In this document: in pieces, positions 1-64,000 of the stretch
How positions within the stretch are numbered: the first letter of the stretch is position 1
How the letters are laid out: each line of letters begins with the position of its first letter
Assembly (NCBI GenBank): GCA_017516745.1
Contig: JAFXBF010000016.1
Span: forward strand, 1 to 64,000
From: Clostridia bacterium
GTDB taxonomy: Bacteria > Bacillota > Clostridia > Oscillospirales > Acutalibacteraceae
Length of the DNA: 64,000 bases
Reading direction: 5' to 3'
Position numbers and translations under genes: made by a program
Notes under the pieces: model-generated
What the model was told of the DNA's origin: nothing
Seen by the model: only the letters and a program-made list of their open reading frames with translations
Databases searched by the model: none

Positions 1-108
1 ACACAGACCCGTTTACGGGTAAGTAAGTAACAAACCTTTGCGGTTGGTAGTCGTAGGGTGCGCCTCCAGGCGTTGCCAGTATAGGAAGGGCTTTGCCCGC
101 ATATGAAG

Positions 109-133
109 AACCCCCGGCTAAGCCGGGGGGTTC
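109..133 (-). terminator. Hairpin after the ABC ATPase gene
   Basis: A GC-rich hairpin (arms 111-118 and 122-129, three-base loop) lies just downstream of the stop codon of the minus-strand ATPase gene. There is no long T run after it, so termination is likely but not certain. The bases before it (1-108) show no gene that can be supported. Confidence 0.6.
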
Positions 134-137
134 CTAT

Positions 138-827
138 TTATTTCTCGTTTTTATAATCTTCTACAATCTTTCCGTCCTGGATGCGGATTACACGCTCGGC
201 TTCTTCTGCTATGCCGTTGTCGTGGGTGATGAGGATTACCGTTCTGCCCTCTTTATGTAATTCGTGCAGGATTTGCATAACCTCCTTTCCCGAGCGGCTG
301 TCGAGGTTGCCTGTAGGCTCGTCGGCGAGAATAACGGGGGGCTTTGCCGCAACTGCTCTTGCAATCGCAACACGTTGCTGCTGGCCGCCCGACATCTGGT
401 TGGGCAGGTGGTGCATACGCTTTTCAAGGCCTACTCTTTTGAGTGCGCTCTCGCTGAGCTCGTGCCTCTGCTCTGCTTTTACTCCTCTGTAAACAAGCGG
501 CAGCTCGACATTTGCCTGTGCGGTAAGGCTGGGGATAAGGTTGAAGCCTTGGAAAATAAAGCCGATTTCCTTGTTGCGGATTTCGGAAAGCTGGTCGTCT
601 GTCATTGTGGAAACGTCAACGCCGTCAAGCTCGTAGCTGCCCGATGTGCACACATCAAGCAGACCGAGCATATTCATAAGCGTGCTTTTACCCGAGCCCG
701 ACTGACCTATAATCGCAACAAACTCACCCCTGTCGATAGTGAGGCTCACGCCGTCAAGTGCGTGCACCTCGTTTTCGCCGGGGTTGTAAATTTTATATAC
801 ATCTTTAACATCAATAAGGTGTGACAT
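138..827 (-). CDS. ABC transporter ATP-binding protein, MacB/LolD type
   Basis: This is a 229-residue ATPase that would power a MacB/FtsX-type exporter or lipoprotein/peptide extrusion system at the inner face of the membrane. Walker A GQSGSGKST is at residues 41-49, the signature MSGGQQQ at 145-151, Walker B ILADEPTGNLD near 166-176, and the switch His in ILITHD near the end. The length is normal for the family. The start follows a clear TAAGGAG site. No permease gene is adjacent: upstream lies a divergent gene, and a hairpin follows the stop. The permease is therefore either left of the window or unlinked, and the substrate cannot be named. Family call is firm; partner unknown. Confidence 0.93.
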   Translation of the reverse strand: MSHLIDVKDVYKIYNPGENEVHALDGVSLTIDRGEFVAIIGQSGSGKSTLMNMLGLLDVCTSGSYELDGVDVSTMTDDQLSEIRNKEIGFIFQGFNLIPSLTAQANVELPLVYRGVKAEQRHELSESALKRVGLEKRMHHLPNQMSGGQQQRVAIARAVAAKPPVILADEPTGNLDSRSGKEVMQILHELHKEGRTVILITHDNGIAEEAERVIRIQDGKIVEDYKNEK

Positions 828-897
828 AGCTTGCTCCTTAAAATTAGTAACTCTATTTTATACCTGTTGTCGTTTTCCGTCAAGCGAATTTAGACGA

Positions 898-926
898 TTG
901 AAAAAACAAACATAGTATGCTATAAT
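898..926 (+). promoter_or_regulatory. Sigma-A type promoter of the cyclophilin gene
   Basis: TTGAAA at 898-903 and TATAAT at 921-926 are separated by exactly 17 bases and lie about 40 bases upstream of the start codon at 966. This is a near-consensus vegetative promoter. Confidence 0.75.
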
Positions 927-965
927 TAATTAAATTACAAAACTGTTGTGAAAAGGTGACAAAAG

Positions 966-1637
966 ATGAAAAAAAGTATTATTTTTAAAATTCTCTGCAT
1001 TGCGCTTTCCGCAATTACCGTTTGCTTGTGCCTATCCGCTTGCGGCGACAAGGATATCGCAATCATCGGCGGTGCAGACGGTCCGACAAAAATTATCGTC
1101 GGCGAAATCACGGATACCGTCAAGGTACGTTTTGATATGGAGTGCGGCGGCAAGGATATCGGCAGCTTCACAATGATGCTTTACCCCGAATACGCACCGA
1201 TTACGGTTGCAAATTTCGTCGGTCTTGTTCAGGAGGGCTTTTATGACGGTGTAACCTTCCACCGTATTGCAGAGGGTAAGCTTGGCCCGTTTGTTGCACA
1301 GGGCGGCGACCCCGACGGCGACGGAAGAACAAACCCCGGCCAGAAGCAGATTAAGGGCGAATTTGCCGCAAACGGCGTTGACAATCCGCTTGCCGACAGT
1401 CACGTTCGTGGCGTTGTTTCAATGGCAAGAACAAACGATTACAACTCCGCAAGCAGTCAGTTCTTTATCTGCTATAACGATAACTACGGTGCCTCTCTCG
1501 ACGGCCGGTATGCCGCCTTCGGCAAGGTTATCGAGGGTATGAAGGTTGTCGATTCCTTCCTTGAGGTTGAACGTGACGCAAACGACAAACCGCTGACGGA
1601 TATTATTATCACAAAGGCGGAAATTATTGAAAACTAA
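966..1637 (+). CDS. Cyclophilin-type peptidyl-prolyl isomerase lipoprotein with an OadB-like motif
   Basis: A 223-residue exported prolyl isomerase that should assist protein folding outside the membrane. Residues 1-26 form a lipoprotein signal ending in the lipobox LSAC, with Cys26 as the lipidated residue. The cyclophilin domain spans about 53-220 and keeps family landmarks: FHRI, QGGDPDG, SQFFI and LDGRYAAFG. Between the lipid Cys and the domain sits IAIIGGADGPT (residues 31-41), identical to the catalytic motif of the OadB decarboxylase subunit also encoded in this window (6831-6863). That segment is not part of any cyclophilin fold. The gene has its own promoter and a terminator on each strand after it, so it appears monocistronic. 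Enzyme family is firm; the role of the motif is unknown. Confidence 0.93.
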   Translation: MKKSIIFKILCIALSAITVCLCLSACGDKDIAIIGGADGPTKIIVGEITDTVKVRFDMECGGKDIGSFTMMLYPEYAPITVANFVGLVQEGFYDGVTFHRIAEGKLGPFVAQGGDPDGDGRTNPGQKQIKGEFAANGVDNPLADSHVRGVVSMARTNDYNSASSQFFICYNDNYGASLDGRYAAFGKVIEGMKVVDSFLEVERDANDKPLTDIIITKAEIIEN

Positions 1638-1645
1638 GTGAAGTT

Positions 1646-1682
1646 AAAACCACTCGTCCTGTAAAATGAGACGAGTGGTTTT
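1646..1682. terminator. Bidirectional terminator between convergent genes
   Basis: Arms 1646-1658 and 1670-1682 form a 13-bp perfect stem starting in A's and ending in T's, so it can serve the cyclophilin gene on the plus strand and the small membrane protein gene on the minus strand. Confidence 0.85.
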
Positions 1683-1687
1683 AGTTA

Positions 1688-2017
1688 TTATTCAGGTTGT
1701 GTTATTTCTTCTTGTACCTGCTGCACTGCCGAGGTCGTTTCGGGTATGGGCTCTTTTGAAATCTGAATGCAGGTGTCCGTAATTACAAATGTTACTATAA
1801 ACACCAGTATCAGCAAAAGTACGTATGATGCTGCTGAATATGCCTTGCGGCGTGCCTCCTCCTGCGCAAAGCTGAGCGTGTGGGTGGAGGTGGGGGACTC
1901 CTCAACGGGGTAGTTTTTGCTGAATTGCAGTATTGCTCTGCGGTGCTTTTCCGGCTCGGGGATTACGGGACGGAAATCCTCCGGAAGCTGTTCCTTTGAA
2001 GTTTTATTATCATCCAT
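1688..2017 (-). CDS. Small single-span membrane protein, last gene of the Rnf-like operon
   Basis: A 109-residue protein that I do not recognise. Residues 1-60 are polar and Pro/Glu-rich, a single hydrophobic helix runs from about 62 to 84 (SYVLLLILVFIVTFVITD), and a short Glu/Thr/Gln-rich tail follows. It has only one Cys and no Fe-S motif. It lies 63 bases after the RnfA-like gene on the same strand, the position that rnfB occupies in standard rnfCDGEAB operons, but it has no similarity to RnfB. The gap contains an AT-rich dispersed repeat, so it could also be transcribed separately. Function is unknown. Confidence 0.7.
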   Translation of the reverse strand: MDDNKTSKEQLPEDFRPVIPEPEKHRRAILQFSKNYPVEESPTSTHTLSFAQEEARRKAYSAASYVLLLILVFIVTFVITDTCIQISKEPIPETTSAVQQVQEEITQPE

Positions 2018-2045
2018 AGGGTGGTACCTCGAAATGAATTTAAAG

Positions 2046-2066
2046 AAGAAAGAATAAATAATAAAT
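2046..2066. repeat. Dispersed AT-rich 21-mer, copy 1
   Basis: The bases 2046-2066 are repeated exactly at 12430-12450, where they run directly into the GGAGCGAAGCG repeat. This is an intergenic repeat component with no obvious coding role. Confidence 0.6.
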
Positions 2067-2080
2067 AATAAATTTATTCT

Positions 2081-2668
2081 TTAAATGAATAAAGATGTTC
2101 CCGAGAGGCCTGCAAAGCCGAGGGAAATAAGGGCGATGTAGATAAAGGTTACGGGCTTGCCCTTGAAAAACGGGCTGATGCTTTCGTTATTTCTCAGGCG
2201 GCTTTCGCCTTCGCCTATGAGCACAACCGCAATGATGAACGCTACGCCTGCGCCGATACCCAGACCTATTGACTCAATAACGTCAAAGGCGGCACGGCGG
2301 TTAATCATAGGAACGGCAAGCACAAGCGTGTTGACAGCCGCCATACCGATACGGTGAATGTCGTTTGTGTTGCGTTTGAGCACGAGCTTGATGATGGCTG
2401 TAAAGCCGAGGTATATCACCGCAAGCACACCGCAGTAAACCGCAAGGTGAAGTGAGGTGCTCAAAGCGTTGATTGCGGGAATGGCATCAAGTGCGGAGCA
2501 GGCTGCCGCAGTTGCACTTGTGAAAAAGGCAACAAGCAGGGCAATGGGGAAGAAATCTCTCGGCTTTGTGGCAATTCTTATTGCCTCACTCATACCGAAG
2601 CCGCCGTTGAAAACAAGGTTCTGCAGTAGCAGGGCAAACATGGAGGCGTTCAAAAATGCGTAAATCAT
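2081..2668 (-). CDS. RnfA/NqrE-like integral membrane subunit lacking the Fe-S ligands
   Basis: A 195-residue, six-span membrane protein of the RnfA/RnfE (NqrD/E) family. In functional Rnf and Nqr complexes, each of these two subunits gives two Cys to a [2Fe-2S] cluster buried in the membrane, from a GxCPxL motif in the first helix and an N-C pair near the middle. Here the first motif is replaced by NGGFGMSEA (residues 21-29) and the second reads N113-T114. The only Cys, 57 and 79, lie elsewhere. Start and upstream stop overlap as ATGA with the rnfE-like gene, so translation is coupled. Family assignment rests on length, helix pattern, partner genes and residual motifs. Normal electron transfer through this subunit seems unlikely. 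Confidence 0.8.
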   Translation of the reverse strand: MIYAFLNASMFALLLQNLVFNGGFGMSEAIRIATKPRDFFPIALLVAFFTSATAAACSALDAIPAINALSTSLHLAVYCGVLAVIYLGFTAIIKLVLKRNTNDIHRIGMAAVNTLVLAVPMINRRAAFDVIESIGLGIGAGVAFIIAVVLIGEGESRLRNNESISPFFKGKPVTFIYIALISLGFAGLSGTSLFI

Positions 2669-3726
2669 TCCTTGCCCTCCTTATGTCCGAAAACATCGTC
2701 CATTGAACGGCTCATCAGCTTTTCAAGCTCGTCGTCTGCAACATCGTCAAAGCTGTAATGCTTTTCGTTTGTTGCTTCGGGCTTCGTCTCAACGGCAACG
2801 TCTTCAATTTTCAGTTCTTCATATTGTGTATGCTTTTCGGGCTCGGGATTTTCCTCGGGCTCGTTTTCTGTTTCGGTTTTTTCTTCAACCTCAACAGCTT
2901 CTGTTGCTTCTTCCTCGGCTGCAACGGGAGCTTCTTCGGTAACAGCTTCTTCTGCTTCCGGTTCAGCTTCGGGCTGAATTTCGGCAGGGATATCATCAAA
3001 GGATATGTCTGTTTCCTCGGGTGTCAGGTCGGGCAGTATTGCAGCAATGCTGACTTTAGGCTCGGGCTTGGGGGCGTGAAGCTTTTTGCCGTGCCTGGGC
3101 TTGGGCTGCTTTTTGTCAAGATATTTCGGCCAGTAGGCGGAAATAAGGCTTCTGAGTGCGGCACCTGCAAAGCCTATCATAAGGAAGCCGCCGAAGGGGA
3201 GAAGAAGACCCGTAAGAGTCCTGCCTTCCCAGAATTTAAAGCCAGCAATTGCACCGCTGCCGATAATTTCACGCATTGCGCCTACCAGCAGAAGTACGGC
3301 GGCGTAGCCAGCGGAGGCTGTTGCACCGTCTGCAAGTGCGGCAAGCGGCTTGATTCTTACTGCAAAACGCTCGCAACGCAGTACAAGCAGAGAGTTGACC
3401 GCCATTACGGGCAGATAAATACCGAGCGTGCCGAAAAGCTCGGGGTTGACTTTTTCGATAAGGTACATAATCGGAACAACGAGTGCACAGCCGATTATGA
3501 TGTATATGCCCGTTCTTATCCAACGGGGGATTACTTTAAGGAAGGCGGAGGCGATAACCTCGCTGAGTGTTATCGCAATTGCGGCAACAATGCTCAGCAG
3601 GGCGGCACCTTTGATTGTCGTTGCCATGGCAACAACAGGACAAAGGCCGACGGCCTGAACAAGCACGGGGTTGAATATACCTGCGTTACGAAGCAGTAAG
3701 CCGGGGTTTTTGCTGTTTTCAGCCAT
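2665..3726 (-). CDS. RnfE/NqrD-like membrane subunit with a long acidic C-terminal extension
   Basis: The first about 205 residues match RnfE: six helices, the first motif VGLCP (Cys29) intact, and GIYLPVMAVN in the middle helix. The second cluster ligand, normally N-C, is N111-S112; a Cys sits six residues later (118) in LRCERF. After about residue 205 comes a roughly 150-residue cytoplasmic tail, strongly Glu/Pro/Ala-rich, ending in a segment with repeated D/E and the FGHKEGKE end. Typical RnfE is about 200-230 residues, so the tail is an addition. A strong TTAAGGAGG site precedes the start. It sits between the CAP lipoprotein gene and the rnfA-like gene in one operon. Confidence 0.82.
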   Translation of the reverse strand: MAENSKNPGLLLRNAGIFNPVLVQAVGLCPVVAMATTIKGAALLSIVAAIAITLSEVIASAFLKVIPRWIRTGIYIIIGCALVVPIMYLIEKVNPELFGTLGIYLPVMAVNSLLVLRCERFAVRIKPLAALADGATASAGYAAVLLLVGAMREIIGSGAIAGFKFWEGRTLTGLLLPFGGFLMIGFAGAALRSLISAYWPKYLDKKQPKPRHGKKLHAPKPEPKVSIAAILPDLTPEETDISFDDIPAEIQPEAEPEAEEAVTEEAPVAAEEEATEAVEVEEKTETENEPEENPEPEKHTQYEELKIEDVAVETKPEATNEKHYSFDDVADDELEKLMSRSMDDVFGHKEGKE

Positions 3727-3765
3727 CGTTAAGCCTCCTTAATAAGTTAATTGGAATTTTAAAAA

Positions 3766-4548
3766 TCAATATCCGAACAGCAGTACCCAGTAATAGGTTT
3801 CGCCGTCGTTATAACAGCCTATAGCGGCTGATTTGTAGGTTTCGTTGAGAACGTTGTCCTTGTGCCCTTGACTGTTCATCCAGGAATTGACAACGGATGT
3901 CGGGTTTGTCTGACCTGAAGCAATGTTTTCGCCGTAAACAAATTCGCTTACCGTAAAGCAGGTCGTGCCGTCGGGTCTTGTGTGGGAAAAGGTTACCGTA
4001 AGCTCACGGGCACGTATGTCTGCGGCCTTTGCAAGGTCTTTGGAATATTTAAGGGTGGGCAGGTTTTTCTTGTCACGTTCTGCGTTAACAAGGCGGAGAA
4101 GCTCGGCTTCAAATGCTTTGTCTTCCTCGTCCTCGACCGTCAGTATGGTTGTCGTAACCGTCGGGTATTCTATTTCGGGCGGTTCGGTAACTATGGGCTT
4201 GCGTGTGGTGGGCACCGTTGTTGCCTGCGTTGTGGGTGCGGAGGTGGTGGAGGCAGGCTTCGTTGTGGTTGTACGGCGTGGCTTTGTGGTCTTCGGTGCC
4301 GTTGTGCTTGCGGAAGGCTCGTTGCTCCTGCTTTCTTCATTGTCGGCAGAGCTGCTTTCTTCCGTGAATTCCCAGAAAAATTCTTCGGTATAGAATTCGG
4401 TTGTGGTGGTTTCCTCTCTGATTACATCATTGTGCTCAAAGCCGAAGATTTCGTCCTTGGTTTTAACCTCGTCTGCCGAACAGCAGGCAAGCCCGAGACA
4501 TAATATGAAAGTACCGGCAATGGCGGCAAATGAACGGGATTTACGCAT
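3766..4548 (-). CDS. CAP/SCP-domain lipoprotein inserted between rnfD- and rnfE-like genes
   Basis: A 260-residue secreted protein. Residues 1-23 are a lipoprotein signal (LACCS, lipid Cys at 22 or 23), followed by an acidic stretch, a Thr/Pro-rich linker to about 135, and a CAP domain (YkwD type) to the end. CAP landmarks visible are LVNAERDKKNLP, FSHTRPDG, GENIA and GHKDNVLN. CAP proteins of this bacterial type are extracytoplasmic; their activity is mostly undefined. The start overlaps the rnfD-like stop by 8 bases, so the gene is translationally coupled. In standard operons rnfG, an extracytoplasmic flavoprotein subunit, lies at this position. That this protein stands in for RnfG is inference. 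Confidence 0.88.
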   Translation of the reverse strand: MRKSRSFAAIAGTFILCLGLACCSADEVKTKDEIFGFEHNDVIREETTTTEFYTEEFFWEFTEESSSADNEESRSNEPSASTTAPKTTKPRRTTTTKPASTTSAPTTQATTVPTTRKPIVTEPPEIEYPTVTTTILTVEDEEDKAFEAELLRLVNAERDKKNLPTLKYSKDLAKAADIRARELTVTFSHTRPDGTTCFTVSEFVYGENIASGQTNPTSVVNSWMNSQGHKDNVLNETYKSAAIGCYNDGETYYWVLLFGY

Positions 4549-5491
4549 TTTTCGTGCCTCCCTCTGCCTTCTTGTTGAGTGCTTTTACAAGCTGTCTGTC
4601 AACGGCATTCCATACGGCGTTGATTATAAGTATGCCAAAGCACGCACATTCTTCGAATGCACCGAAACGGCGCATAAGCATACACACTGCACCTGCGCTG
4701 ATACCGTAAAGCAGACGGCTCAGGGGGAGCTTGGGCTGCGTGCCCTGCTCTGTGAGAAGGAAGAGGGCTGCAAATATCATATATCCTGCAACAAGCTCAA
4801 GCACAACCGATGACAGGCGGCTTGTAACTCTCGGGAAGCAAAGCGCCGTAAATGCGGCACCTGCCATAAAGCCTGCAACGCTTATAAAAAGCTTTGTGCG
4901 GCGGATAAGCATATAAAGCGCACTGCCGAAAAGAACGATAATACAGCCTGCGCCCATAGGGCCGGGGTAATTGCCCGTGAAAATGTCAATAGCCTTGACC
5001 GAGCTTAAGCTGATAGATGTATTCTGCGAAAGCAGATATGCAAGCGAAGAGCCGCTTGAGCCTGTGAGGGCTGTGTTTGCGACAATTCGTGGATAGTCAA
5101 AAATCAGGTCGGAGAAGCATATAGTTAAAAAGGCCATACCTGCTGCGGCAGGTGAGAAGGGCAGTGTTTCGTTTCTGCCGAAGGGGAGCTTTGCGGCAAT
5201 TACGGCAAAGCTGCTGCCGATTGCAGGCATCCACACTGGGGCGTTTGCAGGCAGCATAAGCGCTAAAATAATGCCTGTTGTAACTGCGCTCAGGTCGCTT
5301 ACTGTTGCGGGCTGGCGCAGAAGCTTTCTGCCGAAGAATTCACAAAGCACGGCAACGATAACACTCACGGCAATAAGTCTGAGCGCCTTTGTGCCGTAGA
5401 AATACCACGCACTTACGCACGGAAGCAGGAGAATTGCGAGCATATCAAGCTGTAAGGAACGGGTAGCCTTGGTTGAAAAATTTTCCGACAT
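4541..5491 (-). CDS. RnfD/NqrB-like membrane subunit with altered flavin-attachment motif
   Basis: A 316-residue polytopic protein of the RnfD family: the ATVSDLSAVTTGIILALMLP segment (62-81), a long helical core, and the FTGNYPGPMG motif (171-180) match the family. The flavin-linking motif, normally S-G-A-T with FMN on Thr, is S146-G147-S148-S149, so only Ser is available. RnfD carries FMN and forms part of the ion path in intact complexes. It is the first gene of the operon, with a good AAAGGAG site. No rnfC lies upstream; the next gene is divergent. rnfB, rnfC, rnfG and an ApbE flavin transferase are all absent from this window. Confidence 0.85.
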   Translation of the reverse strand: MSENFSTKATRSLQLDMLAILLLPCVSAWYFYGTKALRLIAVSVIVAVLCEFFGRKLLRQPATVSDLSAVTTGIILALMLPANAPVWMPAIGSSFAVIAAKLPFGRNETLPFSPAAAGMAFLTICFSDLIFDYPRIVANTALTGSSGSSLAYLLSQNTSISLSSVKAIDIFTGNYPGPMGAGCIIVLFGSALYMLIRRTKLFISVAGFMAGAAFTALCFPRVTSRLSSVVLELVAGYMIFAALFLLTEQGTQPKLPLSRLLYGISAGAVCMLMRRFGAFEECACFGILIINAVWNAVDRQLVKALNKKAEGGTKNA

Positions 5492-5536
5492 AGTGCAAAT
5501 CTCCTTTCTTTAATACCATTATTTGTGCCTTGATTT

Positions 5537-5566
5537 TTGACCGAATAAAGGGTTACGATTTATATG
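5537..5566 (+). promoter_or_regulatory. Probable promoter of the MecA-like gene
   Basis: TTGACC at 5537-5542 and TATATG at 5561-5566 are separated by 18 bases, about 30 bases before the start codon at 5595. The -10 is imperfect. Confidence 0.45.
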
Positions 5567-5594
5567 TAGCTATCATGATGCAGGGGGTAAGAAT

Positions 5595-6167
5595 ATGAAA
5601 ATAGAATCGCTTACAGACGAAACAATTATAGTCGAACTCTCCGAAGAGGATATGAAAAATCTCAATATCACCTATGAGGAGATGGATTATTCAAGAGTAG
5701 AAACAAAGCGTGTGATCTGGACTATACTCTCCCGTGCACGCAGAACTCTCGGCAGGGAGCTGGATACCTCGGGCAGACTTTTTGTTGAAGCAATGCGCCA
5801 CGAGGCAGGCGGCTGTGTGCTGTTCTTTTCGGTTGAACAGGACGAGAAAAATTCACGCCGCACAAAACGTTATCTGATAAAAAGAGGGGAATACATAACC
5901 TGTGAATTTGAAAATGCACAGACGCTGTGTGACTGTGCAAGGAGAATAAGCTTTGCGGGTTATCCCTGTGACAGCAGGCTTTACCGCCTTGAAAATAAGT
6001 ACCGTTTGTTGCTCCGACCTCATTCGGGGGCAGGGCGCATAAGGCTCTGCCTGCCCGAATTCTGTAATGTCATTGGTGAAAATTCCCTGCTCACCGAAAT
6101 TACCGATGAGCACTGGGAGTGCTTAACCGAAGAAAATGCGGTTGAATTACTTAGCCTGGAAAAGTAG
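5595..6167 (+). CDS. MecA-like Clp adaptor protein
   Basis: A 190-residue protein that resembles the MecA/YpbH family, adaptors that deliver substrates to ClpC-ClpP for degradation. The N-terminal part shows the family pattern: a short beta strand MKIESL, an acidic ELSEEDMKNLNITYEEM helix start, then RVIWTILSRARRTLG; a C-terminal domain with CxF and RLYRL segments follows. It is a little shorter than the roughly 218-residue Bacillus protein. The last 21 bases overlap, tail to tail, the 3' end of oadB on the other strand. In this class of bacteria MecA-type adaptors affect stress and development, but the target here is unknown. Confidence 0.72.
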   Translation: MKIESLTDETIIVELSEEDMKNLNITYEEMDYSRVETKRVIWTILSRARRTLGRELDTSGRLFVEAMRHEAGGCVLFFSVEQDEKNSRRTKRYLIKRGEYITCEFENAQTLCDCARRISFAGYPCDSRLYRLENKYRLLLRPHSGAGRIRLCLPEFCNVIGENSLLTEITDEHWECLTEENAVELLSLEK

Positions 6168-7325
6168 CATCATAAAGCCTGCTGCAACTGCGGAGCCGAT
6201 AACGCCTGCAACATTGGGACCCATAGCGTGCATAAGCAGGAAGTTTGTCGGGTTTGCCTTCTTGCCCTCAACCTGGGCAACACGGGCAGCCATGGGAACG
6301 GCGGAAACGCCTGCCGCACCGATAAGGGGGTTGACCTTGCCCTTGGTGATAATATACATCAGCTTGCCAAGGAGAACGCCGCCTGCGGTTGAGAAGGAGA
6401 AAGCGAGCAGACCGATGCCGATAATCATAAGAGTATCGAGTTTTAAGAACTGCTCACCGTTTGCAGTTGCACCGACTGTAACACCGAGAAGGATGGTAAC
6501 GATATTGCAAAGTGCGTTCTGTGCAACGTCGCTGAGTCTTTCAACAACACCGCTTACTCTGAAGAGGTTGCCGAGCATAAGCATACCGATGAGGGGAGCA
6601 ACGCTCGGAAGAATGAGAACGCAGAGAACGGTAACAATAATCGGGAAAACAACAAGCTCTGTCTTGCTTACCTTGCGGAGCTGACCCATCTTGACCTCAC
6701 GCTCTTTCTTTGTTGTGAGCGCACGCATAATGGGGGGCTGGATAAGCGGAATGAGAGCCATATATGAATATGCCGCAACCGAAATGGGAGCAAGCAGGTG
6801 GTCTGCCAGCTTGGAAGCGGTAAGAATTGCCGTGGGACCGTCTGCACCGCCGATAATGGCGATTGCTGCGGCTTCTGCAGGCTCAAAGCCGAGCAGAATG
6901 GCAAGAATGAATGCAACGTAAATACCGAGCTGTGCTGCTGCACCGAGCAGAAGGCTCGAGGGGTTGGCAAGCAGGGGAGCGAAGTCCGTCATTGCGCCGA
7001 CACCCATAAAGATAAGGCAAGGGAAAATACTGCTCTTGACACCTGCGTAAATAAGTCTTAACACACCCGTGTCGTACCAATGGGCGCCTGCTATGATGTT
7101 AGAGTCATCCATAAGTCCCGTCGGGTCTGCCATAAGACCTGCCGCAGGAAGGTTGGCAAGCAGCATACCGAAGGCGATGGGAAGAAGCAGCATGGGCTCG
7201 TACTTCTTGACAATTGCCATAAACAAAAGTAAGAACGAAACAAGGAGCATAACACCCTGCTGCCACGTCATAACCGCAAGACCGGAGCTTTCCCAGATGC
7301 CTGTTAAAACACCTAAAAAGTCCAT
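6147..7325 (-). CDS. oadB: Na+-pumping decarboxylase, beta subunit
   Basis: The 392-residue membrane subunit that decarboxylates carboxybiotin and couples this to Na+ export. It is almost wholly hydrophobic with about nine to eleven spans. The conserved motif IAIIGGADGPT (155-165) carries the key Asp162, and MHAMGPNVAGVIGSA near the C-terminus is the second conserved ion-path segment. It is the last gene of the order oadA, oadG, biotin carrier, oadB; a GGAGG site lies in the short gap after the carrier gene. The final codons overlap the convergent mecA-like gene. The substrate (oxaloacetate or a related acyl-CoA) is decided by the alpha subunit, which is of the oxaloacetate/5S type. Confidence 0.95.
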   Translation of the reverse strand: MDFLGVLTGIWESSGLAVMTWQQGVMLLVSFLLLFMAIVKKYEPMLLLPIAFGMLLANLPAAGLMADPTGLMDDSNIIAGAHWYDTGVLRLIYAGVKSSIFPCLIFMGVGAMTDFAPLLANPSSLLLGAAAQLGIYVAFILAILLGFEPAEAAAIAIIGGADGPTAILTASKLADHLLAPISVAAYSYMALIPLIQPPIMRALTTKKEREVKMGQLRKVSKTELVVFPIIVTVLCVLILPSVAPLIGMLMLGNLFRVSGVVERLSDVAQNALCNIVTILLGVTVGATANGEQFLKLDTLMIIGIGLLAFSFSTAGGVLLGKLMYIITKGKVNPLIGAAGVSAVPMAARVAQVEGKKANPTNFLLMHAMGPNVAGVIGSAVAAGFMMLLFQAK

Positions 7326-7343
7326 AAAATCTTATGCCTCCGA

Positions 7344-7772
7344 TTAATATACTGCAAGAACGTCGTCTGTGTTGACAACTGTGCCGTTTGTAACGAGAAT
7401 CTGCTTGACTGTGCCGTCAAACTCTGCTGTGATTTCGTTTTCCATCTTCATAGCCTCGAGGATGAAGAGAACGTCGCCTGCCTTGACAGCCTGACCCTGG
7501 CTTACGAGTACCTTGAGGATAGTGCCGGGCATGGGGCTTACGCACTTCTGACCGTCTGCGCTGGGAGCGGCAACGGGAGCGGGAGCAGCTTCCTCGGCAG
7601 GTGCTGCTGCGGGAGCAGGAGCTGCAACGGGTGCTGCAACAGGTGCGGGAGCGGCAACAGCAACGGGAGCAGGAGCAGCGCCCTGAGCTGTTGTTACGTT
7701 TGTGATAACTGCATCGGTCTCGTTGACCTCTACCTCATAGTTCTTGCCGTTAAGTGTTACGATGTATTTCAT
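7344..7772 (-). CDS. Biotin carrier protein of the decarboxylase
   Basis: A 142-residue carrier that shuttles the carboxyl group from the alpha to the beta subunit. Residues 1-25 form a small strand-rich head, 30-72 are an Ala/Pro/Val linker (flexible arm), and 75-142 are the biotinyl domain with EAMKM at 106-110; Lys109 receives biotin. In many oxaloacetate decarboxylases this domain is fused to the alpha chain; here it is a separate gene, as in methylmalonyl-CoA and glutaconyl-CoA decarboxylases. The Ala/Pro linker gives low-complexity DNA at about 7560-7685. Confidence 0.95.
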
Positions 7773-7797
7773 TGTTTTTTACCTTTACCTTTCTCTA

Positions 7798-8382
7798 TTA
7801 TTCTTCAATAAGTCTGATTGATTTGAAGTCGAGCCTTTCAAGCGGAATACCCGTCTGATGGCTGACAAGTGCCATAATAACTGCGGCTGTGGGTTCATCT
7901 ATACCGTTCCATTCGAGTGCTCTGATTGATTTGAAATCGAGCTTTTCGAGCGGAATACCTGTCTGATAACTGAGCGTTGCCATTACAACTGCGGCTGTCG
8001 GCTCATCAACACCGATGAGCTGGAGCGGCTGATCGAGCAGCTTTATTGATTTGAAATCAAGGTGCTCAAGCGGCTTGCCTATGCCGTGGCTGAGTGAAGC
8101 CATAACTGCGGCGGCAGTAGCCTCGTCAACTCCGTAAAGCTCAACACGGCTCTGTGCGGAGCTGCCCGAAGAAGCGGAAGCCGTTTTAGCAACACCGTTT
8201 TCGCCGATTGCTGCAACGGACTGCGCACCGTCTTTTTCACCCTTGTCTGCAAGTGTGCGGATTATGCGTGAAAGCAGATAAACGAGCACCGCAAGCAGTG
8301 CAAGCTCTGCCATAACGACAAGAATGCCGACAACGGAAACGAGTAACGCATCAGTCAGACCAAGTGCTTTTCCTGCTAACAT
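7798..8382 (-). CDS. OadG-like gamma/delta subunit with three tandem 36-residue repeats
   Basis: A 194-residue protein. One membrane helix (about 13-40) is typical of OadG-type subunits that anchor the alpha chain. A short polar linker rich in Ser follows, then three near-identical 36-residue units at 83-118, 123-158 and 159-194. Each begins GVDE/GIDE, continues TAAxxMAxxSxxxGxPLExLDFKSI and ends in acidic or aromatic residues. OadG C-termini normally have one short Ala-rich helix that binds the alpha subunit; each repeat looks like one such helix plus a strand. It lies 8 bases after oadA. The family call is from helix plus context; the repeats are the odd feature. Confidence 0.85.
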   Translation of the reverse strand: MLAGKALGLTDALLVSVVGILVVMAELALLAVLVYLLSRIIRTLADKGEKDGAQSVAAIGENGVAKTASASSGSSAQSRVELYGVDEATAAAVMASLSHGIGKPLEHLDFKSIKLLDQPLQLIGVDEPTAAVVMATLSYQTGIPLEKLDFKSIRALEWNGIDEPTAAVIMALVSHQTGIPLERLDFKSIRLIEE

Positions 8383-8389
8383 TGACTGA

Positions 8390-9781
8390 TCACTCCTTGA
8401 TTTCCTTTATTGCGTATCTGAATGTGTTCTTTTCTCTCTCTTTTCTTGCCTCGAAGAAGGCCTGTGCCTGCTGGGGGAAGGCAATGTAGGAAAGAACGTC
8501 CTCGTCACAGCGTGCGTCCTTGCCGAGCTCCTCCTTTGCGGCCTCAAAGCCGGGCTCAAGAGTGTCTGCAAAGCGGCCTGTGAAGGGCTTCTCGTCGCCG
8601 AGAACGAGCTTCTGAAGCTCCTTGCTTACCTTGCCGGGTGCCTTGCCGTATTCGCCCTTGATATAAGCCTTTACTTCCTTGGAGATGTTCTTGTATCTCT
8701 CGCCCAGAAGAACGTTGAAGGTTGCCTGAACACCGACCATCTGGCTCATGGGAGTTACAAGGGGAGGATAACCGAGGTCCTCACGTACTCTGGGTGTTTC
8801 GGCAAGAACTTCGTCAAGCTTGTCGAGCTTACCCTGTGCGGTGAGCTGAGCAACAAGGTTGGAAAGCATACCGCCGGGAATCTGATAGTCCAGAGCGTCT
8901 GTTTCCGTTGCCATAACAACGGGGTTGAGAACGCCTTCTTCAAGGTACTTTGCACGAAGCGGCTTGAAGTAGCCGTTGATTTTGGAAAGAACCTTCGGGT
9001 CAAGGTCAACCTTGTAGCCCTGATTCTTGAGAGCGTAGACGAGTGTTTCCGTCGGGGGCTGGCTTGTACCGCCTGAAAGACTGGAAATAGCTGTGTCGAT
9101 GATGTCTGCGCCTGCCTCAACAGCCTTCTGGAGTGTGAGCATACCGAGACCTGTTGTGGAGTGTGTGTGGACAACAACGGGAAGTTTGACAGCACTCTTG
9201 AGTGCCTTGACAAGGTCGTATGCCTCCTGCGGAGCAAGAATACCTGCCATGTCCTTGATACACAGTGTCTGCACACCCATTTTCTCGAAGCCCTCTGCAA
9301 CCTTTACATAGCTTTCAATATTGTGGATGGGGCTTGTGGTGTAGCAGATTGTACCGGAAGCGATAGCGCCGCTTTTAAGCGTCTGGTCAACCGCCACCTC
9401 AACATTGCGAAGGTCGTTGAGTGCGTCGAAAATACGGATTACGTCAATACCGTTTTCAACGCTCTTGGAAACGAACTTGCGTACAACATCATCGGGGTAG
9501 TGCTTGTAGCCCAGAAGGTTCTGACCTCTGAGAAGCATCTGAAGCTTGGTGTTGGGACAAGCCTCTTTGATCGTGCGGAGTCTGACCCACGGGTCCTCGT
9601 TGAGGTAACGAAGGCAGGAGTCAAAGGTTGCGCCGCCCCAGCACTCGAGCGAGTAGTAACCCGCTTTGTCGAGTTCACCGAGAATACCCTTGAAATCCTC
9701 AATAGGCATTCTTGTGGCGATAAGAGACTGGTTGGCATCACGCAGAACGGTTTCTGTGAATTGTACTGTCTTCTTTGCCAT
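8390..9781 (-). CDS. oadA: Oxaloacetate decarboxylase alpha subunit / carboxyltransferase
   Basis: A 463-residue carboxyltransferase that moves CO2 from oxaloacetate (or a related donor) to biotin. The N-terminal TIM barrel starts with TVLRDANQSL (metal and substrate site), has ECWGGATFD, RGQNLLGYKHY, the KDMAG segment with the carbamylated-type Lys, and the metal ligands HTHSTTG. The conserved PYC/OADA domain follows to about 460. No biotin domain is attached; it is encoded two genes downstream. First gene of the operon with a good promoter at 9852-9880. Together the four genes form a complete primary Na+ pump, giving a sodium gradient that other carriers of this cell can use. Confidence 0.95.
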   Translation of the reverse strand: MAKKTVQFTETVLRDANQSLIATRMPIEDFKGILGELDKAGYYSLECWGGATFDSCLRYLNEDPWVRLRTIKEACPNTKLQMLLRGQNLLGYKHYPDDVVRKFVSKSVENGIDVIRIFDALNDLRNVEVAVDQTLKSGAIASGTICYTTSPIHNIESYVKVAEGFEKMGVQTLCIKDMAGILAPQEAYDLVKALKSAVKLPVVVHTHSTTGLGMLTLQKAVEAGADIIDTAISSLSGGTSQPPTETLVYALKNQGYKVDLDPKVLSKINGYFKPLRAKYLEEGVLNPVVMATETDALDYQIPGGMLSNLVAQLTAQGKLDKLDEVLAETPRVREDLGYPPLVTPMSQMVGVQATFNVLLGERYKNISKEVKAYIKGEYGKAPGKVSKELQKLVLGDEKPFTGRFADTLEPGFEAAKEELGKDARCDEDVLSYIAFPQQAQAFFEARKEREKNTFRYAIKEIKE

Positions 9782-9851
9782 ATCTTTTCCTTTCGGAAGA
9801 TTAAAACTTAACGCAAAAATCTTCCCATTTTAAAAAATTTTATACATTGTT

Positions 9852-9880
9852 ATTATACCCTTTTTTTGAGTTTAATGCAA
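9852..9880 (-). promoter_or_regulatory. Promoter of the decarboxylase operon
   Basis: On the minus strand TTGCAT (9875-9880) and TATAAT (9852-9857) are exactly 17 bases apart, about 70 bases upstream of oadA. The region from 9782 to 10085 is otherwise AT-rich and non-coding, and also holds the leader of the next plus-strand gene. Confidence 0.75.
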
Positions 9881-10085
9881 TGCCGAATAGTTAGATTTTA
9901 ACATTTTTCCGAAGCTAAAATTTATTCAACTTAACAGTTTTATGCACAAAGGGCAGAAAATATGATATATAATTGTAAACTTTTTATTAAATATTTAAAA
10001 TAACATTGATTAATAATAATTATAATTATATAATACAACCGTATACGCTTAACGAAGCGACTATTAGTTTAAAGGAGAAATACCA

Positions 10086-10307
10086 ATGCCTGAATTCACC
10101 TATGAAATCGTTGAAACTCTCGGCACACTTTCCGAAACAGCAAAGGGCTGGACAAAGGAACTCAATCTCATCAGCTGGAACGGCAGAGAGCCCAAGCTCG
10201 ACATCCGTGAGTGGGCACCCGAGCACGAGAAGATGGGCAAGGGCGTAACTCTCACAGAGGAAGAGGCTCAGGAAATCCTCAAGATTCTCGGCCAGCGCTA
10301 CGCATAA
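10086..10307 (+). CDS. PC4/YdbC-like single-strand DNA/RNA-binding protein
   Basis: A 73-residue protein that resembles the YdbC group of the PC4 fold, which binds single-stranded nucleic acid as a dimer. Visible pattern: a beta-rich N-half with GWTKELNLISWNGREPKLDIR, a WAPEHEKMGKG loop, then a C-terminal helix LTEEEAQEILKILG. The start has a strong AAAGGAG site. It is followed by a terminator and so is probably transcribed alone. Likely a general nucleic-acid-binding or transcription-related role. Confidence 0.8.
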   Translation: MPEFTYEIVETLGTLSETAKGWTKELNLISWNGREPKLDIREWAPEHEKMGKGVTLTEEEAQEILKILGQRYA

Positions 10308-10352
10308 GTTTTCCGCATTTCTGCGTATTTTCTACATAATATAATAAAAACG

Positions 10353-10400
10353 GCTGCGTAAAGTGTACCGCAACGGTATGCTTAGCGTAGCTTTGTTTTT
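10353..10400 (+). terminator. Terminator after the YdbC-like gene
   Basis: An imperfect long hairpin (outer arms GCTGCGT and AGCGTAGC, inner arms TGTACCG and CGGTATG, loop CAA) is followed by TTTGTTTTTT. Confidence 0.6.
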
Positions 10401-10537
10401 TATACTTATTTGCTTGCAAATAAGTATAGTGACAAAAATTCTATGGAATTTTTGTCATATCGCACCCGAAATGAGGGTATATCGCAATTTCAGGAACTGA
10501 AATTATATCGCATTTGCGTGAAACGCAAATATATCGT
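10401..10537. repeat. Array of five consecutive hairpins with ATATCGC spacers
   Basis: Five short inverted repeats stand in a row: arms 10401-10413/10416-10428 (13 bp), 10430-10441/10446-10457 (12 bp), a weak one at 10464-10478 (4 bp), 10486-10493/10497-10504 (8 bp, loop GAA), and 10512-10519/10523-10530 (8 bp, loop GAA). The last three are separated by the same spacer, TATCGC or ATATCGC, at 10458, 10479, 10505 and, as ATATCGT, 10531. It ends 17 bases before the next start codon. It is not a CRISPR: the spacer is constant and the hairpins vary. Confidence 0.85.
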
Positions 10538-10554
10538 CAAAAAGAAGGCAAAAA

Positions 10555-10980
10555 ATGAAAAACAACAAATTCAAAATAACGGCAGTCATTGTCCTTTGGC
10601 TGATAACCCTTGCCGTGCCGTTTGTAATGTACAATATTCCGCACGAAAACCAAAACGGCGGTTTGGTAAGCGAATACGAGGTTGAATATAAAGGTGATAC
10701 ATACAGGTGCATAGATATGTATCCCGATTTTTCAGAATTTGAAAGCAAGGAAAAAATTTGGTCGTGTGTGATGAAAAATTTTTGGCTTGTAAAAAACGAA
10801 AACGGCGAAGAGTTTATCTGTGTTTCGCAATACGGTGAGGATTTTCTGTGCGCAAAAACGAGCGATAAACCTGCAAGGACAAATTTCAAAATCGTAACCG
10901 CAACAACCGCTTTGGCAATAATTTCGCTTGCGGTAACGGTGATTATACTCCGAAAAAACGGTTTTTCCCTGAAAAAATAA
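10555..10980 (+). CDS. Two-span membrane protein, unknown function
   Basis: A 141-residue protein that I do not recognise. It has a membrane helix at about 8-26, an outer domain of about 85 residues that is acidic and aromatic with three Cys (CIDMYPDF, WSCVMKNFW, FICVS), a second helix at about 112-132, and a short basic tail. Topology is hairpin-like with the middle domain probably outside. It lies 63 bases upstream of a membrane-fused MerR regulator on the same strand, but that regulator has its own promoter. The two may act together; this is inference. Confidence 0.75.
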   Translation: MKNNKFKITAVIVLWLITLAVPFVMYNIPHENQNGGLVSEYEVEYKGDTYRCIDMYPDFSEFESKEKIWSCVMKNFWLVKNENGEEFICVSQYGEDFLCAKTSDKPARTNFKIVTATTALAIISLAVTVIILRKNGFSLKK

Positions 10981-10989
10981 AAATCGTTA

Positions 10990-11020
10990 TTGACTTTTAC
11001 CCAAGGCAGAATATTAGAAT
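10990..11020 (+). promoter_or_regulatory. Promoter with a 19-base spacer, upstream of the MerR-type gene
   Basis: TTGACT (10990-10995) and TAGAAT (11015-11020) are 19 bases apart. Over-long spacers of 19-20 bases are the hallmark of promoters controlled by MerR-family proteins, so autoregulation by the downstream gene is likely. No perfect dyad is visible in the spacer. Confidence 0.6.
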
Positions 11021-11043
11021 AGTGCCGAAAGGGGGTTATCTTC

Positions 11044-12387
11044 TTGAAAATAAAAGAGGTAACACAGCTTACAGGTTTAACCGACAAGGCAATCAGGCTG
11101 TATATTGAAAACGGCTTGGTTTCACCAAGCATATCGGAAGATTACAGCGGAAGAAGAAAAATAGACTTTTCGCAGGCTGATGCCGACAGACTGAAAAACG
11201 TAGCCGTGCTGCGAAAAGCAGGCTTTTCAATGAACGGCATAAAGCAGATAATCAGCGGCGGCGAGGCGGCTGAAAGCACGGTTAAAGCTTTTATAGAAGA
11301 AACCAAAGAGCAAATCAGTCAGCAGAGTGACACGGTGGCAATACTTGAAAACGCAGATTTTGAGCAGGGTATAACGCTTGAAAGTTTATGCGCCGTGCTT
11401 GTGAATTCCGCAGTGGAAAAACCTGTGCCGAAAGAGGATATGGAGCCCTCACTCGGCGAAAGAATTGTACGGCAGGTTTTCAGCATTATCGGTGGTATCG
11501 GTGCGATTTTAAGTCTGATTCCCGTGGGCTGGTTTATGTGGCAATGGTTCAGCTATAAGCATTTGAAGTTTGACGGCGGAATGGTTTGGTGGGCAGCTCT
11601 TACCAATTTATGGTTTGTTGTTCTTTCCGTTTTGTGGCTCGTACTGTATCGTGGCAATACGGAAAACCGCTTCTTCCGCAGAAAAAATAAGATGAAAATT
11701 AAATCAAACGTTGCTCTGTCTGCTTTGTTTGCGGGTGCTACGCCGCTGGCGGCTGTATGGTTTATGTTTTCCGCTTGGCTTTTCGGTGGAGATATTCATT
11801 GTGAAACAGACAAGCCTGAACACTATCTGGACTTTTATAAAGAAGCTAATTGGATATACAGAGAGGCAATCGAAATATTCCCGTCCGAGGTACCTGAGTA
11901 CGCCGAAAACGTAAAATACTATTACCGTCTGGACGGCGATTACTACGAGGTTTTTGCCGAATGGAGCATACCCGGCTATACAACTTCTGAAGAAGATATG
12001 AAAGAGCTTCTGGAAGAAATACACGGCGAAGAGTATTACGGGCTGTTTGACGAAATCAAAGAACAGAATTTTTATGAAGTTAAAAATATGGAGTACGAAA
12101 AAGCAAAGGCAAGGGTAATTGAAAAAACCCTGAGCCTGCGCACAGATACCGATTTTGACATTGATTATGAAAACGGTGATTTTTCAGGTACGGAGCTCAA
12201 ATATGAGGTCAATAAGATTAATCCCGTAAACAAAGGAGACTGGGTGTGCTATTTCTTCAAAGGTGCCAGTATGCTCAGCGATTGGGATGACCATTATCTG
12301 GTTTTTGCCTACAACGACAAAACGCAGACACTACGCTATATCTTATCAAAAAGTGATGACCCTTATCCGGCACAGTTGGAGTGGTGA
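11044..12387 (+). CDS. Membrane-anchored MerR-family regulator with a large outer domain
   Basis: A 447-residue fusion. Residues 1-70 are a MerR winged helix-turn-helix (KIKEVTQLTGLTDKAIRLY, then LRKAGFSMNGIKQI), 75-105 a coiled-coil dimerisation helix, followed by three hydrophobic spans at about 141-170, 178-203 and 222-247. The last 200 residues are acidic and aromatic and would lie outside the cell with three spans. The start is TTG, chosen because an AAGGGGG site stands at the right distance and the HTH begins at once. MerR proteins are normally small and soluble, so this is a one-component, membrane-bound sensor-regulator. Ligand unknown. Confidence 0.85.
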   Translation: MKIKEVTQLTGLTDKAIRLYIENGLVSPSISEDYSGRRKIDFSQADADRLKNVAVLRKAGFSMNGIKQIISGGEAAESTVKAFIEETKEQISQQSDTVAILENADFEQGITLESLCAVLVNSAVEKPVPKEDMEPSLGERIVRQVFSIIGGIGAILSLIPVGWFMWQWFSYKHLKFDGGMVWWAALTNLWFVVLSVLWLVLYRGNTENRFFRRKNKMKIKSNVALSALFAGATPLAAVWFMFSAWLFGGDIHCETDKPEHYLDFYKEANWIYREAIEIFPSEVPEYAENVKYYYRLDGDYYEVFAEWSIPGYTTSEEDMKELLEEIHGEEYYGLFDEIKEQNFYEVKNMEYEKAKARVIEKTLSLRTDTDFDIDYENGDFSGTELKYEVNKINPVNKGDWVCYFFKGASMLSDWDDHYLVFAYNDKTQTLRYILSKSDDPYPAQLEW

Positions 12388-12424
12388 ATTACAGTTTAGC
12401 AGTGAAACCGCTAAACTGTAATTT
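12387..12424 (+). terminator. Long hairpin after the MerR-type gene
   Basis: Arms 12387-12400 and 12411-12424 form a perfect 14-bp stem with a 10-base loop that begins at the stop codon. There is no U run, so it may protect the transcript or act with another factor. Confidence 0.55.
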
Positions 12425-12429
12425 GAAGT

Positions 12430-12477
12430 AAGAAAGAATAAATAATAAATCGGAGCGAAGCGACCCTTAATTTTGCA
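12430..12477. repeat. Dispersed intergenic repeats (21-mer and 28-mer)
   Basis: 12430-12450 repeats 2046-2066 exactly; 12450-12477 (TCGGAGCGAAGCGACCC then TTAATTTTGCA) repeats 32841-32868 exactly. Both copies are followed by variants of a TTTGCACTTTGCATTT string. Confidence 0.7.
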
Positions 12478-12503
12478 CTTTGCGTTTTGCATTTAGCAAT
12501 ATT

Positions 12504-12530
12504 AAAAAAGCACCCGTTTGGGTGCTTTTT
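12504..12530. terminator. Bidirectional terminator at the hemW end
   Basis: A-run, stem GCACCC/GGGTGC with loop GTTT, then T-run. It touches the hemW stop codon on the minus strand and can also stop plus-strand transcription. Confidence 0.85.
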
Positions 12531-13641
12531 AATCGAGCAATTCAGCTATAATTGAATTTGAAACGAGGAAGCCTTCAGGGGTCAGGCGGATACCTTTTCT
12601 GTCAGAAATAAGCAGGCCGTTTTTCTCGAAAACCGTTGATTTATCAACCATTTTCGTCGGAATTTCAAAGCCGAAGCGGCTTTTACAGCCCTCGTTTGTC
12701 AAGCCCTCGGTGAGCCTTAAACGAAGCATAACGTATTCCTCAAAGCTGCCGCCTTCGCCATCATCAACGGGCTTTGCGCCGTTGATAAAAGCTGCGGCAT
12801 CGCTCGGGAAATAAAAGCGTTTTCCGCCGAAAAAGGAGTGTGCCGCCGCACCTATTCCGAGGTATTCTCGGCAGTCCCAGTAAATGAGATTGTGTCGGCT
12901 TTCATAGCCATCCTTGGCGAAATTTGAAATTTCATACTGCCTGTAGCCGTGCTTTTCAAGCTCTTCGCAGGCAGCAAGATACATATCGCAGCACTCGTCC
13001 TCGTCGGGTAAATCAAGCAGCTTTTCCACCTTTTCAAAGGGTGTGCCCTGCTCGATTTTGAGCAGGTAGCTGCTAACGTGCTTTGCACCGCTTTCGGCGC
13101 AGAAAGCAATGCTTTCTTTTATGCTGTCTGTAGTCTGGAAAGGTATTCCGAGCATTAAATCAAGCGAAAAATTGTCAATTCCGCCGTCCTTAATCATACG
13201 GACGGCCTTTTCAATTTCTGCCCTGCCTGCACGCCTGCCTAAGGTTTTTCGCTCCTTATCTATGGCAGACTGCATACCCATTGAAATGCGGTTTACGCCT
13301 GCGCTTTTCAGCAAGGCAATGTCGCTGTAACTCCAGCCCTCGCTCAGGTCAAACGGGTTACATTCAACCGTTACCTCGCAAAGGGGCTGTTTTTTTATTG
13401 TTTTTACGATTTCGGCAAGGCGGCTGCTGCCAAGCTGTGAGGGTGTGCCACCGCCGAAATAAATGGAAGAAAAGCCGTTTTTCGTCTTTTCCTGCCATAT
13501 TATAATGTTTTTAATAATAGCGGCCGTGTATTCGTCCTTCGTTTTTTCGTCCGCCGTAAAGGAATAAAAATCGCAGTACGGGCATTTTGAACGGCAGAAA
13601 GGAATGTGAATATACAGCCCCGGTGCGTCAGCTTTCATCAT
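12529..13641 (-). CDS. hemW: HemW-type radical SAM protein
   Basis: About 370 residues of the HemN/HemW family, annotated classically as oxygen-independent coproporphyrinogen oxidase but in the HemW branch more likely a heme-handling protein. The radical SAM motif is CRSKCPYC within [16 protein letters not shown], giving the C-x3-C-x2-C cluster; GGGTPS follows. The long open frame reaches up to 13782, but the extra 47 residues are read from within lepA and have no family similarity, so I place the start at the tandem ATG codons (13641 or 13638), which overlap the lepA stop by 14 or 11 bases. The pair lepA-hemW is a common gene order in Firmicutes. Confidence 0.92.
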
Positions 13642-15442
13642 CGAGCTTGAGCACAGCCATAAACGCCTCCTGCGGTACTTCAACAGTACCGAACTGGCGC
13701 ATACGCTTCTTGCCTTCCTTCTGCTTTTCAAGCAGCTTTTTCTTTCTCGTGATGTCGCCGCCGTAGCACTTGGCAAGAACATCCTTTCTCATAGCCTTGA
13801 CGGTTTCACGGGCGATAACCTTGCCGCCTATAGCAATCTGAATCGGGATTTCAAACATCTGACGGGGAATATTGTCCTTGAGCTTTTCGGCAATCTTGCG
13901 TGCTCTGCCGTAAGCCTTGTCGGAGTGGATGATGAAGGAAAGGGCATCGATTATATCGCCGTTGAGAAGCACGTCGAGCTTGACAAGCTTTGACGGCTGG
14001 TAATCGGAAATCTCGTAATCGAAGGAGGCGTAGCCCCTTGTACGGGATTTGAGGGTGTCGAAGAAATCGTAAATAATTTCGTTGAGCGGCAGCTCGTAGT
14101 GAATGTCAACTCTGCCGTTTGTGATGTAGGACATATCCTTGAATACGCCTCGTCTGTCCTGGCACAAATCCATAACTGCGCCCACATAGTCGCTGGGTGC
14201 ATAAATATGGGCGTTTGTCATGGGCTCCTCGCAGGCGGTAATCAGACCGGGGTCGGGATAATTTGTCGGGTTGTCGATTTCAACAACAGAGCCGTCGGAA
14301 AGGTGGATTTTGTAGATAACGCTCGGCACGGTTGTAACAAGGTCGAGGTTATATTCTCTTTCAAGCCTTTCCTGTATGATTTCAAGGTGAAGAAGGCCGA
14401 GAAAGCCGCAACGGAAGCCGAAGCCGAGAGCGCCCGAGGTTTCGGGCTCATAGGAAAGAGCTGCGTCGTTGAGCTGTAATTTTTCCAGCGCATCACGAAG
14501 CGATTCGTAATCCGCACCGTCTGCAGGGTAGATACCGCAGAAAACCATCGGGTTAACCTTGCGGTAGCCGGGCAGAGGCTCGGAGGCAGGATTTTCGGCA
14601 GTTGTTACCGTGTCACCCACACGGGCATCACCTACGGTTTTGATGGAAGCGGTGATGTAGCCAACCTCACCTGCGGTAAGCTCATCCGTCGGCTCAAGAG
14701 AGGTTGCCCTCATATAGCCGACCTCGACAACGGTAAACTGTGCACCCGTTGCCATCATTCTCATTGTGTCGCCTGCCTTGATTTTGCCGTCCATAACTCT
14801 TACATAGACTATAACGCCTCTGTAGCTGTCATAAATGGAGTCGAAAATAAGCGCACGAAGCGGCAGGTTTTCGTTTGCAGTCGGTGCAGGAATGTCCTGA
14901 ACAATGCGTTCAAGCACCTGCTCTATGTTTTCACCCGTCTTTGCGGAAACACGGGGCGCAACCGAGCAGTCAAGGCCGATTATGTCCTCAACCTCTGCCG
15001 CAACTCTGTCGGGGTCTGCGGCAGGCAGGTCAATTTTGTTTATAACGGGCACAAGCTCAAGGTCGTGGTCAAGCGCAAGGTAGGTGTTGGCAAGCGTCTG
15101 CGCCTCAACACCCTGCGATGCGTCGATAATAAGCACCGCACCGTCACAGGCGGCAAGTGAACGTGAAACCTCGTAGTTGAAGTCAACGTGGCCGGGTGTG
15201 TCGATAAGGTTGAGCTCATACTCCTGACCGTCCTTGGCCTTGTAGTTTAGCTTAACGGCGTGTGCCTTGATTGTAATTCCACGCTCACGCTCAAGGTCCA
15301 TATTGTCAAGCAGCTGCGACTGCATATCACGCTTTGCAACGGAATCCGTCAGCTCCAGCAGTCTGTCCGCAAGGGTGGACTTGCCGTGGTCAATGTGAGC
15401 GATAATTGAAAAGTTTCTTATATTTTCCTTGGGTACTGACAA
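13628..15442 (-). CDS. lepA: Elongation factor 4 (LepA) GTPase
   Basis: A 604-residue translational GTPase that acts on stalled or mis-set ribosomes. G1 is AHIDHGKST near residues 16-24, the switch-II segment DTPGHVDF and NKIDLP are present, and the LepA-specific C-terminal domain ends in a basic region with [19 protein letters not shown]. Length matches the family (about 600). It lies 12 bases downstream of a membrane protein gene and overlaps hemW, so translation of the two is coupled. Confidence 0.97.
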
Positions 15443-15454
15443 GTTTTCACCTCA

Positions 15455-16129
15455 TTAATTGTGCTTCTTGGTTTTCTTTGCGGCTTTAGAGGTCTTTACC
15501 TCATCCATATTGATGAGAATAAAGGAAAGTGTCCAGATAATCTCGAAAACGAAGATGAGCAGGACTGTTACAACGGCGGAGGAAAGCTGAAGTATTTTCA
15601 GCTCGCCGACAAATTCGAACAGAGAGCCTGCGCCGAGCATACCTGCGATGCTTGCAATCGCACTGCCTGAGCCTGTAAGGATTGTGTCGATAATCTTGTT
15701 GAGCGGAAGCTCGCCCGAAATGACGATATCCGTCATACTGTTGAACGAAGCAATTGCGCCTATAGCCGCAACAACACCGAGCACGCTGAAAACAAGGTTT
15801 ACCTTTCTGGCGTTGCTGAATGCCGAGCAGAAGAAAACTGCGAGCACCATAACAACCGTCAGGCAAAGGAAAACAAGCGTGGTTATGGCAGGAGCCTTGA
15901 GCGGTGCAAGCGTTTTCATAACGTTTTCGGAAAGACCGAGGCTTCCGGAATTGAGCTCAATGTTGTAATCTCTTATGAAACTCACAACATCATCAACGGA
16001 AAATGCATCGTCAAAAAATCCGTCTGCAAAGCCAAGCTCCATAACAATTCTTATTAATTTGAGAAAGTACAGGGCAGGGAAGGCAAGCAACGCCGCCGCT
16101 GCCGCAACTATTCTGTAAAGAGCTTTCAT
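15455..16129 (-). CDS. Four-span membrane protein, unknown function
   Basis: A 224-residue protein not recognised. Helices are predicted at about 5-25, 75-100, 107-127 and 180-207, with a Ser/Gly-rich amphipathic segment (DIVISGELPLNKIIDTILTG) between and a lysine-rich tail (KAAKKTKKHN). It lies 11 bases after glnS and 12 before lepA, so it travels with translation genes, but no functional link is visible. Confidence 0.75.
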   Translation of the reverse strand: MKALYRIVAAAAALLAFPALYFLKLIRIVMELGFADGFFDDAFSVDDVVSFIRDYNIELNSGSLGLSENVMKTLAPLKAPAITTLVFLCLTVVMVLAVFFCSAFSNARKVNLVFSVLGVVAAIGAIASFNSMTDIVISGELPLNKIIDTILTGSGSAIASIAGMLGAGSLFEFVGELKILQLSSAVVTVLLIFVFEIIWTLSFILINMDEVKTSKAAKKTKKHN

Positions 16130-16140
16130 TTTTATTTACC

Positions 16141-17778
16141 TCATTTCCAGGAGGAGTTGAGCGCAACCGTTCTGTTGATAACGAGTGCATCCGGCGTCGA
16201 ATCCTTGTCAACGCAGTAGTAGCCCTGGCGCATGAACTGGAAGGTGTCGCCCGGCTTGATATCCTTAAGACCGCCCTCAATCTTACAGCCCTCAAGAACT
16301 GTGAGTGAATCGGGGTTGAGGTCATCAAGGCTTTCGGGTGTTTCAACGTTGTAAAGTCTGTCGTACATCTTGACTGTTGCATCAACGCAGTCATCGGCGC
16401 TTACCCAGTGAAGCGTGCCCTTGACCTTTCTGCCGTCGGGAGAATCGCCGCCCTTGGTTTCGGGGTCGTAGGTGCAGTGCAGGCAGGTAACCTCGCCGTT
16501 TTCGTCGGTTTCGTAGCCTGTGCAGGTTACAAAGTATGCGCTCTTGAGTCTTACCTCATTGCCGGGGTAAAGGCGGAAATACTTCTTTACGGGCTCAGCC
16601 ATAAAGTCATCCTGCTCAACATAGAGGTTGCGTGAGAAGGTGACTGCTCTCTTGCCAAGCTCGGGCTTGTCGGGGTGAACGTCAACCTCGATTGTTTCTG
16701 TCTGACCCTCGGGGTAGTTGTCGATAACAACCTTAAGGGGACGAAGAACAGCCATTGCACGGGGTGCATTTGCGTTGAGGTTGTCACGTACACAAGCCTC
16801 AAGCAGGCCGTAGTCAACAACGCTGTGAGCCTTGGAAACGCCGACTCTGTCTATGAAATCACGAACGGCTGCTGCAGGATAGCCTCTGCGGCGCATACCG
16901 CAAAGGGTAACCATTCTCGGGTCGTCCCAGCCGCTGACTATGCCCTTTTCAACAAGCTCCAGACACTTTCTCTTGCTTGTCTGGCAGTAGTTGACGTTAA
17001 GACGGGCAAACTCAATCTGTCTGGGCGGCTCGTCAAAGCCAATTTGCTCAATGAACCAGTTGTAGAGCGGTCTGTGGTTTTCAAATTCAAGTGAGCAAAG
17101 TGAGTAGGTTACGTTTTCCTTTGCATCGGAAAGGGGATGCGCAAAGTCATACATCGGATATACACACCACTTGTCACCTGTCTGGTGGTGGGTGACGTGA
17201 GCAATTCTGTAGATAACGGGGTCACGCATATTGATATTGGGGGAAGCCATATCAATCTTTGCACGAAGCACACGCTCGCCGTTTGCAAATTCGCCCTTTG
17301 TCATTCTCTCAAACAGGTCGAGGTTTTCCTCTATGCTTCTGTCACGGTAGGGGCTGTTTTTGCCGGGCTCGGTGAGTGTGCCACGGTATTCTCTGATTTC
17401 GTCCGCATTAAGGTCGCAGACGTAAGCCTTACCGTCCTTGATGAGCTTTATTGCACATTCATAAATAAAATCAAAATAGCTGGAGGCATAGTAGCACTCA
17501 TTCCACTTGAAGCCGAGCCATTCGATGTCTTCCTTGATGGCATCGACATACTCGACATCCTCCTTGGAGGGGTTGGTGTCGTCAAGACGGAGGTTGCAGA
17601 TACCGCCGTATTTTTCTGCCGTTGTAAAGTCAATGCAGATAGCCTTGGCGTGGCCTATGTGGAGATAGCCGTTGGGCTCGGGTGGGAAACGGGTCTGCAC
17701 TCTCGTGTTGACACCTGCGGCTAAATCTTCATCGATAAAATCGTGAATAAAATTTGATACTACTTTTTCTTCTTCCAT
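16141..17778 (-). CDS. glnS: Glutaminyl-tRNA synthetase
   Basis: A 545-residue class I synthetase that charges tRNA-Gln with glutamine. The HIGH motif is in GYLHIGHAK, the KMSKS-equivalent in [10 protein letters not shown], and the anticodon-binding beta-barrel part follows, near the usual 550 residues. GlnRS is not universal in Firmicutes, where the GatCAB route is common; its presence points to a Clostridia lineage that has acquired and kept GlnRS. It follows gltX with a 22-base gap, so the two related synthetases are co-transcribed. Confidence 0.96.
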
Positions 17779-17800
17779 TGTTAATAAACCTCCGTGTATA

Positions 17801-19462
17801 TTAAAGGGTTGAGATTGCGTTGTTGAGTCTTGCCGTTACCTCGTCCTTGCCGAGCAGCTGCATAATTGCGCAAAGGTCGGGTGTGTTGGAGCGTGAGGTG
17901 ACAGCCATACGGATTACGCCTGAAACGTCGCCGACGTGACCCTTGAAGGCTTCGGGAGTCTTCTTGTATTCCTTGACATTGGGTGTGAAGCCCAGAGGCT
18001 CACACATTTCCTTGATTTTTGCAAACCATTCGTCCTTGCCATCGGCAGGGTCGTAAACCTCAAGGTATTTTGTGAGTATTGCCTTTATGTCTGCCTTGTC
18101 AAGCTTTTCGTCAAACCTGAAGTCGGCAGTATAGAGCTCGTTGTAAAGATAGCTTACATAGTCCTTGACCTCGCTCCATTTAGCTATATCCTTACGGGGC
18201 TTAGGGCATTCACGGTCTATGTTGAGCACGGCTGTTGAATAAACGGGGTCTGCGGTGAATACTGCGCAGAAATCCTTGTCTGCAGCCTCTGTCCACTTTG
18301 CAACATTTTCGTAAACCTGTGCGGCACTCATAACGGAAATAACGTTTTTGCTTACGTCATTGAGCTTCACAAGGTCGAAAAGGCAGCCGCTGGAGCTCAT
18401 TTTCTTGAGGTTGAAGGGGAATTTGGAAATATCCTCTCTCGGGTTTGCCCTGCGCCAGTCCTCAAAATTGGAGTTGATGAGGGTGAGCAGATATTCGAGC
18501 ACGCTTTCCTTCGGGAAGCCCTCGTCAACAAAGTAGCTTACTGCTGCCTCGGGGTCCTTACGCTTGGAAAGCTTGCGCTTGTCGCCTGTTTCCTCGTCAA
18601 TTTTAAGCACCTGCGGTGTGTGCGCAAACTTGGGGAGCTTGTAGCCGCAGGCACGGAAAAGCTCTATGTGCTTGGGTACGGAGGATATCCATTCCTCGCC
18701 ACGGATAACGTGGGTTGTTCTCATAAGGTGGTCATCGCATACGTGAGCAAAGTGGTAGGTGGGTATGCCGTCGGACTTGAGAAGCACCTCGTCAATCGTG
18801 TTTTCGGGCATTTCAATTTTGCCCCTGATAACGTCCTCAAATGCAATTCTCTTGTTTTCGTCACCCTGTGAGCGAAGGCGGATGACGTAGCTTTCGCCTG
18901 CCTTGATTCTTGCTTCCTGTTCTTCAAAGGAGAGGTCACGGCACTTGGCATATTTGCCGAAGTAACCCTTGATAAGCGCACCCTCGCTTTCCTGCTTTTC
19001 ACGAAGTGCCGTAAGCTCGTCTGCCGTGCAGAAGCAGGGATATGCAAGACCCTTTTCAACAAGACTCTTGGCAATAGTCTGATAAATTTCAACACGCTTA
19101 CTCTGCGTGTAGGGGCCGTATTCACCCTTTTCTGTGCCGAAGCCCGTAACGCCCTCGTCAAAGGCAACGCTGAAATAGTCAAAGCCCTTTACGATAGCGG
19201 AAACGCCGTCGTCAATTTCACGCTTCTGGTCGGTATCCTCAATTCGCAGGAAGGCTGCGCCGCCTGTTGACTGAGCGGTGAGAATATCGACAAGTGCGCC
19301 GAAGAGACCGCCGATGTGCAGATAACCCGTCGGGCTGGGAGCAAAACGGGTTACCCTTGCGCCCTCGGGAAGGTTGCGCAGCGGATAAATCTTCTCATAA
19401 TCCTCGGGAGTTTTCGTGATGTCGGGAAAGAGAAGCTGTGCAAGTTTTTCGTTGTTAGTCAT
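17801..19462 (-). CDS. gltX: Glutamyl-tRNA synthetase
   Basis: A 553-residue class I synthetase. HIGH motif as YLHIGG following [13 protein letters not shown] as [10 protein letters not shown], and an anticodon-binding C-terminal part. The insertion of about 70 residues relative to the usual 480-residue bacterial enzyme is spread through the C-terminal half and matches the longer Clostridia form. It opens the run gltX, glnS, membrane protein, lepA, hemW. Confidence 0.95.
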
Positions 19463-19497
19463 TTGCTTTTTACCTCATTTATTTTAGCCATTTATTT

Positions 19498-19857
19498 TCA
19501 GCCGATTTTTATATCGTCCTTATTTACAATTTCGTGCTTTTCTTCCGCCTTGCGGAAATAGGGGTCGGGCTTGGGCGGAGCAAAAACGGCGTTGAGAACA
19601 ATATATGTCACGCCGCAGCCTGCCGCCGCACCGAGAATTATTGCAGGGATAAATATAACGGATTGCTTTTTGTTCGGGGTTATGCTGTCAACAACCTCGG
19701 AATCAATATAGTCCTGCTCCATTTCGTAGTAGTCGTCATATTCGTCATAGTAGTGCTCGTCGTTTTCTTTATCAACTTCGGTTTGTGCACCGGCACAGAA
19801 TACAAACGGCAGAGTGAAAAGAACGCAGAAAACGGAAATAAAAATCTTTTTTACCAT
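19498..19857 (-). CDS. Small exported protein with acidic Tyr-rich segment and membrane anchor
   Basis: A 119-residue protein not recognised. Residues 1-24 look like a signal peptide (IFISVFCVLFTLPFVFCAGA); 28-55 are very acidic and Tyr-rich (EHYYDEYDDYYEMEQDY); a helix at about 67-90 anchors the C-terminus and a charged tail follows. The start codon is set at 19857 rather than 19878 because the signal peptide begins there. It overlaps the end of the upstream gene by 7 bases, so the two are coupled. Confidence 0.7.
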   Translation of the reverse strand: MVKKIFISVFCVLFTLPFVFCAGAQTEVDKENDEHYYDEYDDYYEMEQDYIDSEVVDSITPNKKQSVIFIPAIILGAAAGCGVTYIVLNAVFAPPKPDPYFRKAEEKHEIVNKDDIKIG

Positions 19858-20588
19858 ATTGTTTTCACCGCCATCCATATAAGCTGGCCGATTACGGCAC
19901 CGATTGCAGCACCTGCACCGAGCAGGGCAAGAGTTCTGTTTGTGCTCCTTGGCGGTACGCCTGCAATTTTACCTGTCTGTCCGTTCATAAACAGGCGGCA
20001 GGGCTGACCCTTGTATTCGCAGTCGAGTACCCACATCGGGAGCAGTATGTTTTTGGCATTTACGCTGTTGAAGCTATGCGAAAGCTCCTGCGTTTTTTCG
20101 CTTGTGAAATCACGCAGCGTCTTTTTTATTTCGTTTACTGACGACTGTTCAACCTCGGGTCGGATTTTTTCAAAAACCTCTTCTGCGGAAAGCACGGCTT
20201 TCTGAACCTCCGCTCTTACCGTAAGGGCAGAATCATAGTCTTGAAGTTCCTGCAAATCGTAAGGTTCAAGAAGGCTGAGCAGAGTTTCATCAACCTTGTC
20301 ACCCGAAAGGGCTAAAAGGTCGGCGAATTCCGATTTGAGTTCACGCTGTGCAAGAACAGTGCTTATTTCCTCTGCCTCACGCTTTGTGCATTCGGATTTA
20401 AGAACTGTTGTCATTTCACAGTCAAACACAAAGGCGGGGAAATAAACGGGCTTTACCCGTCCCTGCCTTGCCGCCTCAAAAACCTCGGTCGGGTTGAGCT
20501 TGTTGCGTGAAACATAGCGTGCAAAGGCGTGTGAAGCCTGCTGTGCCGTGAATTCAAAGGGTATTATTTTTGTGTTTAAATCTGACAT
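19851..20588 (-). CDS. Soluble protein with C-terminal membrane anchor, zinc-ribbon-protein relative
   Basis: A 245-residue protein. The region PVYFPAFVFDCEMTT, the YDLQELQDY area and LLPMWVLDCEYKGQPCRLFMNGQTGKIAG recall the C-terminal body of a family of clostridial zinc-ribbon membrane proteins; the zinc ribbon itself is missing here. A hydrophobic helix (about 222-242) ends the chain. Several Cys occur in DCE pairs. Function unknown. Confidence 0.7.
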   Translation of the reverse strand: MSDLNTKIIPFEFTAQQASHAFARYVSRNKLNPTEVFEAARQGRVKPVYFPAFVFDCEMTTVLKSECTKREAEEISTVLAQRELKSEFADLLALSGDKVDETLLSLLEPYDLQELQDYDSALTVRAEVQKAVLSAEEVFEKIRPEVEQSSVNEIKKTLRDFTSEKTQELSHSFNSVNAKNILLPMWVLDCEYKGQPCRLFMNGQTGKIAGVPPRSTNRTLALLGAGAAIGAVIGQLIWMAVKTIW

Positions 20589-20608
20589 AGGTCAATCTTC
20601 CTCTGCAG

Positions 20609-20798
20609 TACTTTTGAAAACAGTAATTAATATGGTTTTGAAAGGAAAATTTCCGCCACATCTGCGTTAAAAAGTTTTGAAATAGCCTCGTATTCCTGCA
20701 ACTTTTTGCCTTGCTGTGACAAAAATTTTCTCTTTCAAAACTGCTTCGCATCTGAAATATTGCATTTCAGACAAATTCAATTACTGTTTCCAAAAGTA
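20609..20798. mobile_element. MITE-like element with 20-bp terminal inverted repeats
   Basis: The end segments 20609-20628 and 20779-20798 are inverted repeats that match at 19 of 20 positions (TACTTTTGAAAACAGTAATT at the left). Internally, GTTTTGAAAGGAAAATTT at about 20635-20652 is mirrored at about 20722-20740. No transposase lies inside the 190 bases. The right end covers the last codons of the GDPD gene. The structure is that of a small non-autonomous element or a long hairpin terminator. Confidence 0.55.
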
Positions 20799-21673
20799 TA
20801 TACGATGCGGTTAGTTGTAAAGGTTGTAATTCCTCTTTCGTAAAGCTTTTTGAGCTTTGAGGGGGAATCTATTGTCCAGCAGGCAAGCTTTAAGCCTTTT
20901 TCGGTAAAGGCATCTATCTCTTTTTGCGTGCCTGCCTTGTTACCGTTGAAGGATACGCCGATTTCGGGTGTCTTTGCGGCGGTTTCGAGCGTTTCGTCGC
21001 TCAGGTCACTTGTCAGCCAGTAAAGCTCAATGCCTTCCCTCATAAAGGTTGTTCTGCCCGAGTTGATAAATGAGCTGATATATTCAATCTGCTCACGGTC
21101 AAAGCTGATTATCATCATATCGGTGTTTCTGCGTGCGGCAATGAAGCTGAGGAGCTCGGGTATATATTCCGTGCCGCCGTCCTTGATTTCGATAACGGGC
21201 TTTAAATTATTTTCCGCACAGAGGCTGAGCATCTGCTCAAGCGTGGGCACGGTTATTACATAAGATAGAGCATCTTTCAGGTTTTTGCCCTCGTCAATGC
21301 GGCAGGAAATAATCTGCTTGTATGTCAGGTCGCCGACCCTGCCCTCGCCGTCTGTCATGCGTTCGATATCCTCATCGTGCATAAGCACCCACACGCCGTC
21401 CTTTGTGCGGCGGATATCAAACTCAACATAGCCGTAGCCGTATTCGGCGCTCTTGACTGCGGCTTCAAGCGTGTTTTCGGGGGCAAGAACGTTAAGCCCT
21501 CTGTGTGATATGAGCGTAACTGCGCTGTTGTCGTCAATGTCTGCACGGGAAAGCTCACGCACACTGTTATTGCCGATTACGCAGGCAATTATAACGGCTA
21601 TGATTATAACCGGAATAACAACGGCGGCAGCAACAAGCCCTTTTTTGAATTTTTTGTTCAGCACAAGATACAA
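20777..21673 (-). CDS. Membrane-anchored glycerophosphodiester phosphodiesterase
   Basis: A 298-residue GDPD that cleaves glycerophosphodiesters to glycerol-3-phosphate and an alcohol. Helix 12-34 anchors it; the catalytic domain faces outside. Motifs: ISHRG with ENT nearby, EFDIRRTKDG, MHDE, and EIKDG. It starts 5 bases after the stop of the lipase-like gene, at the end of a carrier-lipase-lipase-GDPD operon. The last residues (TFGNSN) fall in the inverted-repeat end of the element at 20609-20798, so the C-terminus may have been changed by it. Confidence 0.9.
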   Translation of the reverse strand: MYLVLNKKFKKGLVAAAVVIPVIIIAVIIACVIGNNSVRELSRADIDDNSAVTLISHRGLNVLAPENTLEAAVKSAEYGYGYVEFDIRRTKDGVWVLMHDEDIERMTDGEGRVGDLTYKQIISCRIDEGKNLKDALSYVITVPTLEQMLSLCAENNLKPVIEIKDGGTEYIPELLSFIAARRNTDMMIISFDREQIEYISSFINSGRTTFMREGIELYWLTSDLSDETLETAAKTPEIGVSFNGNKAGTQKEIDAFTEKGLKLACWTIDSPSKLKKLYERGITTFTTNRIVYTFGNSN

Positions 21674-21678
21674 GGCTA

Positions 21679-23451
21679 TCAGTCCTTACATTCAAAATAG
21701 ATTGTTCTCACAAACGGGTTAGAAAGGATATCGTTTTTACGCTCGTAACGGATTTCGACCTTCAGGCGGTCTGCGCCTTCGGGGATTTTGCAGGGTACGG
21801 TGATTTCACCGTTTCTTCTTATGACAAGTTTTTCGTCTGTATCCTGCTCAACACCGTTGATTTTAACGGAGAGAATATTGAGCGAATAGTTATCGGTAAG
21901 GCTTTTTATAAGCATTTCGTCGCTGAGTGCGCCGTATTCACCCGTTTTGCTGTCGGTAAAGCGTGCGTAAACGCCGTCAAGCGGATTCTGTGAAAGCTCA
22001 AACTGCGGATACCTGCTGTCGGAATGAACATCGGCGATATTGTCCGTGAGAAGAAGCTCGAGGATAAGACATCTCGTGTAGGGGTCGTACCAGGTCTGCG
22101 TGTGGTACTGCTCGTAAACAAACCAGGTGTTTTCGGGCAGGTAACAGGATGATGCATCAACCGTGCCTGTCGGGGCAACGTGGTCGTGTGAGCTGTCTTT
22201 ACATACTGTGTTTTTCTGCACATAGTCCTTGCCGAGTGTTTCGCCGTAAACGCTTGCATTTGCACCGCAGGTGTGGGTGGTGTTGATAATAAAATCAGAG
22301 TCAATCTTTTTACCCGTGCCGAGCTGTGTGCCGTAGTTGGAAATAATGTGGATGTTTACGCCTGCAGCCTGTGCACGCCTTAAGCCTTCGCCGATATTTG
22401 CCATACAGTCGTAGTGCAGCTTGTCTGCTTTTTCGATTATGTCGGCATTTTCTACGGGGTCAAGGTAAACGTCACGCAGTCTTGTGTAGGTTTCAATGTC
22501 CATAAAATCCCAGACCGAGCCGAAATATATGGCATGGGGCAGAAGCACCTCGTTGAAGGCCGTCTTTACAAGGCTGTTGAGGAATTCACCCGGAAGCAGT
22601 CTGCCGAGCCAGCGCAGGTCAAGCTCAATGTTGAGCATTACACAGGCGAAGCGGAGCAATTCTTCCATATTGAAGTTTATCGGCTCTGCGCCGAGCAGCT
22701 CCGTTACAAGCGTTGTGCCGCCCGTAGCAGGGGAGTTGAGCACGGCGTTGTCAACCTTTGCTTGGGTGCCGTAGTAATAGAGATAGGTTGCCGTAAGCTG
22801 TCCGCCGTGGCTCATTGAGAAAATGTCAACCTTGTCCGCACCTGTTTCTTCAAGCACGCTGTCAATAAATTCGGCAAGATGTGCGCTGTTGTCAATCTGG
22901 CTTCTGCGCCAGTCCGTGTTGAAAACATAAATATATTCTTCGGGTACGGTCTGTGCCATGGCGTCAATGAAATCATCCTGGAAGAAAGGCGTACCCTTGC
23001 CTTTAAGCTCCTCTCTGATATAGGCTATGGAAGCCTCTTCAACTACGCAGGGGAAGGAAACGATATTGTATTTTGATGAGCCGTCAGGCATCATTGAAAT
23101 ATCATCAATAAGCTCGGCAGATATTTCTCTGAATTGCTCAATAAACGGCTGAGGGTCACCATCAGCATATTTTGCAAGGCTGGAAACGATACCGTAAAGG
23201 TTGGGTATGAGCTTTTTGATAAGGTCGCCGGCGTTTATGCCCCAGACCTCCTCTTCGGTCTCAAGCCCTCTGTCTCTTATAAGTATCGGCCCTGAATAGC
23301 CCTGAATGAATATTACGGGGTTGCCGTCCCATTCAAAGGCAGGAATGTTGTCCTTTTTTGCGGCTGTTGCTGTGCTTGCCGTACAGCCGAATATCATTAC
23401 AGCACATAAAATTGCGCTGATTACTCTTTTCATTTTCATTTTCAGATTCAT
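21679..23451 (-). CDS. Exported lipase/esterase-like alpha/beta hydrolase, paralog 1
   Basis: A 590-residue secreted protein. Signal region with GCTAS near residues 22-26, possibly a lipobox (Cys23). The nucleophile elbow is SMSHGG; the general shape (VIFIQGYSG near the start, YVFNTDWRRSQIDNS, SHGG) is that of lecithin:cholesterol acyltransferase/lipase-type hydrolases. A C-terminal beta-rich part of about 100 residues (SKTGEYGALSDE to the end) follows. It is a clear paralog of the next upstream gene. Likely acts on lipids or esters outside the cell; substrate inferred from the neighbouring GDPD. Confidence 0.82.
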   Translation of the reverse strand: MNLKMKMKRVISAILCAVMIFGCTASTATAAKKDNIPAFEWDGNPVIFIQGYSGPILIRDRGLETEEEVWGINAGDLIKKLIPNLYGIVSSLAKYADGDPQPFIEQFREISAELIDDISMMPDGSSKYNIVSFPCVVEEASIAYIREELKGKGTPFFQDDFIDAMAQTVPEEYIYVFNTDWRRSQIDNSAHLAEFIDSVLEETGADKVDIFSMSHGGQLTATYLYYYGTQAKVDNAVLNSPATGGTTLVTELLGAEPINFNMEELLRFACVMLNIELDLRWLGRLLPGEFLNSLVKTAFNEVLLPHAIYFGSVWDFMDIETYTRLRDVYLDPVENADIIEKADKLHYDCMANIGEGLRRAQAAGVNIHIISNYGTQLGTGKKIDSDFIINTTHTCGANASVYGETLGKDYVQKNTVCKDSSHDHVAPTGTVDASSCYLPENTWFVYEQYHTQTWYDPYTRCLILELLLTDNIADVHSDSRYPQFELSQNPLDGVYARFTDSKTGEYGALSDEMLIKSLTDNYSLNILSVKINGVEQDTDEKLVIRRNGEITVPCKIPEGADRLKVEIRYERKNDILSNPFVRTIYFECKD

Positions 23452-23485
23452 TTTCCTTTTAATCGGTTTAATCGGTGCTTAAGAT

Positions 23486-25219
23486 TTATTTTGCACAGAA
23501 ATAAACTGTGCGTGTGAACGGTGAAGTAAGGAATTCACCCTTGCGTGCGTAGGTGATTTCAACCTTGATGTTGCTGCCCGAAAGCTTTGTGCAGGGGATT
23601 TCAATTTCTTCGCCGGGGGCGATTACAGCCTTTTTGTCAACCGTGAACTCACAGCCCTCAGCCACTACGCTCTTGAGTGTAATGCTGTATTCGTTTGAAA
23701 GATTGCGTACAACCAGAGCCTTGCTGTCTGCGTTGTAGAAGCCGGAGGTTTCGTTTGCAAATTTTGCATAAATTGCATCTATGGGGTTCTGGCTCAACTC
23801 AAACTGGGGGTAAGCGGGGTTGGAGTGTACGTCTTTAATTGTGTCCGTGAGAAGCATTCTGGTAATCATCGGGCGTGTGTAATTATCACGCACTATCATA
23901 CCGTGGTACTGTCCTCTGATGAACCAGGTCTTTTCGGGCAGGTAGGCACAGGAGGCATCAACCGTGCGGTCGGGGGAAATGTGGTTGTGTGTTGGGTCTG
24001 TGCAGGTGGTGTTCTTCTGCTTATAGTCAGCAGGGAGCTGCTTGCCGAATTCGGCCGTATATGCGCCCGAGGAGCAGGTGGTGTCGATAACAAAGTCTGC
24101 GTCAATTGCTTCGCCCGAGCCAAGCTGTGTGCCGTAGTTGGCGAGAATGTATATGTTTGCACCGGCATCTTCTGCAGCCTTGAGACCCTTGCTCATATTA
24201 GCCATACAGTCGTAGTGCATTTTGTCGTGCTTTACAATCATTTCATAGTTGGTCAGCGGATTGAGGTAAATCTCTTTGAATTCCGTGTAGGAAGCAACAT
24301 CCATAAAGTCCCAAATACTGCCGAAGTTCATTGCGTACGGCTGGAAGCATTCAACAAAAACAATCTTGAGCAGCTCGTTGAGAAATTCACCGGGCAGAAT
24401 TTTGCCGAGCCAGCGAAGGTCAGCTTCTGTGTTAAGCAGTACGCCTGCAAAGCGGCTGATTTCGTCCATATCAAAATTAGCCGCACCGAGACCGAGCAGA
24501 CCCTTTACGATTGAGGTGCCGCCGATTGCAGGCACGTCGAGCAGGGCATTGTCAACCTTGCCTTCTTCACCGTGGTAGTAAAGATAGGCTGCGGCAGTCT
24601 GACCGCCGTGGCTGAGTGCGTAGATATCAACCTTGCTCTTACCTGTGATTTCAAGAACATCGTCAATAAACTCTGCAAGGCGTTCGGAATTGTCAATCTG
24701 ACCCAGACGCCAGTCTGTGTTGAAAATGTATATATATTCTTCGGGAACATAAGCGGCAATATCGCCGTTGATTTCCTGCTCGGGCACGAAGTCAGCCTTG
24801 TCGTTTGCCTTGAGTGTGGCAATGGAGGCTTCTTCTGCGTAATAGGGGTAGGGGGTGACGTTGTATTTCGATGTGCCGTCGGGGTTGCAGGCCATTTTGC
24901 CCAGCTTGTCGCTGACAAGGTAATCTATACCGCTGACAAGCAGACCGCTGTCACCGCCGAGAATGTACGAAACAAGGCCGATAAGAATGGGAGGTACGGC
25001 GGCTACGATGCGTGCAGCATCAAATTCAGCGCCTGCGCCCCAGATGCCGGTTTCGGTTTCAAGCCCTCTGTCCATAACGAAGGGTGAGCCCGTGAAGCCC
25101 TGAAGGAAAACTACGGGGTCGCCGTCCCACTTGATTTCATCTTCACTTGCGTGTGTGCCGATTGCAACCGTTCCGAAAAGCAGGGCGGCGCAAAGGAGAA
25201 TGCTTACGAGTTTTTTCAT
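23486..25219 (-). CDS. Exported lipase/esterase-like alpha/beta hydrolase, paralog 2
   Basis: A 577-residue secreted hydrolase, similar over the full length to the neighbour at 21679-23451. Signal peptide 1-24; VVFLQGFTGSPFVMDRGLETETGIWG near the start matches the paralog; nucleophile elbow ALSHGG; then DTDW-type and DHMHYDCMAN segments (FNTDWRLGQIDNS, HYDCMANMSKG). A C-terminal domain of beta strands ends in FTRTVYFCAK. The gene lies 34 bases from its paralog and 36 from an MFS carrier. Tandem duplication is evident; divergence suggests different substrates. Confidence 0.82.
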   Translation of the reverse strand: MKKLVSILLCAALLFGTVAIGTHASEDEIKWDGDPVVFLQGFTGSPFVMDRGLETETGIWGAGAEFDAARIVAAVPPILIGLVSYILGGDSGLLVSGIDYLVSDKLGKMACNPDGTSKYNVTPYPYYAEEASIATLKANDKADFVPEQEINGDIAAYVPEEYIYIFNTDWRLGQIDNSERLAEFIDDVLEITGKSKVDIYALSHGGQTAAAYLYYHGEEGKVDNALLDVPAIGGTSIVKGLLGLGAANFDMDEISRFAGVLLNTEADLRWLGKILPGEFLNELLKIVFVECFQPYAMNFGSIWDFMDVASYTEFKEIYLNPLTNYEMIVKHDKMHYDCMANMSKGLKAAEDAGANIYILANYGTQLGSGEAIDADFVIDTTCSSGAYTAEFGKQLPADYKQKNTTCTDPTHNHISPDRTVDASCAYLPEKTWFIRGQYHGMIVRDNYTRPMITRMLLTDTIKDVHSNPAYPQFELSQNPIDAIYAKFANETSGFYNADSKALVVRNLSNEYSITLKSVVAEGCEFTVDKKAVIAPGEEIEIPCTKLSGSNIKVEITYARKGEFLTSPFTRTVYFCAK

Positions 25220-25255
25220 AATCAGTTACATCCTTTCCGGTTAAATTCAGACAGC

Positions 25256-26581
25256 TCAGTTTCTGCTCTTTTTAAGGTTTTTTGCCAGGAATACAAGCGG
25301 CACAAAAATTGTAATACCGATTGCCGCTGCGGCAAGATAGATATGCGGTGCGGGAATGTTGACTGCTGCACCGTATTCGTTGGTGTACTGTGCCGTTGCA
25401 AAAGCGTCCGTAACCTTAACCGCAATAGCAGGGCCTATGGTCATGGGCAGAAGAACGGAGAATATCATTCTGATGCCCTGAAGCTGACCTGCCTTGTCCT
25501 CGGGTGTGAAGTCACGGATTGCGGCGTTGAGCATAATCATAAGCAGACCGTAGCCGACCATTGCAACAAGTGCGGAAAGTGCAAAGTAGATGATGTTCCT
25601 GTCTGCAAAATATACGAGCACAAGACCGACTGCAAAGAAAGCCGCAGAGGGGAAGAGGAAGGGTGCCTTGCCCTTCTTGTCGCTGAGGATGATGAACGAA
25701 ACAAGCGTTGTAACACAGGCGGCAAGAACTACAACGGCAAGAATAATAACGGGAACGGTAAGCTGAAGCGTGTTCATATCAATGTAGTGGTCAACATAAA
25801 TAAACAGGTACGGGAAGAACACCTGACTTGCAACAGAGAAAATGCCCATACATACGAGCGAAAGGTAGAGGCTCTTGTTGCCCTTGATAACGGAGGGTCT
25901 GAAGCCGTAGGTCATTGTTTCGATAAAGCCTGCGGTTGTCTTGACACCGGTTCTGGATTCCTTGATTGAGAAAAGGCCGATTACACCGCAGATTGTAACG
26001 ATAAGACCAAGGCCGATGAAGCAGGCAGGGTAACCGAACTTTGTTGAAAGGCCGCCGAAAGCGCCTGTAACGCCGACAAGTGCGACAACGGGAAGAATGG
26101 CAAGAACGGATTCTGTTTTTGCTCTGTTGGAGGTGGAGGTGATGTCGGTAATCCATGCGTTGAAGGCTGCATCGTTACTTGTTGAACCCATAAAGGTCAT
26201 AATGCAGTCCATAATGATAACGAGCATAACTGTTGCCGAAACAGCCGCAACCGGTGTTATGCCCATAACCTTGGCAACGTTTTCGGGCGAGATAAGGGCA
26301 AACGCCATAACCGTGAAGCCCCAGACAATATAACCGCCGCAGATGAAAATCTTGCGCTTGTTGATTTTGTCGCTAAGGCTGCCCATAAACAGCGTTGTGA
26401 GTACCGCTACAACGGAGCTTGCGGTAACCATACGGGAAATATCCTCGGGTGTGCCGCCGATTTCGTTGAAGAGGAAGAGGTTGAAGAAGTTGTTTTCTAC
26501 TGCCCAGGCTACCTGACCCATAAAGCCGAAAAGGACTATGTTCAGCCAGAGGTTGCCCGTGAGCTTGCTGCTTTTGCTCAT
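25256..26581 (-). CDS. MFS transporter heading the lipid operon
   Basis: A 441-residue, 12-span carrier with the MFS loop DKINKRK after helix 2 (GSLSDKINKRKIF). The start MGQVAWAVENNFFNLFL is typical of a clostridial subgroup of MFS carriers. First gene of the operon with two lipase-like hydrolases and a GDPD, so it may import a product such as glycerophosphodiester, glycerol phosphate or a sugar; this is inference. A 220-base divergent region separates it from a two-component system. Confidence 0.85.
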   Translation of the reverse strand: MSKSSKLTGNLWLNIVLFGFMGQVAWAVENNFFNLFLFNEIGGTPEDISRMVTASSVVAVLTTLFMGSLSDKINKRKIFICGGYIVWGFTVMAFALISPENVAKVMGITPVAAVSATVMLVIIMDCIMTFMGSTSNDAAFNAWITDITSTSNRAKTESVLAILPVVALVGVTGAFGGLSTKFGYPACFIGLGLIVTICGVIGLFSIKESRTGVKTTAGFIETMTYGFRPSVIKGNKSLYLSLVCMGIFSVASQVFFPYLFIYVDHYIDMNTLQLTVPVIILAVVVLAACVTTLVSFIILSDKKGKAPFLFPSAAFFAVGLVLVYFADRNIIYFALSALVAMVGYGLLMIMLNAAIRDFTPEDKAGQLQGIRMIFSVLLPMTIGPAIAVKVTDAFATAQYTNEYGAAVNIPAPHIYLAAAAIGITIFVPLVFLAKNLKKSRN

Positions 26582-26730
26582 TGCTTTGTCCGCCTTTCGT
26601 GTTGCAGTACAGACATACTGCGACTAATAAATAATTATTTATTATAATAACAAAAAATTTACTGCCAGTCAATGGAAACTTTTTTATTCGCAAAAATTTT
26701 TTATTTGTCGAAAAAAGCAGAAAATAATGT

Positions 26731-26758
26731 TTGATTTTTTCACAATTTATGATATAAT
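26731..26758 (+). promoter_or_regulatory. Promoter of the two-component operon
   Basis: TTGATT (26731-26736) and TATAAT (26753-26758), spacer 16 bases, about 42 bases upstream of the response regulator start. Confidence 0.65.
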
Positions 26759-26800
26759 GCAGTTAATTGTGAGCTTTCACGATTACAGGGAGGAATAAAA

Positions 26801-27493
26801 ATGGCTTTGGAAAAGATTTTAATTGTAGATGACGATACCAACATCTGCGAACTGTTAAGGCTTTATATCGAAAAAGAGGGCTTTACGGTTATGATAGCAA
26901 ACGACGGTGCAACTGCCGTTCGTATGTTCCGTGAGCAGCAGCCCGACCTTATGCTGCTTGACGTTATGCTGCCCAAGCTTGACGGCTGGCAGGTCTGCCG
27001 TGAGGTGCGCAAGTTCTCCGAAAAGCCCATTATAATGCTCACCGCAAAGGGCGAAACCTTCGACAAGGTTCTCGGTCTTGAGCTGGGCGCTGACGACTAT
27101 GTGGTAAAGCCCTTCGATACTAAAGAGGTTGTTGCAAGAATCAAGGCTGTTCTTCGCCGTTCGGGCGGTGCTTCTGCGGCCGTTGCCGTTCAGGAGGTAC
27201 ACTACGACAAGCTTGCCATAAACCTCACGAATTACGAGCTTAAGGTAAACGGTGTTGCCGTTGATACTCCGCCCAAAGAAATGGAGCTTATTTTCCACCT
27301 TGCAAGCAACCCCAACAGGGTTTATACCCGTGACCAGCTTCTCGACGAGGTATGGGGCTTTGATTATTACGGCGACTCCAGAACGGTTGACGTTCACGTC
27401 AAGCGTCTGAGAGAAAAGCTCGAAGGCGTTTCGGACAAGTGGGAGCTTCGCACCGTTTGGGGTGTAGGCTACAAGTTCGAAACCAAGGAATAA
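26801..27493 (+). CDS. OmpR/PhoB-type response regulator
   Basis: A 230-residue DNA-binding regulator. Receiver domain 4-118 with the acidic pocket VDDD (9-12), phosphoacceptor Asp54 in LLLDVMLPK, T/S and Lys in MLTAKGE and VVKPF. The winged-helix output domain (135-228) ends with KWELRTVWGVGYKFE. It is followed after 12 bases by its kinase and then by htrA. Confidence 0.95.
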   Translation: MALEKILIVDDDTNICELLRLYIEKEGFTVMIANDGATAVRMFREQQPDLMLLDVMLPKLDGWQVCREVRKFSEKPIIMLTAKGETFDKVLGLELGADDYVVKPFDTKEVVARIKAVLRRSGGASAAVAVQEVHYDKLAINLTNYELKVNGVAVDTPPKEMELIFHLASNPNRVYTRDQLLDEVWGFDYYGDSRTVDVHVKRLREKLEGVSDKWELRTVWGVGYKFETKE

Positions 27494-27505
27494 TTTTGCA
27501 GACCT

Positions 27506-29002
27506 ATGTCAAAGAAAAAGAACACAAGAAAAAGGAAGCACGGCGGCGTATCAATACGTGCAAGATATACGGCAATGCTTTCGCTGATAATTCTTGCCTG
27601 CTTCAGCCTGCTCGGCTTTTCGCTTGCAGCGTTTGCAGGCAGCTACTGGTATTCGCAGAATGAAACTCTGCTCAGCGAAAACGCAAAGAGCATAGCCGAA
27701 ACCTCTTCAAGTCTGCTTTCGGGCGGCTATATTTCAATGTTCGGCGACGGCGATACCTCACTTGCAATGCTCTGTTCGTCACTCGGCGTTATTTCAGATG
27801 CAATTGATGCAGACGTTTTTATCTGCGATACAACGGGTCACATCATCGTCTGCCGTGACTACTTTGTAAACGGCGTTCTTGTCGGCAACTACTGCGAAAT
27901 TCACGACAACCTTGTTATGACGAGGGAGGCTGTTGACGGCGCTGCCGCAGGCGCTTATTCAACGGTAAGCACACTCGGCGGTCAATTCAGCGGCCTGCAA
28001 TATATCGTCGGTGAGCCCGTAAGGGTTGCAGGTGTTACCGTTGCAACCGTTTTTGCCGTTGCGCCCGTAACGAATTCGGTCATATCGTTTGTTTTACCGA
28101 TTATTGAGCTTTTCTTCTTCGCTGTTGCGGTTGCACTCGTTTTCGGCATCATAGCCGTTTACAGAACGTCACGCAGCTTTACAAAGCCGCTTGAGCTTAT
28201 GGCGGATGCAACAAGAAGCTACGCTTCGGGTGATTTTACCCCGAGAATAGATATCGAGCGAAACGATGAAATCGGTGAGCTTGCCAATGCCTTCAACACA
28301 ATGGCCGGCAGTCTTGCACAGCTTGAAAGCTCAAGGCGCAGCTTTGTTGCCAATGTTTCCCACGAACTCAAAACCCCGATGACGACTATCGGCGGTTTTA
28401 TCGACGGTATGCTCGACGGCACAATTCCCCCTTCGGAGCAGGAATATTACCTGCATATAGTTTCAAAGGAAGTAAAACGCCTTTCAAGAATTGTCGTTTC
28501 AATGCTTAACCTTTCAAAGATTGAAGCAGGCCAGCTTGATCTGAATTTCACCGGAGTTAACCTTTCCGATATGGTGCTGGGTACCTTGCTCAACTTTGAA
28601 AAGAAGATAAACGACGGCAAAATCGATATCAGAGGGCTTGAATCTCTCGGTGCGCATTATGTCCGTGCAGACAGCGATATGCTCAGTCAGGTTGTCTATA
28701 ACCTTGTTGACAATGCCGTAAAATTCACTCCCGAGTACGGTTATATCAGCGTGAGCATTACGGAAAAGGACGGCTTTATCGAAACGGCCGTCACCAACAG
28801 CGGCACGGGTGTTGCGCCCGAAGAGCTTGACAGAATTTTCGAGCGCTTTTACAAGGTGGATAAATCCAGAAGCTACGATGCAAAGAGCACGGGTCTTGGC
28901 TTGTATATTGTAAAAAGCATACTCGACCTTCACGGCGGCTCTGTTTCCGCCACAAGTGAGGAGGGCAGATTTACCCGTTTTGTGTTCCGTCTGCCAAAAT
29001 AA
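27506..29002 (+). CDS. Membrane sensor histidine kinase
   Basis: A 498-residue kinase. TM1 about 22-46, an outer sensor region 50-190 with a PAS/Cache-like look, TM2 about 193-218, HAMP 219-270, dimerisation domain with phospho-acceptor His286 in VANVSHELKTP, and an ATPase domain with the N box (VVYNLVDNAVKF), G1 and G2 boxes. The regulator-kinase-HtrA order resembles envelope-stress systems. Confidence 0.95.
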   Translation: MSKKKNTRKRKHGGVSIRARYTAMLSLIILACFSLLGFSLAAFAGSYWYSQNETLLSENAKSIAETSSSLLSGGYISMFGDGDTSLAMLCSSLGVISDAIDADVFICDTTGHIIVCRDYFVNGVLVGNYCEIHDNLVMTREAVDGAAAGAYSTVSTLGGQFSGLQYIVGEPVRVAGVTVATVFAVAPVTNSVISFVLPIIELFFFAVAVALVFGIIAVYRTSRSFTKPLELMADATRSYASGDFTPRIDIERNDEIGELANAFNTMAGSLAQLESSRRSFVANVSHELKTPMTTIGGFIDGMLDGTIPPSEQEYYLHIVSKEVKRLSRIVVSMLNLSKIEAGQLDLNFTGVNLSDMVLGTLLNFEKKINDGKIDIRGLESLGAHYVRADSDMLSQVVYNLVDNAVKFTPEYGYISVSITEKDGFIETAVTNSGTGVAPEELDRIFERFYKVDKSRSYDAKSTGLGLYIVKSILDLHGGSVSATSEEGRFTRFVFRLPK

Positions 29003-29104
29003 AAACACAAGAAATTTAAAATTTGTTCACATAAGCGAAAAGTGAGCATAATACACAGTGTATAGACTGTAATCGCAATCTTTTACACAAGGAGTTATTG
29101 ATTA

Positions 29105-30658
29105 ATGAACGACAGAGAAGATATTTTCGGCACAGACGTGCCCGAGGAAAACAATCACCCTGCCGAGCCCGAAGTGCTCGAGCCCGAGGCAGAAAGTGCA
29201 GAAAGCATAGCGGAAAGGTATATTGACGAGCCCGTGGTTGAGGCTCAGCCCGTTGAGGAAAAGCCGCAGACACCGCCTGCTTACGGCGCTTATGTACCGC
29301 CGCAGCAGCCCTATCAGCAGTGGCAGCCTCAGTATTCATACCAGCCTCAGAGCGGCGATAACGAGCCGCAGAAGAAAAAGAAGAAGGGCAGAAAGGCGTT
29401 CTGCGTAATTCTTGCCCTTGCGCTTATAATTTCGGCAGTTGCCATTCCCGTTTCACTTCTCAGGGATGATGAGCCCAACGGCGGCTTCGGCAGCTATCAG
29501 GACAATCACCCCGGGCAGTCAAACGTTATTGACGAAAATGCACCGCAGCTTGAAATTGAAAACACACCTGCCGACAGCGGCAAAAACAACGGCGGAATAC
29601 TTTCTCCCGAGGAGATTTACGAAAAAATTGCCGATATAAACGTTGCCGTTATGATTTACAAGAGCGACAGCCTTTACACAGAGGGTACGGGCATCGTTAT
29701 GGGTCAGGACAAGACGGGTAAATATACCTACATCATCACCTGTGCCCACGTTATTTCCGACCCCGGTATCGAGGCGGTTATTCAGCTTGAGGACGGCACA
29801 CGCTACGATGCCGTAATCGCAGGCTACGACGCAAGAACGGATATCGGCGTGCTCAAAATCGAGGCAAAGGGTCTCCAAGCGGCTGAATTCGGCAATTCCG
29901 ATTCGCTCAAGGTCGGCAGCACCGTTTATGCAATCGGCAACCCCGGCGGCTCGGCGCTTTTCGGCACGTTTACGGACGGTAAGGTTTCCGCAATCGGCAG
30001 AAATATTACAAGCAGTATAGGCTACGATATGGTCTGTATCCAGCACAATGCCGCTATCAGCCCCGGTAATTCGGGCGGTGCACTTGTCAACGAATACGGC
30101 CAGGTAATCGGTATCAACTCGGCAAAAATTGCCGCAACCGAATACGAGGGTATCTCCTTTGCAATTCCGATAACACAGGCTAAAGAAATAATTGACAAGG
30201 TTATCGCTTACGGCTACGTTCCCGGCAGACCGAAGCTCGGCATTTCTTATGTAGCAAACGATTCCTCCGCAATCAGCGGCATTTACAGCATGGCTGTCCA
30301 GATGATGGATCTTCCCAGCGGCTCACTTGTTATTTATTCAATTGACACTAACAGTGCCCTTGCAGGCACCGAGGCGCAGCCCGGCGATATGATTGTTTCC
30401 GTCAACGGCAAGGACCTTGACAAGGCGGACGTTCTTCTTGAAATGATAGAGGACTCTTCTGTCGGCGATGTGCTGACTCTTGGGCTTTTCCGTATCACCA
30501 CCTCGGGCGGCAGATACCATACCGAGGAGCTTAAGGTCAAGGCAAAGCTTATCGAAGAAAACAACACAAAGGTTGAAGAAACCACAACTGCAGGCGTTTA
30601 CGGCAACGATGATTACGGCTTCGGCGGCTACGATTTCGGCTTCGACTTCGGTTTTTAA
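29105..30658 (+). CDS. htrA: HtrA/DegP-like membrane-anchored serine protease
   Basis: A 517-residue protease of envelope quality control. Residues 1-97 are a cytoplasmic acidic, Pro/Gln/Tyr-rich region ending in a Lys cluster; helix 98-118 anchors the chain; the protease domain has His215 (ITCAHVIS), Asp246 (TDIGVL) and Ser323 (SPGNSGGAL); a single PDZ domain spans about 370-480. The C-terminal tail is Gly/Phe/Tyr/Asp-rich (GNDDYGFGGYDFGF). It follows the two-component pair by about 100 bases and is probably under its control. The sensing role of the cytoplasmic repeat-rich arm is unknown. Confidence 0.95.
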   Translation: MNDREDIFGTDVPEENNHPAEPEVLEPEAESAESIAERYIDEPVVEAQPVEEKPQTPPAYGAYVPPQQPYQQWQPQYSYQPQSGDNEPQKKKKKGRKAFCVILALALIISAVAIPVSLLRDDEPNGGFGSYQDNHPGQSNVIDENAPQLEIENTPADSGKNNGGILSPEEIYEKIADINVAVMIYKSDSLYTEGTGIVMGQDKTGKYTYIITCAHVISDPGIEAVIQLEDGTRYDAVIAGYDARTDIGVLKIEAKGLQAAEFGNSDSLKVGSTVYAIGNPGGSALFGTFTDGKVSAIGRNITSSIGYDMVCIQHNAAISPGNSGGALVNEYGQVIGINSAKIAATEYEGISFAIPITQAKEIIDKVIAYGYVPGRPKLGISYVANDSSAISGIYSMAVQMMDLPSGSLVIYSIDTNSALAGTEAQPGDMIVSVNGKDLDKADVLLEMIEDSSVGDVLTLGLFRITTSGGRYHTEELKVKAKLIEENNTKVEETTTAGVYGNDDYGFGGYDFGFDFGF

Positions 30659-30714
30659 TAATAGGGTATCTTTGAAAATCACCCAAAGCGAAAATTTAAG
30701 GGGTAAAAATTTTA

Positions 30715-31503
30715 ATGTACGACAAATCGGTTTTTGAAAAGACAAAATATTTCATCATTGATATGGACGGCACCTTTTACCTGGGTAATTCAATCATTCC
30801 CGGTGCCGAAACATTCATCGAAAAATTAAGGGAAACAGGCAGGGATTTCCGCTTTTTCACAAACAACTCCTCAAACAACGTTGAGGTCTGCTGTAAAAAG
30901 CTTAAAAAAATGGGCTTTCCCGTGCCCGAGGAAAAAATCGTCATTTCCTCGCACGTTACAATTGATTACCTCAAGCGTAATCATCCGGGCGAAAAGGTTT
31001 ACCTTCTCGGCAACGAAAGGCTGACGAACGACTTTATCAACGCAGGTATAATTCTTACCGATGAAAAGCCCGACGTAATCGTTCTCGGCTTTGACACCAC
31101 CCTCACTTACGAAAAAATCAGCAAGGCTGCCAATTGGATGGCAGAAGGTATCACCTATATTGCAACTCATCCCGACCTCAACTGCCCGATGGCAGAGGGC
31201 TTCATGCCCGACACAGGCTCGATGATTGAAATGTTTGCCGCCTCAACGGGCAAACGCCCCATTGTTATGGGCAAGCCCATGGAAGAAACGGTCAACTACG
31301 TTACAAATCTTCTCGGCTGTGAGAGGGATGAAATAGCCTTTGTCGGCGACAGACTGGCAACGGATATCGCAATCGGCTTCAACCACGGTATTCCCAGCGC
31401 ACTTGTGCTCAGCGGAGTTACAAGCGAAGAGGAATACGCCCAAAGCCCCATAAGGGCAAGCGTTGTTGCCGAAGACCTTAAACAGCTTGGCGAATATCTC
31501 TGA
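30715..31503 (+). CDS. NagD-type HAD phosphatase
   Basis: A 262-residue HAD-superfamily phosphatase of the NagD/p-nitrophenyl phosphatase group. Motif I is IDMDGTFYLG (Asp16 nucleophile), motif II TNNSS, motif III GKPMEE and motif IV GDRLATDI. Substrate cannot be read from sequence; family members act on small phosphates such as nucleotides and sugar phosphates. It starts about 57 bases after htrA. Confidence 0.93.
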   Translation: MYDKSVFEKTKYFIIDMDGTFYLGNSIIPGAETFIEKLRETGRDFRFFTNNSSNNVEVCCKKLKKMGFPVPEEKIVISSHVTIDYLKRNHPGEKVYLLGNERLTNDFINAGIILTDEKPDVIVLGFDTTLTYEKISKAANWMAEGITYIATHPDLNCPMAEGFMPDTGSMIEMFAASTGKRPIVMGKPMEETVNYVTNLLGCERDEIAFVGDRLATDIAIGFNHGIPSALVLSGVTSEEEYAQSPIRASVVAEDLKQLGEYL

Positions 31504-31557
31504 TAACTTTAAGGTGACGATTTTACTCGCCGTCTTACCTAGAAAGGACAGAAAACT

Positions 31558-31944
31558 ATGCTCTACGAAAATCTCAAAAGGCTCCGTAAGTCTTGCGGCT
31601 TCAGACAGGAGGAAGTAGCGAGAGTTCTGGGCGTTGACCGTTCGGCTTACTCTTACTATGAGAGCGGTAAAACCGAGCCGAGCGTAACAAACCTTATTAA
31701 AATTGCAAGAATGTTCAAGGTTGACGTTGATGTGCTTGTCGGCAACAGCGAATACGCAACCGCACTGGCGCTCAATAACGAGCCTGCCGAGGAATACGAT
31801 TCACAGCTTTGCGCTGACCTTGATTCGCTCGGCAAATGCTCACCACAGGAAAGAGTTCTTGTTGCCATGCTTCGTCAGGCACAGGATAAAGAGGCCTTCA
31901 TCTCTGCCGTCAAGGCACAGTATGAGGCCGAAAATAAAGAATAA
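31558..31944 (+). CDS. XRE-family transcription regulator
   Basis: A 128-residue protein with a Cro/CI helix-turn-helix at 4-58 (LRKSCGFRQEEVARVLGVDR then YYESGKTEPS) and a short acidic helical C-terminal part (about 85-128). Good AGAAAGGA site. It is followed 17 bases later by a zinc-ribbon membrane protein, probably one transcript. Confidence 0.9.
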   Translation: MLYENLKRLRKSCGFRQEEVARVLGVDRSAYSYYESGKTEPSVTNLIKIARMFKVDVDVLVGNSEYATALALNNEPAEEYDSQLCADLDSLGKCSPQERVLVAMLRQAQDKEAFISAVKAQYEAENKE

Positions 31945-31961
31945 AAGAGAGAGGTGTAATT

Positions 31962-32717
31962 ATGTTCTGCCAGAATTGCGGTACTCAGATAGCTGACGGA
32001 ACGGTTATCTGTCCCGCTTGCAACACCCAGCTTTCAGCCAGCATGGGCAACGGCCCGTCTCCGGCTCCTGCGCCGACTCCTGCTCCGCAGCCTGAGCCTG
32101 AGCCTCAGCCCACGAAAAAGGGTAAAACCGAAAACCCCAAGGGTAAGGGCTACGCTGCCGTCGTTTCGGCGCTGATGGCTTTCCCGACACTCATCTGCCT
32201 TGTTGCCGACTATCTCGGCCCACCCGAATGGATACAGAGCTTTTTCCCCAACAGGGAGTGGGCTGAACCCGGTATAATCACATGGTCTGCCTATCTTCTC
32301 GGCATTGTAATGTGCCTGTGGATGATGATAGTCCTGCCCGCAATCAAGCCCAAACGCCCTGCGGTAACCGTCGGCATATGTATGGCTGTGCTGTCGCTTT
32401 ATCTGCTTTTCCTCGCCTACATAAACCACAGCGCAGGCTGGTATGTCGATTATGTCCTTCCTGTCTGCCTGATGCTTACGGTTTCCTCGGCGATAATGAG
32501 TATATTGATGGCGTACAAAGTCATTCCTCCCGGACACATTGCTTCCGCAATTATTGTTCAGGGTGCTCTGCTTGCCCTGGGTATCGAAATTCTCTTCGAT
32601 ATGCAGCAGAGAGGCCAGCTTAGCCTTCGCTGGTCAATCATCCTCGCCGTCGCCGCTATTTCCACTGTAGGCATCTACGAAGCCGTCAGCTATGCGGTGA
32701 GAATAAATAAGAAGTAA
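31962..32717 (+). CDS. Zinc-ribbon, multi-span membrane protein
   Basis: A 251-residue protein. Residues 3-23 form a zinc ribbon (CQNCGTQ and CPACNTQ), then a Pro/Glu-rich linker to about 60 and six hydrophobic spans between about 62 and 243. Such proteins are frequent in Clostridia but their role is not known. It is last in the htrA-to-XRE gene run and is followed by a terminator. Confidence 0.85.
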   Translation: MFCQNCGTQIADGTVICPACNTQLSASMGNGPSPAPAPTPAPQPEPEPQPTKKGKTENPKGKGYAAVVSALMAFPTLICLVADYLGPPEWIQSFFPNREWAEPGIITWSAYLLGIVMCLWMMIVLPAIKPKRPAVTVGICMAVLSLYLLFLAYINHSAGWYVDYVLPVCLMLTVSSAIMSILMAYKVIPPGHIASAIIVQGALLALGIEILFDMQQRGQLSLRWSIILAVAAISTVGIYEAVSYAVRINKK

Positions 32718-32728
32718 ATATAATTATC

Positions 32729-32765
32729 ACAGCCCTGTGCCGAAAAATTAACGGTGCAGGGCTGT
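32729..32765 (+). terminator. Terminator after the zinc-ribbon membrane protein
   Basis: Stem 32729-32737 (ACAGCCCTG) with 32757-32765 (CAGGGCTGT), then TTTTAT. Confidence 0.8.
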
Positions 32766-32770
32766 TTTAT

Positions 32771-32890
32771 AATGCAAAATGCAAAGTGTAAAATGCAAAG
32801 TTGTGGGAGGGCTTCGCCCTCACCCATTATAAAATTATAATCGGAGCGAAGCGACCCTTAATTTTGCATTTAGCACTTTGCACTTTGCAT
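32771..32890. repeat. Dispersed intergenic repeat, copy 2
   Basis: 32841-32868 repeats 12450-12477 exactly. It is flanked on both sides by short ATGCAAA, GTGTAAA and TTTGCA strings that read as repeated, mutually inverted units (for example ATGCAAAGTG at 32778 and CACTTTGCAT at 32881), so the whole block can fold back on itself. Confidence 0.65.
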
Positions 32891-34042
32891 TTATTCAATC
32901 ATCATCTCTCTTGCAACTCCTGCACTTTTCCGAAACAAAAACTCTCCCTTGATTTTCCCGTTTACAATAACCTTTTCTTCCAGCACCTCCGCACCGCCGA
33001 GGGCATCAATTTTTTTAAACAGATATTCCTCTGCCGTGCTTAATTTCAGTTTATCGTTTTCAGCTTCCTTTTCCTGCACGGTGTAGGTGTTGAAAATCTG
33101 CTTTGTACAGCCTACGGGCAGGTAAATTCCGCCTATGCAAAGGCTGCTTTTCCTTGTTGCGGAGGGTGTGGCTTCGCTGTCGATAAACAGCGGTATATCA
33201 AGCCCGAATATGTGCAGCGTTGTGTGTGTTTTCTGCTCGGTCAGCACGGCATTTTCCGTTGTTCTCTGCGGTGAAGCTTCAATTTCCGTCTGCGAGGTTA
33301 TAATTGCATAAGCCTCGGCGTGTCGGAAGCGAACAGACCCGTCTGCAAGCTCAACAAAGCCGCCTGCAAGCACATCGCCTGCCCTTATCGCTTCACCGGG
33401 TTCATACATTTTTGTGCCCTCGTATACTTCAAGCACGGCTATCTGCCCGTCAATTGCGCTCACAACGTCGCACGGTGCTTCGCCCGAAATCAGCGGCGGC
33501 ACGGGTGTGCGTTCCGTCACCTCAACATTCACGGCAGAGCCCATAAGATTTATTGCAATGTATGTAACGTTTTCAAGCCGTGACAGCGCAAAAAAGCGGA
33601 TTTCGGCGGCGTTTAGTTTGTCGCAGAAAACACCCGGTTCAAGACCTGCCTCGGCTAAAACGGCAAGTATTTCCTCGTTGGTTGTAACAGAATTTCCTCT
33701 TATGTTTATTGTCCACACCATTGATGACATAACTGAAATAATTGCAATGAAAAGCACGAAACCAATCAATAAACCCGAACGGCGTCGGTATTTGTTGAGG
33801 AAAAAAGGCAGGCCACGCCTTTGCCGTATTTTAAGCCGCATACCTGAACGTACGGCACTCTTTTTTATGTTCAGGTAGCCGTTGATGCTTGTGCACGCCG
33901 TTATTCCGTCTTTATCGGGTTTCAGATTCCAAAGCGGAATTCCCTCAAGCGAGCAGAGGTTGATAAACCTTTCCGTAAAGCCGCCCGAAGCCGAAAAACG
34001 CACATAGCCGCAAAGCAGGTGTAAAAGTACGGAGAATATCAT
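32891..34042 (-). CDS. yqfD: Sporulation protein YqfD-like
   Basis: A 383-residue membrane-anchored protein of the YqfD/SpoIV-type family required in forming spores of Clostridia and Bacilli. One span at about 88-110 follows a basic segment (RRRSGLLIGFVLF), with a long outer domain that has the family pattern TINIRGNSVTTNEEIL and PPLISGEAPCDVVSAIDG. It is 14 bases downstream of yqfC, the standard order. Its presence supports an endospore-forming host. Confidence 0.9.
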   Translation of the reverse strand: MIFSVLLHLLCGYVRFSASGGFTERFINLCSLEGIPLWNLKPDKDGITACTSINGYLNIKKSAVRSGMRLKIRQRRGLPFFLNKYRRRSGLLIGFVLFIAIISVMSSMVWTINIRGNSVTTNEEILAVLAEAGLEPGVFCDKLNAAEIRFFALSRLENVTYIAINLMGSAVNVEVTERTPVPPLISGEAPCDVVSAIDGQIAVLEVYEGTKMYEPGEAIRAGDVLAGGFVELADGSVRFRHAEAYAIITSQTEIEASPQRTTENAVLTEQKTHTTLHIFGLDIPLFIDSEATPSATRKSSLCIGGIYLPVGCTKQIFNTYTVQEKEAENDKLKLSTAEEYLFKKIDALGGAEVLEEKVIVNGKIKGEFLFRKSAGVAREMMIE

Positions 34043-34055
34043 CTCTTACCTCCGC

Positions 34056-34328
34056 TCAGTTGAACTCAATGCAGGAAAACATACCGCTTACAAGTGCGTT
34101 TTCGCCGTCGAATGAAGATATTTCAAGCCCGAGACCGCAGAAAGAAACACTCATGCTGCCAAGGCTTAGCACAATTTTTTCCGTGCTGTATTCAACAATG
34201 CCTCTGCACCCCTCAATTGATGCGCAAGTGTTGCCCGAAAGCTCGATTGAGGCACAGTCACCGACCGTAAGCGGCGGCAATTCAAGGCTTGCAAGAAACT
34301 TATCTTTGATTTTTCTTTCTCTTTCCAT
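34056..34328 (-). CDS. yqfC: Sporulation protein YqfC-like
   Basis: A 90-residue protein of the YabP/YqfC family. The pattern KFLASLELPP at 8-20 and LSGNTCASIEGCRGIVEYS in the centre is typical, ending with GLEISSFDGENALVSG. First gene of a two-gene sporulation operon with yqfD, divergent from a ylbJ-type gene. Confidence 0.9.
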   Translation of the reverse strand: MERERKIKDKFLASLELPPLTVGDCASIELSGNTCASIEGCRGIVEYSTEKIVLSLGSMSVSFCGLGLEISSFDGENALVSGMFSCIEFN

Positions 34329-34406
34329 ATTTTATCTATCACTCCCTACTGGTAATATATACGTTTGAAAAACAATAAAATTACATTGAAAGAGAGTTGG
34401 TATGTG

Positions 34407-35459
34407 ATGAAAAAATTTAAAATATCGGGATTTGCCGTGCCCGTTTTTGCCGTAGGCACGGCCTGTATGCTCGTTGCCTGCCCCGAGTGCTGTGTAAAAG
34501 GTGCGGTGTCGGGACTTGTCACCTGTGCTTCGGTTGTCATACCCTCGCTTTTTCCGTTTCTGATTGTCAGCAGCTTTGTCGCTTTATCGCCCTCGTGCAG
34601 CAGCGCAATGCGTGTTTTTTCGCCCGTAATGCGCCATATTTTCCGCCTGCCTGCCTGTGCTGCACCTGCCGTTGTTTTCGGCTTTTTCGGCGGCTATCCC
34701 GTCGGGTGCTCCGTTGCGGCACAGCTTTATCAACGGGGGACAATTGATGCGGAGCAGGCACAGCGCATAAGCTGTTTTTGCGTCAATGCAGGCCCTGCCT
34801 TCGTTTTAACCGCAGTCGGCACGGTTATGCTCGGCAACATACGGGCAGGTGTAATTCTGTTTCTTTCCGTTTTGCTGTCGGGTATAATTTTAGGCTTTGC
34901 ACTCGGGCTGACTGCTCCGAAGCCCCAAAAGCGAACGGAAAAAGAAGTGCTTTCGCTTACCAATTCACAGGCGCTTGTTGAATCGGTGGAAAACGGTGCG
35001 GTGACCATGATGAAAATTTGTGCGTGGACTGTAGTGTTTTCCTGCGTTTCAGGAATGCTTTCTCATTGGAATTTCGGTGCAGATGTGCTTACGGCACTCA
35101 ACTGCGTGCTCGAGGTTACGGCAGGCTGTACCGCCGCCGCAAAAAAAGCAAACCTCTGCACGCTTGCTGCTGCACTCGGCTGGGGAGGGCTTTGCGTGGG
35201 GCTTCAGGTGCTTGGCAATGTGAAAGCCGTCGGCACAAGGCCGCTTGTCTTTTTCGCCTTCCGTGCAGTCAATGCAGGGCTTGCTGCCGTTATCTGCGGT
35301 GTGCTTATACGGCTGTTTCCGCTTGAGGTAAGCGTGTTTTCAAATGTTGCCGCCGTATCGGCACGGCAGTTTTCCTATTCCCTGCCTGCAACTGCTGCTT
35401 TGATTTGTCTTTGTACGGTTTTTATAATAGACCTTGATAGAAACAGAAAAGTGTGTTAA
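34407..35459 (+). CDS. Sporulation integral membrane protein, YlbJ/SpoVV-type
   Basis: About 350 residues, eight or so spans, with family landmarks: SLFPFLIVSS, GFFGGYPVGCSVAAQLY and CVNAGPAFVLTAVGTVML. YlbJ-type proteins are needed for spore maturation and belong to the nucleoside-transporter-like (SpoVV/dipicolinate) group. An upstream TTG (34365) could extend the protein by 14 residues, but the ATG at 34407 fits the family start better. It faces yqfC across a short divergent region. The Cys-rich first and second loops (ACPECC) are unusual. The exact role here is inferred. Confidence 0.85.
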   Translation: MKKFKISGFAVPVFAVGTACMLVACPECCVKGAVSGLVTCASVVIPSLFPFLIVSSFVALSPSCSSAMRVFSPVMRHIFRLPACAAPAVVFGFFGGYPVGCSVAAQLYQRGTIDAEQAQRISCFCVNAGPAFVLTAVGTVMLGNIRAGVILFLSVLLSGIILGFALGLTAPKPQKRTEKEVLSLTNSQALVESVENGAVTMMKICAWTVVFSCVSGMLSHWNFGADVLTALNCVLEVTAGCTAAAKKANLCTLAAALGWGGLCVGLQVLGNVKAVGTRPLVFFAFRAVNAGLAAVICGVLIRLFPLEVSVFSNVAAVSARQFSYSLPATAALICLCTVFIIDLDRNRKVC

Positions 35460-35484
35460 ACTCTATTCATCCGAGGTGTTGAAG

Positions 35485-35709
35485 ATGAAAAAGAAAAATA
35501 AGCTTCTGAATATGGAAACGGTGAATAAGGTCTGCCTTAACTGCGTGCACGGTAAACACTCACCCGACGGTGAAAGTGTCCTGTGCGTAAAAAAAGGCGT
35601 AATGCTGCCCAACTCCGGCTGCCGCAAATTTGAATACGACCCTCTCAACAGAACTCCTGCACGTCCCGTTGGCTTCGGCGAATTTTCTGCGGAGGATTTT
35701 GAGCTGTGA
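35485..35709 (+). CDS. Small Cys-containing protein coupled to glycerate kinase
   Basis: A 74-residue protein, not recognised as a named family. Cys pattern CLNCVHG, then LCVKKG and CRKFEY gives four Cys that could bind a metal. An upstream reading start (35434) has no ribosome site; ATG 35485 has GAGGTGTTGAAG. The stop overlaps the next start by 4 bases, so it is coupled to the kinase. Confidence 0.75.
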   Translation: MKKKNKLLNMETVNKVCLNCVHGKHSPDGESVLCVKKGVMLPNSGCRKFEYDPLNRTPARPVGFGEFSAEDFEL

Positions 35710-36803
35710 GAGTGCTTGTTGCGCCCGATTCGTTCAAGGGTTCGCTTTCCGCAACAAGGGTGTGTGAAATAATAAGTTCAGCCCTGCCGTGGTGCGAGGT
35801 TGACTGCATCCCCGTTGCCGACGGCGGAGAAGGCACTGTTGACAGCTTTGCTTTTGCCGCTGCGGCTCAGCTTAAATCCTGCGTTGTAACCGACCCGAAA
35901 GGCGACAAAGTAACGGCGCATTTTGCCGTTATGGGTGACACGGCCGTTATAGAATCGGCAAAGGCCTGCGGTCTGCCGCTTGCAGGTGCTCACAATGACC
36001 CTGCCCGTGCCACAACCTACGGCGTGGGTGAAATTATCAAAGCAGCGCTTGATACGGGCTGCCGTAAAATCGCAATAGGTATAGGCGGAAGTGCCACCAA
36101 CGACGGCGGCATAGGCTGCGCAAGTGCACTCGGCGTGAGGTTTGCCGACGAAAACGGCAATACCGTTTCTCCCGATGGTTACGGTATGGCAAAAATCAAA
36201 AAAATAGATGCTTCGGGTCTGGACAGCCGTATTAAGAATTGCGAAATCACCGTGCTTTGCGACGTTGAAAATCCGCTTTACGGCGAAAACGGTGCGGCGT
36301 TTGTCTACGCACCGCAAAAGGGTGCAGACAGCGAAAAAGTGCTGTTTCTTGATAGCGCATTGAAAAATTTAGAATCGGCGGTAAAAGCCGACCTCGGGCT
36401 CGATTTTGCAAACGAAAAAGGCTCGGGTGCCGCAGGCGGTATGGGCTACGGATTGCGTGTCTTCCTCGGCGCAAAGCTCCAAAGCGGCGCAAAAACCGTG
36501 CTTGACCTTTGCGGCTTTGATGAAAGGGCGAAAAAGGCGGATGTAATAATCACGGGCGAAGGCAGACTCGACAGCCAAAGCCTTATGGGTAAGGTTATAA
36601 GCGAGGTTACAAAAAGGGCAGGGGAAAGAGCGGTTGCCGTTGTGTGCGGCTTGAGTATACTCGAAAATGTGCCCGAAGAAATAGCCGCCGTTTTTGAAAC
36701 TAACCCGAAGCACCTGCCGTTTGAAGAGGTTTTACCCACCTGCGAAAAGGATCTTTATGATACCGTTTCGGCAAGGGTAAGCGAATTTTTAAAAAAATTT
36801 TAA
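35706..36803 (+). CDS. Glycerate 2-kinase, GlxK/GarK family
   Basis: A 365-residue kinase that phosphorylates D-glycerate to 2-phosphoglycerate. The start is a GTG in a 4-base overlap with the previous stop, with GGAGG site. Motifs: APDSFKGSL at the N-terminus, VADGGEGT at 37-44, GIGGSATNDGG near 118-128, GSGAAGGMGYGL near 240, and GEGRLDSQS near 280. Length is typical (about 375). It links a serine/glycerate route to glycolysis. Confidence 0.95.
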   Translation: MRVLVAPDSFKGSLSATRVCEIISSALPWCEVDCIPVADGGEGTVDSFAFAAAAQLKSCVVTDPKGDKVTAHFAVMGDTAVIESAKACGLPLAGAHNDPARATTYGVGEIIKAALDTGCRKIAIGIGGSATNDGGIGCASALGVRFADENGNTVSPDGYGMAKIKKIDASGLDSRIKNCEITVLCDVENPLYGENGAAFVYAPQKGADSEKVLFLDSALKNLESAVKADLGLDFANEKGSGAAGGMGYGLRVFLGAKLQSGAKTVLDLCGFDERAKKADVIITGEGRLDSQSLMGKVISEVTKRAGERAVAVVCGLSILENVPEEIAAVFETNPKHLPFEEVLPTCEKDLYDTVSARVSEFLKKF

Positions 36804-36810
36804 AAAATGC

Positions 36811-36839
36811 TTGACAAGCGTGAAATCATTTGATATTAT
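36811..36839 (+). promoter_or_regulatory. Strong promoter of the 5S rRNA pair
   Basis: TTGACA (36811-36816) and TATTAT (36834-36839) with a 17-base spacer, ending 36 bases before the first 5S gene. Confidence 0.85.
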
Positions 36840-36875
36840 GTACAAGCGTTCTGCGAGACGGAACTTGCAGACATA

Positions 36876-36992
<117 letters not shown>

Positions 36993-36998
36993 CCCTTA

Positions 36999-37115
<117 letters not shown>

Positions 37116-37125
37116 CTAACAAGGT

Positions 37126-37153
37126 AGCCACCCAATAGGGTGGTTATTTTTTT
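37126..37153 (+). terminator. Terminator of the 5S pair
   Basis: Stem CCACCC (128-133 of the 37 kb block) with GGGTGG, loop AATA, followed by TTATTTTTTT. Confidence 0.85.
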
Positions 37154-37160
37154 ATACTAC

Positions 37161-37324
37161 GGAAAAAGCGGCTGCCTGGGTTGCTTTTCGCCCGCTCGGC
37201 GTATCTTTATACGCCTTCGGGTCGAAGAAACACCCCATCCAACCACTTTTTCGTAGTATAAACTATCTTGCGGAAAATGGGCTTGTCTGCACCGTTTTTC
37301 GCCCACTCGACGTATCTTTAAGTA
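37161..37324. repeat. Degenerate direct repeat between 5S and tRNA genes
   Basis: The segments about 37161-37213 and 37272-37324 (each beginning CGGAAAA and ending TCGCCC..CTCG.CGTATCTTTA) are about 75 percent alike. An open reading frame on the minus strand crosses both and repeats the same peptide motif (KIRR-GEK-RQ), which indicates repeat DNA rather than a gene. Confidence 0.6.
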
Positions 37325-37341
37325 AATTTTCAATATTCCCC

Positions 37342-37370
37342 TTGACAAAGTTGTTGTTTTGAATTAAAAT
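37342..37370 (+). promoter_or_regulatory. Promoter of tRNA-Leu
   Basis: TTGACA (37342-37347) and TAAAAT (37365-37370), 17-base spacer, 36 bases before the tRNA. Confidence 0.8.
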
Positions 37371-37406
37371 AACTTTTGCTGTTGAACAGCACAAACTTAA
37401 TAACAT

Positions 37407-37493
37407 GCGGGTATGGCGGAATTGGCAGACGCGTTAGATTCAGGTTCTAATAGTTGCAAGGCTGTGCAGGTTCAAGTCCTGTTACCCGCACCA
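37407..37493 (+). tRNA. tRNA-Leu (anticodon CAG)
   Basis: 87 bases including an encoded CCA. Acceptor GCGGGTA pairs with TACCCGC; the anticodon arm TTAGA-TTCAGGT-TCTAA has CAG at 37441-37443; a long variable arm follows, as in class II tRNA-Leu; TPC arm CAGGTTCAAGTCCTG. Confidence 0.96.
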
Positions 37494-37499
37494 AGATGA

Positions 37500-37523
37500 G
37501 ACAGTCTTCGGACTGTCTTTTTT
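37500..37523 (+). terminator. Terminator of tRNA-Leu
   Basis: Stem GACAGTC, loop TTCG, then TTTTTT. Confidence 0.9.
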
Positions 37524-37598
37524 CTTTTACCGAAAACTTGTTGTCAAATTCAACGGATTGTGGTAGCATAGAATAAAACGATGTAAGGGATTTTTGCT

Positions 37599-38789
37599 AT
37601 GCTTTTTAATGAAACATCTATATCGAGCTTTACTGTAAAAAACAGAATAATGCGCAGTGCGACACATGACGGGCTTGCGGATGAAAACGGCGCACCGAGT
37701 GACAGACTGATTGAAAAATACGCACAGCTGGCGCAGGGTGAAGTCGGTTGTATTATAACCGGTTATGCTGCCGTGAGCAGAAACGGTGTTTCGCCTTACC
37801 CGAGGATGCTGACGATTTTTGATGACGGTGTAATCGGCAGATATAAAGCTCTTACGGATGCCGTACATAAATATCCCGTACCTGTTGTTTTACAGCTTGC
37901 CCATTGCGGCAGGCAGACCTCATCAAAGGCAATCGGTGTGCAGAAGGTTGCGCCCTCAAATGTGCTTCACACCTTTTATCCCGACAAGGCAAAAGAGCTT
38001 ACCGACGGTGAAATTTACGCAATTATTGACGATTTTGTTGCGGCGGCTGTCAGGGCAGAAAAGGCAGGCTTTGATGCTGTTCAGCTTCACGGCGGCCACG
38101 GATATCTGCTCCACGATTTTCTTTCGCCTTTCGGTAACAGAAGGCGAGACATCTGGGGCGGCAGCCTTGAAAACAGAGTCAGAATAGTTGAGCTGATTAT
38201 AAAGGGTATAAAGGAGCAGACAAAGCTCCCTGTGTGGATTAAGATAAGCGCCGAGGACAACAGAAAAGGCGGTATGAACATAAATTCTTCCGTTGAAATA
38301 TGCAAGCTGCTTGAAAAAGCAGGCTGTGACGCAATTGAGGTTTCTTGCGGTACGGTTCAGGACGGTATGAACACCATGCGCAGTAAGCTGATGCCCATGG
38401 ATGCGGTGTTTAAATACCGAGAGCCTTGCGCATCGTTCCCGAGGTGGCTCAACGCAATTGCTCTGCCTGCCGCTAATCTTATAAATCCGCTGATTAAGCA
38501 GCCTGCACCGCTTGAAAATTTCAATGTCAGCAATGCGGAAATAATCAAGAACAGCGTTTCAATTCCCGTAATTGTTGTCGGCGGAATACATAAGGTCAGC
38601 GATATGGAGAATATTCTGGGAAGCGGTAAGGCGGATTTTGTTTCGATGTGCCGACCGTTTATCTGCGAGCCGAATCTGGTGAAAAAGCTTAAAAACGGAC
38701 AGGCACAAGCAAAGTGCATTATGTGTAATTACTGCGGTCTTGTAATTGAAAAAGAGCCGACAAGATGTCTGTACGGCAGGGTAAAATAA
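37599..38789 (+). CDS. Old-yellow-enzyme family oxidoreductase
   Basis: A 396-residue flavoprotein of the NADH:flavin oxidoreductase/2,4-dienoyl-CoA reductase group, single barrel. It has LQLAHCGRQT near 100, the HGGHGYLLHDFLSP active-site segment near 162-175, GGSLENR, and GGIHKVSDME. The end carries CIMCNYC and a further Cys 11 residues on, suggesting a retained iron-sulfur site although the NAD/FAD half is absent. Substrate unknown. A convergent terminator follows. Confidence 0.9.
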   Translation: MLFNETSISSFTVKNRIMRSATHDGLADENGAPSDRLIEKYAQLAQGEVGCIITGYAAVSRNGVSPYPRMLTIFDDGVIGRYKALTDAVHKYPVPVVLQLAHCGRQTSSKAIGVQKVAPSNVLHTFYPDKAKELTDGEIYAIIDDFVAAAVRAEKAGFDAVQLHGGHGYLLHDFLSPFGNRRRDIWGGSLENRVRIVELIIKGIKEQTKLPVWIKISAEDNRKGGMNINSSVEICKLLEKAGCDAIEVSCGTVQDGMNTMRSKLMPMDAVFKYREPCASFPRWLNAIALPAANLINPLIKQPAPLENFNVSNAEIIKNSVSIPVIVVGGIHKVSDMENILGSGKADFVSMCRPFICEPNLVKKLKNGQAQAKCIMCNYCGLVIEKEPTRCLYGRVK

Positions 38790-38794
38790 ATTTA

Positions 38795-38836
38795 AAAACG
38801 GCTGTATCGCTTGCTTGAAGTGATACAGCCGTTTTC
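38795..38836. terminator. Bidirectional terminator
   Basis: Stem 38795-38808 with 38822-38835 (AAAACGGCTGTATC), shared between the oxidoreductase and the minus-strand GDPD gene. Confidence 0.85.
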
Positions 38837-38852
38837 TGATGTTATTGTTTTT

Positions 38853-39875
38853 TTACTGTTTACAGTCTGCAATTGCCTGAGTTGCTCTTTGCGGATAGTC
38901 GGTCATAATGCAGTCGGCGCCGTTATTGACAAGGTGCTTTATGTCTTCTTCGTTATTGATTGTCCAGTACTGCACGGCGATATTGTTTTTGTGTGCGTAG
39001 TTGAGCAGCTCCCTTGTGCCGAGGTTGATTATGTTGTCAAATGCGTTTTCGCCGTAGGGAATCTGAAGCGCAACGTAGCTTGGGGCTACGTCCTGCAAAT
39101 CCCAGCCCATACGCTGGTAGAAATAGAACTGTACCGCCTCAATTGCATCTGCCGTACGGCTGATTTCGGGGTAATTCTTTTTCATATAGCCCGAAACATC
39201 GGGGGCAAAGGTTGACCAGATTACTCTGTCCTGCAGGTTTCTTTCAGTAATGATTTCGTACAGCCTGTCAACTGCTCTTTTGCCGTTTGAAAGAATGCTC
39301 TTGATTTCAATGCAGTACATATATTCCTTTTCGCCGCTGTGTGCTTCGGCGTAGTCGATAACCTCGTCACAGGTGGTAACACGCAGGTTGTCGGGGATTT
39401 CGTCTCCCCTTAAGCCTCTGTAGGGGTAGCTGCCGTCACCCTTGAAGTTTTCGCCCATATTGAGCACCTTTGCTTCCTCAAGCGTGAGAGAGGAAACGTA
39501 GTTGTTCTTCTTGCCGTAGGCTTCGACAGCGTTTGTGATATTGTCATATGTCAGGTCGTGCATGAGCACAAGCTCACCGTCTTTTGTAACCTGAACGTCA
39601 AATTCAAGCATATCCACGCCGAGTGCGTCGGCGTTTTCAATTATGTTTTCAAACGCCATCATAGTGTTCTGCGGTGCAAGACCTGCACCCGAACGGTGTG
39701 CCGCAACAACAGGGGAGAGGTATTCGGTTATGTAGGGGTTTGTCGCCTGCGCATTGATTTCAACGGGTGTGTCGGGGCTGCCCTCGTTGCCCATTGTGGC
39801 AAGTATGGGTATCAGCATAACGGCGGCGACAACGCCGTGGAAAATATTTTTTACTGTCAGAAATAGTGCAGACAT
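38853..39875 (-). CDS. Exported glycerophosphodiester phosphodiesterase, second copy
   Basis: A 340-residue GDPD. Residues 1-30 form a signal/anchor segment. Catalytic motifs: AHRSGAGLAPQNT (the usual HRG is HRS here), EFDVQVTKDGELVLMHD, and CIEIKSI for the third acid. The domain ends at ADCIMTDYPQ, characteristic of the family. It is transcribed divergently from the ceramidase-like operon and may supply the same pathway. Confidence 0.9.
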   Translation of the reverse strand: MSALFLTVKNIFHGVVAAVMLIPILATMGNEGSPDTPVEINAQATNPYITEYLSPVVAAHRSGAGLAPQNTMMAFENIIENADALGVDMLEFDVQVTKDGELVLMHDLTYDNITNAVEAYGKKNNYVSSLTLEEAKVLNMGENFKGDGSYPYRGLRGDEIPDNLRVTTCDEVIDYAEAHSGEKEYMYCIEIKSILSNGKRAVDRLYEIITERNLQDRVIWSTFAPDVSGYMKKNYPEISRTADAIEAVQFYFYQRMGWDLQDVAPSYVALQIPYGENAFDNIINLGTRELLNYAHKNNIAVQYWTINNEEDIKHLVNNGADCIMTDYPQRATQAIADCKQ

Positions 39876-39945
39876 ATCTTTTTACTCCTTTTTATTTTCG
39901 CAGATATTATACAGCAAATGTTTTTTTCTTGCAAGATAATAATAT

Positions 39946-39974
39946 TTGACAATAAGAAAAATATGTTGTACTCT
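39946..39974 (+). promoter_or_regulatory. Promoter of the ceramidase-like operon
   Basis: TTGACA (39946-39951) with a 17-base spacer to the weak TACTCT (39969-39974); the next TATAA lies just after it. The start codon at 40020 has an AAGGAGG site. Confidence 0.5.
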
Positions 39975-40019
39975 ATAAGGTAATAATATATAGGAGCAAT
40001 TTTCTAAGGAGGATATAAA

Positions 40020-41450
40020 ATGGATTTAGGCGATCTTGCAACCAAAGCCCTCAGGGCAATTGCAATTAAAAAGGGCAAGTCTCTTGCTAAAAAGAAGGAT
40101 GCGCCCGTAATCGAAAAGGCGAAGCCCGTTGTTATGAAAAACAAAACGGATGACCTTTTTAACGCAGGCTTTGCCTGTGCACAGGTTATGCCCAAGGACG
40201 TAACCGCAAAGAAATATTACATAGCAGGCTATAAAATGGATCACCCCGTAACCGGTGTCAACGACCCGCTTACAGTCCGTGCAATGTGGCTTGACTGTAA
40301 GGACGGCGGCGGTATTGTGCTTGTCAGTGCAGACGTTATCGGTCTTACCGGATTTGAAGTAAACCGTGTGCGTGAGTCCCTCAGCGATTTCACAAAGAAG
40401 ACGGACTGCAAGCTCATCAACATTTCCTGCACACACTCACACGCAAGTATCGACACCGTCGGCTACTGGGGCAGACTTATGCCTCCGCAGAGCGGTGTTG
40501 ACAAGGAATACCTTGAGCAGCTTCTTGCCGCAATCAAAAAGGTTTGTATCGAAGCCTACGAAAACCGTAAGGAAGGTAAGATGTATGTCGGCAGCGTCCG
40601 TGTACCCGATGTTATCAGCACGGGCAGAGCCTCTGTTGACGACAGGCTGACACGCTTCCGTTTCGTTCCCGAGGACGGCAGTGCAGAAACCTGGTTCCTC
40701 AACTTCGGTGCACACCCCAACACTATGGGCGGCGACTGCACAAAGGTAAGCGCAGACTATCCCTACTATCTGCGTGAAGCCATTAACAGAGAAAAGGCTG
40801 TAAACGTTCTTTTCAGCGTAGGCCCGATTGCTTCCGTCAATATTGAAGACCTTGCCGAGGACAGAGTTGAAAGAACAAGGCTCGGCGGTGAAATGCTCGC
40901 AAAGGCAGCTCTCGCTATTGATAACGATGAGCTTATGCCTGCCGAAATCACGGTTGTTCACCAGCCGTACTATGCACCGATTGAAAACTACGTTTTAGGC
41001 TTTATGTTCATTCTCGGTCTTTGCTCTGCAAGGGCATATCCCAACAAGGACAGCTCACTCGGTCTTGCTCTGCTTACAGAAATGAACTACATAAAAATCG
41101 GCACACAGAAAATTCTCACCCTCGGCGGCGAAACCTTTGCCGAAAACGTTGACGGTAAGTATTTTGATGCCGCAAATTCGGGTACGGGTATCGGCCCCGA
41201 GGTAAATGCAAAGCCTCTGCGTGAGATTGCAAAGGACGACAGCCTTGTTATCTTCGGTGTTACCAACGATATGACGGGCTATATGGTTCCCTCAAACAAT
41301 GTTGTGCTTCACCCCACTCAGGCATATCTCTCCAGCTACAGAGATAATCTTGACCGTAACCACTACCACGAAACAAACGGCCTGAGCGTTGAAATCACGC
41401 ACGTTGTTGCAAAGGAATTTGAAGATATAATCAAGAGAACAGAAGGCTGA
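40020..41450 (+). CDS. Neutral ceramidase-like hydrolase
   Basis: A 476-residue protein that looks like the N-terminal catalytic domain of neutral/alkaline ceramidases. Motifs include the zinc-type segment CTHSHAS with TVGYWG, then LNFGAHPNTMGGD, and GPIASVNIEDL. There is no signal peptide; a basic N-terminus (ATKALRAIAIKKGKSLAKKKD) is present, so it may act in the cytoplasm. Bacterial homologs of unknown substrate are frequent. It heads an operon with a double phosphoesterase and a GPH carrier, which suggests sphingolipid- or phospho-linked substrates; that is inference. Confidence 0.78.
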   Translation: MDLGDLATKALRAIAIKKGKSLAKKKDAPVIEKAKPVVMKNKTDDLFNAGFACAQVMPKDVTAKKYYIAGYKMDHPVTGVNDPLTVRAMWLDCKDGGGIVLVSADVIGLTGFEVNRVRESLSDFTKKTDCKLINISCTHSHASIDTVGYWGRLMPPQSGVDKEYLEQLLAAIKKVCIEAYENRKEGKMYVGSVRVPDVISTGRASVDDRLTRFRFVPEDGSAETWFLNFGAHPNTMGGDCTKVSADYPYYLREAINREKAVNVLFSVGPIASVNIEDLAEDRVERTRLGGEMLAKAALAIDNDELMPAEITVVHQPYYAPIENYVLGFMFILGLCSARAYPNKDSSLGLALLTEMNYIKIGTQKILTLGGETFAENVDGKYFDAANSGTGIGPEVNAKPLREIAKDDSLVIFGVTNDMTGYMVPSNNVVLHPTQAYLSSYRDNLDRNHYHETNGLSVEITHVVAKEFEDIIKRTEG

Positions 41451-41475
41451 AAATAAAGAGAAAAGGGGAAAACCA

Positions 41476-44400
41476 ATGAAGAAAAGGTTAATTAAAATTA
41501 TTTCCGTTGTGCTTACCGTTGCGCTTCTTGCGGCGGCTGTACCCTCAACGGTATTTGCACAGAATACGGACAGCGGCGAGCTTGATATCGGCGTTGTGTC
41601 CGACCTGCACTACTATGCACACTCAAACGTTGACGATATGACCGTTTTCGGCGAGGTGAGCGAAAAGACAATGTCCGCAAGCCACCTTGCACACGATATT
41701 CTTCTCACTGCACTTGATTTCTACAAGGTCAAGGCGGAAAAAGGCGAGCTTGACTATCTGTTTGTTCCCGGCGACCTTACAAAGAACGGCGACCTTGCAA
41801 GCCATACAGAGCTTGCAGCTATTCTCGAAAACTGGGAAGAGGTTACGGGCGTTCCTGTGCTTGTTGCAAACGGCAACCACGACATCAATAACTCAAGCGC
41901 CCAAGCCTTCAAAAATGGCGTTTATACCTCTGAGGGTGCCGAAATCACAACACCCGAGCAGTTCCGTGAGCTTTACAAAAACCTCGGCTACGACCTTGCT
42001 GTTGCAGAATTCACACCGCCTTCAGGCGAAAAAGCAGGCATGCTTTCCTATGTTGCACAGCTTGATAACGGCTACCGAGTTGTTATAATGGACGGCGGCA
42101 TTTATTCGGCCGATGCTACTCCCGAAGGCGTTGACGAGCACGAAACAAGCGGTAAGTTTTCCGATGCCGCACTCGAGTGGATACTTGAGCAGGTTACCTC
42201 TTCAACCGAAAAGGGCTACAGCGTAATCGGTATGACTCACTGGAATATCGTATCCCACCTCGGCTACAAGGAGCACGCAGCCTTTACCGCCTTCCTTATT
42301 GAAGACAGCCAGTATGTCGCAGAGCTTCTTGCCGATGCGGGTATGAAGTATGTCTTTACAGGTCACATGCATATCCACGATATTTCTCAGCTTGTTTCCG
42401 ACAACGGAAATATCATCCACGATATTGCAACCTCCTCACTTATTAACTTCCCCAACCTTATCAGAACAGTAAAATTTGATAACACTCAGGACGGCGTTAT
42501 CAAGGCTGATATAAAGAGCCACGATTTTGACGAGCTCAAGCCTCTCACCTGGAACGGCAAGACCTTTGAGCAGCCGTTTTCAAACTACGCTTTCGGCATC
42601 AACTTTGTCGGTGACAGCGCAAAGGATATGGTAATGGAGCTTGCAGGCTACTATGTGGAAAGCTTTATTCCGCAGATTAAGGCAGCAGGCGGTCTTTACA
42701 ACTTCCTCAATGATATGCTCGGCCTCGAAGGCCTGATTGACGGTCTGTTTGACGACCTTTTAGGCGGCGGTATCGGCTTTGCAGGCATCACTATCCTCGG
42801 CACAAAGAACGCAATGGGTCTTATCAAGGACCTTTGCAGGCAGATTGACGAGGCTTATGTTGAACACCCCGAAGAGCTTATGGGTCTTGCTTCCGATTTG
42901 CTCGACGGTCTGCTTGAAATCAAGGTAAGCGACATTCCCTGCACAAAGTTCCTTGATTCTTACGGCTTCGGCGATGCCTCAAGAGGAGGCAACTTCGGCG
43001 AAATGGTTTCGAGCGTGCTTGTTTATATGTACTATCCCGGCGAGGATATGTCCGACGATGCTTTCGTTACGGACGTTATGGGCAAGCTCGAAACGGGTGA
43101 AATTTCGACCAAGGTATTTGACGCCCTTCTTGAGCACCTTGTCAACGGCTTCCTGCTTGACGGACTGCTCAGCACACTTGACCTTAACCTTGCTTCTGCT
43201 TTCCCCTTCGGCACAATAGGTCACATTCTTGTCACAGCGATTGACACTATCCTTACCGTTGTTCTCTGGGGCAACAAGTCATTTACAAACATTGCAAATA
43301 CTGTTATAGGTCTTCTCGGTGCATTCGGCGTTCTTGAAGGCTCCGATATAAACAGCCTTCTTGACCACTACATAAACGAATACCTCACCACAAGCCAGTT
43401 CGAAACAATTGACGGCGAGCTCAAGACCTTCATCAATGACCTGTGCATTGACGATAATTCCGAGGACAGCAACATAGTCCTTACCGCAAACCTTAACGGC
43501 GGCTATGAGGTCGAAAAGACTGCAGACAATATGCGCCTGCCCTCAAATGTTGCCGTTACCTTCGGTGATGATACAGCTTCAACACGCAACATCAGCTGGA
43601 TTACAAAGAAGAGCGTAACAGGCTCGGACGTTCAGATTTCTCTTGATGCGGCTGCTCTTTCGGATGAGCTTCCCGAGGGTGTCAAGGTTACAACAACAAG
43701 CGAAACCGTACAGCGTATGAACTACGGTATCGATATCGGTATCGCAGGTATTCTCAAGTATTTCTTCGATGTCAACCGTCATACCGCAAAGATTGAAGGA
43801 CTTGAGCCCGATACAACCTACTACTACCGTATAGGCGATGCCGCAAAGGGCTATTGGAGCCCTGTCGGCACAATCACCACCGCCGACAATTCCGATTCCT
43901 TCACCTTCTTCCATATGAGTGACTCACAGTCGGGTATGGAGCGCCAGTACAAGGTATGGGCAAATGTTGTCGATACCGCCTTCACAATGTATCCCGAGAG
44001 TGCGTTTATTCTTCATACGGGCGACCACGTTGACCACGGCGACAACTTCCACCACTGGAAGTGGCTGTTCAATACTGCCGCACCAAACCTTATGAACACT
44101 GCCTATATGCCTACGGCAGGTAACCACGAGGAGCACGGTACATTTGCAATTCAGACCAACTTCCTCCTTCCCTCACATCCCGAGCAGGATGAGGAAACAG
44201 GCACATACTATTCCTTCGAGTACAACAACGCCCTCTTTATGGTGCTCAACGCAAACAGCCTCAACGAGGACGAGGGCTTCAGCGACGAGCAGATTGAGTG
44301 GATGAAGGCAACTGCTGCCGCCAGCGAAGCGGACTGGAAATTTGTCACAACGCACAAGGCGGTTTATTCCAACGGCTCACACTACGATGACGATGATGTT

Positions 44401-44871
44401 ATTGAAATGCGTGCACAGCTTTCAACCCTTATGCCCGAGCTCGGCGTTGATATGGTATTCCAGGGTCACGACCACGTATACCTGAGAACGGATGCCATGA
44501 ACAACAACGAGGTTGTCGAGGTCTACGAAATGAGCGTTGACAACTCCGGCAAAACCTACACCGCAAAGGTTAACCCCGACGGTACTGTTTATGTAATTGA
44601 TGCCTGCTCGGGTGTCAAGTACTACCAGACCAAGGATGCTGCCGACACAGACGAGCTCTTCCCCAGAGCTCAGGCTATTGTTGATGCAACCTACCCCGTA
44701 TTTGCTGCTGTCCGCATTGAGGGCAACTCACTCTACTTCGATTCCTACGGCGTAACCGATGAGGGCACTGAGTGCATTGACTCCTTCGCTATCGTAAAGG
44801 ATGCTTCAATCGAAACACCCAAGTACGAGCAGGGCGGCAAATGCCCCCTCAATAAACTCTTTGCTGCATAA
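41476..44871 (+). CDS. Exported double metallophosphoesterase
   Basis: A 1131-residue secreted protein with signal peptide 1-29. Domain 1 (about 35-330) is a calcineurin-like phosphoesterase: SDLHYYAH, PGDLTKNGD, NGNHDI, FTGHMHIHD. A helical region of about 300 residues (350-640) follows, then a purple-acid-phosphatase-like Fn3 domain (about 690-800) and domain 2 (about 805-1060): MSDSQSG, HTGDHVDHGD, AGNHEEHG, TTHKAVYS, QGHDHVYLR. Each domain has the full set of metal ligands. Two phosphoesterases on one chain may process two bonds of one substrate. Confidence 0.9.
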   Translation: MKKRLIKIISVVLTVALLAAAVPSTVFAQNTDSGELDIGVVSDLHYYAHSNVDDMTVFGEVSEKTMSASHLAHDILLTALDFYKVKAEKGELDYLFVPGDLTKNGDLASHTELAAILENWEEVTGVPVLVANGNHDINNSSAQAFKNGVYTSEGAEITTPEQFRELYKNLGYDLAVAEFTPPSGEKAGMLSYVAQLDNGYRVVIMDGGIYSADATPEGVDEHETSGKFSDAALEWILEQVTSSTEKGYSVIGMTHWNIVSHLGYKEHAAFTAFLIEDSQYVAELLADAGMKYVFTGHMHIHDISQLVSDNGNIIHDIATSSLINFPNLIRTVKFDNTQDGVIKADIKSHDFDELKPLTWNGKTFEQPFSNYAFGINFVGDSAKDMVMELAGYYVESFIPQIKAAGGLYNFLNDMLGLEGLIDGLFDDLLGGGIGFAGITILGTKNAMGLIKDLCRQIDEAYVEHPEELMGLASDLLDGLLEIKVSDIPCTKFLDSYGFGDASRGGNFGEMVSSVLVYMYYPGEDMSDDAFVTDVMGKLETGEISTKVFDALLEHLVNGFLLDGLLSTLDLNLASAFPFGTIGHILVTAIDTILTVVLWGNKSFTNIANTVIGLLGAFGVLEGSDINSLLDHYINEYLTTSQFETIDGELKTFINDLCIDDNSEDSNIVLTANLNGGYEVEKTADNMRLPSNVAVTFGDDTASTRNISWITKKSVTGSDVQISLDAAALSDELPEGVKVTTTSETVQRMNYGIDIGIAGILKYFFDVNRHTAKIEGLEPDTTYYYRIGDAAKGYWSPVGTITTADNSDSFTFFHMSDSQSGMERQYKVWANVVDTAFTMYPESAFILHTGDHVDHGDNFHHWKWLFNTAAPNLMNTAYMPTAGNHEEHGTFAIQTNFLLPSHPEQDEETGTYYSFEYNNALFMVLNANSLNEDEGFSDEQIEWMKATAAASEADWKFVTTHKAVYSNGSHYDDDDVIEMRAQLSTLMPELGVDMVFQGHDHVYLRTDAMNNNEVVEVYEMSVDNSGKTYTAKVNPDGTVYVIDACSGVKYYQTKDAADTDELFPRAQAIVDATYPVFAAVRIEGNSLYFDSYGVTDEGTECIDSFAIVKDASIETPKYEQGGKCPLNKLFAA

Positions 44872-44911
44872 ATAAATTCTCAACATAATTTTACAGTACG
44901 GAGGCGGTAAT

Positions 44912-46411
44912 ATGGCAGAAACTGCAGCCCGTGGAAACACGGCTGTTGTTAATGAAAAACAAAAGGCCTTGTCCGGTAACCGACGTTATGTCGGCACAAG
45001 AGAAACCGTGGCTTATGTTGCCTATGATGTTTCACAAAGCTTTAACATCAACAAATATCAGGATATTTTCATTACGGATATTGTTAAGATAAGCCTGAGC
45101 TTCCAGACCCTTGTTACCTTTGTTATCGGTATATGGGACGTTATAAACGATATTTTCCTTGCCGCAATTGTTGACAAAACACGAACACGCTTCGGCAAAT
45201 TCAGACCGTGGCTTCTGGTTTGTTCGGGTCCCGGTTTCCTGCTGACCCTTATTTACTGGCTGCTGCCCATTCTTTTTGCGGGCACAAGCCCCGAACACGC
45301 AGGCAAGCTGGCGTTTTATATGATATTCCAGCTTGTAAACAACCTCAACGGTTCGCTTGCCAATATTTCGAGAACGGGTATGCTTTCCACTATCACGCCC
45401 AATGTCATTGAACGTACAAGGCTGATTACTCAGGCAAGCCTTTTCTCGGGCTTTGTCGAAAAGTGGCCCGAAATATTTATGGGTCTGCTTATCGATCTTA
45501 TCAACCACGGTAAGCTGAGAATACCTATGAGGGGACTTTACGTTACCGCAGGTGTGTTCACTGCAACGGTTTCTGCCGCACTGGGTCTGTTCTTCGTGTT
45601 TACGGCAAAGGAAAGAGTTGTCCAGAACACCGAAAAGCCCAGCATTTTCCAGGGCATAAAATCCGTTATAAACAACAAGCCCCTGCTTATTCTCACAATC
45701 ACGGAATTTATGACCGCCTTCGGTATGAATTCGGGCACGAACTATTACTACATAAACGTTCTCGGCTTTGCTTCTATGACAACCGTTGTCGGTATTCCCG
45801 GTGCCTTCGTTTCGCCCACAAGCTATGCTTTCGTTACCAAGGCACGTGAGAGGTTTTCTACCAGAACGCTGTGGATTTTCAGCTCTCACATCGGCGATTT
45901 CCTGATGATTTTCGTCTATATCGTCGGCGCAATAAACAAGAACTACAAGAAGCTTGCCGTTATGATTCCTGCGTTTATGATAAGGGAAACGCTGTGGATG
46001 ACCTGCTGGGGTCTTATGAACGTTATCCCCGAGGAAATGCGCAACGAAACCATCGACTACGGCGAATGGAAAAACGGCTACAGAACAGAGGGTATGACGG
46101 GCGTTGCAAAGGACCTTGCAAGAAAGCTTGTCGGCACGGTCGGTGCTTCAATAAAGGCATTCCTGCTCAGCAAAATCGGATATGTCGAGGGCGCAGGCTA
46201 CGGCAACCAGTCCGCAAGAACGGAGTATATGCTCTTTGCAATGTGTACCCTTCTTCCCACGGTTACAAGCGTTTTCGGTCTTATTCCCAAATTCTTCTAC
46301 GACCTTTCGGGTGAAAAGAGAGAGCGTATGTACCGTGAGCTTATGGAACGCCGCCAGAGCATTATAGACAAGGCAAACGAGCTTAACGATGACCTCAACA
46401 ACGAAGAATAA
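44912..46411 (+). CDS. GPH-family sugar/sodium-type symporter
   Basis: A 499-residue, 12-span carrier of the glycoside-pentoside-hexuronide group of the MFS: TRETVAYVAYDVSQ, GIWDVINDIFLA and FGKFRPWLL are diagnostic. It is the third gene of the operon, with 40 bases to the preceding stop and a clear GGAGG site. The substrate is probably a product of the upstream hydrolases. Confidence 0.88.
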   Translation: MAETAARGNTAVVNEKQKALSGNRRYVGTRETVAYVAYDVSQSFNINKYQDIFITDIVKISLSFQTLVTFVIGIWDVINDIFLAAIVDKTRTRFGKFRPWLLVCSGPGFLLTLIYWLLPILFAGTSPEHAGKLAFYMIFQLVNNLNGSLANISRTGMLSTITPNVIERTRLITQASLFSGFVEKWPEIFMGLLIDLINHGKLRIPMRGLYVTAGVFTATVSAALGLFFVFTAKERVVQNTEKPSIFQGIKSVINNKPLLILTITEFMTAFGMNSGTNYYYINVLGFASMTTVVGIPGAFVSPTSYAFVTKARERFSTRTLWIFSSHIGDFLMIFVYIVGAINKNYKKLAVMIPAFMIRETLWMTCWGLMNVIPEEMRNETIDYGEWKNGYRTEGMTGVAKDLARKLVGTVGASIKAFLLSKIGYVEGAGYGNQSARTEYMLFAMCTLLPTVTSVFGLIPKFFYDLSGEKRERMYRELMERRQSIIDKANELNDDLNNEE

Positions 46412-46413
46412 AT

Positions 46414-46460
46414 AAAAATTACTGCTTGATTTTCGTTCGGCGAAAGTCAAGCAGTTTTTG
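46414..46460. terminator. Terminator after the GPH carrier
   Basis: Stem of about 15 bp, arms 46421-46435 and 46441-46455, one mismatch, loop TTCGG, A-run before and TTTTTG run after; it is usable from both strands. Confidence 0.85.
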
Positions 46461-46471
46461 TTTTGTATTTC

Positions 46472-46933
46472 TTATAAAAGTTCGTTCAGCAGGGCTTCGC
46501 AGCCCTCAACTATATCGGTATATGTCACTTCAAAATTTCCCGTGTACCACGGGTCGGCAACATCGCCGGGTCGGCTTGTGTGATTCATCAGCTTGCTGAT
46601 TTTTTTCTCAGGGTCACCGCCAAGCATACGGTGCATATTGCGCAGATTGTTTTCATCCATACAGATGAGATAATCATAATTTTCATAGTCGCTTTTTGTC
46701 AGCTGTACGGCACGCTTGCCCTCGCAGGAAATACCGTGCTTGGCAAGCACCTTTTTAGCCGGCGGATAGACGGGATTACCGACACCGTTCCATATTTCCT
46801 CCGTGCTCGTGGCACAGGAAGCTATAAGAAATCTGTTTGCAATACCACGCTTTTTAACCATACTTTTAAGTATAAATTCCGCCATGGGACTGCGGCAGAT
46901 ATTGCCGTGGCAGACGAACATTATTTTTATCAT
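46472..46933 (-). CDS. Low-molecular-weight protein tyrosine phosphatase
   Basis: A 153-residue phosphatase. Active-site loop CHGNICRS (Cys8 to Arg14) and the general acid in ADPWYTG. The start at 46933 has an AGAGGT site; an upstream ATG at 46957 would add eight residues (MEDKEVYR) with no such site. It is the last recognisable core gene before the mobile element. Confidence 0.92.
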   Translation of the reverse strand: MIKIMFVCHGNICRSPMAEFILKSMVKKRGIANRFLIASCATSTEEIWNGVGNPVYPPAKKVLAKHGISCEGKRAVQLTKSDYENYDYLICMDENNLRNMHRMLGGDPEKKISKLMNHTSRPGDVADPWYTGNFEVTYTDIVEGCEALLNELL

Positions 46934-47037
46934 CCTATATACCTCTTTATCTTCCACTATATTTAGTGTTTTCAGGCAAACTTAATACAATATATACATT
47001 TATCTCTATACAGCCCTCTGTTCAAGGTGCAGCAATT

Positions 47038-47075
47038 GGTGTAAAAATGGTGTAGTATGGTGTAAATTTGGTGTA
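47038..47075. repeat. Four GGTGTA direct repeats in helical phase
   Basis: GGTGTA occurs at 47038, 47049, 47059 and 47070, spacings 11, 10 and 11 bases, directly downstream of the integrase gene. Short direct repeats on one face of the helix at an element end are typical integrase arm-binding sites. Confidence 0.65.
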
Positions 47076-47096
47076 ATAATTTAAGGTACAAACAGG

Positions 47097-48275
47097 TTAT
47101 TTATTTACAGCAAGCTTAACCACTTCACCCATATCTTTTACCGCATAATCAAGATCATCATCAACGTAATAAGCGAGTGTAGTTGCGATATCAGAATGAC
47201 CCATAACATACTGCAGACTTTTTATATTCATTTTTGCGTATGCCATATTGGTACAAAATGTGTGGCGAAAAACATGCGGGGTGATTTTAGGCAGAACAAC
47301 AGAATGGGTTTCAGCGAATTTTTCTCTGAGTCTTTTTATCGCGTGCTGATAATCAACAGCGGTATGCGGCTGACCGTAGTAATTAAGAAAAATAAATCCT
47401 GAGTATCCGTCTACGATTGTTTCGATTTTAGGGTTATTGCGATCGGCAATAACTCGTTTAAAAGCGTTATATGCTTCAACAGTCATCGGAATCTGACGCA
47501 CAGCGTTTTCGGTTTTAGGCTGATCTACTGCATAGACCCCGCCCTTCTTCTTGTAAAGCTTGTGATCAACATTAATGACGCCGTTTTCAAAATCAATGTC
47601 TTTAAAGGTCAAACCGCAAAATTCGCTGATACGAAGGCCGGTTTCAAGAAGTATAAGACAAGCATCATAATACTTGGAGCCTATTTTATCCCCCTTCAAA
47701 AAATTCATAAACGTTTCCTGTTCATGAGCCTTCAGAGCAGGGATTTTTTCTGCATCATCTTTTATATTTATGGATTTGAGCTTGAAATCAAAGGGATTTG
47801 CGGAAATAATTCTGTCTTCAACTGCCATTTGAAAAGCAGGCTTGACTACACCACGTATAGTACATATGGTGTTGCGCTTATAGCCTCTGTCGTGAAGAGA
47901 AATAAGCCACGCTTTTGCTTCGGATATTTTCACTGTGCAGATTTTGCGGTTTGCAAAAGGTTCGGTTTTAAGCACATTAATAACAAAATTGTAATTTACC
48001 TTTGTGGAATAAGCGGCATCTCCGGTTAAAGGCAGATACTTGAGAACGAGCTCCATGACAGTCATATTACCTGTCGAATAGCTGATACCCTGAAACATAC
48101 ACTGCTGAATCTTTTTTTCTTCCTCTCTGAGTTCATCAAGAGTTGCGGCGTATATAGTTTTGCGGGTTCCGTTTTCGGTATAGCGATAGTAATACAGACC
48201 GTTATCACTTCTCTGACCCTCGCCTTTTCTCAGCACGGTTCTGTTGGAATCGGTGCGTTTGTTTTTGTTTTTCAT
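47097..48275 (-). CDS. int: Tyrosine site-specific integrase
   Basis: About 392 residues of the Tn916/lambda-type recombinase family. An N-terminal arm-binding domain (LYYYRYTENGTRKTIYAATL, about 28-47), a SAM-like core-binding domain, and a catalytic domain with Arg in TGLRISEFCGL, the His/Arg pair in HVFRHTF, His in MGHSDIATT and the nucleophile Tyr in LAYYVDD. A TTG codon at 48281 is an alternative start. It ends the element, with the GGTGTA array just beyond. Confidence 0.93.
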   Translation of the reverse strand: MKNKNKRTDSNRTVLRKGEGQRSDNGLYYYRYTENGTRKTIYAATLDELREEEKKIQQCMFQGISYSTGNMTVMELVLKYLPLTGDAAYSTKVNYNFVINVLKTEPFANRKICTVKISEAKAWLISLHDRGYKRNTICTIRGVVKPAFQMAVEDRIISANPFDFKLKSINIKDDAEKIPALKAHEQETFMNFLKGDKIGSKYYDACLILLETGLRISEFCGLTFKDIDFENGVINVDHKLYKKKGGVYAVDQPKTENAVRQIPMTVEAYNAFKRVIADRNNPKIETIVDGYSGFIFLNYYGQPHTAVDYQHAIKRLREKFAETHSVVLPKITPHVFRHTFCTNMAYAKMNIKSLQYVMGHSDIATTLAYYVDDDLDYAVKDMGEVVKLAVNK

Positions 48276-48306
48276 TTTCAAAAAGCTCCTTTGTTTTTTT
48301 GTAAAA

Positions 48307-48361
48307 GAGCCTTGATATGATTGTGTATTATACCATGACGCTTCGTATTATATCAAGGCTC
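48307..48361. promoter_or_regulatory. Long inverted repeat between xis and int
   Basis: GAGCCTTGATA (48307-48317) and TATCAAGGCTC (48351-48361) form an 11-bp stem, 33-base loop. It may be an attenuator or the integrase control site. Confidence 0.5.
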
Positions 48362-48382
48362 ATTTTTAATTTCTATCAGCTG

Positions 48383-48628
48383 TTAAATTGAATATGTTTT
48401 TGAAATAAACTCATCGAGTTCGCGACGTTTTATAAGGCGCTTGCTCTTGTTCCAGAAAACGAAGCTGCAGTCTTCTTTATTCGAAAGAATTCTAAGGGCA
48501 CATATACCTATACCTGAATACTTAGCTGCTTCTTCAAGAGTAAGCAAGGCCTTGTGCCAGATTGGAACACAATCGTTTGATGAAACTGAGATTTCTTCTG
48601 CAACATCATATATATTGTTTTTTTCCAT
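48383..48628 (-). CDS. Excisionase-like DNA-binding protein
   Basis: An 81-residue protein with a winged-helix/excisionase pattern: LLTLEEAAKYSGIGICALR followed by FVFWNKSKRLIKRRELDEFI. It directs the integrase toward excision. Good AAGGAGAAC site and position directly upstream of int. The 328 bases upstream (48629-48956) hold an AAACGC-AA-GCGTTT dyad at 48764-48779 but no gene. Confidence 0.85.
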   Translation of the reverse strand: MEKNNIYDVAEEISVSSNDCVPIWHKALLTLEEAAKYSGIGICALRILSNKEDCSFVFWNKSKRLIKRRELDEFISKTYSI

Positions 48629-48956
48629 TTTTGGAGTTCTCCTTCATTTTATTTTGGCGAGGAGCTGCATTCCTGCCCTATGTTCGGGGGCTTTGTAATC
48701 ATTCTCAGAGTAAATCTCATTTATAAAATACGGACTGACCTGTTATTCCGTTTTCCTCATTTGTAAACGCAAGCGTTTATTTGTGCTTTTAGAGCGTGTA
48801 GGTTTTAAATTGAGGCACGATATCAAAGCACTGAAAAACGCGAAATTTGGCGGCATAGGCCGATTTTTTTGTTCCACAGCAAACATGAACCTGCAAAACA
48901 GATCTATGTGCATATTGATGCTTTAATTGAGTGTTAGATTAGTTTGCTTTTGACAA

Positions 48957-49151
48957 TCACCTCCGTATAGTGCTCAGGTAACGAGCAATGAAAAATAAAT
49001 AATTATCGTTGTGTTGGATTTCGGTTTCTGCACGGTTTATTAATGCGCTTTCAGTATCTGTTGAAAAACTCATAATACTGATAGAGGACGAGATAAGAAG
49101 CGTAAGTGTAATTAAAAAGATTGCGGTTAATCTAAGATTTGTTTTCTTCAT
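48957..49151 (-). CDS. Small membrane or signal-peptide protein in the element
   Basis: A 64-residue protein. The N-terminal half is a single hydrophobic segment (about 7-28, TAIFLITLTLLISSSISIM) and the rest is polar with a small hydrophobic patch near the end. An AGAGAGG site precedes the start. No family recognised; it could be a secreted peptide or a small inner-membrane protein. Confidence 0.5.
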   Translation of the reverse strand: MKKTNLRLTAIFLITLTLLISSSISIMSFSTDTESALINRAETEIQHNDNYLFFIARYLSTIRR

Positions 49152-49181
49152 TAATAAATAATCCTCTCTATGTAAACGCTC

Positions 49182-49613
49182 TTACTCGGCAAGGCTGACT
49201 AACAGGCGATCCTGAGGTGCCGCAACCATAGCAATTGACCAAAGAATCTCTTCGTCAGGCTCGTAATAGGCGATTACAACGCCATTTTCTTTGCCCCGAC
49301 ACAACGGTCGTACAACAATAATTTTACCGGCTTTTGTTTTAGTTTCGATTTGATCTCCATCAAAGTCAACGGGAGCTTCCTCTCCATTCTTTAAAAGCAG
49401 CTGGACGGAAGGCCAGAACTTAGTTACTGCTAAACCGTTTTCGCTTCGTGCTGTATAAAAGAATCTATTACCACCGTCAGCAATAAGGGCGATGCATCTA
49501 CCGCCACTGCCCGGTGCTCCTTCGATAAATCGGATACCTAATCCATCAGGACATGCTTCAACATAATAATTTTTATCCTTGTTTGACTTAAATGTAATGT
49601 GCGATACATTCAT
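49182..49613 (-). CDS. Unknown mobile-element protein
   Basis: A 143-residue, beta-rich, soluble-looking protein without recognisable motifs. It has three Cys (EACPDG, GGRCIAL, PLCRGKENG) and a Gly-rich turn. It starts with a strong AAGGAGA site. It is 30 bases upstream of the small membrane protein gene. Function unknown. Confidence 0.6.
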   Translation of the reverse strand: MNVSHITFKSNKDKNYYVEACPDGLGIRFIEGAPGSGGRCIALIADGGNRFFYTARSENGLAVTKFWPSVQLLLKNGEEAPVDFDGDQIETKTKAGKIIVVRPLCRGKENGVVIAYYEPDEEILWSIAMVAAPQDRLLVSLAE

Positions 49614-49814
49614 TTTAAAATCTCCTTCTGTTTCAATTACGTTTTTATAATTGGTTCTTTAATATGCAAATCAATTTCTAAGGTTCCTTTAACCGATGCA
49701 ACAAATATTTCATAAACACTTCTTCCTTTCACAAATTTTTGAACTACCACTCCAAATTTACAAATTATTAAACACATCGAAATTATATTGTGATATGATA
49801 ATATGGGATAGTAT

Positions 49815-49835
49815 CACAGAAAGTATGTAAGATTG
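49815..49835. repeat. 21-mer direct repeat, element copy 1
   Basis: CACAGAAAGTATGTAAGATTG at 49815-49835 matches 52549-52569 at 19 of 21 positions. The two copies bracket the primase gene and its leader region, suggesting a shared regulatory site. Confidence 0.5.
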
Positions 49836-50053
49836 GAAATAATTTTTGTTTTCTGAATAACAAGTTTTAAAAATCACGAATAATTACCCCATGTTTTTGT
49901 CGGAAGCGAGTGAGATGTTTGATATTACCCCACTGCCCAATCCGACAATGTTGTCGTTGCCGAAAAAGTGTGACAAAATCTGAAAGTTTTTATATTGAAA
50001 AAATTTACGCCCCCAATGTTTCTTTTATAAATATTTTTTCAAGATATAAAATA

Positions 50054-50273
50054 TTTGTCATTTTGTCATAACTTTCCTAATCCCCAAGCAGAATCAAGGT
50101 AAACAACTATGTCAATGTTTGTCATAATTTGCTATTTTCGGTAGTTTTTTGTCATAAACCACCAGTAACTCAATGTCATGAATTTGCAACAACCCAAAGT
50201 TACGTCTATAAACATCAAATACTAAGAATGGAAAACTGACAATTTTAGCTCTGTTACCACTGCTTTGTCATAA
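50054..50273. repeat. TTTGTCATAA iteron-like repeats
   Basis: TTTGTCATAA occurs exactly at 50062, 50118, 50148 and 50264, with a variant at 50054 (TTTGTCATTT) and ATGTCATGA at 50173. All are in the same orientation. Inverted relatives (TGACAAA at 49971 and TGACAATTT at 50237) lie nearby. The region 49614-50297 has no gene and is AT-rich. It lies just downstream of the primase gene, as in a phage-satellite replication origin. Confidence 0.6.
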
Positions 50274-50297
50274 TTCCTTTAGAGGGATTGAGAAGAA

Positions 50298-52466
50298 TTA
50301 ATAAATATTATCGTTGCCATAAACATTGCGAAATTCTTCCTTGGCGGACATTGTAAGTTTAAAACTGTAATAACGGCCATGAGAAACCCTTACGTGAATA
50401 TCTTCGTTTAGATATTCCATAAGTTCTCTCTCAAACTCTTTGGTAGAAAGAACATATCCTTTACAATTCTGTTTACACCATTCAGCGAACACTTTACGAA
50501 TCGCAGTAGCAGTGCAATTATCGTCCTTCTTTATAGAATGGTTTTCTCTATGCGCGCAGCATTCCTTATAGAATGTAATTAAAGGACTGTTATCTGCTTT
50601 ATATTTGCTCAATGTAGTGCTGCACTTTTCCGGAATTTCCAAAACATAGCCCTTATCGAAGGCTTTTTTAAATTCTCTTATTGCTTTATATACAATTCCT
50701 TCTTTTTCATCAAACATTTTGTCGCAAATAAAAGGATCTCTGTCTCTTTCGGGAATTACATTAGGACAATTTACTATGATCATACGGTCGTAGACCCACT
50801 CTCCTCTATCTCCGCCAAAAAGAGGCATCTGATTTGCACAAAACCACAGAAATCCGTTATATGTAGCAGTGAATTTGTCCTGATGCTTTTTTTCAATATC
50901 AATTGCATCTCCGCCGGTGAGCAGCTTAAAGAATTTAAGCTCAGAAACTTTCATATAGCCCATATCATTACAACCGGCGAGCCTTTTGCTATGCAGATTG
51001 GATAGTCCGAATCGTTTTTCTATATCCGATAAATCTAAAGAGGAACAGTTCTCCTGACCAAGTATTCTTTCTACAAGTTTTTTTAGCTGGGTTTTTCCTG
51101 TGTGCCCCTCGCCGATCAAAAACAGAGCTTTTTTAAAACGATAGCCCTTAACGTTCGATAAACATAATCCGATAATCTGCAATAAAAGGCGATATACATC
51201 TTTATCACCATTGGTTAATGTGTTCATAAAACTATCAAATATAGGCGTCGGTGTTTCTTCATTATTCCAGTCTACCGGAAGCTGAATTGTAGATAAATAA
51301 TCGGGAGAATGGTTTTTAAAATCCATAGTAGTGATGTCCAGAATACCATTACGAAAATTGATAATATTTTCGTCTTTATTGAAATCATCAAGAGATATAT
51401 AATCTTTATCTGATCGAAGAATCTCAATAACTTCCCGCACGGTGGACATTTTTAAAATACTCTCGTCATAACAGACAATGTAATCTTTAATTAGAGCTTT
51501 CACACTGTCATCTGACAGAACCTTATATTTTCCATCTTCATAGAAGAAAAATTTGCTTGCCGCTAAATCATCACTTCTGACCAACACATAATCTTCATTG
51601 TGCTTGAATGCCTTAGCGAGCAAAGAAGCATTAACATATTTCTTGTTTCCGTCAGTACGAATATATTCCGGTGTTTTCTTTTTGAAATCATCTGCCGTTT
51701 CAATTGCTTCATCCAAGCGTTTCTGCGCCTCTTCTTGTCCTAACTCCTCAACAATATCTGAAAAATCTCCGCCTTTTTTAAGAGAATTAAGAAGTTTAAT
51801 TGCCGGTATAATTTTTATACTGTTTGCTATCGATAAAATTCCAGAAGCAACATTGTGAGCATGTTTTTCACCTGGTTCATCGTTATCCGAGATGACGATA
51901 ACGTCTTTACCCATAAAAGGAATGTTGTAAATTTCAGGGAGCCATTTAGCTGCTGCACCGTTCGGAGCAGTAGTTGCTGTATACCCCATGGATGTTAAAG
52001 TATCGACATCCTTTTCACCTTCAACAATATAAAATGTCTGAGCGTCCGATGTTAAAAGCTCACGATACTTGTAAAGCGGCACTCTTAATCCATCCAAACC
52101 TACCTTCCAATTACCTTCACTGAACCGATACCAATAGCAATTCTTTCCGCCCTCTGAATTAGTGAAAATCACCTTTTTGGTAATCTGTGTGCCATATTCG
52201 TCAACGTATATGTGTTCACGCTTGGTACAGTCTTTATTGAGAACGGCATATCCCGGACATTTAATGAACAGATCGGATTTACTTAAGCCGACAGCCGCAA
52301 CTATTGCTTCAGGCGAACAGCCGGCATGACAGTGCACGAGGATTTTATTCTCGTTTGAAGAAATACTCAGACTCGAGTGCTTGTCCTCATGCGCAGGACA
52401 CAGTGCTTCATACTGGTTTTCTCCGGTTTTTCTTACGTTTTCGAAATTTTTTAAAAAGCTTTTCAT
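50298..52466 (-). CDS. P4/D5-type primase-helicase
   Basis: A 722-residue replication protein. A CHC2-like zinc finger at the N-terminus (CPAHEDKHSSLSI and CHAGCS), a TOPRIM core (VEGEKDVDTL, VISDNDEPGE, about 130-205), and a D5/SF3-type helicase with Walker A GEGHTGKT in the middle (about 450) and a DNA-binding C-terminal domain. This architecture starts element replication at its own origin. It is the largest gene of the element, starting with an AAGGAG site. Confidence 0.9.
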   Translation of the reverse strand: MKSFLKNFENVRKTGENQYEALCPAHEDKHSSLSISSNENKILVHCHAGCSPEAIVAAVGLSKSDLFIKCPGYAVLNKDCTKREHIYVDEYGTQITKKVIFTNSEGGKNCYWYRFSEGNWKVGLDGLRVPLYKYRELLTSDAQTFYIVEGEKDVDTLTSMGYTATTAPNGAAAKWLPEIYNIPFMGKDVIVISDNDEPGEKHAHNVASGILSIANSIKIIPAIKLLNSLKKGGDFSDIVEELGQEEAQKRLDEAIETADDFKKKTPEYIRTDGNKKYVNASLLAKAFKHNEDYVLVRSDDLAASKFFFYEDGKYKVLSDDSVKALIKDYIVCYDESILKMSTVREVIEILRSDKDYISLDDFNKDENIINFRNGILDITTMDFKNHSPDYLSTIQLPVDWNNEETPTPIFDSFMNTLTNGDKDVYRLLLQIIGLCLSNVKGYRFKKALFLIGEGHTGKTQLKKLVERILGQENCSSLDLSDIEKRFGLSNLHSKRLAGCNDMGYMKVSELKFFKLLTGGDAIDIEKKHQDKFTATYNGFLWFCANQMPLFGGDRGEWVYDRMIIVNCPNVIPERDRDPFICDKMFDEKEGIVYKAIREFKKAFDKGYVLEIPEKCSTTLSKYKADNSPLITFYKECCAHRENHSIKKDDNCTATAIRKVFAEWCKQNCKGYVLSTKEFERELMEYLNEDIHVRVSHGRYYSFKLTMSAKEEFRNVYGNDNIY

Positions 52467-52548
52467 TAAATTTACTCCTTAAATATTATTTGAACCCTTT
52501 TGTGTTGTTCATACTTTGGTAAAATTAGTATGATAAATTTTAAGGTTA

Positions 52549-52569
52549 CACAGAAAATATGTAAGAATG
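52549..52569. repeat. 21-mer direct repeat, element copy 2
   Basis: Partner of 49815-49835. It lies about 83 bases upstream of the primase start, where a promoter or operator would be expected. Confidence 0.5.
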
Positions 52570-52698
52570 AAATGAAAAAACTATTAATAACGCACTTTTT
52601 ACTGCTTTTGTTTGATTTTTGCTGTTTTTCTTGTATTTTACAGCAAAAAATTAATCCCGAAGTGCCAAAAGCAACTCAGGATTTAATAATTTTATATT

Positions 52699-52731
52699 AT
52701 TGTTATTACTATATAGTATAGTAATAACAAT
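52699..52731. repeat. AT-rich perfect inverted repeat
   Basis: 15-bp arms 52699-52713 and 52717-52731 with loop TAG. It lies between the primase leader and the right-hand edge of the element. Confidence 0.6.
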
Positions 52732-52853
52732 AGTTACAAATATAAGTATTAGAAGAATTAATTAAATCGAATTATCATTAACTTATTCGGAAAGTTGCAG
52801 AAAAAAGATAACCAAAACCAAAAGCTAAAAAAACGAAACTTATAGTTATGAAA

Positions 52854-52891
52854 AAAGCGGTACTCAGAAATCACATTCTGAGTACCGCTTT
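52854..52891. terminator. Bidirectional terminator near the element edge
   Basis: Arms 52854-52869 and 52876-52891 form a perfect 16-bp stem with flanking A's and T's. Confidence 0.8.
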
Positions 52892-52996
52892 GCTTGAGTA
52901 TTCTGGTTTGATAAATGAATGAAAACAAAACCGATATAGTGGCTTTCTTCATTTACTTCTGCTTAGAAGCAACTCCAAAATTGATTCTTTTATTTG

Positions 52997-53163
52997 TAAG
53001 TTTTTCAGAAAATCCCCGATACGGATTTCTGAAAAACTTATGGCAGGCAGGATGGGTCAATTCAGCTTTTCAGCAAAAACCGAAAAGCAAATTTCGGCTT
53101 GTTTCAAACCTTATTGTACTGTATAAACCGAAACCTTTCCGTATACGGAATTGACCCATCCTG
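52997..53163. repeat. Hairpin plus 116-bp inverted-repeat-bounded element
   Basis: Arms 52997-53015 and 53023-53040 form an 18-bp stem with one bulge. Seven bases on, a second unit is bounded by perfect 16-bp inverted repeats (53048-53063 and 53148-53163) around about 84 bases. An apparent 79-codon reading frame across both is formed by this repeat DNA. The rest of 52467-53366 contains only regulatory-type palindromes. Confidence 0.65.
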
Positions 53164-53261
53164 TACAAGTTACGAAAAGGTGTTTTCAGGGGTATTTTAA
53201 AAAGCAAAGAAAACAGTGCTTTTAAGTGAATTTTTTCATCTGCTTTTTGCTGCTTTTATAG

Positions 53262-53300
53262 CAACACCCGACCTGAGTTTATCACTCAAGTCAGGTGTTG
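53262..53300 (-). terminator. Terminator of the surface-protein operon
   Basis: Arms 53262-53278 and 53284-53300 (17 bp, one mismatch, five-base loop), located downstream of the last minus-strand gene. Confidence 0.75.
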
Positions 53301-53366
53301 TAATAACATATTTAATTGTTGTGTTGTGTGATTGTTATTTATATTTTTTCTCTTAGGTAGATTATA

Positions 53367-55187
53367 TCAGATAGTAAAAAAAGTAATAATCGAGTTGAAC
53401 TTCCAACAAAGGCAATCCCAGATGAAATATACCATACGCAGAGAAATATATTCCGCAGGTGTGTTTATAATCTCTATCAGTTTGTCCGTATGTGCTTTGT
53501 ATCCATTGAGAGTTGCCTTTTCTGTTTCGCCCATATTACCGTCAGCAAGAAGAGCGTCAATCTTTGCTTTGATAGCTTGAATTTCATCTTCTTGGAAGAT
53601 GGTTATTCTTTCTTCGTCAAAAGACTCAAGTTCTATACCGATTGCTTCAACTGAATTTTGGCTGTCCGAAATAGCCTTAAGTAACTGATCACATTTATCG
53701 GTAATTGCTTTATACTCTGCTTTTGTCTGTTCGTCCGTATTATCATCTATTATTGCCTTAACAGCTTCTATTGCCGCTTTATCGTCGGATGTTACATTAT
53801 CTACAGTAAGATTATCTATTGCTGAAGTGTCCGGTTTTATCTCATAACGCATAGTTGCGGTTGACGGATTCAACTTATAGTTTCCGTCAACAACAGATGC
53901 CGTTGCAGTATATTGACCGATCTGAGTGGCGGTGTTGTTTGATATAACTGCCTCAACCTCGTTGCCGTTTACATCGGTATAAAAGGCTGTAACTGTATGC
54001 GGATTGCCGTCATAGGTGAACTCTGTTTCGCTCCATACTGCATCGATGGTCTTCGGATTTATGGTAAACTTTTTTGTGGTTTTGCCTGTATAATATCCGT
54101 TTTCTATGGCGGTAAAGGTTGCAGTAGCTGTGCCTGTATTTATGTTGTTATTGTATCTGACAGTATAATCCGTTCCTTCAACTAACGGATTACCGTCAAC
54201 AACCAGTCCGGGCTTATTTGCTTCACCGCTGAATTCAAATTCAGTTTCCGAAAGAACGGCTCTTTCATCAAGGTTTTTTATACATTTGTCTACCTTGACA
54301 TATCCGTCTATCTTTGCTGTATTATCATCAATAGCTATTCTTTTGCCGTTTTTGTCAAAGCAAGCACATCCGTCACCCAGTATCATACCGATAGAATATT
54401 CACCGAAATAATACTCTTCGTTATAAGGTGTGTTTTTTATGGCAATACCGTTGGGGTAAACTCCGCCATTAACAACATATCCACCGTCACAGTTATAAAA
54501 CGTATCAGCAGAAGTGAACGTTCCTCCGTTTACAACAACGCTGACAGTGTTTCGTGCGTTATAAACAAACGACATTGTGCCGCCGTTAATTATGAGCGAG
54601 CCGTTATTAGTGATTTGACCGTTTATAATACCGTCGTTTATGATAAATGTTCCGTAAACATAAAGTGCAGCACTCCAACCTGTGGATGGTAATTCAACCG
54701 TACCCCCGTTTATTTCACAAACAGCATTATTACCACCGGCAATTCCTGTGAATCCACCTTTTATAGTGCCGCCGTTCAGCTTAAAAACTCCGTCATTGAT
54801 AATACAGTATTGGTCGGCATAAATCATACCGCCGCCAATGGAATCCATTACGGTCAATTCGGCATCTCTGTCTATTTCAAATCCGTCTTGTTCAAAAATA
54901 TCCGTACTTTCATTAACAATTGATTTGCCGTTCAGGTCAATTGTGAATTTTCCGTAAGTAATATCCTGCGGTGCATTGGTAACAATGTCCTTCTGCAAAG
55001 TCAGCTTGCTGTTTTCGTTTTCGCACGCAACTGACACGGCATCGGCAAGCATATCAAAACTGCCCAGCAGATTGCCATTTGCATCCGTAACGACAATGGC
55101 ACTATCGTCGGTTGCAAAAGCACTCAAAGGCATAACCGATAAAAACATTAAAACAGAAATCAAAATGCAAGTAAGCTTGTTTTTCAT
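53367..55187 (-). CDS. Exported surface protein with beta-helix and Ig-like/MBG repeats
   Basis: A 606-residue protein with signal peptide 1-26. Residues about 30-250 show a pectate-lyase-like beta-helix built of xxINGGTxxxx turns; 310-480 hold two or more immunoglobulin-like repeats (SETEFEFSGE, YTVRYNNN, GTATATFT); 480-580 is a helical coiled region rich in K, E, D. The C-terminus has an aromatic hydrophobic stretch (YFIWDCLCW) that may anchor it. No LPxTG motif. Role inferred: cell-surface adhesion or structural protein. Confidence 0.8.
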   Translation of the reverse strand: MKNKLTCILISVLMFLSVMPLSAFATDDSAIVVTDANGNLLGSFDMLADAVSVACENENSKLTLQKDIVTNAPQDITYGKFTIDLNGKSIVNESTDIFEQDGFEIDRDAELTVMDSIGGGMIYADQYCIINDGVFKLNGGTIKGGFTGIAGGNNAVCEINGGTVELPSTGWSAALYVYGTFIINDGIINGQITNNGSLIINGGTMSFVYNARNTVSVVVNGGTFTSADTFYNCDGGYVVNGGVYPNGIAIKNTPYNEEYYFGEYSIGMILGDGCACFDKNGKRIAIDDNTAKIDGYVKVDKCIKNLDERAVLSETEFEFSGEANKPGLVVDGNPLVEGTDYTVRYNNNINTGTATATFTAIENGYYTGKTTKKFTINPKTIDAVWSETEFTYDGNPHTVTAFYTDVNGNEVEAVISNNTATQIGQYTATASVVDGNYKLNPSTATMRYEIKPDTSAIDNLTVDNVTSDDKAAIEAVKAIIDDNTDEQTKAEYKAITDKCDQLLKAISDSQNSVEAIGIELESFDEERITIFQEDEIQAIKAKIDALLADGNMGETEKATLNGYKAHTDKLIEIINTPAEYISLRMVYFIWDCLCWKFNSIITFFTI

Positions 55188-55277
55188 AACTCCAACCTCC
55201 GTAACGGTCTATGTAATTATTATATCATATTACAATTAAATAACAATATAGAAACCATATTTTAGGTTATTGCTTTT

Positions 55278-56063
55278 TCATACTGCTTTGGAGAGGGATT
55301 TTTCGCTGACGGTTTCAAGTCTTGCTTTTTTGCCTGTGCCACGCTGTCTGAACACATTATCAGCACTCGGACAGAACATTTCAACATCACCGCTTTCAGC
55401 ACCTTTAAGGCGCATCTGTGCTGTGCCCAAAATCGGGAACACAAGCGGAATGAGTGTTTTATCCGAAACGGTGTTCCAAATTTTAAATGCGAAAAATACA
55501 CAGTTAAAGAACGGGTCCCAATAATTTGTATAGCTTCCAATTTGTTTACTGACACTTTCAAGCTCGGTTAAATTGAGCTCTTCCGTAAGCCAGGTGCAGC
55601 CTTCGGCAGAAATATTGTTACAGCAGTAAGCTTCAACATTGTAATAGATGCCCCAACCGTCTGCACGTGAAAGCGAAAGAAGTCCAACCGACACGCCTTC
55701 ATTTGGTTGGACTGTGAGCAGACCGACTTCAAATGGGTCATCGGTGAGGTTTTCAACGTAAAGCCACACGTGTCCAACAAAACCCTTATTACGGATTACA
55801 ACAGACAGCTTCGCAACCGTGTCGCTATCTTCTGCCGGCGGTTCATCGAGCTGAGTGGTTGGTTCATCACCTTGTGTTGTATCTTCCTCAGTACCTGTTG
55901 CAGGCTCGTCTTTATTTGTCGTTTCTTCTTGTTCTGTTGTAAATTTCTCTGAAAAATCCTCATAAGGAGTTGCAGTTGCTTCTTCAGCAAATACCGTTGC
56001 GTTAGAACTGAAAACCAGAAGGCAGAGGATGACAGATATCAATTTAAAAGCAGTTGTTTTCAT
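55278..56063 (-). CDS. Exported His-Cys (NlpC/LRAT-like) protein
   Basis: A 261-residue secreted protein with signal peptide 1-26 and a Thr/Glu-rich linker (30-82). The domain after 84 has GHVWLYVEN (His) and, 100 residues on, NCVFFAFKIWN (Cys). His before Cys is the permuted order of LRAT/PPPDE-like papain folds, which cleave or form amide and ester bonds. The call is from the two motifs only, so the catalytic claim is tentative. Confidence 0.65.
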   Translation of the reverse strand: MKTTAFKLISVILCLLVFSSNATVFAEEATATPYEDFSEKFTTEQEETTNKDEPATGTEEDTTQGDEPTTQLDEPPAEDSDTVAKLSVVIRNKGFVGHVWLYVENLTDDPFEVGLLTVQPNEGVSVGLLSLSRADGWGIYYNVEAYCCNNISAEGCTWLTEELNLTELESVSKQIGSYTNYWDPFFNCVFFAFKIWNTVSDKTLIPLVFPILGTAQMRLKGAESGDVEMFCPSADNVFRQRGTGKKARLETVSEKSLSKAV

Positions 56064-56186
56064 TTATTATCACCGCTACTGTTTTTTTAATTATCTGCGG
56101 CAAAGCCGCCAAAGGCAACGTTTAGTTATTGACCTTGACGGCTTCACCTTTACGCAGACAAAACAAAAGAAATGTCAGGGTTTAAA

Positions 56187-57020
56187 TTACTTGCTCGGAA
56201 ACAGGGACAGGAAAAAGTTTTTTGTCGATTCAAAAGACTCCTTTATATACTGCCAGATTATTTCCAAAAGTGAAAGTGCAGAGGTGCGGGTTGTTTCGGG
56301 AAGCTCGTTAGTATTTACGTCAAATTCTGCACTTGCGTTTGAGGCGAGCTTTGTCCAGTCACAGGACTTTTTAGTGTACAGGCTCTTATAGCTCCAAACA
56401 GCAATTTCATCAGCCTTTGCTTCAGAATATGCAAAGCAGAATTTTACGTCATTCTTTACTCCTGTAACTGCATCGGCGCTGAATGTTGTAACACCGCTGC
56501 CGACAACGATTCTCTCAAGCCTTGAGCAATATCCAAAGGCGTAGTGACCGATCTCTTTTACCATATTAGGTATTCTGATGCCGCTTATTCTGCCGCACAT
56601 ATAAAACGCATAAGCGTCAATTCTACTTACAGTGTAGCCGTCAAGCGTTTCGGGAATTACGATTTCGTCATAGGGCTTTTCACCGTAATAATTGTAGGCA
56701 ATCGCTGCAGTGCCATCCTCGTTGAGTCTGTAAAGATAGTTGGAATTGTCCTTTGCAACAATATAATTCTTCTTGTTCAGGTAAACCCAATTTACGCCGT
56801 TTTCATCGGTGTAAACGTTTCCGGGAGCATCCCATTTCTTCTCTTCTGCGGCTGTGTCTTTCTGATAAAGGTTGGTTGCAAGAATTCCACCGTTGGCAAG
56901 AACATTTTCTTTCTTCTGCTCGGGCTGGGTGCCTACATCTTCAGCGAATGCGGTAATACCTGCGGTGAACATAAGGATTGTTGCAAGAATAAATGCTGTG
57001 ATTTTTTTACTGAGTTTCAT
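56187..57020 (-). CDS. Exported BspA-like leucine-rich-repeat protein
   Basis: About 277 residues. Signal peptide 1-26 starting at ATG 57020, which has the CGGAGG site, rather than the ATG at 57074. The middle contains LRR_5-type (BspA/TpLRR) units: VIPETLDGYTVSRIDAYAF, IRIPNMVKEIGHYAF, IVVGSGVTTFS. The C-terminus has amphipathic helix IWQYIKESFESTKNFFLSLF. Surface interaction role likely. Confidence 0.8.
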   Translation of the reverse strand: MKLSKKITAFILATILMFTAGITAFAEDVGTQPEQKKENVLANGGILATNLYQKDTAAEEKKWDAPGNVYTDENGVNWVYLNKKNYIVAKDNSNYLYRLNEDGTAAIAYNYYGEKPYDEIVIPETLDGYTVSRIDAYAFYMCGRISGIRIPNMVKEIGHYAFGYCSRLERIVVGSGVTTFSADAVTGVKNDVKFCFAYSEAKADEIAVWSYKSLYTKKSCDWTKLASNASAEFDVNTNELPETTRTSALSLLEIIWQYIKESFESTKNFFLSLFPSK

Positions 57021-57039
57021 TTTTGTAACCTCCGTTTTG

Positions 57040-58269
57040 TTAATTCTTTGTATATGTATAGTAGTTGCTGTCAATTAACTCTTTTGCGCCTTCAAAAGCC
57101 TCTTCCTTGGTACTGTAGCGTTCATAATGCGATGTTGTATCTACCCATAAAACCGTACCGCTGCTATCCTTATAACAATTGTTTATTTCGGCAACATAGA
57201 AATACTTTTGTGAAAACCAGCCAGTTGTTTCGTATTTCAATATTGTTATTACTTTGTTGTTGTATTTAGCGTCATCATTTGCAGCGGTAAGAATATAACT
57301 GCCCTGTGCAGTGCTGTTGTTTTTGGTATCGACAAAAGCACTATAAATACTCTTTAAATTTTTCTTTACTTCTTCATCAGTTTTAAAAGCTTCAGGAACA
57401 AGAATAGTAAATTCTTTTTCGGTTTTAGCCAATATTGTGTTACCTCTAAGATTATGTGAGTAAGCTGTGACTGTGAGCTTTTCTCCGTTCTTCAAGTCTG
57501 TTGTTGAAGAAATGCTGAAATTAATTACTGAGTTCTCGGATTCGCTGTATTGAACCAACAACGAGTTCTTACCGGCTTTGATTATATAGTTTTCCTTTTT
57601 AACGTTTAGGTTTTCGTCAATTGCTATTGATGCTTTAACGTAACCAGATACACCCTCGAACTTCACTTCAATGTATTCAAACGGGTCTATTGCGTCACCT
57701 TTTTCGAGGTCTGCAACAATGAGCTCAACATTATCGATCTTGATTTTATAGCCAAAATCTTCAAGAGCTTTTTCGGCCTCTTTACTAAAAGAAACAGTTG
57801 CTTCAAGCTTGTCACCGTTTGAAATATATTCTTCTTTGTTAAGTGAGCATTCCATAGTCTCGAACAAGTCTGAAAAAGCGGCATATTCACCGGTCATCTT
57901 TTCATACAGTTCTTCGTACTTTTTAGCATATTTGCGAGCAGCTGCATCCATATCAACGCTATCAAAGTCTTCATATTTATCCATCGCCTTATTAAGATCT
58001 TCGCCGTATTTTTCATTTATTATTTCACGAAGTTTTTCGTCGATGTCTGAATGAAGAACCGTTGCTGTAGCTTTTGCATAACCGTCGAAACCGGAAACGT
58101 TGATTTGTACATATTCGGTAAGCTCAATACTTTGGCTTGTCCCGGAAGCAATTAAGCATATCGCTATAACGGCGACAATAACAGTTATGGTTGCGATTAT
58201 AATCAGTTTATATTTGCCGCCTTTTCTTTGGGTGTGGTGAATGGTGTCTGCATTAAAGTTTTCTGACAT
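57040..58269 (-). CDS. Membrane-anchored protein with extracellular domain, unknown
   Basis: A 409-residue protein. A short cytoplasmic region (1-21), a helix at 22-44 (LIIIATITVIVAVIAICLIA), then a long outer domain: two related beta-rich units beginning YVQINVSGFDGYAKATATV and YIEVKFEGVSGYVKASIAI, with a helical insert rich in Glu/Lys between. The unit pair indicates internal duplication. It follows a small gene and precedes the LRR protein. Confidence 0.78.
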   Translation of the reverse strand: MSENFNADTIHHTQRKGGKYKLIIIATITVIVAVIAICLIASGTSQSIELTEYVQINVSGFDGYAKATATVLHSDIDEKLREIINEKYGEDLNKAMDKYEDFDSVDMDAAARKYAKKYEELYEKMTGEYAAFSDLFETMECSLNKEEYISNGDKLEATVSFSKEAEKALEDFGYKIKIDNVELIVADLEKGDAIDPFEYIEVKFEGVSGYVKASIAIDENLNVKKENYIIKAGKNSLLVQYSESENSVINFSISSTTDLKNGEKLTVTAYSHNLRGNTILAKTEKEFTILVPEAFKTDEEVKKNLKSIYSAFVDTKNNSTAQGSYILTAANDDAKYNNKVITILKYETTGWFSQKYFYVAEINNCYKDSSGTVLWVDTTSHYERYSTKEEAFEGAKELIDSNYYTYTKN

Positions 58270-58300
58270 TTGAATTACCTCCTGATTTTGTTTTTATCAC

Positions 58301-58414
58301 TCAGCAGCCGTAAGCACATTTACGGGCTGCATCCTGACTTGTAAAATATCTTCTGTGTGTACCGTAATCTGCGCACCAACGCTGGAACTTTGCATCAAAA
58401 TAAACACTTACCAT
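58301..58414 (-). CDS. 37-residue Cys-containing small protein with a hairpin-masked ribosome site
   Basis: A small reading frame: MVSVYFDAKFQRWCADYGT with the second half HRRYFTSQDAARKCAYGC. It has three Cys, a Trp and an aromatic core; the pattern W-x4-GT-xx-RYF is reminiscent of small AP2-like beta domains. A clear AAAGGAG site stands before the ATG. That site lies in one arm of a perfect 13-bp hairpin (58415-58427 with 58471-58483), so translation may be controlled by RNA folding. No homolog can be claimed from sequence alone. Confidence 0.55.
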   Translation of the reverse strand: MVSVYFDAKFQRWCADYGTHRRYFTSQDAARKCAYGC

Positions 58415-58483
58415 AATGAAACTCTCCTTTGCTTTTAATAGGCTTTTTGCCGTTCTGCCTGTAAGACGACGGAGAGTTTCATT
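58415..58483 (-). promoter_or_regulatory. Leader hairpin sequestering the ribosome site of the 37-codon gene
   Basis: Arms AATGAAACTCTCC (58415-58427) and GGAGAGTTTCATT (58471-58483) are perfect inverted complements 43 bases apart. In the minus-strand transcript the second arm contains the GGAGAG ribosome site and the following bases up to the start codon. Confidence 0.65.
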
Positions 58484-58554
58484 CGGTTCAAAGTTTTTTA
58501 TTATTTTTTGCTTATGAGGTTAAGCTGCATTAAATTAAGCAACAAATCAGTACA

Positions 58555-60600
58555 TCAATACCACAGAAAACCGAAGAGGATGATATATATTAACCACTGC
58601 CAGAATGTGAATTTTACGGTCACTTCGCAAGTATCTTTAATGGTTTCGCCCTTTTCGGTTTCAACCATTGCTGTGATTGTAGCATTACCCCTGCCGTGTG
58701 TTGTAATGCTGCCGTTTTCATCTATAGTAACAACCTTGGGATTTGATGAGGTATATGTAACAGTCAAATCTTTATCTTTGGTTGCAACGAGAGAAGCTGT
58801 TGATGTATATATAAGCTCCATTGATTTTTGTTCAAATCCGAAATTGCAAATATCAAAATCGCTAAATGATGTTGTCTTGAACACAATGTAACCATTTTCG
58901 ACTTTGCCGTTAAGAACTTCACCTTTCTTTGTTCCGTTTGCGAGAGTAATCCAATGTCTGATTAAAAACTGCTTGTAGCTTTCATATCCCGTAGGAACAG
59001 GGATTCTCACGGTATATTCAGTTGAACTTTCGTTACTCATTACAATATTACCGTTATTGTCTTCAAGGTGAATGTCGTATCTCTTAATAAGAACACCGTC
59101 TTCATCATATTCGGCAATGTTGCTGTTTTCTATATCTTTTTCTTCAGCCTTAAGAACGATGTTATCGTTATTATCGAAATATGTTGAATCATAATTAACC
59201 TTAATACCGTTAGATGATTCTTTCTCTACAACTTCAGGTTCTTCAGGAATTATAGGTTCATCGGGAGGAATCACAGGAACATCGTGGTTTACGTTGTGAT
59301 CACAAATAGTCAAGCCAAGCGGATTTTCGACAATGCTTGTGCAGATAACAGTTGAAAGATTGTCTGTTATATCTGAATATTTGCAATTAGTAGTGTTGAA
59401 ATGGATATACTCCAGGTTTGAACAACCCCAAAAGGATTTGGGTGCTATTTTCTCAACAGATGATGGTATTACTATCGACTTTAACTTTCTGCATCCGTAA
59501 AATGTGGTTTCCCCAGAAGTGATAGTTCCGTTAACGCCAACAGTAGTGATACCTTCCGGAATATTAAATGCTTCAAGATTGATACAATTCAAAAATGCAC
59601 TATTACCTATATAGTCTTTTTCGTTCAGTACTGAAGAAGGAAGTTCAATATTTTTTAATGTTGAACAATGCGCAAAAAAGTATGCTGGGATATGAGTACT
59701 GTTCATTTTAACTGTTTTAACATTACTTCCTGTAAACACACCCGAATTACTTCCGTTAAACATACCTAAATCTACCGACGAAATCCTGCCCTTGATTTCT
59801 ATAGATTCAATACTCGAACCTGAAAAGATTTCGTGTCCTAAGTTTGTTGTACTTTCAGGAATCACCAAGCTGCTAAGTTTCGAACAATTGGCAAAAACTT
59901 TGTCTCCTATATATTCAATAGTGTTAGGAATTGTACACTCTGTAAAGCAACAACCACTAAAAGCCATTGCTCCAATTGTTTTTATACCGTTAGGAATAGA
60001 AACAGGCTCAAGATTTATACAGTTAGCAAATGCGTATTCCCCCACAATATCCTGACTGCTTTTTGCAAAATCAGGCAACTCTATTCTTTCAAGAGTTGAA
60101 CAATAAGCAAACAAGTAACGAGGGATATTTGTGCCAAACATTTTTACTATTGTAACATTACTCCCAGTAAACGGGCCGGGGTTAGTAGAAGATCCTATTC
60201 CATCCCAACCAATTTCCACATTTGAAATACTACCTTGAATTTCAACTTCTGCTATCTGAGCTTTATTAAATATACGATATGATAGTTGGCTTACAGTATC
60301 AGGAATTACAACTTTATAGGATTGACAATCTTCAAAAGCTTTTTCACCGATTTTAACAACCGTGTGTTCAAATTGCCCATCTGACACACTCTCGGGAACT
60401 TCAACAATTTCCGCGCGACCACTGTATTTTGTAATCGTTGCTGATGAATCGTCATTTATAGCAAACGTAAAATCGCCATCGGTATAGTTGGCCGCGCTGG
60501 CTACTAAACAAAAATCGGCAAGGTTTATCAATGGTGCACATCCGAACATAAGCACGATTGCCAAAACGAGAGATAGAGCTTTTTTAAAAGTTTTTTTCAT
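58555..60600 (-). CDS. Exported BspA-like LRR protein with Big_2 domain and C-terminal WQWL anchor
   Basis: A 681-residue surface protein with a signal peptide of about 36 residues. Residues 60-430 hold about 10 to 12 LRR_5 units (for example VIPDTVSQLSYRIFN, CTIPNTIEYIGDKVFA, VIPSSVEKIAPKSFWG). A Pro/Glu spacer (about 450-470) follows, then a conserved outer domain, an Ig-like Big_2 domain (about 598-665) and finally a hydrophobic tail FWQWLIYIILFGFLWY. It starts 20 bases after the stop of the sigma-fusion gene and is the first of the surface proteins in that operon. Confidence 0.88.
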   Translation of the reverse strand: MKKTFKKALSLVLAIVLMFGCAPLINLADFCLVASAANYTDGDFTFAINDDSSATITKYSGRAEIVEVPESVSDGQFEHTVVKIGEKAFEDCQSYKVVIPDTVSQLSYRIFNKAQIAEVEIQGSISNVEIGWDGIGSSTNPGPFTGSNVTIVKMFGTNIPRYLFAYCSTLERIELPDFAKSSQDIVGEYAFANCINLEPVSIPNGIKTIGAMAFSGCCFTECTIPNTIEYIGDKVFANCSKLSSLVIPESTTNLGHEIFSGSSIESIEIKGRISSVDLGMFNGSNSGVFTGSNVKTVKMNSTHIPAYFFAHCSTLKNIELPSSVLNEKDYIGNSAFLNCINLEAFNIPEGITTVGVNGTITSGETTFYGCRKLKSIVIPSSVEKIAPKSFWGCSNLEYIHFNTTNCKYSDITDNLSTVICTSIVENPLGLTICDHNVNHDVPVIPPDEPIIPEEPEVVEKESSNGIKVNYDSTYFDNNDNIVLKAEEKDIENSNIAEYDEDGVLIKRYDIHLEDNNGNIVMSNESSTEYTVRIPVPTGYESYKQFLIRHWITLANGTKKGEVLNGKVENGYIVFKTTSFSDFDICNFGFEQKSMELIYTSTASLVATKDKDLTVTYTSSNPKVVTIDENGSITTHGRGNATITAMVETEKGETIKDTCEVTVKFTFWQWLIYIILFGFLWY

Positions 60601-60620
60601 AAGAATTTCCTCCTGTTATT

Positions 60621-62267
60621 TTAAGATACCATTACTTTGTAATAGTATGTTTTACCTTGTTCTACGCCGGGAGCAGATGAAATAATTTCGCCCTCCTCTA
60701 TGGTGACCAGACCGGTGAAATGCTCTCCGTACTCCGACGTGTGCTTTAATACTTCTGTTTTTAGTGTGTTTGCTGTAATATAACTTCCGGCAGCCACTTC
60801 AATATTGGTAATAGTTTTAAGCAGTTGCCAATCTCCGTTGTAAACACTAATTACAACCGTTGCCGTGCCGACTGTTGCGGGTTGTGTTGTAGTTGGTGCT
60901 TGCGTTGTGGTTTGTTTTGCTGTGGTAGTGGGCTTTGCGGTTGTTTGTGCGGTGGTTGTTGGCTTCGTTGTGGTTACTCTTACTGTAGTTGTGACCGAGC
61001 CGCTTAGACCTCCGCTTGCTGACTGCTTTTTTGTTGCACTTGGTGCAACTGTCGTTTGTTTTTCTGTAGTTGCAGGTTTTGTTGTGCGTTTAACCGTTGT
61101 TGCCTGTGCGGTGGTTTTATTTTGTATAGTTGTTTTAACTGTGTCGGGTGGACCGGTTGATTGCAATACATCGGATTTTGTTGTATTGTCCGTTTTGTTC
61201 AGGGTTACGGTTATGTGCGTTGTACCATTTTCGTTTGAAACAGTTATGATTGAGTTTTTGTATTCAATTGTTGCTTCTGTGCTTCCTTCGGTTGCGATTA
61301 CCTCTATGTTTTCACTTGACAGCTCGGTTGATTGCTCGGTGACAGCAGTAGTTGTTTCTTCTGCACGCTTGTCGTGCGCAACCTTTGCTGCTGTTGCACC
61401 TCCGCCGATTATAACGGCACCTGCGGCAACAATTGCAACTACCTTTGCTGTAACGCCTGTTGCAACCGTAGTTCCTGCAACTGTTGTAGCTGCAGTACTT
61501 GCCGCTGCGGTTGCCACTGCCGTGCCGGCGGTTGCTGTACTCGCAGCTGTCGCCGCTGCCGCAGTGCTTACCGCAGCAGCTTTGACACCTGCAAGTACGC
61601 TCGTATAAGCAGGGCTCGCAGCAAACGATGCCTGAGCAGTTTGGGCAGAGCTTCTGAGTGCCCAAATTATAATGCCAATCGGCGCCGCACTGTAAAGCGA
61701 GGTCACGCCCGCACGCTCAAAGCACCGTTTGAGTTCGTTACGCCCGTGGTACAGTCTCGTTTTGACCGTGCCTTCGGGAATTTCGAGGCATTTGGCAATT
61801 TCGCCAATGCTGTTTTCCTCGTAATACATCATAACGATGCACGCTTTTTTATCTTCGCTAAGCTCATCGAGCGCCTGCATAACGGTTTTTCTGAGGTCTT
61901 CCTTGTCAACGTTTTCTTCAGGTGAGAACGTCATATTCTCGTCTGCTATAACCTCATACGCTTCGTCCTCGTCACATTCAAAAAGCGAGGGCTTTTTCTT
62001 TTTTATATAATCCTTGCTTTTGTTGGCAACTATTCTATTGAACCAACTCACAAAGGTTTCGGGATTTTCAAGTTCATTGATTTTTGCAAGTGCCTTTATG
62101 TAGCTGTCCTGGAGTATATCTTCTGCATCGTCATCGTTCTTGACAAATTCCTTTGCAAGGAAAAAGGCTCTCTTGCTTGTAAGGTGATAAAGCTCCTCGA
62201 AAGCGGAATCATCACCGTTCTGTATCTGAACAACAAGCTCGGCTGTTCTTTTGAAATCAATCTCCAT
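60621..62267 (-). CDS. ECF-type sigma factor fused to a membrane anchor and Thr-rich outer domain, copy 1
   Basis: A 548-residue fusion. Residues 5-90 are sigma region 2 (AFEELYHLTSKRAFFLAKEFV, DILQDSYIKALAKI), 125-180 sigma region 4 (LSEDKKACIVMMYYEE, IPEGTVKTRLYHGR). A conserved hydrophobic piece (SAAPIGIIIWALRSS) at about 192-207, an Ala/Thr-rich stretch, and a membrane helix at about 275-297 follow; then a Thr/Pro-rich outer stalk (300-460) and a small beta-domain end. The start is set at 62267, which has a GGTGG site; the longer frame to 62339 lacks one. It leads directly (20 bases) into the surface-protein operon. A paralog is divergent. Confidence 0.88.
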   Translation of the reverse strand: MEIDFKRTAELVVQIQNGDDSAFEELYHLTSKRAFFLAKEFVKNDDDAEDILQDSYIKALAKINELENPETFVSWFNRIVANKSKDYIKKKKPSLFECDEDEAYEVIADENMTFSPEENVDKEDLRKTVMQALDELSEDKKACIVMMYYEENSIGEIAKCLEIPEGTVKTRLYHGRNELKRCFERAGVTSLYSAAPIGIIIWALRSSAQTAQASFAASPAYTSVLAGVKAAAVSTAAAATAASTATAGTAVATAAASTAATTVAGTTVATGVTAKVVAIVAAGAVIIGGGATAAKVAHDKRAEETTTAVTEQSTELSSENIEVIATEGSTEATIEYKNSIITVSNENGTTHITVTLNKTDNTTKSDVLQSTGPPDTVKTTIQNKTTAQATTVKRTTKPATTEKQTTVAPSATKKQSASGGLSGSVTTTVRVTTTKPTTTAQTTAKPTTTAKQTTTQAPTTTQPATVGTATVVISVYNGDWQLLKTITNIEVAAGSYITANTLKTEVLKHTSEYGEHFTGLVTIEEGEIISSAPGVEQGKTYYYKVMVS

Positions 62268-62339
62268 ATTTTCACCACCGTTTTGTCCTCTCACATGCAT
62301 AAGACGAGCGAAAAACGAAAAGGTTTCATAAATTTGCAA

Positions 62340-62534
62340 AAAAATTTAAAAAATTCAAAAATATTTTTTGCCCGTCTGCTCACCATAGACGAATGAAAAA
62401 GCAAAAGGTTACGCAAAAACAGAAAAATTTATAGAAAATTAATAAATCGCCAATTCGCTCTTTTATATTGAAATAAGAATATTATTTGATATAATTAATA
62501 CATTGATTATTCTACGGAAAGGAACGGACTGCGG
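62340..62534. promoter_or_regulatory. Divergent control region between two sigma-fusion genes
   Basis: About 195 AT-rich bases that must hold the promoters of both sigma-fusion genes. No consensus ECF or sigma-A site is clear enough to name; no further gene is visible. Confidence 0.4.
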
Positions 62535-64000
62535 ATGAATGAGGGCGTTATTGCCTCGCTTGCCGAAAAAGCAAAGCAAGGCGATATGCAGGCGTTTGAA
62601 CAGCTTTATACCGAGTTTTCACCGCTCATGTATTCAATACTGTTTGAAATTACGCACGATGCATACGAAGCGGAAAACCTAACGCAGGACTGTTTCGTTT
62701 CTGCTTTGCAAAGCATACACACACTAAAAGAGCCTGAAAAAGCAAAAAAGTGGCTCACGGCAATTGCCGCCAACCACGGTAGGGACTATTTAAGGAAGAA
62801 AAAGCCTGCTCTGCTCGGCGCAGAGCACGAATACATATTTGATATCAAAGAAGAAGAGGATGTCTCTCTTCTTCCCGAAGCGAGCACGGAGCTTGACGAG
62901 CGAAGCAAAGAGATAAGAGAAATAGTCAACTCCGTATCGGAGGATAAGCGGCTTTGCCTTGTGCTTTTTTATCAGCACGAAATGAGCATAGCCGAAATTT
63001 CCGAAGAGCTCGGCATTTCGGAAAGCGCTGTCAAGACCCGACTTTACAGAGCGAGAGAGGATATAAAGCAAGAGGTTGAAAAGCGGAACAAAAAGGGTAT
63101 GCCGCTGTTTGGTGTTGCTCCCTTGCCGCTTATACTCTTTGCTTTGCGCAAATCATCCGAAGCTGCAAGCGCTTCGTTTGCAGGCAGTGCGGCACAGACG
63201 GCAGCCTTTGCGGCTGTTACTGCAACGGCAAACACAGCGGCAGTTACTGCGGCGGCTTCAACCGCAACTGCTGCAACAGCCACGGGCACGGCAACCGCTT
63301 CGGCTGCAACAGCAACAACGGCAACAGCTGCTGCGACAGGTACGGCGGCAACCGCAGCCGCAACGGGCATATCCGTAAAGGTTATCGCAATAGCGGCGGC
63401 AGGTGCAGTAGCCGTCGGAGGCGGAGCAGTAGGCGCAAAGGTTGTGCACGACAGGCGTGCAGAAGAAACAACTACCGCAATAACCGAAGAATCAACCGAG
63501 CTTGCAAGCGAAAACATAGCCGTTGCCGCTACAGAGCTCGATAGCGAAACTCAAATAACGCTTGAGAATACAACGTTAACTGTTTCAACTTCAAACGGCA
63601 CAACTGTTCTGACGGTGACAACCGCCGGCAAAACAACGGCAGCGAACAGCACCACAAAAGCAGTCACCACAAGTCAGAAAACTACAACCACCACAACCAA
63701 GCCAACGACAACGGCTAAGCCTACGACTACAGCTAAGCCCACCACTACGGCAAAGCCGACTACGACTGCTGCTACAACAGCGGCAACTACAACGAAGCCT
63801 ACAACCACAACCCAGCCGACAACCGCTGCTCCGACCACCACAGCAACTTCACCGGCAACGGTTACGGTTAAGGTTTACAGTGCAGGATCAGGAAGCGAAT
63901 ATAAAACCTATAGTTTAACTTTTGATGCTGGTGTTACACTTACAGGTTCAGATATCGAAACACAGCTTATGAATCAGTACGGCATAGATACTATGGCAGA
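62535..64000 (+). CDS. ECF-type sigma factor fused to a membrane anchor and Thr-rich outer domain, copy 2 (partial)
   Basis: An open frame of at least 488 codons that runs off the window. The start has an AAAGGAA site. Order is the same as in the divergent copy: sigma 2 (AFEQLYTEFSPLMYSILFEI, AENLTQDCFVSAL), sigma 4 (EDKRLCLVLFYQHEMSIAEI, ISESAVKTRLYRAR), hydrophobic GVAPLPLILFALRKS, an Ala/Thr-rich stretch, a membrane helix (VIAIAAAGAVAVGGGAVGAKVV) ending with HDRRAEE, then a Thr/Lys/Pro-rich stalk with KPTTTA repeats and the start of a beta-domain. Sequence is clearly related to copy 1 but diverged. Confidence 0.88.
   Translation, partial: MNEGVIASLAEKAKQGDMQAFEQLYTEFSPLMYSILFEITHDAYEAENLTQDCFVSALQSIHTLKEPEKAKKWLTAIAANHGRDYLRKKKPALLGAEHEYIFDIKEEEDVSLLPEASTELDERSKEIREIVNSVSEDKRLCLVLFYQHEMSIAEISEELGISESAVKTRLYRAREDIKQEVEKRNKKGMPLFGVAPLPLILFALRKSSEAASASFAGSAAQTAAFAAVTATANTAAVTAAASTATAATATGTATASAATATTATAAATGTAATAAATGISVKVIAIAAAGAVAVGGGAVGAKVVHDRRAEETTTAITEESTELASENIAVAATELDSETQITLENTTLTVSTSNGTTVLTVTTAGKTTAANSTTKAVTTSQKTTTTTTKPTTTAKPTTTAKPTTTAKPTTTAATTAATTTKPTTTTQPTTAAPTTTATSPATVTVKVYSAGSGSEYKTYSLTFDAGVTLTGSDIETQLMNQYGIDTMA

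Follow-up and report, generated by a model that had tools for sequence, protein, structure and literature searches.

Can an ECF sigma factor carry its own membrane anchor and outer domain on one chain, and what would such a protein read? This question is raised by two adjacent genes, A and B, in the 64,000-nucleotide stretch of Clostridia bacterium DNA that we analyzed (the window).

Architecture of genes A and B

The initial annotation had reported the same unusual domain order on one chain in both genes, and our analysis confirmed that each encodes an intact single chain. The genes are divergent and lie 267 bp apart; gene B extends 61 bp beyond the window end, so that 488 of its 508 residues fall within the window (Table 1). 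Both proteins run in a common order from ECF regions 2 and 4 (the head) through a Leu-Tyr-x-x-Ala-Pro motif, an Ala/Thr spacer, a hydrophobic segment and a Thr stalk to an 80-residue beta domain (the tip). Sigma70_r2 and Sigma70_r4 scored above the Pfam cut-off in both, with no further sigma region among the matches. The NCBIfam model TIGR02937 (sigma70-ECF) was also above cut-off for the two genes, and the 25 matches listed for them included no equivalog above its own cut-off. Identity between A and B was 32% in the head (61/188), 65% over the membrane and juxtamembrane parts (46/71) and 28% in the tip (19/67).

For gene A, we preferred the reading from the ATG at 62267 to the stop at 60621 (N terminus MEIDF); a 572-aa version from a TTG start is unneeded. 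In AlphaFold, the pLDDT of its sigma head is mostly around 80, lower at residues 91–120; in the spacer it is below 50 from residue 234 onward. The membrane helix is a hydropathy prediction only, and AlphaFold confidence is low there.

Table 1. Positions of the genes, protein parts and putative promoter elements
Feature	Position	Strand	Size	Basis or remark
Gene A, single-chain membrane ECF sigma factor	60621..62267	-	548 aa	
Gene A sigma head, regions 2 and 4	61698..62267	-	residues 1-190	Pfam PF04542, PF08281 above cut-off
Gene A conserved segment after region 4, LYSAAPIGIIIWALR...	61617..61697	-	residues 191-217	family motif; helix in model
Gene A Ala/Thr-rich spacer	61443..61616	-	residues 218-275	sequence
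Gene A predicted membrane helix	61386..61442	-	residues 276-294	hydropathy (Kyte-Doolittle mean 2.14); relatives with similar segment
Gene A juxtamembrane segment, HDKRAEE...	61197..61385	-	residues 295-357	low-confidence beta meander in model
Gene A Thr-rich stalk	60873..61196	-	residues 358-465	sequence
Gene A outer domain (beta-beta-alpha-beta-beta), exchanged part	60624..60872	-	residues 466-548	model, pLDDT 79; exchange
Gene B, second single-chain sigma factor	62535..64000 in window, to C14:64061	+	508 aa	
Gene B predicted membrane helix	63381..63437	+	residues 283-301	hydropathy (Kyte-Doolittle mean 2.01)
Gene B outer domain	63855..64000	+		window end cuts off remainder
Partner A, LRR_5 and Big_2 protein	58555..60600	-	681 aa	signal-like N terminus; tail FWQWLIYIILFGFLWY
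ECF-type promoter element TGAAACCTTTTCGTTTTTCGCTCGTC, upstream of gene A	62303..62328	-		1 match vs 0.28 expected in window; conserved in G005
Second ECF-type element AACCTTTTGCTTTTTCATTCGTC, upstream of gene A	62388..62410	-		same strand and spacing as 62303 element
sigA-type promoter-like site, upstream of gene B	62468..62495	+		consensus match only

Conservation of the fused layout in relatives

The layout had been proposed to be real and not a chance fusion, and the relatives bear this out. The same divergent pair is present in a second genome (G005, locus L041), with heads 95% identical, and 68 of the 80 related named loci encode a longer chain; A and B are therefore neither a chance fusion nor an assembly error. 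An assembly error joining two genes and consistent splitting in relatives had been named as possible objections. An independent assembly has the unbroken fusion too, flanked by the same neighbors, and only 12 of the 80 loci end directly after region 4. These are 11 distant factors of 177–187 aa, 10 of them from Bacillus-type genomes and SigW-like by look, and L079, the single short locus inside the clade of gene A.

According to our sequence comparison, A and B share their layout with a broad family and are no local oddity. Regions 2 and 4 were found in all 63 of 63 members, and the motif after region 4 retains G in 50, L in 40, Y in 46, A in 40 and P in 44 of them. The outer parts differ among relatives, with LRR_5 in 12 of 63. 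Pfam detected no zf-HC2 anti-sigma domain in genes A and B, none was found in their own genome, and it is absent among the families listed for the 63 members (25/26). Zinc-ribbon models match 3 of the 63.

Comparison with known fused sigma factors

Membrane-fused ECF factors are already known, and A and B are a variant of them. In IutY of Pseudomonas putida (ECF243), as in A and B, a membrane regulator is fused to the ECF sigma factor on one chain; a 2022 review describes its activation as proteolytic and names it as the only fused ECF in which this was tested (PMC8999054). Unlike in A and B, the C-terminal part of this Gram-negative protein is a membrane anti-sigma factor of iron cell-surface signalling. 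That part is of the FecR type, and no FecR match was found by Pfam in genes A and B or among the families listed for the 63 members. The actinobacterial ECF48, ECF52 and ECF53 likewise have a C-terminal fusion with a membrane helix and an outside part, which in SCO4117 includes a carbohydrate-binding domain (PMC8999054; PMC10766802). They resemble A and B, where the helix is predicted from hydropathy, but are described in these sources with a zinc-finger anti-sigma domain, of which we found none in A and B, and they differ in phylum and outer domains; the available text mentions no tip exchange for them. In the SigI/RsgI system of Clostridium thermocellum, RsgI is described as a single-pass protein that carries a divergent sensor domain on the outside and is cleaved by RseP (PMC12203970). 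In that account, in contrast to A and B, sigma factor and anchor are two separate proteins. The genes next to A and B in their own genome encode LRR proteins with signal-like N termini and not a separate anchored anti-sigma factor. The extensions of ECF41, ECF42 and CorE are soluble. These factors share with A and B a built-in C-terminal regulator, but theirs are described as SnoaL_2, TPR or metal-responsive domains (PMC8103513).

Partner genes, putative promoter elements and a proposed mechanism

Each sigma gene is followed by a gene for an LRR protein with a signal-like N terminus (predicted secreted), partner A starting 20 bp after gene A. The WQWxI tail of these partners occurs twice genome-wide, both times in the sigma partners. 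With a tail pattern devised after the sequences had been inspected, a tail-bearing partner adjoins 10 of 20 Thr-stalk loci vs 0 of 43 others. Gene A of G005 is followed, at a distance of 291 bp, by a gene that has no such tail.

A pair of AAC-type -35 and CGTC-type -10 elements precedes gene A twice, as a sequence match only; the site before gene B is of the sigA-like kind. AACCTTTY-N11-CGTC has 3 matches genome-wide, all within one 10-kb stretch; two lie before gene A, and the third exact copy precedes a predicted secreted LRR gene 10 kb away. Allowing the spacing to vary by +/-1 base gave a fourth match, on contig C15, and 2 matches for the reversed control. An ECF-type element was found upstream of 10 of 70 fused genes vs 0.05 in shuffles, using a wide pattern chosen after inspecting the sequences. 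As the element lies before gene A, the operon of gene A itself, including partner A, would be a target. In our best reading, such a sigma factor would be autoregulated; topology, cleavage and ligand are inferred.

We consider it somewhat probable that A and B act at the surface as one-component receptors, and that cleavage at the membrane would release their sigma part. The sequence shows one chain that comprises head, spacer, hydrophobic segment, stalk and beta domain, an arrangement widespread in relatives; the head would lie in the cytoplasm with stalk and tip outside. The tip would read the co-encoded secreted LRR partner or the partner's ligand. The head would be released in two steps, an initial cleavage on the outside followed by cleavage by a site-2 protease within the helix, which is rich in small residues; the Ala/Thr spacer would serve as a tether and stop trimming ahead of region 4. 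The freed head would then recognize AACC-N15-CGTC; sequence matches to it lie before gene A and, 10 kb away, before a pair of LRR/lectin-like genes with predicted secreted products. By eye, HDKRAEE, the C-terminal flank of the gene A helix, is as charged as the opposite flank, so the positive-inside rule leaves the topology undecided. A site-2 protease gene is present in the genome, but also in 14 of 14 controls (universal).

There is a serious chance, if somewhat below even, that the partner is a regulated product and not a ligand; the operon would be output, and the tip would read another outside molecule (glycan, mucin, phage or another cell). The 20-bp distance and the ECF-type elements upstream of gene A fit such an output, and the tip fold is weakly like mucin-binding beta-grasp domains. 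Identities of tip and partner, moreover, showed no correlation over 19 loci (171 pairs; Spearman 0.07, p 0.39), which leaves linkage, the common tail and a single syntenic change as the evidence for the partner as ligand. Both the exclusivity of the tail to the two sigma partners in their own genome and the difference in tip and following gene between the window's genome (G000) and G005 speak against a product alone.

The initial annotation had inferred that regulation would need cleavage or a conformational change. We find it unlikely that the chain stays whole and that an outside ligand changes the conformation or clustering of the membrane-held sigma factor, recruiting RNA polymerase at the membrane. 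Such a chain would agree with the long, flexible Ala/Thr spacer and with the families listed, which include neither a recognized cleavage domain nor a zinc anti-sigma domain. However, an Ala/Gly-rich helix is expected in site-2 protease substrates, and the helix here is of this kind. IutY is described as proteolytically activated (PMC8999054).

Decoupling of head and tip

Our comparisons indicate that head and tip are decoupled and that relatives exchange the outer part; this decoupling is new here. Between G000 and the syntenic G005, a conserved block (C14:60858-63868, 87%) stops in both genes at the boundary of the tip. Tip and next gene differ, and head, membrane part and stalk are alike, so strains would keep the switch and change what is read. 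In each of these 2 genomes the tip domain is confined to the two sigma chains.

Among 1077 pairs with heads 90–97% identical, median tip identity was 35%. Medians in a 300-pair sample were 0.84 for the AP segment, 0.86 for the TM and 0.79 for the juxtamembrane part vs 0.33 for the tip. One head cluster combines 56 heads with 13 tip types, as defined by a 60% rule; under the same rule the largest head cluster of the gene B lineage (32) has a single tip type. The heads of P0005, P0007 and G005A are 99–100% identical and carry three tip types, 25–36% identical. In turn, P0006 and P0007 are 99% identical in the tip and 94% identical in the head. Near-identical heads with three tips, and the same tips on other heads, point to reassortment.

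Rapid divergence of the tip by point mutation under diversifying selection is improbable in our judgment. The tips do align as one domain with few framework positions, and those of gene B differ less, but tip identity is flat from 40% to 97% head identity, and the three proteins above contrast with the P0006/P0007 pair. We give very little weight to an assembly artefact, in which metagenome assembly would have linked the tails of different genes through their Thr-stalk repeats. The stalk DNA is repetitive, most homologs are metagenome proteins, and P0120 ends in PF00986, a gyrase-type domain, so such chimeras may occur. This reading is already largely refuted by the stretch that differs between G000 and G005, which is flanked on both sides by syntenic DNA on contigs of 114 kb, and by the three tip types of the gene A lineage, each found in at least 2 proteins.

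With a probability somewhat below even, the sigma factor would serve as a polymorphic surface receptor: in gut Clostridia, head, membrane part and stalk would stay fixed, and strains would exchange the tip together with its secreted partner. Specificity would then be allelic under an unchanging programme, much as in systems of self/non-self or partner-specific recognition. With a swappable tip on a near-constant sigma factor, strains would probably be able to couple one switch to different signals from outside. Receptor, anchor and transcription factor would be combined in a single protein whose tip is exchangeable. It would be the Gram-positive equivalent of cell-surface signalling, with no need for a separate anti-sigma factor. 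This raises the questions of how a tethered sigma factor stays off RNA polymerase without a recognizable anti-sigma domain and what selects for tip exchange between strains. The modular layout would also be a natural template for one-protein sensor design.

It is highly doubtful that the hydrophobic segment is no membrane helix and that the proteins are soluble one-component sigma factors: the segment is Gly/Ala-rich with a mean hydropathy of only 2.0–2.2 and disordered in AlphaFold, but the longer chains listed have a similar hydrophobic segment after region 4 (a few are weak, such as L098 and L108), and after it come a Thr stalk or LRR_5, Ig-like or NlpC/P60 domains, the latter three being usual in secreted proteins.

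Adjacent divergent genes encode sigma factors on chains with a predicted membrane helix

According to the initial annotation, two adjacent, divergent genes each place a sigma factor, a hydrophobic segment, a Thr stalk and a beta domain on one chain, and this was borne out by Pfam search, hydropathy and sequence. Genes A and B are transcribed divergently, 267 bp apart, and in both, Sigma70 regions 2 and 4 (the head) score above the Pfam cut-offs. Behind region 4 come a conserved segment (AP segment) and an Ala/Thr spacer, then a hydrophobic segment whose mean hydropathy is 2.14 in gene A and 2.01 in gene B. A juxtamembrane stretch starting with HD(K/R)RAEE leads into a Thr stalk, and the chain ends in a small beta domain (the tip). 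The two genes are 32% identical in their heads and 65% in the membrane and juxtamembrane part. An inverted similarity (77% over 169 bases) links the membrane part of gene B (C14:63355-63523) to that of the gene A counterpart (L031:10131-10299) of G005, a syntenic relative, and could point to gene conversion or inversion between genes A and B. A divergent B-type head upstream of an A-type head, with a gap of 0.3 to 2.2 kb, was found in 4/25 loci examined (L041, L042, L046, L048), the flank being too short to judge in several others.

Features of the locus and of related loci (window positions unless a contig or locus is named; C14 holds the window and continues past its end)
Feature	Position	Strand	Length	Description
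Gene A	60621-62267	minus	548 aa	fused sigma factor
Partner A			681 aa	20 bp behind gene A; LRR_5 + Big_2
Gene B	62535 to C14:64061	plus	508 aa	fused sigma factor, cut by window end
Partner B			855 aa	18 bp behind gene B; LRR_5/Big_2/Big_3
LRR_5 then Lectin_like pair	L030:6370-9704 = C14:68769-72103		293 aa (signal-like start), 793 aa	behind third ECF-type element
Third chain, own genome	C24:14556		582 aa	gene A/B kind
Sigma-like protein, own genome	L008:520-2049		509 aa	long C-terminal part of different kind
Short gene A-clade member	L079:3238-3807		191 aa	frame stops just past region 4
Integrase	47097-48281			Phage_integrase + Tn916-type DNA-binding domains
Primase	50298-52466			P4-type

The fused architecture is kept in many relatives

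Protein searches returned at least 260 homologs for gene A and at least 242 for gene B, with 120 listed for each. When we checked whether the fusion is intact in relatives, 68 of 80 loci (the best 80 of 411 confirmed relatives in the named-genome scan) encoded a longer chain, 65 of these complete, and in 12 the chain ended soon after region 4. The short loci comprise 11 distant factors of 177-187 aa and L079, either a soluble derivative or a broken copy. The fused sigma architecture is real, and membrane-fused ECF factors are an already known kind. By record titles, goat, sheep, deer or buffalo guts were the source of 31/68 longer chains, including 25 of the 26 nearest; other titles name Lachnospiraceae, Erysipelotrichales, Blautia or Pseudobutyrivibrio, or point to rabbit-type ('Lapin') sets.

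Among 63 members, all carry regions 2 and 4, 12 carry LRR_5 and 3 a zinc ribbon, while NlpC/P60, surface Ig-like and other domains occur in single members each; no zinc anti-sigma domain appeared among the domain families listed, 25 of 26. Residues common after region 4 are Gly (50/63), Leu (40/63), Tyr (46/63), Ala (40/63) and Pro (44/63). Matches were found at 1e-30 in 9/39 genomes related to the window's genome, own included, and at 1e-25 in 42/59 genomes across the order, but only 14/59 had a match in an open frame of at least 400 codons (counted on match and frame length alone).

In the third chain of the own genome, the small domain is replaced by a C-terminal end that resembles BspA-type LRR. 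Short-tailed members of 338-383 aa (L100-L104, L107; mostly Erysipelotrichales) precede a protein of some 1700 aa that begins with a signal-like sequence and is hydrophobic at its C-terminal end, apparently another sigma/partner arrangement. The homolog P0120, a family head ending in PF00986 (gyrase-type domain), is probably an assembly chimera.

The tip is exchanged between heads

Comparison of the window's genome with G005 by blastn gave a single block (C14:60858-63868, 87%) that takes in the heads, membrane parts and stalks of both genes and stops at the tip boundary of each. Outside it, we found weaker or shorter matches only, up to 65881-68214 (95.5%), which starts within the C-terminal part of partner B, and 56075-57037 (90%). 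Between these genomes, identity was 31-35% for tip A and 23-30% for the next-encoded secreted protein, and 56% for tip B and 63% for partner B.

We compared 129 Thr-stalk proteins, from 176 of at least 430 aa, near-copies kept. Heads 90-97% identical (1077 pairs) had a median tip identity of 35%, no higher than the medians of 30-35% at heads 40-70% identical; above 97% (43 pairs) the tip median was 67% and the minimum 23%. Medians for 300 pairs sampled from the 90-97% bin were 0.84 (AP segment), 0.86 (membrane), 0.79 (juxtamembrane) and 0.33 (tip). One head cluster of 56 held 13 tip types; only two (sized 7 and 1) occurred in a cluster of 8. The gene A lineage has three in 11 sequences with heads 90-100% identical (P0011, one of the 11, is without its start). 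P0005, P0007 and the G005 gene A counterpart carry three different tips on heads 99-100% identical, and P0006 and P0007 share tips 99% identical on heads 94% identical. That one tip can sit on distinct heads, and distinct tips on one head, means that tips are reassorted. The gene B lineage (68 sequences) shows decoupling again, though milder: tip medians were 0.54 at heads 0.9-0.97, 0.54 at 0.3-0.5 and 0.94 above 0.97, and by a 60% rule the largest cluster (32) held a single tip type and the one after it (20) three.

In the window's genome and in G005 alike, a tip profile matched nothing but the two sigma chains, so no stored tip copies were seen there. The tip model (beta-beta-alpha-beta-beta, pLDDT 79) weakly resembles beta-grasp domains.

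Partner proteins share a C-terminal tail

Both partners have a signal-like N terminus and a C-terminal W-Q-W-x-I tail. Across the 2.9-Mb assembly (97% complete), the coding pattern of the tail has exactly two matches, one each in partners A and B. With a pattern composed after the tails were seen, and in non-independent loci, a tail protein was next in 10/20 Thr-stalk loci (next gene cut by the contig end in 6/20) and in 0/43 other loci, one further locus ending at the contig. A same-strand signal-like gene lay within 300 bp downstream in 17/20 Thr-stalk versus 20/43 other loci. Tip and partner identity did not correlate (171 pairs). Within the literature searched, the gene A/B group stands apart by its exchanged tip and its tail partner.

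An intergenic stretch (58301-58513), 83% identical to L031:9282-9496, lies behind partner A in the window's genome and directly behind gene A in G005, an arrangement that insertion of partner A between gene A and this stretch would produce.

Candidate promoter elements and a proposed mechanism

The element TGAAACCTTTTCGTTTTTCGCTCGTC lies 35 bp upstream of the gene A ATG; the window has 1 match, where 0.28 are expected. Its AACC-N15-CGTC core recurs further upstream, and both copies are kept in G005. The window's genome has three matches to AACCTTTY-N11-CGTC and G005 has two, against 0 and 1, respectively, for the reversed control; allowing the gap to vary by one base gave a fourth own match on contig C15, the control then being 2. 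The third own copy lies 10 kb away, upstream of the LRR_5/Lectin_like pair, which had no counterpart at the corresponding site in those stretches of G005 that were compared by blastn and tblastn. The N-terminal part of the Lectin_like protein looks papain-like. A wider ECF pattern, picked after inspecting sequences, lay upstream of 10/70 fused genes, close relatives included (shuffles 0.05), and a sigA-type site upstream of 11/70, gene B included (shuffles 0.42).

We propose that the head lies inside and the tip outside, that binding of a putative ligand outside would lead to cuts freeing the head, and that the freed head would act at AACC/CGTC promoters, its own operon included. The nearest tested case to such release is IutY, released by Prc and RseP, and ECF48, ECF52 and ECF53 are expected to work like it (PMC8999054). 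For RsgI, PMC12203970 describes an RseP cut within the helix, after which ClpXP removes the fragment via XAA motifs. Because such removal would destroy a fused sigma switch, we speculate that the low-complexity Ala/Thr spacer might stop trimming ahead of region 4.

An element adjoins the surface-protein cluster

The integrase and the primase lie in a stretch (46472-53000) where GC drops to about 0.35 and which, from gene content and composition, we read as an integrated element adjoining the surface-protein cluster.
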